From contig JAFIGD010000049.1 in NCBI GenBank assembly GCA_020831625.1, positions 1 through 35,628 on the forward strand: a stretch of DNA of 35,628 bases, in the 5' to 3' direction. The position numbers and the translations under genes are program-made. Positions 1-35,628 of the stretch are shown here, piece by piece (position 1 is the stretch's first letter; each line of letters begins with the position of its first letter). This DNA comes from Verrucomicrobiota bacterium (GTDB taxonomy: Bacteria > Verrucomicrobiota > Kiritimatiellia > SS1-B-03-39 > UBA6053). The notes beneath the pieces were generated by a model. The model worked only from the letters and a program-made list of their open reading frames with translations. It made no database searches and was not told where the DNA came from.

Positions 1-55
<55 letters not shown>

Positions 56-124
56 GCGGCGGTAGCACTGGGCGAGGGTGCCCGCGTGGTTCTGGTAGTA
101 GGCAAGGGTTTTCGGGTCCGGCAT
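56..124 (-). CDS. Possible 5' fragment of a SAM-dependent methyltransferase
   Basis: Read leftwards from an ATG at 124, 23 codons give MPDPKTLAYYQNHAGTLAQC then YRR, after which the frame runs into the poly-C tract and becomes polyglycine. The pattern TLAYYxxHAxxLAxxYR resembles the extreme N-terminus of many class I SAM-dependent methyltransferases, where a short helix precedes the Rossmann fold. That resemblance is all there is: the SAM-binding motifs lie off the window. No clear ribosome binding site precedes the ATG. It could be a chance open frame, but its amino acid mix is natural, unlike the antisense frames nearby. Confidence 0.35.
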
Positions 125-227
125 GGGGATCAGTATGCGGAATTTTTGGGAGAAAACGAGGGGAAGTTGGGAAAGAATGGGGGGGAGGGGGAGAGGGTAG
201 AGGGTAGGGAAGAGGTGAGAGGTGAGA

Positions 228-275
228 AGTTCGAGTTCGAGTTGAGGTTCGAGTTGGAGTTGGAGTTCGAGTTGC
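228..275. repeat. Degenerate hexanucleotide repeat tract (GAGTTC/GAGTTG)
   Basis: About eight consecutive imperfect copies of a six-base unit, GAGTTC or GAGTTG, with one GAGGTTC variant. The same style of unit (GTTCGAGTTCGG) appears at the far end of the window near 35270-35292, beside a perfect (GTAATC)6 tract. Confidence 0.7.
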
Positions 276-406
276 GGCGGATAGGACGCGAACGCAGTTC
301 GCTTTTGGAGTGCGCGTACCTTCAGGTACCGCTTTTTCGGCGGAGAGGCAGAGCAGAAGAATGAACCACGGATGGACACAGGTGGACACAGATACGGAGA
401 GGCAGG

Positions 407-436
407 GGCTTTTGGGCAGGGTGCTGTGGGGCAGAG
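407..436 (+). repeat. 30-bp direct repeat, copy 1
   Basis: This sequence, starting ggcttttgggcagggtgctg and ending tggggcagag, recurs perfectly at 471-500, giving a 64-bp period. The DNA between the copies carries an 'acagaaggacgcgaaggaag' stretch related to an arm of the palindromic element at 35413-35521. Confidence 0.85.
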
Positions 437-470
437 CGGGTTTTGAACAGAAGGACGCGAAGGAAGCGAA

Positions 471-500
471 GGCTTTTGGGCAGGGTGCTGTGGGGCAGAG
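471..500 (+). repeat. 30-bp direct repeat, copy 2
   Basis: Perfect second copy of the 407-436 sequence. A local tandem duplication of about 64 bp that later diverged between the copies would explain it. Confidence 0.85.
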
Positions 501-633
501 GGAGATTTTTAGACAGGATGAACGGGATTCAGAGGGTAAAAAGAAGGAAGAAATCGAACGTTCAACTTCGAACATCCAACTTAAAACCAGAGACATCGGG
601 ATCGGGATCGATTAGGATTACGAACGCTGAAGG

Positions 634-662
634 AAGAGGCCGAGGCAGGATGCCCCGCGTCC
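634..662 (+). repeat. 29-bp dispersed repeat, copy 1
   Basis: Starts aagaggccgaggcaggatgc and ends cccgcgtcc. It matches 2710-2738 at 28 of 29 positions. Its core GGCAGGATGCC forms a small hairpin. The two copies sit in the intergenic DNA on either side of the ATPase cassette. Confidence 0.8.
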
Positions 663-810
663 CAGGGGGGGGATGCCGTAGGTTCCGCATCTTGTGGAAG
701 TTGGTGTCCCCGCGATCACCCAGCATCTCAAAATAAGCTGCGAAACGGGTGGGGGGGGGACCTCCAAATCCGTGATCACGGGGATTCGGCACATAAAAAA
801 TTGCAGTTTA

Positions 811-850
811 AAGTGGCCATAACTCTATTTTTCTGCGACTTATGGCCACT
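811..850 (+). repeat. 40-bp hairpin repeat, left copy, at the start of the ATPase gene
   Basis: Arms agtggccataa (812-822) and ttatggccact (840-850) are perfect 11-bp reverse complements around a 17-nt loop (823-839). The whole 40-bp unit recurs as a direct copy at 2281-2320 with four substitutions. The first possible ATG of the ATPase gene (842-844) lies inside the right arm, so the hairpin would sit on the ribosome binding region of the mRNA. Confidence 0.9.
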
Positions 851-2272
851 TATAACATGAAACTAATTGGGAGAGACTCGGAAATCCTTGAGCTGAATCG
901 TTTGCTGACAAGCGACAGAGCGGAGTTTCTTGCGCTCTATGGCCGTCGACGCATCGGCAAAACCTTCCTCATTGAACAGCATTTCCGCAAACAGTTGTGT
1001 TTCCAACTGGTTGGGCTGCAAGACGGCAGGCTTCATGAACAGCTCGGCAATTTTCAACAGGCGCTGGGGAAATGGAGTGGCAAGCAACATCGTTGTCCCG
1101 GTTCCTGGCAGGAGGCGTTTCAGCAGCTTGAGGATTATCTGAGCGTACTGCCGGGGAAAAGTAAACGGGTCGTTTTTCTGGACGAACTCCCCTGGCTGGC
1201 CAGCCCGCGTTCCCGTTTTCTACAGGCACTCGATCACTTCTGGAACCGCTTCCTGAGTAAGGAGCCTCGCTTTATACTTGTGATCTGCGGCTCGGCCGCT
1301 TCCTGGATGATCGCGAAAGTGATTGATCAGAAGGGGGGGCTGCACAATCGGGTCACGGCACGGATGAGGCTGAATCCGTTCACGCTGGCGGAGAGCGCGC
1401 GGTTTCTCCAGGCTCAAAAGGTCCGCTTAACGCCATACGATCAACTCATGCTGGCCATGGTGATGGGAGGGGTTCCGCACTATTTGAAAGAGGTGCAGCC
1501 GGGGCAGTCGGCCGTCCTGGCCATTGATCATTGCTGTTTTCGCAGGGACGGATTGTTGCGGGATGAATTCAAGCGGCTCTATCGTTCTCTTTTTGATCAT
1601 CACGACCGTCATGTTCAGATCGTCCGCGAACTTGCCAAACATCCACATGGGCTCACCCGCCGTGATCTTACGAAAATCTACAAAACAGGTGGCCGACTGA
1701 CAGATACACTGGAGGAGTTGGATGAAGCTGGATTCATCCGCATCGAACGTCCTTTCGGGAAAACCCAGCGGGACGCGATCTACCGCCTGGAGGATGAATA
1801 CTCGCTGTTTTACCTCAAGTGGATTGAAGGAAAACCTGGAACAGGAAGTTTCGCAACGAAGTTCAACACACCCGCATGGCGGGCTTGGAGCGGATACGCC
1901 CTGGAGTCGCTTGCATTGAAACATCTTCCGCAGATCAAAACCGAGTTGGGGATCGCACAGATCGAAACGGTGCATTGCAGCTGGGTGCACCGCCCGAATC
2001 GAACCTTTCCGGATGGGGCCCAGGTGGATCTGCTGATTGATCGGGCGGACAGAAGCATCAATCTCATTGAAATCAAATTCTCCGTAGGTCCCTTTACAGT
2101 CACCAAACCCTACGCGGACGAGTTGCGGCGGAAAGTCCAGGTTTTTAAAGATGTAACGGCAACAAAAAAGAATGTGTTTCTCACGTTTCTCACCACGCAT
2201 GGCCTCACGCAAAACGCCTACGCCAAGGAGCTTGCTGATGCATCAATCACCATCGAATGCCTTTTCAAATGA
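842..2272 (+). CDS. AAA-type ATPase with C-terminal DUF234 nuclease-like domain
   Basis: This 476-residue protein belongs to the archaeal-type ATPase/DUF234 family, which joins a P-loop ATPase to a PD-(D/E)XK-fold domain; the cellular role is not established. Walker A is GRRRIGKT at residues 34-41 and Walker B is VVFLDELPWL at 110-119. The family signature GGVPHYL is at 209-215, and a winged-helix-like stretch spans about 255-310. The C-terminal part keeps E355, D396 (QVDLLID) and E410-x-K412 (IEIK), the expected nuclease-core residues. Two starts are possible: ATG 842 inside a hairpin arm, or ATG 857, which begins with the typical MKLIGRDSEI; the second may be the real one. The gene stands alone, is visibly less GC-rich than its neighbours and is framed by 40-bp hairpin repeats, which suggests transfer as a cassette. 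Confidence 0.88.
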   Translation: MATYNMKLIGRDSEILELNRLLTSDRAEFLALYGRRRIGKTFLIEQHFRKQLCFQLVGLQDGRLHEQLGNFQQALGKWSGKQHRCPGSWQEAFQQLEDYLSVLPGKSKRVVFLDELPWLASPRSRFLQALDHFWNRFLSKEPRFILVICGSAASWMIAKVIDQKGGLHNRVTARMRLNPFTLAESARFLQAQKVRLTPYDQLMLAMVMGGVPHYLKEVQPGQSAVLAIDHCCFRRDGLLRDEFKRLYRSLFDHHDRHVQIVRELAKHPHGLTRRDLTKIYKTGGRLTDTLEELDEAGFIRIERPFGKTQRDAIYRLEDEYSLFYLKWIEGKPGTGSFATKFNTPAWRAWSGYALESLALKHLPQIKTELGIAQIETVHCSWVHRPNRTFPDGAQVDLLIDRADRSINLIEIKFSVGPFTVTKPYADELRRKVQVFKDVTATKKNVFLTFLTTHGLTQNAYAKELADASITIECLFK

Positions 2273-2280
2273 TCTTCTAT

Positions 2281-2320
2281 AAGTGGCCACAACTCCATTT
2301 TTCTGCTACTTATGGCCACG
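2281..2320 (+). repeat. 40-bp hairpin repeat, right copy, just after the ATPase gene
   Basis: Direct repeat of 811-850, matching at 36 of 40 positions and starting 9 nt after the ATPase stop codon. The arms gtggccacaa and ttatggccac pair with one C/T exchange. The matched pair delimits a unit of about 1.5 kb containing only the ATPase gene. Confidence 0.9.
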
Positions 2321-2390
2321 GATAACCACGGGTTTCCAAGGACAGCTTTCTCTTAACCTTCTTTAAAGTCTGCCCTCTATTCTTGCAGTG

Positions 2391-2543
2391 CTACGAAAAA
2401 CGAAAGGCCCCGGGGATTCTCACCGAAGCCCAGACGCCGACCGGGTTCTCCGAATCCTTAATCACAACGGCCCGCATCCTGAGCTGCCATCATCCGTCGG
2501 CGAGATCGATGAATGCCAATCCGCGGGCCTGCCAGGAAAACAT
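2391..2543 (-). pseudogene. Possible decayed OB-fold fragment, asparaginyl-tRNA synthetase-like
   Basis: Read leftwards from 2543, the frame gives MFSWQARGLAFIDLADG, an in-frame TGA at 2490-2492, then WQLRMRAVVIKDSENP and VGVWASVRI before a TAG at 2391-2393. The spacing resembles the N-terminal anticodon-binding OB fold of class IIb synthetases such as AsnRS (FxFIxLxDGS...LQxVxD...GxxVxVxG). There is no catalytic domain and the frame is broken, so if real it is a relic. The resemblance was judged by eye and is weak. Confidence 0.2.
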
Positions 2544-2709
2544 CGAAGTATTCGGTTTTATGCAGGAGACTTCCTGATCGTTAAGAAGATAAAGAGATCT
2601 GGTATTTTGATCTTGGGGAGGGAGTGGCATCCCTTCAGGATGCGCGGCGGGGGTGGGGGCGGTTCAAGGGGTGTTGCCCCTTGCTGGTGAGTTTGATGCC
2701 CTTGGCATC

Positions 2710-2738
2710 AAGAGGCCGGGGCAGGATGCCCCGCGTCC
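2710..2738 (+). repeat. 29-bp dispersed repeat, copy 2
   Basis: Matches 634-662 at 28 of 29 positions. It directly follows the small hairpin at about 2694-2710, so together they form a compact palindrome-rich unit. Confidence 0.8.
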
Positions 2739-2935
2739 GGCATGGGAGAGGCGCGGGGCGAGCCCGCTGGAGAAGGGAGAAGGAATAATGAGGAAAGCGA
2801 ACGTTGAACATCGAACGTTGAACGTCCAACTTCGGAGGAAGAGAGCCGGATTTACGTCATATTCCCGGGAGAGGGCTGGGTGTCATGAAGGGATTTCATT
2901 CCCGGAATGCGCGGGAAGGCGGGGAAGACCGCCGC

Positions 2936-3220
2936 TCAGGCGTCATACCGGCAGAGGTAGGCGGTGTTGGTTTCGACGCGGACGCCGAAGGTGATGCCGC
3001 CGGGGACTTCGAAGCTTTCGCCGGGGCCGTAGGCGGTCCATTCGGTTTCGCCGGGCTGCTGGATGGTCAGGGTTCCGGTGATGACGGTCATGACCTCGCG
3101 GGTGGAGGTGCCGAAGGTGTAAGCGCCGGGGGCCATGACGCCGACGGTGGCGGGGCCTTCGGGGGTTTCGAAGCCGAGGGAGCTGACGCTGCCGTCGAAG
3201 TATTGATTGTGTTTGAACAT
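2936..3220 (-). CDS. ppnP: Pyrimidine/purine nucleoside phosphorylase PpnP
   Basis: This 94-residue single-domain cupin matches PpnP (formerly DUF1255/YaiE), which phosphorolyses several ribonucleosides to free bases and ribose 1-phosphate. It follows the E. coli protein nearly end to end: N-terminal MFKHNQYFDGSVSSLGF, central VGVMAPGAYTFGT, then EEMTV-type REVMTVITGTL, VPG and the closing AYLCRYDA. The length is normal for the family. It is the last gene of the leftward cluster, 36 nt after the glycosidase stop, so it probably shares its transcript. No good Shine-Dalgarno sequence precedes the ATG at 3220. A link to sugar catabolism through ribose 1-phosphate is possible but is only inference. 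Confidence 0.92.
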   Translation of the reverse strand: MFKHNQYFDGSVSSLGFETPEGPATVGVMAPGAYTFGTSTREVMTVITGTLTIQQPGETEWTAYGPGESFEVPGGITFGVRVETNTAYLCRYDA

Positions 3221-3256
3221 GGAGGCTCGTTTGAGGGGGTGAAGGGTAGGGGTGTT

Positions 3257-5419
3257 TCAGTTGAAGAGGAGAACTTTACCCGCTTCGGTGTGGAGATCAA
3301 GCATTTGTCCGTCGGGGAGGCGGGCGCGGAGGGGGCCGCCGCGGGTGGGGGTGATGCGCACCTGTTGCACCGCGCCGTTTTGCACCCCGGCGTCGATGAG
3401 AAATCCGCCGGGGGCGAGGATGCCTTTGAAAGAGAGATCGCGCCAGCTGCGGGGGATTTTGGGCAGGATGTGGAGCAACCCGCCGCGTTCCTGAACCAGC
3501 AGGTCGAGAACGGCGGAGAGGGCGCCGAAGCGGCCGTCGAGCTGCATGACTTCCGCGAGCGGGTCGGTATAGCCGCTGGCGCCGTCGAGATTGGAGACCC
3601 CGGGGAAGGCGGCGTCGTGCAGGGAGGCGCGGCCCTCGTTGGTGAACAGGCGGTTCCAATCGTGGAGCCAGAAGACGGCGGCTTCGGGTTCGCCCGCATG
3701 GGCGTGCAGGCTGGCGGCCCAGGGCACGCACCAGCCGCTCCAGGCCCCGGCGCCGCGGTACTGCCAGGCGCGCAGGCTCTCTTTCAGGATCGGCGGATCG
3801 GTTTCCGCCTGCGGGTCGAGGGTTTTGAAGGGATAAATGCCGGCGAGGTGGGAATGGTGTCGGTGGGAGGCCTCCAGATCCTGCCCTTCCCACAGCACAA
3901 TGCGGTCGGCTGATTTTTCGGGGACTTCCGCGCTGACCGGCAGGCGCATGGCGGTATAGGGGGGCAGTCCGTTTTGCAGCCGGGTCCAGCGCGGATCGGG
4001 TGCCTCTCCGAGAACCTCTGCCGCCTGAATGAGAGCGCGAAGAGTGGCGTGACAGGCGGCCAGCTGAAAGGACGCGTTGCGGCCCCAGGCGTCCATTCGG
4101 GATCCTTTGTACTCGGGGCTGACGGAAACGGGGAAATGAAAGGTGCCGTCCGCCGCTTCGTCGGCCATGGCCCAGTATCCGGCGAACGCGCCGCGCAACA
4201 GCGGCCAGGCCAGATCCTGAAGGGTTTCGGTGTTGCCGCTATAGCGGTAATAATCCCAGCACAGCAGCGCCATCCAGGCGGTGCAGGCGTGATCGATGCT
4301 TCCGGTCCAAAACGAACCGACGACATGGCACTGATCATCGACGGCATGGGGCAGCATGAGGGCTTCCGAGTCTCGGAAAAAGGCGGTGCCGCTTTTCCGA
4401 AGGTCGGAAAACCAGGATCTGAGCAACTTCCAGAGAGGTTCGAAGTGTTCCGTCCGGTTGGTGGCGAGCGCGGGGGTGTAGATCATCTGGAGATTGATGT
4501 TGAAGTGATAATCATTGCTCCAGGGGGGGAGTTTGGTCTCTTCCATGAGCGCGCCCTGCAGGGTGCAGGCGATGCCCTGCGGCGGGGTGCAGCAGGCCTG
4601 GAGGTACAGGCCGTAGTCGACGATTTCCTGCAGAACCGGGTCCGGCAGGCGGATTTCCGGAACCGAGTTCCAGTAGTCGGCCCACCACGCATCGGTCTCG
4701 GATGCCAGCGGTGCAACAGGTGCGCACGCGGCGGCGCGGGCGGCGGTTTCGGGATCGGTTCCGACGTAAGTCCCCCATTGACATTGGTTTGAGGCGATAT
4801 TGACGACGAGGGCGAGGGGAGGGTCTTCGGGCAGGGTTTGGATGAAGCCCTGCTCGGCGGGGGTGGTCCAGGTTTTCGGGGGGGCGCAGTGGACGCGGGC
4901 GAGTTCGGGGCCGGTCCAGTCCCAGCTTGGACGCAGGCGGAGAGAGGCGGGGGCGAGGTCCGCGGGCCAGATCAGCCAGCCGGTTTCGCGGTGGCTGGCC
5001 ATGCGGAGGGTGAGGTCGCGGGTTTCGGTTCCGTTTTGGAGGGTGATGACGATTGTGCCGGTTTTCCGGTAAAGGGTTCCGGTGGTGAGGGTCCAGGCGG
5101 GATCGAATTCAATCTCCAGCCGTCCGCCGCCGAGCTGGTGGGGGCGGGCGGGGTCCTGATGGGAGGCGTTTTTGCCGAAGACGCGCAGGAGTCCGTCTTC
5201 ATCCCCGGCTTCGAGGAGGGCGCGGATTTCGGGGAAGTCGGTTTTGCTGAGAAAGGCGTTGCCGCCGCGGCGGTCCCAGAATCCGAGGCGGCTGACGGTG
5301 AGGCGGAGGGTGTGTTGTCCGCCCCAGGCGAGCAGGCCCTGGACGCCGTTGGAGAGGGGGATGCCGGTGTGGGGGCGGGGAAGGGGGAAGGACCAGGTGA
5401 GGGTGGAGGGATCGTTCAT
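3257..5419 (-). CDS. Glycoside hydrolase family 95-like protein (alpha-L-fucosidase type)
   Basis: A 720-residue protein with the GH95 plan: N-terminal beta domain (about 1-240), (alpha/alpha)6 barrel (about 260-640) and C-terminal beta domain. GH95 enzymes are inverting alpha-L-fucosidases or alpha-L-galactosidases. Family landmarks are NDYHFNINLQM (302-312, with the Asn pair that assists catalysis), SPEYKG (434-439, a candidate acid Glu), HRHHSHLAGIYP (519-530) and MQLDGRFG (625-632, with the general-base Asp position). The start at 5419 is chosen because its ATG overlaps the upstream gene's stop as ATGA, and residues from there (WSFPLPRPHTGIPLSNGVQG) match the family N-terminus. No signal peptide is visible, so it is probably cytoplasmic and would act on imported oligosaccharides. 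The exact substrate cannot be told from sequence. Confidence 0.85.
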   Translation of the reverse strand: MNDPSTLTWSFPLPRPHTGIPLSNGVQGLLAWGGQHTLRLTVSRLGFWDRRGGNAFLSKTDFPEIRALLEAGDEDGLLRVFGKNASHQDPARPHQLGGGRLEIEFDPAWTLTTGTLYRKTGTIVITLQNGTETRDLTLRMASHRETGWLIWPADLAPASLRLRPSWDWTGPELARVHCAPPKTWTTPAEQGFIQTLPEDPPLALVVNIASNQCQWGTYVGTDPETAARAAACAPVAPLASETDAWWADYWNSVPEIRLPDPVLQEIVDYGLYLQACCTPPQGIACTLQGALMEETKLPPWSNDYHFNINLQMIYTPALATNRTEHFEPLWKLLRSWFSDLRKSGTAFFRDSEALMLPHAVDDQCHVVGSFWTGSIDHACTAWMALLCWDYYRYSGNTETLQDLAWPLLRGAFAGYWAMADEAADGTFHFPVSVSPEYKGSRMDAWGRNASFQLAACHATLRALIQAAEVLGEAPDPRWTRLQNGLPPYTAMRLPVSAEVPEKSADRIVLWEGQDLEASHRHHSHLAGIYPFKTLDPQAETDPPILKESLRAWQYRGAGAWSGWCVPWAASLHAHAGEPEAAVFWLHDWNRLFTNEGRASLHDAAFPGVSNLDGASGYTDPLAEVMQLDGRFGALSAVLDLLVQERGGLLHILPKIPRSWRDLSFKGILAPGGFLIDAGVQNGAVQQVRITPTRGGPLRARLPDGQMLDLHTEAGKVLLFN

Positions 5420-6051
5420 GGTGCGCTGGGGTCGGCGGGTTCGGTTTCGCGGCTGATGAAGGCGAGGACGAGGGTGAAGAAGCAGATGACGAGGTTGAAG
5501 AGGGGGATCTGCAGGTCGGGCGGGAGGCTGTAGATCATGGTGACGGCCGGGATCCAGACCATCCATGCACTGATCATCACGGACCAGTATCGGTTCGAAA
5601 AATCGGTTTTGTAGGCGGTCCAGGCCTTTGATCCGGAGAAATTATGGTCTTTCCAGGTGTAGAAAAACAGGGAGACCGGGGTGGCGTAGAGCAGGTTGTA
5701 GGGGCCCTGATCCACGAGAACCTTTTTAAAGAGGGTCAGCGGATCGTTTCCGTCGCCGAACCATTGGCTCTGCAGGCGGTAGAGGGTGTCGACCATCAGT
5801 CCCTGCGCGGCCCAGTAGAGGATAAAGAATACGCCGTGGGAGACGAGGCGTCCGGGGGGGATGCGTCCGCGGTTCCAAAGCACAATCCAGGAGACCATGC
5901 CGCCGGAGACGGCGGCGGAGACCGCGGAAAAAACGTAGCCGTTGCGGGCGCGGAGGTCTCCGATCACTTCAAACGCGGGCCGGGCGGCGGGGACGAGGAA
6001 ATAGAGGGCGAGGATGAGTCCCGCAAAGGCCTGAAGCACAAACGCGGGCAC
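5416..6051 (-). CDS. Small multi-pass membrane protein, possibly Mpv17/PMP22-like
   Basis: About 211 residues with four likely membrane segments: an N-terminal VLQAFAGLILALYFLVP, one near AVSGGMVSWIVLW, one near GVFFILYWAAQGL, and a C-terminal pair including LFNLVICFFTLVLAFIS. The pattern YWxxxxxxWxxxPAVTMIYxxPxxLxIPLFN recalls the Mpv17/PMP22 C-terminus, but I am not certain of the family and no activity can be assigned. The conservative start is GTG 6051. The same frame is open further upstream to the TAG that ends the MFS gene. A well-spaced AGAGGAA precedes an ATC codon at 6105 (IKTHSVLHTCFEAFKRN...), so a non-canonical ATC start may be the real one. The stop overlaps the GH95 start (ATGA), implying translational coupling. 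Confidence 0.7.
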   Translation of the reverse strand: MPAFVLQAFAGLILALYFLVPAARPAFEVIGDLRARNGYVFSAVSAAVSGGMVSWIVLWNRGRIPPGRLVSHGVFFILYWAAQGLMVDTLYRLQSQWFGDGNDPLTLFKKVLVDQGPYNLLYATPVSLFFYTWKDHNFSGSKAWTAYKTDFSNRYWSVMISAWMVWIPAVTMIYSLPPDLQIPLFNLVICFFTLVLAFISRETEPADPSAP

Positions 6052-6117
6052 GCGGTTGCGCTTGAAGGCTTCGAAGCAGGTGTGGAGAACGGAATGGGTT
6101 TTGATGTCGGGGTTCCT

Positions 6118-7587
6118 CTACGGTTTTTCGGCGGCAGGTTCGGGGGGGCGGGGAGGTTCGTCGCTTCGGGGTTTTTCCGAACGGACGGTGTTGAGGTAGC
6201 CGCCGGTGATGGGGAAGAGGGGCCGGAAAGGGTTGCCGATGCGGAGTCCGGCGAGAATCATGCGGGCGGAGCATTCGCCGGCGCGGGTTTTGACGCGGCG
6301 GAGCAGGGGGACCGCCAGGCCCCAGGCGATCAGGACGTGGAGTATGACGAGCGCCTGGAAAAAGGTGAAGGCGGTTCCCCAGGGGGTGACGCGGTCCCAG
6401 TCGTTCCGGGTCCAGAGGTCCATGAACGCTCCGCCGCAGAGGGGGCCGAGGGCGGCCATGGCTCCGACGGTGGACCAGTGCATGGCCATGGCCAGGGTGC
6501 GGCCGTCGCGGGCGGTGACGGTGTTGACGAGGTGGATTTGGCAGAGGCCGATGCCCGCGTATAGCCCGCCGGCGAGGACGTGGGACACCAGCAGCACCGC
6601 GACGGGCCGCGGCAGGCTCAGGGGGCCGAGGGTGACGGTTCCCGGATAGAGCAAAAACCAGAAGAAGGCCAGGCCGGGGCCGAGCACCATGAGCAGAACG
6701 CCCAGTCCGCGGGCGCCGAGACGGTCGATTCCTTTTCCGAGGGGGATGCCTGAGAGGATGGTGCTGAGCGCTCCGGCCACCGGGAGCATGACCAGGTGGC
6801 GGTATTCGATGCCGAAGCCGCGTTTGAGGTACACGGGGGTGAAGGAGGCGTGCAGGCTGGCGGAGAAGGCCCAGGCGCCCAGGGCCAGGGTCAGCCAGAC
6901 GAAATCCGGATTGCGCCAGGGCGAGCACAGCCGTTCGCGGAGGGGGCGGCGGCGGGGGGGCTGATGCGGGGGCGGTTCGGGCACGGCTAAATGCACCAGA
7001 ATATCGGCGGTACCCAGGAGCGCGCCGAGAATGAATACGGTTCTGAACCCCTGAAGTCCGTCGAAATTGTCCAGGATCCATCCGGTGGAGCCCATGCCCA
7101 GAACAAAGGCGGCGGTGGTGACGGACTGCCGCAGGCCCCAGAATCGGCCGCTGGTTTCGGGCGGCACCAGATCGGCCATCCAGGAGAACCAGGCCGGAAC
7201 CGAGGCGTGGGCCAGCGCACTGCTGAGGGTGACGACCGCGAGGGTGAGGAGAATGACGGTTTGGGCAGACAGCGCGGGGGAAAACAGAAACAGGGCCGGC
7301 AGCAGCCAGATCAGGCGGTGGGGAACCGCCACAGCCGCCCAGAAGGGCTTGCGGCGGGACAGGCGCTCCACCCAGAGGGCCGCCGGAATTTGCACCGCCA
7401 TGGCCAGTTGCTGGACGGTGACGGAAAGGCCCATGAGGGTTCCGCCCGCGCCCAGCGCCTCCAGGAGCATGGTCAGGGGAAGGCTGACGGTCATGGCCAT
7501 CCAGCAGACCCCCATGGCGCCGGCGAGCATGTTCAGGCGCAGGCCTCTACGGATTTCCTGTTCGGGCAATGTGGATAAATCGGTCAT
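6118..7587 (-). CDS. Major facilitator superfamily transporter
   Basis: About 489 residues with roughly twelve hydrophobic segments in two halves separated by a cytoplasmic loop rich in Pro and Arg (around VPEPPPHQPPRRRPLRERL). The stretch SWMADLVPPETSGRFWGLRQ is a typical MFS loop with a conserved Arg. This is a secondary transporter of the inner membrane; the substrate cannot be read from sequence. With a GH95 glycosidase two genes downstream, an oligosaccharide or sugar role is a reasonable inference. The start at 7587 (MTDLSTLPEQEIRRGLRLNM) places a short tail before the first helix; ATG 7623, overlapping the upstream channel gene, is the alternative. The C-terminal tail is charged and Pro-rich. 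Confidence 0.85.
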   Translation of the reverse strand: MTDLSTLPEQEIRRGLRLNMLAGAMGVCWMAMTVSLPLTMLLEALGAGGTLMGLSVTVQQLAMAVQIPAALWVERLSRRKPFWAAVAVPHRLIWLLPALFLFSPALSAQTVILLTLAVVTLSSALAHASVPAWFSWMADLVPPETSGRFWGLRQSVTTAAFVLGMGSTGWILDNFDGLQGFRTVFILGALLGTADILVHLAVPEPPPHQPPRRRPLRERLCSPWRNPDFVWLTLALGAWAFSASLHASFTPVYLKRGFGIEYRHLVMLPVAGALSTILSGIPLGKGIDRLGARGLGVLLMVLGPGLAFFWFLLYPGTVTLGPLSLPRPVAVLLVSHVLAGGLYAGIGLCQIHLVNTVTARDGRTLAMAMHWSTVGAMAALGPLCGGAFMDLWTRNDWDRVTPWGTAFTFFQALVILHVLIAWGLAVPLLRRVKTRAGECSARMILAGLRIGNPFRPLFPITGGYLNTVRSEKPRSDEPPRPPEPAAEKP

Positions 7588-7606
7588 GGCGGCAGGAGGG
7601 GGCACC

Positions 7607-8353
7607 TTAATTGTTTTGGTCATCCCGAATGAACTCTGCGGAGACGATGCCGGTGGGCACGGCGATGATGGCATATCCGAGGATCATGATGGCGGAGGCC
7701 AGAAACTGCCCCGGGGGGGTCTGGGGACTGATGTCGCCGTAGCCGACGGTGGTGAGGGTGACGACGGCCCAGTAGACGCTGACGGGGATGCTGGTGAAGC
7801 CGTTCTCGGGGCCTTCGATGAGGTACATGAGGCTTCCGAGCAGGATGACGAGGGTGACGACCGCGAAGAGAAACACCGCGATTTTCCGGCTGCCGGCCCG
7901 CAGGGCGCGGGCGAGGACTTCGGCTTCCTGAATGTAGGCCATCATTTTCAGGATGCGGAAGATCCGCAGCACCCGGATGATGCGGACGGTGCGCAGGGTG
8001 ATGAGAAAGGCCGGTCCGGGCAGGAGGAGCCCGATGAGGGACGGCAGCCAGCCGATGAGGTCGACGAGTCCGAAAAAGCTGAACACATACGCTCCCCGTT
8101 TCGGACAGCTCCAGACGCGCAGAGCGTATTCGATGAAAAACAGGACGGTGAAGACCCATTCCAGCGTCCGGAAATACGGGCCGTAGCTCAGGTTGAGACT
8201 CTCCACGGTGTCCAGCGCATTGAGCAGGGTGCTGATGAGGATGGAGAGAATCAAGACCAGATCAAAGGCTTTGCCGGCGCGGGTGTCTGATCCGAAGATG
8301 ATTTCATGGGTGCGGGTGCGCGCGGAGTTGGGGGCTGGGGAGGCGGCGTTCAT
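7607..8353 (-). CDS. Voltage-gated potassium channel-type ion transporter, six membrane segments
   Basis: A 248-residue channel with the full six-helix plan. S1 is near DLVLILSILISTLL, S2 near LEWVFTVLFFIEYALRVW and S3 near SFFGLVDLIGWLPSL. S4 at 121-136 carries regularly spaced arginines (RTVRIIRVLRIFRILK), S5 follows, and then comes the selectivity filter TTVGYGD (201-207) before S6. It should form a tetrameric K+-selective pore in the inner membrane. The C-terminus is very short, with no regulatory domain. It is the first gene of the leftward cluster. On the minus strand a GATAAT -10-like box (8366-8371) lies only 12 nt before the ATG, so the transcript leader would be very short. No Shine-Dalgarno sequence is seen. 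Confidence 0.92.
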   Translation of the reverse strand: MNAASPAPNSARTRTHEIIFGSDTRAGKAFDLVLILSILISTLLNALDTVESLNLSYGPYFRTLEWVFTVLFFIEYALRVWSCPKRGAYVFSFFGLVDLIGWLPSLIGLLLPGPAFLITLRTVRIIRVLRIFRILKMMAYIQEAEVLARALRAGSRKIAVFLFAVVTLVILLGSLMYLIEGPENGFTSIPVSVYWAVVTLTTVGYGDISPQTPPGQFLASAIMILGYAIIAVPTGIVSAEFIRDDQNN

Positions 8354-8365
8354 TTGACAGGATCT

Positions 8366-8371
8366 ATTATC
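8366..8371 (-). promoter_or_regulatory. Candidate -10 box of the channel-MFS-GH95-ppnP cluster
   Basis: GATAAT on the minus strand ends 12 nt before the ATG at 8353. No good -35 box is found at 16-18 nt. If used, transcription would start about five or six bases before the start codon. Confidence 0.3.
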
Positions 8372-8434
8372 GCATGTGATCGGGAAAATGAAGGCTTAAC
8401 GTCTTTCAGGACTTTTCCTGTTATGTGGTATACG

Positions 8435-9100
8435 TCATGATCTCTCAAAAACAGAAGCCGTGTTTTCAAAGTGGAGCACCCGGGCCTCGTCGAAGGCGGG
8501 AGTCATTTCTCCGCTGTAAATGACCGCTCCTTTGCCAACATTCGCGGTGCTTCGACCCAGATAACGAATGCCTTTCAAAAAACCGTTGTTCCATGTTCGT
8601 GAAGCTTTGATTTCAATGGGCACCAGTTCCGCGCCGTCCTGAAAGAGGAGATCGACTTCATTCCCGTTATTGTCGCGAAAAAACAAAAGATGGGGGCGCA
8701 AACCCCGGTTGAGTCTTGCTTTCATGGCTTCTGAAACCACCAGGTTTTCGAAGAGGGCTCCCAATAGAGGATCCCATGAAACTTTTTCAGGTCGATCGAT
8801 TCCAAGCAAATGACAGAGGAATCCGGTGTCGGTAAAGTAGAGTTTGGCTGACTTAACCAGCCGCTTCCCGAAATTTCGGTGAAAAGGCAATAAACGGAAG
8901 ACGACAAACGAAGCTTCCAGTACGGAAACCCATTGTTTTAAGGTTTTTCCGGTCAGACCAAGATCATTGGCCATGGATTCATAATTGAGCAGTTGCCCGG
9001 TTCGTCCGGCAAGGTAAAATATGAATTGTTCGAATTGGCCGAGATCCCGCACTTGAAGCAGTTGGCGTACATCCCGCTCAACATAGGTTTGGATATACAA
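8435..9100 (-). pseudogene. Truncated AAA ATPase: DUF4143 domain without the P-loop half
   Basis: The 221 residues are the C-terminal half of the widespread AAA/DUF4143 family, whose full members are about 380-400 residues with an N-terminal P-loop ATPase. It begins at YIQTYVERDVRQL, the classic DUF4143 start. It continues through LYFTDTGFLCHLLG (87-100), LFENLVVSE (E118), NEVDLLF (D150) and IEIKAS (E163, K165), the PD-(D/E)XK-like core. The first codon is TTG and the frame is closed by TGA shortly upstream, so the ATPase domain is truly missing here. The break coincides with a perfect 9-bp inverted repeat (9095-9127). The region is less GC-rich than its neighbours. A short functional DUF4143-only protein cannot be excluded, but decay is likelier. 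Confidence 0.75.
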
Positions 9101-9127
9101 TATGGGAATTATAAGTCAATATTGTAT
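9095..9127. repeat. Inverted repeat at the break of the DUF4143 gene
   Basis: Arms atacaatat (9095-9103) and atattgtat (9119-9127) are perfect complements around a 15-nt loop. As with the hairpin at 811-850, the first codon of the ATPase-family frame lies within one arm. The sequence itself is different from the 811-850 repeat. Confidence 0.8.
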
Positions 9128-9235
9128 TAATTCAGGAGGCGGAAAATCGGATTACCTCTGATCCAGAAAGCCGTAATGCGGATCGAAAGGGAAATCATGC
9201 GCAATGGATTCTGACATGAGCGATGCCCAGGCTAA

Positions 9236-9261
9236 GAGAGTTGCATTCGAGAGTTGCATTC
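9236..9261 (+). repeat. Tandem 13-bp repeat, two copies
   Basis: gagagttgcattc occurs twice back to back (9236-9248 and 9249-9261) in the short intergenic stretch between the DUF4143 remnant and tRNA-Val. No function is evident. Confidence 0.85.
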
Positions 9262-9299
9262 ATCCCGCCTGTGCCTGTGGTTTGGTCCGCAGAAAAACA

Positions 9300-9376
9300 T
9301 GGTGGGCGCTGAGGGACTCGAACCCCCGACCCTCTCGGTGTAAACGAGATGCTCTAACCAACTGAGCTAAGCGCCC
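9300..9376 (-). tRNA. tRNA-Val (anticodon UAC)
   Basis: A complete 77-nt cloverleaf on the minus strand. The acceptor stem is GGGCGCT with AGCGCCC, the D stem GCTC/GAGC, the anticodon stem TCTCG/CGAGA around loop TTTACAC (anticodon TAC), and the T stem GGGGG/CCCTC around TTCGAGT. The discriminator base is A and the CCA tail is encoded (9300-9302). It reads valine GUA and, by wobble, other GUN codons. It is divergent from the S10 ribosomal operon. Confidence 0.97.
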
Positions 9377-9461
9377 GGACTGTGGCGGCGGGGTATAATG
9401 GATCGGAGGGCGGGTGTCAATGAGCGTTTGGGACGGTTTAGGATCTTTTTACAGAAAGAGC

Positions 9462-9489
9462 TTGCCCCGCCGGGGGAATTGGATATAAG
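9462..9489 (+). promoter_or_regulatory. Candidate promoter of the S10 ribosomal protein operon
   Basis: TTGCCC (9462-9467) and TATAAG (9484-9489) are separated by 16 nt and match the sigma-70 boxes at four and five of six positions. The predicted start is near 9496, giving a leader of about 110 nt before rpsJ. No better pair is seen in the gap. Confidence 0.5.
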
Positions 9490-9540
9490 CTTTCTCCCTT
9501 TTTATGCCGACTCGCGGCGTGGAAAATGACAGTCATGAAG

Positions 9541-9572
9541 CTCTGCGGCGGAGAGATCCGCCGTTGTAAGAG
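9541..9572 (+). promoter_or_regulatory. Leader hairpin upstream of rpsJ with a GAGA tetraloop
   Basis: CGGCGGA (9546-9552) and TCCGCCG (9557-9563) form a perfect 7-bp stem closed by GAGA, a GNRA tetraloop. Below it an internal loop is followed by CTCT (9541-9544) pairing with AGAG (9569-9572). It lies inside the predicted S10 leader, 35 nt before the start codon. In E. coli the S10 leader is bound by L4 for autogenous control; whether this hairpin does the same is inference. Confidence 0.5.
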
Positions 9573-9606
9573 CCAAGCATGATCCAGGAAACCGAAAGGA
9601 AACCGA

Positions 9607-9915
9607 ATGAACGGTCAAAAAATACGCATTAAATTAAAAGCGTACGATCACCGTGTTCTCGATCAGTCCGCCAGTGACATTGTCGAGACCGCGAAACGTA
9701 CCGGAGCCCGCGTCGCGGGACCGATTCCGATGCCCACGCGCATCGAGCGGTTCACCGTGAACCGCAGCCCCCACGTGGACAAGAAGTCCATGGAGCAGTT
9801 TGAGATCCGCACACACAAGCGGATGTTGGACATTATCGAGCCGACCGCCAAAACCGTGGATGAGCTGAAGAAGCTCAATCTTCCGGCGGGCGTGGACATC
9901 AGCATTAAAATCTGA
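9607..9915 (+). CDS. rpsJ: 30S ribosomal protein S10
   Basis: At 102 residues this is the normal length for S10, a small-subunit head protein that also serves as NusE in antitermination. Recognisable segments are [19 protein letters not shown] near the N-terminus, [20 protein letters not shown] (about 39-58) and the loop [10 protein letters not shown] before the C-terminal strand. It opens the ribosomal operon, preceded by AAAGGA about 7 nt before the ATG. The next gene begins 11 nt later. In most bacteria rpsL, rpsG, fusA and tuf lie just upstream; here the upstream neighbour is a divergent tRNA gene. Confidence 0.98.
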
Positions 9916-9926
9916 GGAGGATGTTC

Positions 9927-10559
9927 ATGAACGCAATTATTGGTCGTAAAGTCGGCATGACTCAGGTCTTTGATGAAAACGGGGTGCAGATTCCTGTGAC
10001 CGTGATCGAAGCGGGTCCGTGTGTCGTGGTGCAGCGCAAAACCGTCGACGCCGACGGGTATGACGCGGTGCAGCTTGGCTTTCTGGAGCAGAAGCCCCAG
10101 CGGTTGAGCAAGGCGTCGTTGGGACGTTTTGAAAAAGCGGGTGTGACTCCGCGCCGGATTCTCCGCGAATTCCGCTGTGACAGCGGTGACGGGGTGAAGG
10201 CGGGCGATGAAGTCAAAGCCGACACATTTAAAGATGTGACCTACGTGGACATTTCCGGTGTCACCAAGGGCCGCGGGTTCCAGGGGGTGGTCAAGCGCCA
10301 CAACTTCGGAGGCGGCCGCGCTTCGCACGGGGGCAAATCGAAGCTCCGTTCGGGCGGTTCCATCGGCATGCGCGAATGGCCGGGCCGCGTCTTCAAAAAC
10401 AAGAAGATGCCCGGACAGATGGGCAATGTGAATGTCACCACGCAAAACATTAAAGTTGTGCAGGTGCGTGAGGAAGACAACGTGATTCTGGTGCGGGGCT
10501 CTGTTCCCGGTCCGAATGGCGGCGTGGTCCTGGTGCGCAAAGCCATCAAGAAAGGTTAA
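9927..10559 (+). CDS. rplC: 50S ribosomal protein L3
   Basis: A 210-residue L3, an early large-subunit assembly protein that reaches the peptidyl transferase centre. The N-terminal [16 protein letters not shown] and the loop region [20 protein letters not shown] with SHGGKS and [18 protein letters not shown] are diagnostic. Two ATGs lie close together. 9921 abuts the GAGGAGG Shine-Dalgarno sequence (9914-9920) and cannot use it, while 9927 is spaced 6 nt from it and gives the standard [10 protein letters not shown] start, so 9927 is chosen. Confidence 0.97.
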
Positions 10560-10565
10560 GGACCC

Positions 10566-11210
10566 ATGAGTAAATTACCCATTAAAGATTTACAGGGCAA
10601 AGCGGCGGGCGAATACGATATCGCCGACGATTTGCTGATTTATGACAAAGGTCTGCAGGCGGTTCAGGACGCGGTGGTGGCCCACCGTGCGAATCTGCGC
10701 CAGGGCTCGGCTTCGACGCTGGGCAAAGGCGAGGTGGCCGGCAGCAACCGCAAGCTGTGGAAGCAGAAAGGCACCGGGCGCGCCCGGACCGGTCTGCGTC
10801 AGTCGCCGATCTGGCGCGGCGGCGGTGTGGTCTTCGGACCGAAACCCCGCGACTACGGCCGCACGCAGAACAAACGCGAGGCCCGTCTGGCCTTCCGCCG
10901 CGCGGTGAGCGAGAAAATCGCCGCCGGTCAGGTGGTTGTGGTGGAGGATCTGACGATTTCCGCGCCCAAGACCCGCGAGTTCGCGGCCTTGATGCAGGGA
11001 CTCGGCGTTTCCGCTCCGGCGCTGTTTGTGACCGAGGCGGTGCGGAGCGACATCGTCCGCGCGGCCCGCAACATTCCGCGGGTTGAAGTGATCACCGCCG
11101 ATTCTCTGCACACCTACCAGGTGCTGCGCTATCCCACGATTGTGGTGACCCGCGCGGCCATGGCCGGTCTGGAAGAGCGGCTCCTGAAAGCCAAAGGAGG
11201 CAAGGCATGA
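10566..11210 (+). CDS. rplD: 50S ribosomal protein L4
   Basis: A 214-residue L4, which lines the exit tunnel through its extended loop. Characteristic is the loop [20 protein letters not shown] followed by [21 protein letters not shown] (about 63-102). The C-terminal globular part ends near [12 protein letters not shown]. In many bacteria L4 represses its own operon by binding the S10 leader; a hairpin that might serve this is at 9541-9572. The stop overlaps the rplW start by 4 nt (ATGA), so the two are translationally coupled. Confidence 0.97.
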
Positions 11211-11491
11211 AGCCCGCACATCAAATTATCGACACGATTCTGTTAACGGAAAAGGGCACGGTCCTGACCGAAAAGCTGAATCAGTACACCTTCAAGGTGT
11301 ATCCGTCCGCCAATAAAAATGAAATCAAACAGGCGGTTGAATCGCTGTTCAAGGTTCACGTCACCGACGTGCGCACCATGAACCGCATCGGCAAGAAAAA
11401 GCGCGAGCGCCGCCCGAATTACGGAACCACTTCCGCCTGGAAAAAAGCGGTGGTGACTCTGAAAGACGGCGACACCATCGACCTTACCTGA
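11207..11491 (+). CDS. rplW: 50S ribosomal protein L23
   Basis: A 94-residue L23, the protein at the tunnel exit that docks trigger factor and the signal recognition particle. Visible landmarks are [20 protein letters not shown], then [24 protein letters not shown] and the basic segment [13 protein letters not shown], all in standard order. AGGAGGCAAGGC precedes the start. The length is normal. Confidence 0.97.
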
Positions 11492-11505
11492 GAAAGAATC
11501 CCATC

Positions 11506-12330
11506 ATGGCTTTAAAATCAAGAAAACCCACGACACCCAGCAACCGGTTCACGGTGCTGTCCGATTTCGAGGGTCTGGACAAAGTGCGCCCCGAGCGCAG
11601 TTTGACGGAATCCAAGAAATCCAACGCCGGCCGCAACTCCGCCGGACGCATTACCGTGCGTCACCGCGGGGGCGGCCACAAGCGTCTCTACCGCAAAATC
11701 GACTTCAAGCGTGATAAATCCGGCATCCCCGGCAACGTCGCGACTCTGGAGTACGATCCCAACCGTTCCGCGAACATCGCGCTGATCCACTACGTGGACG
11801 GCGAGAAGCGTTACATTCTTGCCCCCAACGGCTTGAAAAAGGGCGATACCATCCTTTCCGGTTCCGGTTCCCCCGCGAATGTGGGCAACAGCCTGCCGCT
11901 GAAGGAAATTCCGCTGGCGACCTTCATCCACAACGTGGAATTGAAGCCCGGCCGCGGCGGTCAGATTGTCCGCAGCGCCGGCGGCGCCGCCCAGCTGATG
12001 TCCCGCGACCAGGAATACGCGCAGGTCAAACTGCCTTCCGGTGAGATTCGTCTGATTCACGTGACCTGCAACGCCACGGTCGGCCGTGTCGGAAACAGCG
12101 AGCATGAGTCCCGCTCTCTGGGCAAAGCCGGCCGCAAACGGTGGATGGGTATCCGTCCGACGGTCCGCGGTGTGGCCATGAACCCGGTGGACCACCCGAT
12201 GGGCGGCGGTGAAGGCCGCACCTCCGGCGGCGGTCATCCCGTGTCGCCCTGGGGCAAGATCACCCGTGGTAAGAAGACGCGCAAGCGCAGCAAGACCACG
12301 AACAAGTTCATCGTGAAACGGAGAAAGTAA
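11506..12330 (+). CDS. rplB: 50S ribosomal protein L2
   Basis: A 274-residue L2, essential for subunit joining and for peptidyl transferase centre structure. Present are [16 protein letters not shown] (about 49-64), the RNA-binding SH3-like middle domain, [20 protein letters not shown], and the C-terminal [20 protein letters not shown], which contains the conserved His near the active centre. The final basic tail is [19 protein letters not shown]. The rpsS start follows the stop after only 3 nt. Confidence 0.98.
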
Positions 12331-12333
12331 GTT

Positions 12334-12600
12334 ATGGCACGTTCCATCAAAAAAGGACCCTACGTCGAAGAGAAACTGTACACCAAAGTTTCGAAGATGA
12401 ACGACGGCGGCCGCAAGCAGGTGTTGAAAACCTGGTCGCGCCGCTCCATGATTCTTCCGGATTTTGTTGGTCACACCTTTGCCGTGCACAACGGCAAGGT
12501 CTTCATCAACGTGTTTGTGACCGAAAACATGGTCGGTCACAAGCTGGGCGAGTTCGCTCAGACCCGGACGTTCAAGTCACACGGGATTTCCAACAAGTAA
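12334..12600 (+). CDS. rpsS: 30S ribosomal protein S19
   Basis: An 88-residue S19, which contacts S13 in the head of the small subunit. [19 protein letters not shown] and then [20 protein letters not shown] with [13 protein letters not shown] are diagnostic. Unusually, this is the last gene of the operon: a strong terminator follows within 20 nt and the next gene is convergent. In most bacteria rplV, rpsC, rplP and more follow at once, so the remaining genes must lie elsewhere in this genome. Confidence 0.97.
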
Positions 12601-12619
12601 TTGTCGGTTCCTGTCTGTT

Positions 12620-12651
12620 AAAAAAACCCGCCTTTATGGCGGGTTTTTTTT
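12620..12651 (+). terminator. Strong intrinsic terminator after rpsS, bidirectional
   Basis: aaaaaaacccgcc (12620-12632) pairs perfectly with ggcgggttttttt (12638-12650) around a TTTAT loop. The T run serves the ribosomal operon; the A run on the left would serve the convergent gene ending at 12654. Confidence 0.93.
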
Positions 12652-12653
12652 GG

Positions 12654-13184
12654 TTACGTTTTCCACAGCAGCCATCCGCTGACCGCGAGGATACTCAGAG
12701 CGCTGATCCAGAAGGCGGCGGGGCTGGAGGCCGGTCCGGGGGATTCCGCGGGGGCGGGGGGGATCTCATCCGGGTCGGAGGGGATGGGGGGGGGCGGGGA
12801 GGGTTCCGGGGTGCTTTCACGGGCGGCGGATCCGGGAGCACCCGGACGGTGATGGCGTTGAATCCGGCTGGTCTGGAATTTGGCGTCGCGCTGAATGAGG
12901 ATCTCCCGGATACCATCCAGGGTCTCCTGCGCCTGACGGGCGGTTTCCTCGTCTGGATAGGGCCCGAAAAAATATACAAGGGTTTCGTGGCGGTATTCCA
13001 CATATTCTCCCGGTTCGGCGGGCTCGGTTTCGGAGAGGGGAGCGGGATCCCAGCGTTCGAAAAGCTCTTCCAGCGTGAGGCGGGTGAGATCCTCGACGGC
13101 CTCGCCGGGGAACTGCCAGATTTGCGCGGGGAGGATGCCGCCGGGCAGCAGACAAAGAAGGGTGAAACAGACGGATTTAAGCAT
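12654..13184 (-). CDS. Predicted exported membrane-anchored protein of unknown function
   Basis: A 176-residue protein not recognised as a known family. It has an N-terminal signal peptide (MLKSVCFTLLCLLPGGILPA, 1-20), a small domain at about 25-110 including LVYFFGPYPDEETARQAQE, a Pro/Ser/Glu-rich linker and a C-terminal membrane helix (AFWISALSILAVSGWLLW). The middle segment loosely recalls a SPOR-like fold (an aromatic-GPYxxxxxA pattern), which would mean peptidoglycan binding, but this is weak. The start at 13184 is favoured over an upstream one because GGAG precedes it at the right distance and the signal peptide then begins at residue 1. It overlaps the upstream gene by 8 nt (ATGCTTAA), so the two are coupled. 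Confidence 0.65.
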   Translation of the reverse strand: MLKSVCFTLLCLLPGGILPAQIWQFPGEAVEDLTRLTLEELFERWDPAPLSETEPAEPGEYVEYRHETLVYFFGPYPDEETARQAQETLDGIREILIQRDAKFQTSRIQRHHRPGAPGSAARESTPEPSPPPPIPSDPDEIPPAPAESPGPASSPAAFWISALSILAVSGWLLWKT

Positions 13185-13926
13185 GGGGTCTCCAGATGAA
13201 CGCCAGTTCGTGATGATGAATCCAGGCGCGGCTGACATGGCCGGGGAGGGCGTCGGAGAGTTCCCGCCGGAGCATGGATTCGTTGTAGGGTTTTATAAAG
13301 CAGAGGTTGTGGCCGTATTGGACCTGATAGCCGTCCTCAAAGGGGGTCTTCAGCCACTCCCGGGGGAGGGCGCTCATTTGGACGGCGGTGAAATAAACGA
13401 CGCCGTCCGGCGCGGGTGTGAGGCTTTTCAAGGTGTCGAACAGATGCCGCCGGTCCAGCCGGGGCAGGGAATCCAGCAGATGTTCACAGGTGAAGACGGT
13501 AAAGCCGGATGTGCGGTAGGATTTCGGAAGGGTCCAGGGGGGGGGCAGCGTTTCCACCCGCCAGGCGCCGCTGTCGAGCAGGGCCTGGTCGCCGGCGGGG
13601 TCGGGGAGGGTTCGAAACCGTAACACCGCGTGTCCTCTGGCCAAATGTTCCCGGGCCAGGCGCAGCGCCGCCGGGGTTCCCTCCGGGGGGACAGGGGGCT
13701 GAATGCGTTGGGCGGGGCCCAAAAATCGGCTGATGCGCCCGTCGTGGACCGCCTGCTCCACGGTTTCAATTTCCCGGAGGAGTTCATCGGGCGGGGAGGC
13801 GGGGGTATCCGGAGCGGGGGTCCATGTGGTCCGGAAGCCGAGCGGGGATTGAAACGACCAGGAGGCATCCCCGTTTTTATGGAGAAGCCAACCGCTGTTT
13901 AACATTCGTTCTGAAAGCGCCCGCAT
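13177..13926 (-). CDS. Possible SAM-dependent methyltransferase-like protein
   Basis: About 249 residues. The C-terminal half looks like the back of a class I methyltransferase: TSGFTVFTCEHLLDSLPRLD, then DTLKSLTPAPDGVVYFTAV, equivalent to the strand-4 acidic motif and the post-Rossmann LxPGG-like loop. The glycine-rich SAM motif I is not evident, so activity is uncertain. No signal peptide is seen. The start at 13926 (MRALSERMLNSGWLLHKNG) is chosen because a longer frame from 13977 would begin inside the terminator hairpin of the preceding gene. It is coupled to the exported protein downstream. Confidence 0.5.
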   Translation of the reverse strand: MRALSERMLNSGWLLHKNGDASWSFQSPLGFRTTWTPAPDTPASPPDELLREIETVEQAVHDGRISRFLGPAQRIQPPVPPEGTPAALRLAREHLARGHAVLRFRTLPDPAGDQALLDSGAWRVETLPPPWTLPKSYRTSGFTVFTCEHLLDSLPRLDRRHLFDTLKSLTPAPDGVVYFTAVQMSALPREWLKTPFEDGYQVQYGHNLCFIKPYNESMLRRELSDALPGHVSRAWIHHHELAFIWRPHA

Positions 13927-13968
13927 GATCAGACGATCTTGCGGTGAACCGGAGAAAAATGCAAAAGA

Positions 13969-13998
13969 AAAAGCCATTCGCGGTCACGAATGGCTTTT
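13969..13998 (-). terminator. Intrinsic terminator of the barrel/coiled-coil pair
   Basis: AAAAGCCATTCG and CGAATGGCTTTT form a perfect 12-bp stem around a 6-nt loop. On the minus strand the stem is followed by TTTCTTTTGC. It lies 22 nt after the stop codon at 14020. Confidence 0.85.
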
Positions 13999-14019
13999 GG
14001 CTGTCGGGGATATCCGGCT

Positions 14020-14916
14020 TTAGAAAAAGACGGTGTCGTTGGGCTGGATGCGCTCGCCCGGGGTCAAGGTCGCGGGGTTGATCTCCGCGATTGCGACCAG
14101 TTCTTCGACCTGGCGGACGGTCACGGTGCCGATGAACTCATCACCGCGATGAATAATGGCTTCAATTCCGACAGGAAGCACATCAATTGAACCTTTGTCG
14201 AGGATCACGAACTGATACGTTTCATTCACCGCGAGGATGGTGGCCGGGCGACCCACCCAGGCTTCGGTACCGGCACCGCCGGGTGTGCGGGCCTGTGTGC
14301 GCTGGGTCAAATTAGACAGGTCTTCCCGGAGTCTGGCAATATCGACCTCGAGGGAGGCGATTTGGTCATCCCGTTCCGACACTTGTGTATTCAGCTGCTG
14401 AACCTGACGTTCAAGGCCTTCACGTTCCACACGGATGGTGTTCACTTCCAAACGGCTCTGACGGAGGTCGGTCTCCATGGAGCTAACCCGCTCCTGCGCG
14501 GTGGCGAGTTCCTGGCGGGTCGAGGCCAGTTCGCGTTCACGGGTGGCGAGGGTTTCACGGGCCTCATCCGCCTGGCGGCGGGTTTGCACCAGTTCATTGT
14601 GGCGTTGGTTCAACTGAGCCAGACGCTGGGTGGCGAAGCGGCCCAATTCCCCGAGGGTGTTTTCCATCGAGGCGAGTTCCCCGGGTGACGCGGGCTGGGG
14701 AACGGTGAAGGTTCCGGAGCGGCGGTCTTCCGAAGATTCCCAATCCACTTCCTGTCCCCAGCTGAGGTTGGCGGCAACGCGCTGGGCGTTGGTTTCAAGA
14801 AGAATGGTGCGGGCTTTGACAATTTCCCGGTCACGGAAGAGTTGAAATCCGAAAATCGCCACGACGATACTCAGCGCGAGATTGAGGATGATAAAGGTTT
14901 TAAGAAGTTTGCCCAT
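14020..14916 (-). CDS. Membrane-anchored periplasmic coiled-coil protein
   Basis: A 298-residue protein of unknown function. Residues 5-26 are a membrane anchor (LKTFIILNLALSIVVAIFGF). A long coiled coil rich in Glu, Arg, Gln and Leu heptads follows at about 75-215. A compact beta-rich C-terminal domain runs from about 225 (ATILAVNETYQFVILDKGSI ... GDEFIGTVTVRQVEEL ... IQPNDTVFF). That end domain has an SH3/barrel-like look found in several PVC envelope proteins, a by-eye judgement. Start 14916 is chosen over an upstream in-frame codon because GGAG precedes it. It follows the outer-membrane barrel gene by 34 nt on the same strand and is closed by a terminator, so the two likely form a two-gene unit spanning the envelope. 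Confidence 0.7.
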   Translation of the reverse strand: MGKLLKTFIILNLALSIVVAIFGFQLFRDREIVKARTILLETNAQRVAANLSWGQEVDWESSEDRRSGTFTVPQPASPGELASMENTLGELGRFATQRLAQLNQRHNELVQTRRQADEARETLATRERELASTRQELATAQERVSSMETDLRQSRLEVNTIRVEREGLERQVQQLNTQVSERDDQIASLEVDIARLREDLSNLTQRTQARTPGGAGTEAWVGRPATILAVNETYQFVILDKGSIDVLPVGIEAIIHRGDEFIGTVTVRQVEELVAIAEINPATLTPGERIQPNDTVFF

Positions 14917-14950
14917 GATGTGTCTCCGGGTTGGAATCAATACGTGATGA

Positions 14951-15703
14951 TTAGAAACTGTAGCTTAAGCGGAATTGGCCGAGCGCGTCGGTGTCGTCGG
15001 TGAATCCAGCGCCCAGGTGCACGCCCATCTGCAGCGCGTCGGTAAAGTTGTAAACCATGCCGCCCAGCCCCAGAATCGAGTTGTCATCCGGGTCGAGGTC
15101 GGCTTTGTCGGTGAAGCGCGCCTCGGCGAGGAAAACAAGCTGTTCCGAGACGTGCCAGAGAACGGAGGCCGAGATGATGAACTGATTGTCGGAATTGGGG
15201 TTGACCCGGTAACTGGCATCCCAGACCCAGGAGACAAAGTCGTACATTTTATCGCCGTAGCTGATACCGCCGGTGAAGACGGGATCTCCGGCGCCCAGGC
15301 CTTTGTCGTCATCCCCGGAGGGGAGGGTGACCGTAAAATGGGGGATGAAGTAGGGGTATCCAAAGAGCTCCTGATGGGCGCGGAGCAGAAAAGTGACTTC
15401 GATATCACCCAGACCGGTTTCGCTGCTGCCGAGATCGGGCTCGACATTCACAAAGGGAATGCCGACCTGGACGGAAATATCCCGGGACAGGCCGTAGCGG
15501 ACGTAGGGAACGGTTTCCGTGACTTCGGCACCGTCAAACACATCGGCATACTCGCGGTAGCGGATGGCGACTCCGGCTTCGAACTGCTCCCAATCCGGCA
15601 GACGGTTTTCCTGAGTGAAAACTGTGCGCTGGGTTTCAGCGGTGATCATGGATGACACCATGAGGGTTGAAAGGGACGCGACAAGCCATTTAGAATGCTT
15701 CAT
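14951..15703 (-). CDS. Outer-membrane beta-barrel protein (phenol-degradation MetA-like transporter family)
   Basis: A 250-residue protein with a clear signal peptide (MKHSKWLVASLSTLMVSSMI, cleaved near TA-ET) followed by alternating amphipathic strands and a C-terminal aromatic residue (FRLSYSF), as expected for BAM-dependent insertion. Features such as VPYVRYGLSRDISVQVGIPF, GLGDIEVTFLL and FTVTLPSGDDDKGLGAGDP resemble the MetA-pathway outer-membrane family, which is broad and functionally vague. The start at 15703 is preceded by GGAG. It is the first gene of a unit with the coiled-coil protein. The upstream gap to 15819 is AT-rich and holds the divergent promoters. Confidence 0.8.
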   Translation of the reverse strand: MKHSKWLVASLSTLMVSSMITAETQRTVFTQENRLPDWEQFEAGVAIRYREYADVFDGAEVTETVPYVRYGLSRDISVQVGIPFVNVEPDLGSSETGLGDIEVTFLLRAHQELFGYPYFIPHFTVTLPSGDDDKGLGAGDPVFTGGISYGDKMYDFVSWVWDASYRVNPNSDNQFIISASVLWHVSEQLVFLAEARFTDKADLDPDDNSILGLGGMVYNFTDALQMGVHLGAGFTDDTDALGQFRLSYSF

Positions 15704-15818
15704 ACAAATTATCTCCAGCAGGTTCAGATAGAATGGGTAGGTGTCCAGCATAGGCAGAACTTTTTCATCTTGCCAATAGAAAATGTTGAAAAAAACCGAA
15801 AATGTTGTTTTTTAGGTC

Positions 15819-16787
15819 ATGCTATCCGACCTTTTGACTCCCACGGACAAAGGACTCTACTGTCCGGCGGCGGATATCCACATTGATCCGCACAAACGCG
15901 TGAAGCGTGCGTTGATCACTCACGGTCATGCGGATCATGCCCGCCGGGGGCACGGGGAGGTGATCACTTCGGCCCCGGGTCAGCCGATTGTGCAGCATCG
16001 GGTGGGTCCGAAAACGCCGGTGACCGGGGTGCCATTTGGGGAGACGTTTGAGATCGGGAAGGCCCGCGTGTCTTTTCATCCGGCGGGTCATATTCTCGGC
16101 AGCGCGCAGATTCGCCTGGAAATTGGAGGGAGGGTCGCGGTGGTGACGGGGGATTACAAGCGGGGGCGGGATCCCACCTGCGAGCCGTTTGAGGCGGTTT
16201 CCTGTGATCTGCTGGTGACGGAGACCACCTTCGGGTTGCCCATCTATCGCTGGCCGGATCCGGCGGGGGAGGCGGAAAAAATTGACGTATGGTGGGCGGA
16301 AAACCAAACGGAGGGATTTAACAGCCTTTTACTCGGGTACAGTCTGGGAAAAGCGCAGCGCCTGCTGGCGATGCTGAACCGGGAGCGGGGGCCGATTCTG
16401 CTGCACGGGGCGGTGCTTCCGTTTCAGAAGTTTTATCGTCAGGCGGGTGTTGATCTGCCGGACGCGCATCATGTGAACGCGGAGCGGCTGCGGGAAACGC
16501 GGGGGCGGGCGATGATTGTGGCTCCGCCTTCGGTGGTCAACACGCCGTGGATGCGGAAGCTGGAGCCGGTGCGGACAGCCATGGCCTCCGGCTGGATGCT
16601 CACCCGGGGGCAGCGCCGGCGGGCGGGTTATGACAAAGGGTTTGTGATTTCGGATCACGTGGACTGGCCGGAGCTGGTGCAGACGGTTGCGGATTGCCGG
16701 CCGAAGGAGGTCTGGGCCATGCATGGTCAGCGGGGCGCAGTCTGCCGCTATTTTGAGGAGCGGGGGTTCACGACCCGGGAGGTGTAG
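15819..16787 (+). CDS. Ligase-associated-type DNA exonuclease of the metallo-beta-lactamase fold
   Basis: A 322-residue MBL-fold nuclease. The metal motif THGHADH is at 34-40. It is followed by HPAGHILGSAQIRLE (about 88-102) with the distal His, VVTGDYKR with the bridging Asp, and the beta-CASP region with late motifs SDHVDWPELV and WAMHGQRG. This matches bacterial SNM1/CPSF-like exonucleases usually encoded beside an ATP-dependent DNA ligase and an Lhr-like helicase. Neither partner is adjacent here, so its repair role is inferred from family only. It is convergent with the TrmJ-like gene, overlapping it by 20 nt. Confidence 0.88.
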   Translation: MLSDLLTPTDKGLYCPAADIHIDPHKRVKRALITHGHADHARRGHGEVITSAPGQPIVQHRVGPKTPVTGVPFGETFEIGKARVSFHPAGHILGSAQIRLEIGGRVAVVTGDYKRGRDPTCEPFEAVSCDLLVTETTFGLPIYRWPDPAGEAEKIDVWWAENQTEGFNSLLLGYSLGKAQRLLAMLNRERGPILLHGAVLPFQKFYRQAGVDLPDAHHVNAERLRETRGRAMIVAPPSVVNTPWMRKLEPVRTAMASGWMLTRGQRRRAGYDKGFVISDHVDWPELVQTVADCRPKEVWAMHGQRGAVCRYFEERGFTTREV

Positions 16788-17538
16788 ACGGCGGGGCGGG
16801 TGTGTTTTTCGCGGCCCAGTCGCACTGCCGCGCCAGCCCCAACATGATTTTGACATCGTTTTCGGTGACCGCGCCGCGGGAGAAAATCCGTCTCAGGCCC
16901 ATCATCATGTGATTAAGTTTGTCTTCGTCGCAGAATCCGGTGGAGAGGCAGGTTTCGGCCCAGGTGTCGAACATGCGTTCGCGAAACGCGTGGGCGGCGG
17001 GCGGGGAGCGCTCGTCCTGAAGGGTGAAGCTTCCGTTGGCGACGTAGAGTTCGTGGGCGCAGATGAGAACGGCCTGGGAGAGATTGAGGCTGCTGTATTC
17101 GGGGTCGGAGGGGATCCGGATCCAGTGGGTGCCGCGTTTCAGGTCGTCGTTGCACAGGCCTTTGTCCTCCGCGCCGAACACGAGGGCGACGGGCGAGCCG
17201 GTGGCGGCGATCCCGAGCAGTTCGGGCGCCCAGTCCCGCGGGGTTCGGGCCTGTTCGCGGTGGAAGCCGTCGATACCGCTGGTGACGGCCACGGCCCCGC
17301 AGTCCGCCACGGCCTCGTCGAGGGTGGCGGTTTCCGTTCGGTTTTGGTATACGGGCAGGGCCTTGAGGGCCATTTTGCGGAGTTCGATCTGATCCAGATC
17401 CGGATCGGGGTTGACCAGGGTGAGGTGATTCAGTCCGCAGTTTTTCATGGCCCGGCAAATGGAGCCGATGTTCCCGCCATACAGGGTGTTCACACAGACG
17501 ATGCGGATGTGGTCGAGGGGGGAAGGCGCGGGTTTCAT
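16768..17538 (-). CDS. TrmJ-like tRNA 2'-O-methyltransferase of the SpoU/TrmH family
   Basis: A 256-residue SPOUT methyltransferase. The trefoil-knot motifs are present: GNIGSICRAMKNCGL (22-36), VALVFGAEDKGLCNDDL (about 117-133) and SLNLSQAVLICAHELY (about 149-164). Together with the length and a C-terminal helical extension this points to TrmJ, which methylates the ribose of residue 32 in the tRNA anticodon loop using SAM. Other SpoU members cannot be excluded. The start ATG at 17538 is preceded by a weak GGA. It is divergent from the gene at 17655 and its 3' end overlaps the exonuclease by 20 nt. Confidence 0.85.
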   Translation of the reverse strand: MKPAPSPLDHIRIVCVNTLYGGNIGSICRAMKNCGLNHLTLVNPDPDLDQIELRKMALKALPVYQNRTETATLDEAVADCGAVAVTSGIDGFHREQARTPRDWAPELLGIAATGSPVALVFGAEDKGLCNDDLKRGTHWIRIPSDPEYSSLNLSQAVLICAHELYVANGSFTLQDERSPPAAHAFRERMFDTWAETCLSTGFCDEDKLNHMMMGLRRIFSRGAVTENDVKIMLGLARQCDWAAKNTPAPPSTPPGS

Positions 17539-17654
17539 TCCGGTCTTCGTAGCGTTTCAGGCGGGACCTGGCAAATTCTCTTTCTGGTTTTTCGACGGGG
17601 CCGGACAGGATTTCGCATTGCAAAAACGGGCGTGTCCGCCTAAGTACTGGGGCT

Positions 17655-18299
17655 ATGAAATGTTTTGCGATCTTTTTGACGGTCTGTTCGCTGGTTTTCG
17701 GCGCCGGGGAGGAACAGGTTCCGCACCGGTTTTTGCTGGTGGCTCCGGAAGCCATGGCGGACGCGCCGGTGGAGCGGGTGCGCGACTGGATGCAAAGCAA
17801 CCTGCATTATGCGGTGGAGGTGTTGCGGCTTCCGGCCTGGGCGGGTGAAACCGCAGAGGAGCAGATGGAGGCGCTTTCCGGATTGCCGGAGGAGCATATT
17901 CTCGTGACCGTGGTGATGGCGGAACGGCTGGACGAGGGGCGTCACGCGGTGATTTTGCCTGAGCGGATGCTGGGGTTTATTCACGTGCCGGCGCTTTTCG
18001 AGTCGGAGGAGGAGCGGGATTTTCGCCGCCTGGAGCGTCAGGCGATGCGGATCGCGGGGTTCAGCCTGGGGGTGCCGCCCCAGCCGATGCCGTTTTGCGC
18101 CCTGGCGCCGTACCGGACCCTCGAAGAACTGGACCGGATGGGCCGGGGCTTTTCGCCGCCGGCGATGGCGCAGTACCGCTCCCGCCTTGTTGACCTGGAG
18201 ATCCCGCTGAGCCCGGACGCGGAGCGGCTGTTGCCGAATGTCCGGGTGAACCCGCCCGCTTTGCCTGAACCACGATTTAACCCTGAGGAAACAGACTGA
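17655..18299 (+). CDS. Possible degenerate archaemetzincin-like exported protein
   Basis: A 214-residue protein starting with a short signal peptide (MKCFAIFLTVCSLVFGAGEE). Residues 127-170 (RQAMRIAGFSLGVPP then QPMPFCALAPYRTLEELDRM and GRGFSPPA) follow the spacing of the archaemetzincin (M54) zinc-binding and cysteine region, where active enzymes carry HExxHxxGxxH and further Cys. Here His and Glu are replaced (RQAMRIAGFSLG) and only one Cys remains, so it would not bind zinc in the usual way. The family link is my judgement from the pattern and needs a profile comparison. Its TGA overlaps the serS start by 1 nt (TGATG), so serS translation is probably coupled to it. Confidence 0.45.
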   Translation: MKCFAIFLTVCSLVFGAGEEQVPHRFLLVAPEAMADAPVERVRDWMQSNLHYAVEVLRLPAWAGETAEEQMEALSGLPEEHILVTVVMAERLDEGRHAVILPERMLGFIHVPALFESEEERDFRRLERQAMRIAGFSLGVPPQPMPFCALAPYRTLEELDRMGRGFSPPAMAQYRSRLVDLEIPLSPDAERLLPNVRVNPPALPEPRFNPEETD

Positions 18300-19561
18300 T
18301 GCTAGATATTCGTACCCTTCGCCAAGACCCCGAAACCGCCCGCGCCAAGTGGGCCTCGCGCGGACTGGATGTGGATGTGTCCGCCCTAATCGCTTTGGAC
18401 GACCGCCGCCGGGCGCTGATTGCCGAGGTGGAGGGACTTCAGCGGGAACGGAATTCGGAAAGCAAGCGGATCGGTCAGTTGAAAAAAGCCGGAGAAGACG
18501 CCGAGGACGCGATGCGCGCGGTGCGGGAGATCGGCGAACGGATTACCGCTTTGGATCAGGAGCGGAGTGAGGCCGACGCCGCGCTGAACGATCAGTTGAT
18601 GCGTCTGCCGAATTTTCCCCATGATTCGGTGCCGGTGGGCGCGGATGCCGCCGCCAATCCGGTGATCCGTGAATGGGGCGCGCCGAAAGTCTATGATTTC
18701 GAGCCCTTGGCGCACTGGGAGGTCGCGGAAACGCTGGGTATTTTCGAATTCCAGCGCGCGGCGGCCCTCAGCGGCGCGGGCTTCGCCTGTCTGACCGGTT
18801 CCGGGGCGCGGCTGAGCCGGGCGCTGATTTCGTTTATGCTTGATCTGCATACCACGAAGCACGGATATACGGAGGTTCAGGCCCCGTTTCTGGTGAATGA
18901 CGCGGCGTTGCTGGGCACCGGCCAGCTGCCGAAGTTCGCCGAGGATCTGTACAAACTGCCCGCAGACGATTTATGGCTGATCCCCACCGCCGAGGTGCCG
19001 CTCACAAATCTCTACCGGGATCATATTTTCGAGGAGGCGCTGCCCGTGAATCTGACCGGGTACACGCCGTGTTTCCGCCGGGAGGCGGGTGCGGCCGGGA
19101 AAATGACCCGGGGCATGAACCGCCTGCATCAGTTTGACAAAGTGGAGATGGTCAAATTCGCCCGGCCGGAGGATTCGTACGCGGAGTTGGAAACGCTGAC
19201 CGGACACGCGGAGGCGGTGCTGCAGGCGCTCGGGCTCCATTACCGGGTGATCACCCTGTGCACAGGGGATCTTGGATTTTCCTCGGCAAAGACCTATGAC
19301 ATTGAGCTGTGGGCCCCGGGGCAGAACGCCTGGCTGGAGGTGTCCAGCTGCAGTAACTTTGAGGACTACCAGGCCCGCCGCGCGAAGATCCGCTATCGGA
19401 ACGAGGCCGGGAAGCCGGAACTGGTCCACACCCTGAACGGGTCCGGCGTGGCTCTGCCGCGATTGATCGTGGCGATTCTGGAGCAAAACCAGCGCGCCGA
19501 CGGGCGGGTGATGATTCCGGAAGCCCTGCGTCCGTATATGGGCGGAGTGGACATTCTTTGA
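18299..19561 (+). CDS. serS: Serine-tRNA ligase
   Basis: A 420-residue class II aminoacyl-tRNA synthetase charging tRNA-Ser (and tRNA-Sec where present). The N-terminal tRNA-binding arm is the long coiled coil at about 28-105. The catalytic domain shows TAEVPLTNLYRDHIF, motif 2 TPCFRREAGAAGKMTRGMNR with LHQFDKVEMVKF, and motif 3 LNGSGVALPRLIVAILEQNQ near the C-terminus. The length is normal. The ATG sits inside the stop of the previous gene (TGATG), with GAGGAAACAG upstream as ribosome binding site. Confidence 0.97.
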   Translation: MLDIRTLRQDPETARAKWASRGLDVDVSALIALDDRRRALIAEVEGLQRERNSESKRIGQLKKAGEDAEDAMRAVREIGERITALDQERSEADAALNDQLMRLPNFPHDSVPVGADAAANPVIREWGAPKVYDFEPLAHWEVAETLGIFEFQRAAALSGAGFACLTGSGARLSRALISFMLDLHTTKHGYTEVQAPFLVNDAALLGTGQLPKFAEDLYKLPADDLWLIPTAEVPLTNLYRDHIFEEALPVNLTGYTPCFRREAGAAGKMTRGMNRLHQFDKVEMVKFARPEDSYAELETLTGHAEAVLQALGLHYRVITLCTGDLGFSSAKTYDIELWAPGQNAWLEVSSCSNFEDYQARRAKIRYRNEAGKPELVHTLNGSGVALPRLIVAILEQNQRADGRVMIPEALRPYMGGVDIL

Positions 19562-19580
19562 CAAGTGATGCTTTGCCCTT

Positions 19581-19592
19581 AGGATTAATCCT
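19581..19592. promoter_or_regulatory. 12-bp palindrome upstream of the superoxide dismutase gene
   Basis: AGGATTAATCCT is a perfect palindrome 42 nt before the SOD start codon, in the short gap after serS. It could be a repressor site; a short palindrome can also occur by chance. Confidence 0.25.
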
Positions 19593-19634
19593 GCGTCCCT
19601 GCACTTTGACACTTATTATTTGGAGAACCACGAG

Positions 19635-20372
19635 ATGAAAAACATGACCCGACGAGACGCGTTGAAATCCACCGCGATTCTGGGGGCCGCCGCCGCCCTC
19701 CGACCTTCCCTTTTCGCGCAGCATCCCGCTGGCGGTCTGCGGGTCGGCCTGAAGGATTTACCCTATGACTATGACGCGCTGGAGCCGGCGATTGACGCGG
19801 AAACGATGCGGATTCATCATGGAAGGCACCACGCCGGCTATGTCAACAACCTGAAGACCGCCTTGGAGGAGATTCCCGGGGCAACTTCCATGGAGGGGTT
19901 GTTAAGGGACATCCCTTTATTGCCTGAATCCTTGCAAACGACGGTCCGGAACAACGGGGGTGGTCATTGGAATCATGATTTGTTTTGGACGATTATGGCG
20001 CCTCCGGGGCAGGGGGGGGGCGGACAGCCCGGCGGTCCGCTGGCGGCGCGCATTCAGTCCGATTTCGGATCGTTCAAGGCGTTTACGGAACGGTTCAGTC
20101 AGGCCGCAGCCGGGGTGTTCGGCAGCGGGTGGGCGTGGCTGATTTTGAACCGTCAGGGACGGCTCGCGGTGACCTCGACCCCTAATCAGGACAATCCGCT
20201 GATGCGGGGGCTGGTTCCCGATGAGGAACTCGGCACGCCGGTTCTGGGGTTGGATGTTTGGGAGCACGCCTACTATTTGCACTACCAAAACCGCCGTGGG
20301 GATTATATCTCCAATTGGTGGAAGGTGGTCAATTGGAATGCGGTCGGCGAGAAATTTGTTCAAGCCCGATGA
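19635..20372 (+). CDS. Superoxide dismutase, Mn-type, with Tat signal peptide
   Basis: A 245-residue Fe/Mn superoxide dismutase, dismutating superoxide to oxygen and peroxide. The N-terminus [20 protein letters not shown] carries a twin-arginine motif and hydrophobic stretch, so the folded enzyme is probably exported to the periplasm. Metal-ligand motifs are [20 protein letters not shown] and [24 protein letters not shown] in place of AAQxW, and NQD after STP, favour manganese. A Gly-rich insertion ([10 protein letters not shown]) follows the second motif. Start 19635 is preceded by TGGAG at 8-nt spacing. It is downstream of serS by 73 nt and may have its own promoter. Confidence 0.93.
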
Positions 20373-20419
20373 CTGGATTGGGCTCAGATGCCCTGAAATC
20401 ACTTAAAAGGAGCCGTTTT

Positions 20420-20448
20420 TTAAACTTTTTTAGTGTTTTTCAGATAAT
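20420..20448 (+). promoter_or_regulatory. Candidate promoter of the TPR-ExbBD operon
   Basis: TTAAAC (20420-20425) and GATAAT (20443-20448) are spaced by 17 nt in an AT-rich stretch that stands out from its surroundings. Transcription would start near 20455, giving a leader of about 40 nt to the ATG at 20496. Confidence 0.4.
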
Positions 20449-20495
20449 CACTGTTGACGCACGCGACTGAAATCCCTTACAACTTCAAAACACCT

Positions 20496-23366
20496 ATGCA
20501 TATCCCGTTTCGAAAATCCGGTCCGTCTTTCCGCCCAGTTTCGTTGGCTCAACACCTGTTGAAAAAATGCCTTCTGGTAATTCTTTTTGCCGGGGCAATG
20601 CAGACCTCCTGGTCGCGGGAGGGGCAACCCCGGGATCTGTTTGACCGGGAAGTGGATTTCATCAACAATCTGCTGGATCAGGCGCTTTTCAGTTATGCTA
20701 ATTTGGCGCTGGAGGAACTTCGGGCGGCCTTCCCGGACGATCAGGATCGGTTGCCTGTGGCTGAAGCCTCCATTTTATTGCGACAGGGGCGTACTGAGCC
20801 GGTGGAGCAAATGCTTCGCGGGCGCAATCTGGCCACCGACACCAAAGCGCAGGCGATTCTGCTTCAGTTGGCGATGACGTACGATGCCCAGGGGAACGCC
20901 GATGCGGCCCGTGAGCGGTATATGCAGTTCATTCAGGTGAATGAAGGCAAAGAAATCGAGGATCCGGATGTGTTGCGGTTTTTTGCCGGCGCGGGAATGC
21001 GTTTGGCGGCCCTGCTTCAGGCTGAGGGACGGTATGAAGATGCCGGCGGGGTTTTACGCCGGGTGATGTCCGGGGAGGACGGGGTTTTGCAGCGTAAATT
21101 CCGCATCATGGTGATTCAGAATTCGATTGATCACGCGCTGTCCGTTCAAGGTTCGGCGCGGAACCAGCGGATTGCGGAGGCGGAAAAAGAAGTCAATGAG
21201 ATATTGTGGGGGGCCAATGATAATTATTGGTTTATGGCGATGGCGCAACGGGCCTGGATTCAGCATCTGCGGGGTGACAGCAACGAGGCGTTGCAAACGT
21301 TGAACACGATTGTTCCCAATGCCCGGACGATGGAAGAGGAACTGGAAAAAGCCGGGGTACCCCGGAGTGAATTTCCCCGGGGGATTATCCGCTATGTGCA
21401 GGGCACGATCCTGTTTGACGCCGCGAAAACCGCAAAGGACGCCGGACAGGATGACGCCGCCCAGCAACGTGCCGCTCAGGCGGCAAACCAGTTTTATAAC
21501 GCGTTCCTTCAGTATGAGGGAAATGAGTATGCCCGCCGCGCCGGACTGCGGTTTGAGGAGATCCGGACCTGGCTGCGTGAAAACTATGAACGCGAGATCA
21601 ACATTGGTGAGCAAAGCGCGGAGGCCACGGAGCGAATTTTCCGCCGTGAACTGGACCGGGCGGAAGAACTGTTGAGAGCGGGCAACGCCGGGGAGGCCGA
21701 GCGGATTATTCTGCGGGCCCTGACTCAATACCCGGTCACACGTTACACCCAGGGCGCGTTGAACACCCTGGGGCGGATTTGGATCGATCAAAAAAACCTT
21801 TGGCAGCTGATGATGCTGGCCGAGCATCTTGCCGATGAATATCCGGACGACAACACCGTGGCCAATATGCTCCTCCGTTTCGGCCGATTGATGCTGGATG
21901 AGGAACATGAATTCGGGATTGAAATTGTGCTTGGGGCTTTCGGCCGTAATTTTCCCGGGCATCCGAACGCGCCGGTCATGCTGTTCTCTTTAGGAACCCG
22001 GGCCCGGGATCGCGGTGACTCGTCGGCGGCGAACCGGTTTTTCAACGAGGTGGTGGAATACCATCCCGGCAGCCAGATGGCCACCCGGGTGCTGACCCAG
22101 CGGGGAGCGGAAGCTCTGAGGGAGCAGAATTTTGATCAGGCGGTGGAAATTTTCACCCAGGTCCGCGATCTGGCGGTGCCCGGATTTCAGCGGGCTCAGG
22201 CGGTTCGCGGACTGGCGGACGCCAAACTCAGAAGTGATGATCGAGAGCGTCAACGGGAAGGTTTGGCGGAACTGAAAGCGCTCAAACAGCGTTTGCAGCC
22301 CTCGGACGACAGCATTTACTATCGGGGCGCGGATGCAGAACGGAGCGCCAATCTTTTGGAGTCGGTTCGATTTAATATCGCGCTCGCTCTGATCCGTATG
22401 GCGCGCGAAGAGGGGAACGAGGAATACCGCAATGAAGCGGCGCAGGTGTTGGCCCGCTTCCGCGAGGATTATCCTGAATCGGAGAATATGCCCGGCGTGA
22501 TGTCCAGTCTGGGACGAATCTACCTTCAACAGGGCCGGTTCACCGCCGCCACGGAGATGTTTAACGAGCTGTCGCGCCGCTTTCCGGAATCCGATGAAGG
22601 CCGTGACGCGCTGTTCGCGCTGGTGCAGGCCTCGATTGAAGAGGATCAGTTGGAGGTGGCGCGGGACGCGGTGAGCCGCATGGTGCAACAGCCCGATTCC
22701 TACACGGACGAACAGATATTCCAGGTGTCGCAGCTGATGTTCAGAAATGAGTTGAACGAGGAGGCGATGCGCGGATTTGAGCTGGCTTTGAGCCGTCCGC
22801 GGGCGACAGAAAACGTGACCTTCCGGCAGCGGGCGATGCTGGGGCTGGGACAAGCCGCTCTCGCGTCCGGAAATACGGAGCGTGGATTGGAAGTCCTTGG
22901 CGGGTTTATCGAGGAGTTTCCCACCAACGCGATGGTGGTGGATGCCGGGATCATCCTTGCGAACGAATATCTGGATCGTGACCCGCCGGATACACGCGAA
23001 GCCCGGTCGGCGCTTCAGCACGTTGGGCGGATTCTCCGGAGCCGCCGAAACCCTGCAGATCAGGCCCGGTTGGATATCGCCCTCGGTCGTATTGCCCTGG
23101 CGGAAGGAAACGTGGGCGCGGCGCTTGCGGATTTTTACCGGGTCGGGGTGAGTCGTCCCGAATCCCCGGAACACGGAGAGCAGGTCAAACGCGCGATTGA
23201 GCTGGGTTTGGCGCAGGCGGAACCGATGGCCCGCGGCGGCGACGTGGACAAATGGTCGCTGATCGTGGATCTGACACAGCAATTTCTGGATAATTTTCCA
23301 TTGGATCGCCGTGCGGAGCAAATGCGCACCCTGAATATTCGTGCGATTGGATTGGCCCAAGATTGA
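20496..23366 (+). CDS. Large periplasmic TPR-repeat protein
   Basis: About 956 residues beginning with a basic stretch and a hydrophobic export signal (KKCLLVILFAGAMQTSW, about 23-39). The rest is alpha-helical and carries many tetratricopeptide-like units, for example AILLQLAMTYDAQGNADAAR (about 120-140), SSLGRIYLQQGRFTAATEMF, and QRAMLGLGQAALASGNTERG later. Such solenoids are protein-binding scaffolds; no catalytic motif is seen. ATG 20496 is preferred over an upstream TTG (20454) that lies over the probable promoter, although neither has a clear Shine-Dalgarno sequence. It starts an operon with a second soluble protein, ExbB and two ExbD proteins, so it is likely the periplasmic partner of that proton-driven complex (inference). 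Confidence 0.85.
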   Translation: MHIPFRKSGPSFRPVSLAQHLLKKCLLVILFAGAMQTSWSREGQPRDLFDREVDFINNLLDQALFSYANLALEELRAAFPDDQDRLPVAEASILLRQGRTEPVEQMLRGRNLATDTKAQAILLQLAMTYDAQGNADAARERYMQFIQVNEGKEIEDPDVLRFFAGAGMRLAALLQAEGRYEDAGGVLRRVMSGEDGVLQRKFRIMVIQNSIDHALSVQGSARNQRIAEAEKEVNEILWGANDNYWFMAMAQRAWIQHLRGDSNEALQTLNTIVPNARTMEEELEKAGVPRSEFPRGIIRYVQGTILFDAAKTAKDAGQDDAAQQRAAQAANQFYNAFLQYEGNEYARRAGLRFEEIRTWLRENYEREINIGEQSAEATERIFRRELDRAEELLRAGNAGEAERIILRALTQYPVTRYTQGALNTLGRIWIDQKNLWQLMMLAEHLADEYPDDNTVANMLLRFGRLMLDEEHEFGIEIVLGAFGRNFPGHPNAPVMLFSLGTRARDRGDSSAANRFFNEVVEYHPGSQMATRVLTQRGAEALREQNFDQAVEIFTQVRDLAVPGFQRAQAVRGLADAKLRSDDRERQREGLAELKALKQRLQPSDDSIYYRGADAERSANLLESVRFNIALALIRMAREEGNEEYRNEAAQVLARFREDYPESENMPGVMSSLGRIYLQQGRFTAATEMFNELSRRFPESDEGRDALFALVQASIEEDQLEVARDAVSRMVQQPDSYTDEQIFQVSQLMFRNELNEEAMRGFELALSRPRATENVTFRQRAMLGLGQAALASGNTERGLEVLGGFIEEFPTNAMVVDAGIILANEYLDRDPPDTREARSALQHVGRILRSRRNPADQARLDIALGRIALAEGNVGAALADFYRVGVSRPESPEHGEQVKRAIELGLAQAEPMARGGDVDKWSLIVDLTQQFLDNFPLDRRAEQMRTLNIRAIGLAQD

Positions 23367-23383
23367 TTAAAGGTGAAAAACAT

Positions 23384-24181
23384 ATGAAAACACAACTTCT
23401 ATCCAACCTGTTTCGCGGACTGCTCCTGATGAGTCTTGTCCCCTCCCTTGCGCACGCGCGGGCCTTTGTTGAACTGGTCGATGGTCAGCGGGTGCCTGTG
23501 GACCGAATCCTGTCCAGGCCGGACGGCACGCTGGCTGTCTTCCGCGACGGACAGTCCACCGATATTGCCCGGGATCAATACATCCGCGCGGTCGGTGTGC
23601 AGCCTGAACGGATGGAGGAAGCCACGCGGCTGGTGGATCAGGGCGAAGGTGCGCAGGCGGTCTCCATCCTGAATGAAATCTTCCGCGCCTCGTCTTATCA
23701 AACCTGGGATGTCAGCGCGGGACTGCTTTTGATCCGGGTGCATCTTGCCGATAACAATGTGGTTTCTGCCCGTCAAACCCTGGACCAATTGAAACGCCGC
23801 TATGGCGACCGCACCTTCAGTCTCTTTCCTGATTTGCAGGCGAAAGACTGGTCGATTCGAATCGCGGGCGGACAGATTTCAGGTTTGGAAGACGAACTGA
23901 CCGATGTGATCCGTGACTCGGACAACCGGGCATTGGTTGGCAGAGCGTTGATTGCCCGCGGCGATTTAAAATTGGCCCGCACACAGCTTCGTCCGGCGGT
24001 TTTGGATTATTTGCGCGCCGCGCATTTTTACCGGGGCCAGGAGGACGTGCATGCTCAGGCGCTGTTGAAAGCGGGGCAAGTCTTTACGCAGCTGGGAGAG
24101 ACGGCAAACGCCCGGCGATTTTTGACGGAGCTTCGCACCCGGTATCCCGACAGCACATACGCCGCCCGGGCTCCACAGTGA
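23384..24181 (+). CDS. Exported TPR-like protein with an N-terminal beta domain
   Basis: A 265-residue protein with a signal peptide (cleavage near SLAHA-RAF, about residue 25). A short beta-rich segment follows (FVELVDGQRVPVDRILSRPD then GTLAVFRDGQSTDI, about 28-65), which looks SH3-like. Helical TPR-like pairs come next, ending with QALLKAGQVFTQLGETANAR and RFLTELRTRYPDS, a BamD/YbgF-type repeat end. Start 23384 is chosen because AAAGGTG precedes it and the signal peptide then begins at residue 1. It begins 17 nt after the large TPR gene and precedes exbB by 62 nt, so it is likely a second periplasmic partner of the same machine. No family name can be given. Confidence 0.8.
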   Translation: MKTQLLSNLFRGLLLMSLVPSLAHARAFVELVDGQRVPVDRILSRPDGTLAVFRDGQSTDIARDQYIRAVGVQPERMEEATRLVDQGEGAQAVSILNEIFRASSYQTWDVSAGLLLIRVHLADNNVVSARQTLDQLKRRYGDRTFSLFPDLQAKDWSIRIAGGQISGLEDELTDVIRDSDNRALVGRALIARGDLKLARTQLRPAVLDYLRAAHFYRGQEDVHAQALLKAGQVFTQLGETANARRFLTELRTRYPDSTYAARAPQ

Positions 24182-24243
24182 TAAACCTGAACTGCACATA
24201 ATTTTTTGATAACCTTGATGATATAAAGAGACTGGAGAACCTT

Positions 24244-25017
24244 ATGATGAAGAAACTTGGACTGATTGTTTTAATGGGTGTTTTGACGTTTTCAACCGGC
24301 ATTTCCCTCGCTCAGGACGCTGCCGCGAATGAAGCCGGACAGTTGGCCGCTCCCGCCGGCGGTGGGTCTGCCCCGGGCTCAGCCACCTTTGTGGATGTGG
24401 TGCAGGGCGGCGGATTTTTGGGCATTATCCTCTGGATTGCCATTTTCGTGACCTCGGTCGCGGGGATCGCGCTCATCGTTGACGCGTTTATCACCGTGCG
24501 GGGAGTTAAAATTATGCCGCCGACGCTGGTGAAAGATGTTCAGGCGGCGATGGAGCAGGGGGATGTGATGAAGGCGCTTCAGCATTGTGAAGAGGAGCCC
24601 TGTCCGGTGGCCAGTGTGCTGTCTGCGGGATTCTCCAACGTCGAGGAGGGGTTCGACACCATCCAGGACGCGGTGTCGGTCGCGGCGGCGATGGAGGAGG
24701 AGCGGCTCATGCAGCGCGTGAATTATTTGAACGTGGTCGGCAACCTTGCGCCGATGCTGGGGCTGCTTGGCACGGTGCAGGGGATGATCGCGGCGTTTGC
24801 AAACCTGGCCGGTGCCGGTGCGGCGGCCGGCGGTGCGCTGGCGCTCAGTATCTCACAGGCGCTGTACACCACCGCGTTCGGTTTGTTCATTGCGATTCCC
24901 GCGCTGGCCTTCTTCTATTATTTCCGTAACCGGGCCTCGACCATCATTTTGAATATGGAGCGGCTTACCATGGACGAGATCAAAATTCTCCGGAACGTGG
25001 AAGTGGTGGATGCCTGA
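24244..25017 (+). CDS. exbB: MotA/TolQ/ExbB proton channel family protein
   Basis: A 257-residue channel subunit. An N-terminal signal-like segment (1-24) is followed by an Ala/Gly-rich stretch and three membrane helices at about 57-82, 164-188 and 203-226. The cytoplasmic domain lies between the first two. The conserved region NLAPMLGLLGTVQGMIAAF (167-185) and ALYTTAFGLFIAIPALAFFY are the family signature. ExbB-type pentamers surround ExbD dimers and turn proton flow into work on a periplasmic partner. An N-terminal signal peptide is typical of PVC and Bacteroidota ExbB proteins. The gap before it holds TATAAA (24222-24227) without a good -35, so an internal promoter is only possible. CTGGAG precedes the start. 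Confidence 0.93.
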   Translation: MMKKLGLIVLMGVLTFSTGISLAQDAAANEAGQLAAPAGGGSAPGSATFVDVVQGGGFLGIILWIAIFVTSVAGIALIVDAFITVRGVKIMPPTLVKDVQAAMEQGDVMKALQHCEEEPCPVASVLSAGFSNVEEGFDTIQDAVSVAAAMEEERLMQRVNYLNVVGNLAPMLGLLGTVQGMIAAFANLAGAGAAAGGALALSISQALYTTAFGLFIAIPALAFFYYFRNRASTIILNMERLTMDEIKILRNVEVVDA

Positions 25018-25059
25018 TTCCGCCCTTCATATCCCAACCTGTAACTCAGAGAGGGTCTC

Positions 25060-25473
25060 ATGAAAAAACGTACCCCTGACGCGGTGAATCTGACACCGAT
25101 GATTGACATCGTTTTCCAGATGATCATCTTCTTTGTGTTTACAATCGACCTGGAGCGGGAAAAATTCGATACCGAGGAAATTCGTGCTCCGGATGCGCCG
25201 CACGCCCGGGAGATTATGGAGTTCGAGCCCGCCACGATCTACCCTCAGATTCTGGCCAGCGGTGCGGTGCGGATCGGATCCGCCGCTGTGGATCACGCCA
25301 CGTTCCGGAATTTGATCCGGAGTGCGGTCCGGCGCTATGGCCAGGAAATTCCGGTGATGGTCTATGCGCATGAGAACGCCCGGCACCGGGATGTGCGCCG
25401 GGTGATGGATATCTGCTCCGAAGAGGGGCTGTACCGGATCAGCCTCATCGGTATTATCGAACGGAATCAATAA
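25060..25473 (+). CDS. exbD: ExbD/TolR-type proton channel subunit, first copy
   Basis: A 137-residue protein with the ExbD layout: short cytoplasmic N-terminus, one membrane helix starting at NLTPMIDIVFQMIIFFVFT (about 11-29) with the essential proton-carrying Asp (D16), and a periplasmic alpha/beta domain ending in the peptidoglycan or partner-binding region (VMDICSEEGLYRISLIGI). It lies 42 nt after exbB with AGAGAGGG as ribosome binding site. A second, different ExbD follows, so the complex may contain an ExbD heterodimer. Confidence 0.92.
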   Translation: MKKRTPDAVNLTPMIDIVFQMIIFFVFTIDLEREKFDTEEIRAPDAPHAREIMEFEPATIYPQILASGAVRIGSAAVDHATFRNLIRSAVRRYGQEIPVMVYAHENARHRDVRRVMDICSEEGLYRISLIGIIERNQ

Positions 25474-25489
25474 GTTACTGGAGTCATTT

Positions 25490-25915
25490 ATGCGTCGAAA
25501 ATCCAAACACCGCCGGGCCCCGAAGCGGGACCAGAAAATGGAAGATATTCCCATGACGCCGATGATCGACGTGGTCTTCCAGTTGCTGATTTATTTTGTG
25601 TTCACGTTCGAAATCCCCGACCGCATGTCTCAGATGCCCGTTTTCCGGCCTGCGCCGGACACCCGTGGACAGCCTCCACAGCAGGAAATTCGCAGTATGC
25701 GTATCGGTGTCTATGACGGGTTTTTCACCCTGAATGATACCCGGGTGACCGAGGACAGCCTGACGCGCACCTTCAACCGTCTCGCGAACCTGGATCCCAA
25801 TCAAAACATGATTGTCATCGCCACCGGAAACAGCCAGCACAAGTATCTGGTGCGGGTTTTGGATCTTCTCCAGAAAGCCGGTCTGCAACAGGTCACGCTG
25901 CTTTCTGCGGATTAA
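25490..25915 (+). CDS. exbD: ExbD/TolR-type proton channel subunit, second copy
   Basis: A 141-residue ExbD-like protein with a strongly basic N-terminus (MRRKSKHRRAPKRDQK), a membrane helix from IPMTPMIDVVFQLLIYFVFT with the conserved Asp at about residue 26, and a periplasmic domain ending VRVLDLLQKAGLQQVTLLS. It starts 16 nt after the first exbD with CTGGAG upstream. It is clearly diverged from the first copy in the periplasmic part. Its TAA stop shares bases with the stop of the convergent lipoprotein gene. Confidence 0.92.
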   Translation: MRRKSKHRRAPKRDQKMEDIPMTPMIDVVFQLLIYFVFTFEIPDRMSQMPVFRPAPDTRGQPPQQEIRSMRIGVYDGFFTLNDTRVTEDSLTRTFNRLANLDPNQNMIVIATGNSQHKYLVRVLDLLQKAGLQQVTLLSAD

Positions 25916-26778
25916 AACCGGATTAGAATTGTCTCTCCGGTTTCGATGCTCACGCCGGGGAAATCGCGAAGGTCATGCCATTCAAACGCGCCCGGGCCTT
26001 CCTCGGCCAGGCGCTTCAGATGTTCGCGGGATTGGATAAATTCATCGCCTGAAAACGAGAAAAGCAAAATAGTTGTCTCCGCGGCATGGGTATCCTCTTG
26101 AATAAACCGGGCGTTGCTTGAGATGAGTTCTCCCGGAAGGATAATTTCCAGGCGGATCATCATGTCCCGGGCGAGACGTTTCAGGATTTCCTCCGGGCCC
26201 GCCCGGGGCGGAATTTGAAAAGCATTGCCTCGGGACATCAGGTTTTGACGCTCCCGGTCAAACTGTTCTCTCCGCTGCCGTCGGACATTGGCGGATTCAA
26301 TGCGGACATGGGTGGAGGCGCCGGCGGGTTTGGCGAGCGTGGGGGGGGTAACTTTTATCAGCCCCGGTTCGTGATCAAACCTGAAACGGGGGAGGCTCTC
26401 CGCGGAGGGTGTCTGCGGCCGGAACAGAAACGGCGCGTTCAGGTTGATGTCAAGGCTCAGGTCGGACAGTTGGTCAAAGTGGTAGCGAACCCGGAATAAT
26501 TTCGACCCGTCCTGCGCTTCGATATCATGTTCCTGGTAGCGAACGCCGCCGCCGTATTGGGAGGCCGCGTGGCTCAGCGCCTGTTCGTGAAACCAAATCC
26601 GGTCCGGCGGCAGACCCGCGTGGGCCTCCGCATAACGGAGGAACGCATCGCTCAGCGTGGTCAGGATCTCCAGCGTCCCCGATCCGTCCGGCTCCGGAAA
26701 AATCCGGACCTCGCGCTGGAAGCAACCGGTGAAGATAAAAAGCGCACTGAGTATGGGAAAGAGCGGAGAGAAGCGCAT
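25912..26778 (-). CDS. Predicted lipoprotein of unknown function
   Basis: A 288-residue protein with a lipoprotein signal: LSALFIFTGC places the lipidated Cys at 19. The mature part is mixed alpha/beta, with REVRIFPEPDGSGTLEILTT near the start (reminiscent of lipoproteins that describe a quadratic-type 'DGSG' turn), and no catalytic motif that I recognise. The ATG at 26778 is divergent from the EF-G gene, only 53 nt away, so their promoters share the gap. At the other end it converges on the second exbD, with overlapping stop codons inside a TTAA. It is not obviously part of the ExbBD machine because it is on the opposite strand. Confidence 0.75.
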   Translation of the reverse strand: MRFSPLFPILSALFIFTGCFQREVRIFPEPDGSGTLEILTTLSDAFLRYAEAHAGLPPDRIWFHEQALSHAASQYGGGVRYQEHDIEAQDGSKLFRVRYHFDQLSDLSLDINLNAPFLFRPQTPSAESLPRFRFDHEPGLIKVTPPTLAKPAGASTHVRIESANVRRQRREQFDRERQNLMSRGNAFQIPPRAGPEEILKRLARDMMIRLEIILPGELISSNARFIQEDTHAAETTILLFSFSGDEFIQSREHLKRLAEEGPGAFEWHDLRDFPGVSIETGETILIRF

Positions 26779-26831
26779 GGCGGAATTCCTTTTTCATTTC
26801 TTCAAATTTCTGATAACACCCCCACACTATT

Positions 26832-28931
26832 ATGACTGACAAATCGACACAATCTAATTCCCCGGATCGGGAGCATTCTTTGGCGAATATCCGCAACATC
26901 GGTGTTGTGGCGCATATTGACGCCGGGAAAACGACCACCAGCGAACGCATCCTTTTTTACAGCGGCCGCCTGCACCGGCTGGGCGAGGTGCATCACGGAA
27001 CCGCGACCATGGACTGGATGGATCAGGAGCGCGAGCGGGGAATCACCATTACCAGTGCCGCCACCACGACTTTTTGGAAGGGGATTCAGGTGAACCTGAT
27101 TGACACCCCGGGTCATGTGGACTTTACCGTGGAGGTTGAGCGGTCTCTGCGGGTGCTTGACGGCGCGGTGGGGGTGTTTTGCGCGGTGGCGGGGGTGCAG
27201 CCGCAGTCGGAAACCGTTTGGCGTCAGGCCCGGAAATACAAAGTGCCCGGACTGGCGTTTGTGAATAAAGCTGACCGAATGGGAGCCAATTTCACCCGCT
27301 GTGTGGAGCAGATCCGGTCAAAACTGCTGCTGCCGGCCTATCCGATTCAGATCCCGATCGGTTTGGAGGAACATTTCAAGGGGATGGTGGATTTGGTGAC
27401 ACAGAAGGCTTTGATTTTCAATGATGAGAGTCTTGGGGCCGAATTTTCCGTGGAAGAGATTCCCGGGGATTTGCAGGACGCTGCCGAGATGGCGCGCATG
27501 GAACTGATTGAGGCGGTGGCTGAACGGGATGAGGAATCGCTGGAGCGATTCATGGAGACGGGAACGCTGGAGGAAAGCGAACTCAAAGCGGGAATCCGGC
27601 GGCTGACCTGCTCGCAGCACTTTGTGCCGGTATTGGTGGGCAGCTCTCTGAAAAACAAAGGGGTACAACCTTTGTTGGATGCGGTGGTGGATTATTTGCC
27701 GTCTCCGCTTGATGTGCCGGTTCCTCACGGCATTCATCCCAAAACCGGTGAGCCGGTGAACCGGGAGGCTTCGGATCATGAACCTGTGTGCGCGCTGGCG
27801 TTTAAAATTGCCAACGATGCCTATGTGGGCAAAATCGCCTTTGTCCGCGTGTATGCGGGGATGCTTCAGAAAGGCCAGAATTTTTACAATCCCCGCACGG
27901 GGAAACGGGAGCGTCTGCAGCGGCTGGTCCGTCTGCACGCCAACAGCCGGGAAGAGCTGGATGTCATCTATGCCGGAGAGATCGGGGGCGTGGTGGGTTC
28001 CAAGGAACTGACCACCGGAGACACCCTCTGCGCTGAAGCCCAACCGCTGATACTGGAGCGCATCGAATTCCCTGAATCGGTGATCGCCATGTCGGTGGAG
28101 CCCAAATCCTCCTCGGACAAAGATTCCCTGATGAACGCGTTGCGGATTTTGGCGGATGAAGATCCCACCTTCCGCTTCACGCTGGACAAGGATTCCGGAC
28201 AGACGCTGATGCATGGCATGGGCGAGTTGCATCTGGAAATTTTACGGGACCGGTTGCTGCGAGAATACAAGGTTCCCGCGCGTGCCGGGAAACCGATGGT
28301 GACCTATCGTGAGACCGTCGGGAAGCCCGCGACGCACACTCAGGTCTTCGACCGGGAAATCGGGGGCAAGCGGCAATTGGCCGGCATTACGATGCGGGTG
28401 GAACCGCTGGAACGCGGAAGCGGGAACAAGATCGAGATCCTGCCCTCCAAAAGGGACTTTCCCGCGGAGTACCGGGAGGCGGCCACCGAGGGCATTCAGG
28501 ACGCGCTGGTGACGGGGATGCTGCGCAATTTTCCGATGGTGGATGTCAAGGTGACGGTTGAGAAGGCTGAAGTGCATCCCACCGAATCCACGGAAACCGC
28601 TTTCCGGAGTTGCGCGCACATCGGCATGCGGCAGGTCCTGCTGGATGCTGATCCGCTTTTGCTGGAGCCGATTATGAATGTCGAGGTGCTGACCCCAGAA
28701 GAAAACATGGGCGACGTGATGGCGGATTTAAACAGCCGCCGCGGAAAAATCCGGGATTTGGAGGCGGTGGAGGACGGACAGAAAATCAGTGCCGATGTGC
28801 CGCTGGCGGAACTGTTCGGCTACACGACAACCCTGCGATCGCTCACCAAGGGCCGCGCCAGCCAGTCGATGGAGCCCTCCGCCTTCGCGGTGGTGCCCGA
28901 AGACGTGCTGAAAGCCATGCCGCAGTATTGA
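26832..28931 (+). CDS. fusA: Elongation factor G-like GTPase, probably a non-canonical EF-G paralogue
   Basis: A 699-residue translational GTPase with the EF-G domain order. G1 is AHIDAGKTT (27-35), switch I ends RGITIT (69-74), G3 is DTPGH (91-95) and G4 is NKAD (145-148). Domains II-V follow, with [20 protein letters not shown] and DLNSRRGKI in the C-terminal region. Domain IV departs from ordinary EF-G: where GGRGQYGHV is usual, this protein has [13 protein letters not shown] (about 505-520). That resembles the spdEFG group described in spirochaetes, planctomycetes and delta-proteobacteria, so it may work in translocation or in ribosome recycling. It has no rpsL, rpsG or tuf beside it. No Shine-Dalgarno sequence precedes the ATG; GATAAC at 26812-26817 could give a leader of about 8 nt. 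Confidence 0.93.
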
Positions 28932-28938
28932 AAAGGCT

Positions 28939-29379
28939 TCAGGACTCCGCTGTCAATGGATTCCAAATTTTTTGGAAGCCGAAGGAGCGGAAATCTTTCA
29001 GGTTTACCGTGGCGAACTCAGTGACCCCGTGATGTAGAAGGGTCAGGGCTATTTTGGCATCAAAGATCCTTCGGCGCGGAAAATCCTGATCTCCTGCAAA
29101 TTGCCAAACTTGATCCATGATTGGCGCGTTTTCGATGCAGCGCCAGCGGGGGTGTCGGCGGAATCGCTGGATTACCTCCACGGCCTCTCCGGCACGTAAA
29201 GGATTCCCGGACATAACCGTTGGATTACGAAGAAGATTGTATAACTCTGTTAATACAAGTTCACAAATAACAATATCATGTTCGTTTGACCACTTCAGAA
29301 GGAATTCCCGGCATGGCTCATGATCCTTCGCCCCGGCGTTGCAGGCTAGAAATAATAGATTTGTGTCGAGGGATTTCAT
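28939..29379 (-). CDS. vapC: PIN-domain ribonuclease toxin, VapC-like
   Basis: A 146-residue PIN domain, the ribonuclease toxin of type II toxin-antitoxin pairs. The acidic active-site residues are visible: D5 in [10 protein letters not shown]45 in [12 protein letters not shown]107 in [13 protein letters not shown] and D129 in TVNLKDF. The start overlaps the antitoxin gene's stop by 4 nt (ATGA), so the toxin is made by translational coupling after its antitoxin. The 3' end faces fusA with only 7 nt between stops and no terminator. The pair is visibly less GC-rich than neighbouring genes, suggesting transfer. RNA target unknown. Confidence 0.9.
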
Positions 29380-29618
29380 CGGAGAGTATCCATATCCGCT
29401 TCGCGCTCACGCTGGATATCCTCCAGGCTGACGGTTGTGTTGTGGATCACATTCACTTTTGGCAACTCCCACGGGGCCGCCTCCAAAGCGGGATAAACAC
29501 TCACAATATATTCAAGTCCTCTGCGCATGACCTCCGCAAGGGACATTTCCCGTTCCCGGGCCACCCGTTTTGCGGCTCGGTAAAGCTCATCCGGAATTTG
29601 AACCTGTGTTTTAATCAT
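29376..29618 (-). CDS. vapB: Ribbon-helix-helix antitoxin, VapB/CopG-like
   Basis: An 80-residue antitoxin. Residues 3-39 ([20 protein letters not shown] then [17 protein letters not shown]) form a ribbon-helix-helix DNA-binding unit: a short strand followed by two helices. The charged C-terminal tail ([16 protein letters not shown]) would wrap the toxin. It should repress its own promoter as a complex with VapC, and a perfect palindrome lies exactly over the promoter and the start codon. It is translationally coupled to vapC. No Shine-Dalgarno sequence precedes the ATG, and the predicted transcript begins at or next to the start codon. Confidence 0.88.
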
Positions 29619-29653
29619 GATGGCATAATGCCATCATTGTGATTTGATGTCAA
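29617..29653 (-). promoter_or_regulatory. Promoter and operator of the toxin-antitoxin pair
   Basis: On the minus strand TTGACA (29648-29653) is a perfect -35, separated by 17 nt from CATTAT (29625-29630). A perfect inverted repeat, atgatggcat and atgccatcat with one base between (29617-29637), covers the -10 and the antitoxin ATG. A protein bound here would block RNA polymerase. The -10 is only 6 nt from the ATG, so the mRNA should be leaderless or nearly so. Confidence 0.8.
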
Positions 29654-29658
29654 TTGAA

Positions 29659-31695
29659 TTAAAGAACGCGGGAAAGGAGAAACATGGCGAAGACAACCCA
29701 GAAGATTCGCATGAGCCACCAGAGGCGCTGACGGGTGAAGGTGCTGTTTTCGGGGAAGGGCGGTTTGGCGGTGAAGGTCAGACGCTGGGCGCGGCTGAGT
29801 CTCATGCGGGAATTGATGGCCCATCCGGTGCCCTCCAGAAGCACGCTGAGATCCCGGCGGCCAAGTCGGATGGCGGCGATGACGGCACTGGGAATGAGCA
29901 CCGCGAGAATCGCCACCATGAGCCCGCCGAGGATCTGGGGGAGGGTGAGTTCGGCAAAGGTTTTGGTCATGAAGGCCAGCGAGGAGCCCATGGCGGCGAT
30001 GGCGATACCGCCGCCGGCGAGCATTTGTCCGGGGGCGGGATTCGGGGTATTGGGAGGAGGGGGAGGCGCGGTCATCACCTGTTCCGTGGATTGATCCAGA
30101 TTTTTTTCAGCGTTTTGGGTAATGCCTTCGACTTTCCGGGTCAATGTGGCGCCGATTCGCTGAAAGGGAGCGGCCATGGCCTCCGCGAGACTGACGGGAT
30201 TGTCGGAAATATGGGTCAGGGTCGCGAACCATTCGGTGCCGTCGACATGCTGAAAAAGGCCGTGCTTTCCAACACGCAGGTTTCCTTTTCTTCCCGAGGT
30301 GGCGGGAACCGCGATCTCCCGGCTTTCGGGTTGACGGGGGTGCTCCAGTTTCACAATCATGATAAACATGGTCCCGCCCTCAATCCCTTTCAAATAGTGG
30401 GCGCGGTCCGGAACCCGGACGGCGAGATTAAAGCGCCGGCCGTCCATAATCAGGGAGCCCTCCTCAAACGCGGCCCGCTGATCGGGGGCATAGAGCTTGG
30501 GAAAACTGATGAAATTATTGGCGAAATCGAGCAGACAGGCCTGAAAAAGAATCATTTTTTCGGCCAGGCGCACTTGGGTAAGATCCAATGCCGCGTGCGT
30601 CTGAGACTGAAGAAGTTTGCGGATGTCGGCGATATGCGGGCTGTTCAGCATGGAGGCGAGGTCGTCGGTTGTTAGGCCCTTCAGATAAGGCGCGGGTTCG
30701 GCCTGTCTCCATGTGGCGTAACGTTCGAACGCCTCTTTAATGTGCTGCCAGTCGGCGCGGGTCAGCACTTCATCGGTTTTATCGAACAGGGGAATGAGAA
30801 TTTCGGATCGAAGCGCATGGAGAGAGCGCGCGTATGCGGGGTTCATCCGGTTGTCCATGCGCAAAATCCCCTCGGGGTTGGGTTTTGCGGGCGGAGCCTG
30901 TTTCAGCGCGGATTCGGAGGAATGCGCGCTGGAGATGTGTTCGCTGTCGGGATGAGGCGGCCAGAGGGTCTGGACGGCCTCGGGGTTGACCGCCACCCAG
31001 TCACAGAGCGCGAAAAAGCGGTCAAGCCGGTCGCGCAACTCCATGTAGATCTCGAACGCTTTGGCGGTGTGCTCTCCCAGCGGCAAGACATCGGAGCGGT
31101 TCGTGTCGCCGGTTTCGGCAAGCCAGTCGAGGCGTCTTTTCCCGTCGTGAAGAAAGGTTGCCAGCGTGGGTTCATCGATCCCGGGTTTGCCAGAGGGGTG
31201 TGGCGTTCCCGGCATTGCGGTGAGCAGTTTTTCCATCCAGGACCGCACATTCTCACTGTCGGCCGCCGCCGGCAGCACCACGCCCGCCTCACTGACCGGA
31301 CTGGCTTCCAGCCGCTCCCGGGCTTTTCGAATTTTCGAGAGGGAAACCGATGCCGCATCCCCCCGGAAACGGTTCAGAAGCGGAATGACCTTTTGACAGT
31401 CCGGATGCGTGTCGTTCAGGCTCTCCGGTTTCAGTTCTGTGGAGCCGGATGAGAAGCCGTCAAGTGACCGGAAGCGTTCCCGAGCCCAGGCCACAGCCGC
31501 CTTGAGTTCTCCGGCTTTAATTCGTTTGTCCTGTTCGGTATCCAGACCGCGCAGAAAAACGGGGTCCATCCGAAAGGCCTCAATCGGTGCGCTGGTCGCC
31601 ACCCATAGACCTTCGTCCAATGCGCACGCCTCAAGCAGATCCTCCACGGACTCGAGTTGAGCATGGTAGGCCTGACCTTGTAAGTTGAATTGCAT
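29659..31695 (-). CDS. Large conserved-type membrane protein with an EF-hand-like loop, unknown function
   Basis: A 678-residue protein that I cannot place in a named family. Residues 52-63 (DTEQDKRIKAGE) match a 12-residue EF-hand loop at positions 1, 3, 5, 8 and 12, so calcium binding is possible. A long, mostly helical region follows to about 540, with a Pro-rich linker at 543-556. C-terminal membrane segments are at about 558-577, 586-610 and 658-677. There is no signal peptide, so the large N-terminal part is probably cytoplasmic. It stands as a single leftward gene whose stop is 5 nt before the -35 box of the toxin-antitoxin promoter. Confidence 0.75.
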   Translation of the reverse strand: MQFNLQGQAYHAQLESVEDLLEACALDEGLWVATSAPIEAFRMDPVFLRGLDTEQDKRIKAGELKAAVAWARERFRSLDGFSSGSTELKPESLNDTHPDCQKVIPLLNRFRGDAASVSLSKIRKARERLEASPVSEAGVVLPAAADSENVRSWMEKLLTAMPGTPHPSGKPGIDEPTLATFLHDGKRRLDWLAETGDTNRSDVLPLGEHTAKAFEIYMELRDRLDRFFALCDWVAVNPEAVQTLWPPHPDSEHISSAHSSESALKQAPPAKPNPEGILRMDNRMNPAYARSLHALRSEILIPLFDKTDEVLTRADWQHIKEAFERYATWRQAEPAPYLKGLTTDDLASMLNSPHIADIRKLLQSQTHAALDLTQVRLAEKMILFQACLLDFANNFISFPKLYAPDQRAAFEEGSLIMDGRRFNLAVRVPDRAHYLKGIEGGTMFIMIVKLEHPRQPESREIAVPATSGRKGNLRVGKHGLFQHVDGTEWFATLTHISDNPVSLAEAMAAPFQRIGATLTRKVEGITQNAEKNLDQSTEQVMTAPPPPPNTPNPAPGQMLAGGGIAIAAMGSSLAFMTKTFAELTLPQILGGLMVAILAVLIPSAVIAAIRLGRRDLSVLLEGTGWAINSRMRLSRAQRLTFTAKPPFPENSTFTRQRLWWLMRIFWVVFAMFLLSRVL

Positions 31696-31796
31696 GAGAT
31701 TAGAATGAAAAGGAACACGCCTTCGGTCAATGACAATTCGGACGTTTATCGAAAAAAGCGGATTCCGGTGCGGAAAGGGGGGCGGATTTGTGATTT

Positions 31797-31853
31797 AACC
31801 ACGGATGAACAAGAAGAATAAACGGGTTCGTGTATATCCGTAGACCCGTGGTT
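31797..31853. repeat. Inverted repeat around an 'accacggatgaac' motif
   Basis: aaccacgg (31797-31804) pairs with ccgtggtt (31846-31853); inside, acgga (31801-31805) could alternatively pair with tccgt (31837-31841). The motif 'accacggat' recurs near 364, 2328 and 33893, so this is one of the dispersed intergenic repeats. Confidence 0.5.
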
Positions 31854-31886
31854 TAGACTGTTTTTGCCCGGATTGGGCCGCCGGTT

Positions 31887-32231
31887 TTATCCCTTCGGAT
31901 GATCGGAATCAGTGGTTGATGCCGGGGACGGCGGCCGGGAAGGCTTTTCTCTCACAGGCCGGGTGACGGCTCTCCGCAGAATCTCGACATACATTTCCGG
32001 CCAGGTTTCCTTGGCCGCCTTGTCGACACAGGCGATGATCTCCCCCGGTTTGACGGCCGCGGCCTCCCCGCTGGAGGGGCCGAAGCGGCAGTCGAAGTCC
32101 CAATAGTCTGTCCCCTCCGGCAGCTCCCGGTTGTTCTCCCGGCGGAGGTATTTCCGCAGTTCGTGTTTTACGGCTTCAAGATGGCGGTCGGGATGTTTTC
32201 CGGGCGGCGCGAGGGGGAAGGTTTTTTTCAT
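31887..32231 (-). CDS. DUF6172 family protein
   Basis: A 114-residue protein matching a conserved small family of unknown function (DUF6172): it opens [20 protein letters not shown] and continues [28 protein letters not shown] and [17 protein letters not shown]. The middle of these is the family's most distinctive stretch. It has no signal peptide and is basic near the N-terminus. The last 20 residues are Pro/Ser-rich. Its ATG overlaps the stop of the upstream cyclophilin gene by 4 nt, so the two are co-translated. No function is known to me. Confidence 0.85.
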
Positions 32232-32659
32232 GCTTCGCTGACAGTGACTTTGATCATTTTGTCGCCCTGGCGGATGGCGTCGACGACGTCCTGGCCTTCG
32301 GTCACCTTTCCGAAGACGGCATGTTTGTTGTCCAGCCAGGGACAGGCGACATGGGTGATGAAGAACTGCGAGCCGTTGGTGTTGGGGCCGGCGTTGGCCA
32401 TGGAGAGGATGCCGGGACCGGTGTGGCGGAGTTCGGGATGGAACTCATCCTTGAAGGTGTAGCCGGGACCGCCGGTTCCCCGTCCCTGGGGACAGCCGGT
32501 CTGAATCATGAAATCGGCAATGACGCGGTGGAACACCAGTCCGTCGTAAAAGCCTTTTTTGGCCAGGGTTTCAAAATTTTCGACGGTTTTGGGCACCTTG
32601 TCGTCGTGCAGTTGGATAACAATGGTGCCTTTATCGGTTTCGATGGTTGCTTTTTTCAT
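32228..32659 (-). CDS. Peptidyl-prolyl cis-trans isomerase, cyclophilin type
   Basis: A 143-residue single-domain cyclophilin that speeds proline isomerisation during folding. Active-site residues are in place: R45 and F50 in [15 protein letters not shown]53, NGSQFFIT (95-102) and [10 protein letters not shown] (108-117, with the His). The length is typical of the short bacterial form. No signal peptide is present, so it is cytoplasmic. It is 46 nt downstream of the ParB-like/OmpA fusion gene and overlaps the DUF6172 gene, so all three may share a transcript. Confidence 0.95.
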
Positions 32660-32705
32660 AGACGTTCAGGATGGGGTTGGGGGTTTACTCCGCGGGCGGC
32701 GCTGA

Positions 32706-33788
32706 TTAGAGCCGCGCGGGTTGAATTTCAATTGAGACGGTCCGGTTTTTCGCTTTGTTGGAGGCCGGCGTGTTGGGGAAGGGGGGATCGCGGTCCCCGG
32801 AACTGATGGGACGCAGACGGGACGCCGGAATGCCGGCGCGGGTGGTGAGATATTGAACCACCTCCTGCGCCCGGAGTTCACCGAGGTGATCGTTGCTCTG
32901 GAACGCGCCGCCGGGACGGACGGGGTCATTGTCGGTATGGCCGATGACCACGATCAGGCAGTCGGCGCACGCGGCGGTGATGGCCTCGGCAATCCGGTTC
33001 AGGCGACGCTGTTGTGCCGGGTCGATGGTGGTCAGGCGGCTGAACACCGGCGACTGGAACACGATGCGGGGGGTGTTGTTGAGATCGCGGACTTCAATGC
33101 CGTCGATTTCGGAAAGCGCGGCCCGCCAATCACTGACGCTCTTGCGTCCGGAGGCGGTGGACGGGGTGTCAGGCCGTCTTTGCGGCGGGCGGGGTTCCGT
33201 CGGGGCGTCCGCGGAGCCGTTCACTTCGGCCGGATCCGCCGGAACTGGTTCCGGTCTCGGACCGCGGCAGCGGGAAAGGTGCAGCCCCGCCCAGAGGATC
33301 AGGATCACCGCCACCGCCAGGGTGAGAATGGATTTATAAGGCGTCTGGTGGGCGGGTCGGTTGAGTTCCTCCTCCAGGAGACCGTTCAGACGTCCGCTGG
33401 GTTTGTATTCGCCTGCGGGTTTGGCGGCGGAGGGCGGAGTCGGCGCCTGCAGTTTCCGCCGCTCGCCCATCAGATTGCTGGCGGCGTAAAACGCGGCGAT
33501 CGCGGAGTCATCCACGCGGCACAGCCGCACGGGAACCTCCTCCAGCCCGGCCTCGCGGGCCGCGGCCATCCGTTTGAACCCGGCGAGGACTTCGAGGCCC
33601 TCGGTGGTTTGACGCGCCAGCAGCGGCTGCAACACTCCATACGTGCGCACCGATTCCACCAGCGCCGGGGAAGGGGTCAGACTTTCCGGGGCGTTGGGGC
33701 CCGGACGCAGACGCGCCAGAGGAATCCGGGGCAGACGCTCGGATTGCGGGGGGGGATTGGAAGGGGGCGGGGTGTCGGAATCACTCAT
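32706..33788 (-). CDS. ParB-like domain fused to a membrane helix and an OmpA/MotB domain
   Basis: A 360-residue protein with an unusual domain order. Residues about 18-113 match the ParB/sulfiredoxin-fold N-terminal domain: LPRIPLARLRPG, SVRTYGVLQPLLARQ, EVLAGFKRMAAAREAGLEEV and ASNLMGERRKL, corresponding to the ParB boxes around GERRxRA and ENLQR. The GERR glutamate is replaced (GFKR), so CTP use is uncertain. One membrane helix follows (about 151-171, SILTLAVAVILILWAGLHL), then a Pro-rich linker, then an OmpA/MotB-like peptidoglycan-binding domain (about 245-355; IGHTDNDP, LGELRAQEVVQYL, NRTVSIEI). The layout predicts a cytoplasmic ParB-like part and a periplasmic anchor. ATG 33788 is preferred to GTG 33806. 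It lies between hisS and a cyclophilin on the same strand. Confidence 0.85.
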   Translation of the reverse strand: MSDSDTPPPSNPPPQSERLPRIPLARLRPGPNAPESLTPSPALVESVRTYGVLQPLLARQTTEGLEVLAGFKRMAAAREAGLEEVPVRLCRVDDSAIAAFYAASNLMGERRKLQAPTPPSAAKPAGEYKPSGRLNGLLEEELNRPAHQTPYKSILTLAVAVILILWAGLHLSRCRGPRPEPVPADPAEVNGSADAPTEPRPPQRRPDTPSTASGRKSVSDWRAALSEIDGIEVRDLNNTPRIVFQSPVFSRLTTIDPAQQRRLNRIAEAITAACADCLIVVIGHTDNDPVRPGGAFQSNDHLGELRAQEVVQYLTTRAGIPASRLRPISSGDRDPPFPNTPASNKAKNRTVSIEIQPARL

Positions 33789-33946
33789 AACGTTTCTTGG
33801 GATCACTTAACGCCATTTTCAGGAAAAGTGCAATCCCTCGTCGAGAAAACTTCAAAAAAGTGGATGCAGGAACCATGGACAGCCCTGCCGGACCACGGAT
33901 AGTGAACCAACGGATGGCTTGCGCCGGACAACGGATAAATTCCGAT

Positions 33947-35188
33947 TTACTTTAAAACGTCTTTAACTTGACCGAGAGGAACTTCGCTTTGCTCGCCGAC
34001 GGACATGTCGCGGACGGTGGCCGTGTTTTGGGCGAGTTCGTTTTCGCCGCGGAGTATCACCCAGCGGGCGTTTTGACGTCCGGCGGCTTTCATTTGCGCT
34101 TTCATGCTTTTGCCGGTGAGGTCCATGCGGACCCGGAAGCCGGCGGCGCGGAGGTCGGCGGCGAGAACGAAGTTGGCCCCGCGCGCCTCGTCGTTTTGGG
34201 CGACGAGCATGACCAGATCCTTCGCATCTTTGGCGAAAGCGGTTTTGGTGTCTTCGGAGAGGGCGAGGAGAACGCGCTCCATGCCGATGCCGAAGCCGAC
34301 GCCGTCGAGTTCGGTTTTTCCCATGGCCATGCGGTAGCGTCCGCCGCCGGAGAGGGCGTCCTGGGCGCCGAGGGCGGTGGAGGTGACCTCCCAGATGGTG
34401 TGCTGATAGTAATCGAGCCCGCGGACAAGCAGGGGATTGACTTCGTACGGGACTTTGAGCGCATCCAGCGCGGCGCGGACGCGGTCGAAGTAGGCGATGG
34501 ATTCCGGGGCCATCCAGGTGGTGATGGGCGGGAGGGATTGAACGATTTCTTTGCAGCCGGGCACTTTGCAGTCCAGAACGCGCAGCACATTGTTGTCGAG
34601 GCGGCGCTGACAGTCCCCGCAGAGGCTGTCCTGATGCGGCAGGAGTTCGTTTCGGAGTCCGTCCAGAATCCTCGGGAAATCCTCCGGCGCGCCGCGGGTG
34701 TTGAGCTGGAAGCTGACCGGACCGAGTTCCCAGGCTTCGAAGAGCGCGGCCTGCATGGCGATGATTTCCGCGTCCTGTTCCGGCGAGGCCGGGCCCATGC
34801 CTTCGACACCGAGCTGATGAAACTGACGGCGGCGGCCGGCCTGTGGCCGTTCGGCGCGGAACATCGGGCCGAGATAGTAAAGGCGGGCGTCCTGCGCCTC
34901 CTGACCCCGTCCGGCAAGGTGGCGCATCACCCCGGCGGTGCCTTCGGGCCGCATGCAGACCTGTTTGCCGCCGCGGGTTTCGAAGGCGTACATCTGCTTG
35001 GTGACGATCTCGCTGGTGTCTCCGAGCGAGTGCAGATACACGCCGACCTCTTCAAGAATGGGGGTGCGGACCTCCCGGAAATCATAGCGGGCCAGCACCT
35101 CCCGGGCGCGGGATTCGAGGGTCTGCCAAATCTCCACTTCGGGGGAGAAAATGTCGGACATGCCTTGGAGTGCTTGGGGGGTAGTCAT
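33947..35188 (-). CDS. hisS: Histidine-tRNA ligase
   Basis: A 413-residue class II synthetase charging tRNA-His. The N-terminus MTTPQALQGMSDIFSPE is the usual HisRS opening and fixes the start at 35188. Motif 1 surrounds FREVRTPILEEVGVY, motif 2 is FRAERPQAGRRRQFHQLGVE, the histidine-binding segment is LVRGLDYYQHTIWEV and motif 3 is GFGIGMERVLLAL. A cysteine cluster (LCGDCQRRLDNNVLRVLDCK) sits in the insertion, as in many bacterial HisRS. The C-terminal anticodon-binding domain follows from about residue 325. No strong ribosome binding site is seen. It reads towards the ParB-like/OmpA gene, 158 nt downstream. Confidence 0.97.
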   Translation of the reverse strand: MTTPQALQGMSDIFSPEVEIWQTLESRAREVLARYDFREVRTPILEEVGVYLHSLGDTSEIVTKQMYAFETRGGKQVCMRPEGTAGVMRHLAGRGQEAQDARLYYLGPMFRAERPQAGRRRQFHQLGVEGMGPASPEQDAEIIAMQAALFEAWELGPVSFQLNTRGAPEDFPRILDGLRNELLPHQDSLCGDCQRRLDNNVLRVLDCKVPGCKEIVQSLPPITTWMAPESIAYFDRVRAALDALKVPYEVNPLLVRGLDYYQHTIWEVTSTALGAQDALSGGGRYRMAMGKTELDGVGFGIGMERVLLALSEDTKTAFAKDAKDLVMLVAQNDEARGANFVLAADLRAAGFRVRMDLTGKSMKAQMKAAGRQNARWVILRGENELAQNTATVRDMSVGEQSEVPLGQVKDVLK

Positions 35189-35230
35189 AGAGGTCAGAGG
35201 GTAGAAATTGGTAGGGAGGGGCTTAAACTC

Positions 35231-35266
35231 GTAATCGTAATCGTAATCGTAATCGTAATCGTAATC
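35231..35266 (+). repeat. Perfect hexanucleotide tandem repeat (GTAATC)6
   Basis: Six exact copies of GTAATC, followed by GTGTTC, GTGTTC, GAGTTC, GGGTTC variants to about 35290. It lies about 40 nt upstream of the hisS start. The reverse-complement unit GATTAC occurs twice at 35297-35326, so the two tracts could pair. Confidence 0.95.
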
Positions 35267-35296
35267 GTGTTCGTGTTCGAGTTCGGGTTCGGGGGG

Positions 35297-35326
35297 ATTA
35301 AGATTACGATTAAGATTACGATTAAG
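35297..35326 (+). repeat. 12-nt-period repeat (ATTAAG ATTACG)
   Basis: attaagattacg occurs twice in tandem followed by another attaag. It is complementary in part to the (GTAATC)6 tract 31 nt before it. Confidence 0.85.
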
Positions 35327-35412
35327 AAAAGTAGGGAACGGGTTGGTTGTCGTGGACCCGAGCGGATTGATTGATAAAGGAATCCGGAGGAAATGGCAAT
35401 TCTATAGCGAGA

Positions 35413-35521
35413 TTTTACAGAAGGGAACAAAGAAAACAAAGCCTCTCCTCCGCATTTCCCCACGCGTTCCGCGTGGCAATCTGCCCCAAAGCCTTCGTTT
35501 CCTTCCTTACCTTCTGTAAAT
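35413..35521. repeat. Palindromic, MITE-like intergenic element
   Basis: The outer arms 35413-35443 (ttttacagaagggaacaaag...) and 35491-35521 are reverse complements at 24 of 31 positions, with 11 consecutive matches near the ends. In the centre ccacgcg (35460-35466) pairs perfectly with cgcgtgg (35470-35476) around TTC. It encodes no protein. A related arm sequence occurs at about 445-476 at the other end of the window, so it is a dispersed family. Confidence 0.7.
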
Positions 35522-35628
35522 AACTCGGCGGATTGGAAAGGGAGGTATGAAAGGAGCAGGAAGTGTCGATCCTCTGTGTTCGGGCCAACGGTCCGAGCCG
35601 ATACCAGCCCGGTCCGCAGACGGACTGA

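Follow-up and report, generated by a model that had tools for sequence, protein, structure and literature searches.

Several known proteins come close to the one described here. In Myxococcus xanthus, the adaptor PadC recruits ParA, which binds to its ParB/Srx domain (PMC5703909); this domain has Phe at both catalytic positions (Glu and Gln) and no noticeable CTPase activity (Jalal et al., PMC8367383). HubP, which like FimV is a polar landmark protein, is LysM-anchored, crosses the membrane once and binds ParA1 (PMC8789113). In ParB itself, the N-terminal motif attaches to the ParA dimer and, together with DNA, raises its ATPase activity, more strongly so once CTP closes the ParB/Srx domains (PMC12462528). 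A survey of the ParB fold defines this ParA-binding motif as (L/F/I)G(K/R)G(L/F/I) (PMC12704722). In its main text, the survey lists fusions of the fold with HNH, UPF0020, DUF3850, methyltransferase, CBS and ASCH domains, names DUF3850 as the sole fusion found consistently next to parA, and leaves OmpA or transmembrane fusions unmentioned.

The gene considered here lies in a DNA stretch of 35,628 nucleotides, which as a whole is called the window below. It joins a ParB/Srx domain, a membrane helix and an OmpA-like domain in one protein, and its parts, together with the gene next to it, are the following.

32706..33788, (-) strand: ParB/Srx-TM-OmpA fusion gene, 360 amino acids (open reading frame, Pfam ParB_N and OmpA, AlphaFold2, orthologues, dN/dS)
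33453..33737, (-) strand: ParB/Srx (CTPase-fold) domain, residues 18-112, presumably cytoplasmic (Pfam, Spo0J matches, AlphaFold2, Foldseek)
33570..33581, (-) strand: G-F-K-R, residues 70-73, the counterpart of GERR (P-motif 2) with the catalytic Glu changed to Phe (Spo0J alignment)
33363..33395, (-) strand: GRLNGLLEEEL, residues 132-142, a conserved motif directly before the membrane helix (window-family alignment)
33270..33338, (-) strand: single transmembrane helix, residues 151-173 (AlphaFold2 helix, hydropathy)
33138..33257, (-) strand: Pro-rich disordered linker, residues 178-217 (AlphaFold2 pLDDT <50 at 183-212)
32718..33137, (-) strand: OmpA/MotB-like domain, residues 218-357, with D286 (GHTD) and R306 (LRA) (Pfam, Foldseek)
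32228..32659, (-) strand: cyclophilin-type peptidyl-prolyl isomerase, 143 amino acids, 46 bp downstream of the fusion (Pfam PF00160)

The reading frame begins with an ATG, with an alternative GTG start at 33806. A preliminary description of this DNA had read a ParB/Srx domain, a membrane helix, a Pro-rich linker and an OmpA-like domain in a single frame, and Pfam, AlphaFold2, Foldseek and hydropathy all agree with that reading. In the region where the ParB-like domain had been proposed (residues 18-113), ParB_N (PF02195) matches residues 25-100 with an E value of 9.9e-11, and OmpA (PF00691) matches residues 253-349 with an E value of 1.7e-13, both above the gathering score; Pfam gives no third domain in the protein. 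The sequence matches in the PDB are to Spo0J/ParB for residues 18-107 and to PomB/MotB/TssL-type proteins for residues about 253-356. The AlphaFold2 model, built with 16 fusion sequences, has two confident domains (residues 21-112 and 218-357) and a helix at 151-173, joined by linkers that are disordered or of low confidence; its pTM is 0.45, and the mutual placement of the domains is undefined. Foldseek places the N-terminal part with ParB bound to a CTP analogue (7bnr, 7bm8), and the C-terminal part with the periplasmic domains of PomB, MotB and PA0833. The OmpA-like domain has, besides its PF00691 match, the peptide-holding Asp and Arg (GHTD, RA): D286 and R306 are both invariant in the family to which the window belongs, and in the wider alignment A3 R306 is invariant and D286 nearly so.

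Hydropathy finds one segment of transmembrane grade (residues 153-171), as well as a borderline stretch within the OmpA core. We take the protein to be oriented with its N-terminus inside and its C-terminus outside, since it has no N-terminus resembling a signal peptide and since this placement suits the function of OmpA domains; the charges flanking the helix in the window family are ambiguous, and the positive-inside rule does not favour the N-in orientation. The protein is under strong purifying selection. Against its nearest relative (86% identity), dN is 0.105 and dS is 0.95; taken by part, dN and dS are 0.070 and 0.93 for the ParB domain and 0.040 and 0.70 for the OmpA domain, the two parts with the lowest dN, and the linker/TM part is the most divergent. 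A chance fusion or a frameshift artefact is ruled out by this selection and by the occurrence of the protein in 10 genomes.

As the preliminary description had also pointed out, the glutamate of GERR is replaced. Aligned to Spo0J, the motif reads GFKR in the fusion (GFRR in one orthologue), with F71 in the place of Glu, and the Gln of P-motif 1 is likewise changed to Ala (A33); both F71 and A33 are invariant in the window family. Among the aligned fusions of A3, the GERR Glu is lost in 16 of 16, being replaced by Phe, Ala or Arg, and the PadC-like change of Glu to Phe is seen in the window family and in G306. The same 16 sequences all retain G70, R73 and N105, which we take to be nucleotide-contact or gate positions in ParB. 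The assignment of these positions is also drawn from PMC8367383. With both hydrolysis residues replaced, the contact positions kept and PadC as a precedent, the fusion would be expected to bind CTP without turning it over.

Full-length orthologues were found in 10 of the 11 searched genomes of the window's family (Kiritimatiellota), the window's own included, and the search for ParB_N and OmpA in one protein, which the preliminary description had suggested as a way to chart the taxonomic spread, extended the finding beyond this family: profiles run against 346 genomes of the class brought up further ParB-TM-OmpA proteins. In G028, G045, G048, G062, G146 and G306, which belong to four other families, the fusion has a ParA gene directly upstream and an LGRGL motif at its N-terminus; all of them have a second ParA of the housekeeping type except G306, where the second match is a distant ATPase only. 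With the partner ParAs used as queries, and with a closer look at short OmpA proteins, the number rose to at least 14 genomes of other families, most of the genomes compared being MAGs and the counts being lower bounds, as scoring in the searches of the class and the phylum was confined to the top few candidates of each genome. A dedicated ParA followed by an LGRGL/TM/OmpA-like protein was present in 14 of 14 loci. The LGRGL stands at the very N-terminal start of these proteins and falls within the published definition of the ParA-binding motif.

The partner ParAs of these operons are distinct from the housekeeping ones. In a tree of 42 rows, all 14 form one clade (95/86) apart from the housekeeping ParAs. 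Their marker is DCSPS, at a place where the ParAs of the housekeeping kind and of the window family have DCPPS (for G045, this was read through an invariant alignment column). They keep the deviant Walker A motif and the Arg positions that Soj uses for DNA, and among solved structures ParA 8ray and the Thermus Soj come closest to them. The partner is a dedicated ParA of the DNA-binding type.

The membrane proteins in these operons vary in what they have retained. The ParB fold is kept in nine of the 14 and lost in five (G046, G049, G050, G051 and G083), which still have the LGRGL, the membrane helix and the OmpA domain. Nature has in effect made a deletion here, and it suggests that the core function is the binding of ParA. 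In G023, G084 and G088, the ParB fold is present and the OmpA domain is degenerate (two of the three were scanned with Pfam, and neither matches OmpA), so that wall binding is not universal. Taken together, the 14 loci define an invariant core of a ParA, a ParA-binding peptide and a membrane helix, to which a wall-binding domain is usually added. The origin of the cytoplasmic part is also hinted at by the G028 relative, the model of which shows, with confidence, helices at 134-165 that are left over from the ParB domain next in order, and matches ParB, Noc, KorB and PadC (6ryk); the remnant helices and the structural matches suggest that this protein is a truncation of a ParB.

The window protein has neither of the two marks of the ParA-linked family, i.e., an adjacent parA of the DCSPS clade and an N-terminal LGRGL. 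None of the window-family fusions has a parA beside it, and the LGRGL motif, or any (L/F/I)G(K/R)G(L/F/I), is absent from all 10 of them. The family has a single Soj-type ParA, which is of the housekeeping type; a search for a hidden, orphan dedicated ParA returned only this type and distant ParA-like ATPases. In the complete genome G008, the genes for ParA, the canonical ParB and the fusion are far apart (about 2.32, 3.00 and 3.55 Mb). The housekeeping parA and the canonical parB are themselves non-adjacent in G008 (L121, L163), where about 0.67 Mb separates them, and in G028 (L156, L119). A short ParA-like ATPase (245 amino acids) was also noticed in two genomes, flanked on either side by a protein resembling, on inspection by eye, a CYTH-type phosphatase (L165:3235-6426 in G004 and L164:4367-7094 in G007).

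What the window family has instead is a constant neighbour of another kind. The cyclophilin lies directly downstream of the fusion in nine of the nine family loci with enough contig room, at a gap of -4 to 120 bp, and it is found beside the fusion in none of the operonic loci of other families that were examined; the remaining neighbours vary within the window family. A second feature is the GLLEEEL stretch before the membrane helix, which is family-specific and possibly a protein-binding motif. ParB N-termini have a similar tail, G-L-G-x-L-L-E-E. A reading of GLLEEEL as a relocated ParA-binding motif was considered; the published motif is unmatched, and the reading is kept only as an idea.

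A tree of the OmpA domains, for which the fusions themselves supplied the model used to gather the rows, groups the window family with the operonic fusions (86/88; 90% of bootstrap trees), apart from the coiled-coil and other OmpA proteins of the class. The tree of the ParB domains leaves open whether those of the window family and of the operons share one origin. Descent of the window protein from a ParA-linked form is likely. Outside the class, no full-length fusion was found in 388 genomes from the rest of the window's phylum or in the phyla to which the L060 (Phycisphaerae) genome (392 genomes) and the L054 genome (395 genomes) belong, and none was found on plasmids. This absence is weak evidence, as the two outside phyla were searched without a positive control and with the best few candidates of each genome scored. 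A scan of genome contigs used patterns from the OmpA motif of the window family, which miss relatives with other GHTD contexts. Within the class, many genomes attach the same kind of TM-OmpA module to other cytoplasmic parts, long coiled coils among them (L042:31-4887, L041:329-3061, L097-L110), and so many such joins indicate that the class uses this module repeatedly to anchor diverse cytoplasmic parts.

Our best explanation for the fusion family, to which we assign a probability of roughly 0.5, is that of an envelope-anchored adaptor that docks and activates ParA, built from a ParB and held both in the inner membrane and at the cell wall. The OmpA-like domain would grip the peptidoglycan in the periplasm, as its conserved residues suggest, while the cytoplasmic side would present a ParB/Srx domain stripped of ParB's DNA-binding domain, its C-terminal domain and its CTP-hydrolysis residues. 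Such a domain probably holds CTP unhydrolysed and serves as a docking platform that is steadily closed, not as a switch. The original job of the protein, still visible in the 14 genomes, would have been to hold a dedicated ParA ATPase at the envelope and activate it, by means of the LGRGL peptide. Since dimers of ParA-ATP coat the nucleoid, a ParA binder fixed to the wall could anchor the nucleoid to the envelope, or it could clear or collect ParA there. It counts against this explanation that ParA usually serves to move cargo, which a ParB fixed to the wall would work against. In the window family, the dedicated parA and the LGRGL are gone, and the adaptor role was most likely kept by way of the ParB/Srx domain. 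With the operonic parA and the motif missing, the partner in this family is uncertain: it may be the cell's only Soj-type ParA, the housekeeping one, as in the case of PadC, or it may be something else, with the cyclophilin and whatever binds the GLLEEEL motif as candidates.

The lack of an adjacent parA and of LGRGL, together with the housekeeping type of the lone Soj-type ParA, argues against docking of ParA in the window family, and the same facts favour a ParA-independent role, in which the ParB/Srx domain would be a CTP-locked scaffold or sensor in envelope maintenance, working with the probably co-transcribed cyclophilin or with a partner of the GLLEEEL motif. The cyclophilin pairing in all nine loci, unseen in the operons, fits with such a role, as do the strong conservation of the motif before the helix and the strong purifying selection that still acts on the ParB/Srx domain. 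However, cyclophilin is a general peptidyl-prolyl isomerase without a specific link to ParB folds, and the adjacency of two genes does not establish an interaction; we consider this role somewhat unlikely. The OmpA-like domain, being closest to those of PomB, MotB and TssL, and the many proteins of the class that attach the same TM-OmpA module to other cytoplasmic parts could also suggest a stator or anchor subunit like MotB, PomB, ExbD or TssL, with the ParB fold as a mere cytoplasmic add-on to a membrane complex. The roughly 150 residues before the helix are unlike MotB-type proteins, though, and no gene resembling MotA, ExbB or TolQ, or a T6SS, is found among the profile-scanned neighbours, which makes this a poor prospect.

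The preliminary description had suggested a direct tether between a DNA- or nucleotide-linked function and peptidoglycan. Taken as a DNA tether, this would have the ParB-like domain bind DNA and fasten a chromosome or plasmid to the wall. The domain does belong to the ParB family, but the proposal did not hold up: neither Pfam nor the AlphaFold2 model has a helix-turn-helix (HTH) or a C-terminal dimerisation domain, the short stretch of residues 113-150 is disordered for the most part, no parS-like site was found within the window, and the genome has a canonical ParB at another place (G000:C32). Without an HTH, a direct hold on DNA is very unlikely. The link to DNA is more likely an indirect one, via ParA, as similar proteins elsewhere in the class adjoin a dedicated ParA and carry a ParA-binding motif. 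Both ParB-fold and OmpA domains also occur in polymorphic toxins (PMC3482391), and an envelope-anchored, ParB-type nuclease toxin can be imagined; no ParB-OmpA toxin is described in the portions of that source used here. We give this idea next to no credence: the conserved toxin motif DGHHR is GFKR in the fusion, the ParB domain is N-terminal and no secretion module is present, and the gene is conserved as a chromosomal one across the family.

If the fusion is an envelope-anchored docking protein for ParA, a wider picture can be sketched, although we hold it only tentatively and regard it as rather less than an even bet. The Kiritimatiellota would have a second, dedicated ParA system, the partner of which is a peptidoglycan-anchored membrane ParB instead of a DNA clamp, and in which ParA connects nucleoid and wall or sets the pattern of machinery fixed in the wall. 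The window family would have kept the wall-anchored, CTP-locked ParB with the housekeeping ParA, and other lineages would have reduced the partner to a ParA-binding peptide on a wall anchor. Beyond model bacteria, little is known of how the nucleoid is positioned with respect to the envelope, and a ParB with a wall anchor in place of its DNA-binding half, encoded beside its own ParA, would be a compact connection from ParA to the wall, if true. The natural series of domain losses, from the full fusion to the peptide-only and the ParB-only forms, would allow the roles of CTP, of the ParA-binding peptide and of the wall anchor to be told apart.

The window contains some other features besides the fusion and the cyclophilin. 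A PIN-domain protein (28939-29379, (-) strand) overlaps a ribbon-helix-helix gene (29376-29618, (-) strand) by 4 bp, forming a VapBC-like toxin-antitoxin pair in which the Pfam match of the ribbon-helix-helix protein is below gathering. A protein of 678 amino acids (29659-31695, (-) strand) ends in hydrophobic helices and matches nothing in Pfam and nothing credibly in NCBIfam; no ORF similar to it lies near the fusion in the relatives. Short tandem hexanucleotide repeats, (TCGTAA)n and GATTAAGATTAC, are found at 35229-35327, just upstream of hisS; similar low-complexity sequence, in an ORF, is present on the contig with the canonical parB of the same genome (L120:9572-10069).

The preliminary description knew of no system with this layout, and our literature search found no publication describing a ParB/Srx-TM-OmpA protein. 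The idea behind it is less new, as PadC and HubP cover its two halves. PadC (structure 6ryk) is like the fusion in having a ParB/Srx domain without an HTH, with the CTP-contact residues kept and the hydrolysis residues lost, and in being, as proposed for the fusion, a docking adaptor for ParA on a fixed scaffold. PadC, however, docks on bactofilins in the cytoplasm, while the scaffold of the fusion would be the cell wall, reached via the helix and the OmpA-like domain; no bactofilin gene is present among the Pfam-scanned genes of the window. HubP/FimV shares with the fusion the form of a single-pass inner-membrane protein with a periplasmic peptidoglycan-binding domain, but uses LysM and a large acidic/TPR cytoplasmic region where the fusion has OmpA and ParB/Srx; Pfam finds neither LysM nor TPR (FimV) domains in the fusion, and no sequence relation is seen.

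The anchors of the MotB, PomB, TssL and PA0833 type also have a single TM followed by an OmpA-like peptidoglycan-binding domain, and they are the best structural matches of the periplasmic part. In the MotB/PomB stator, the helix is near the N-terminus, not at residues 151-173, and MotA/PomA is the partner; no MotA/PomA-type or other ion-channel or secretion partner lies beside the fusion among the scanned window genes. The canonical ParB/Spo0J of ParABS has an N-terminal CTPase-fold domain homologous to that of the fusion, and shares LGRGL and the adjacent parA with the operonic relatives. Compared with it, the fusion has no HTH or C-terminal dimerisation domain and has lost the catalytic residues, and a membrane helix and an OmpA-like domain have been added. 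The ParB-CTPase-fold fusions of Kaljevic et al. 2025 (PMC12704722) likewise combine the ParB fold with a lineage-specific domain, and the repertoire of this fold now gains a membrane/OmpA fusion. The fusion would join two known ideas, the adaptor and the wall-anchored binding of ParA, in one protein.
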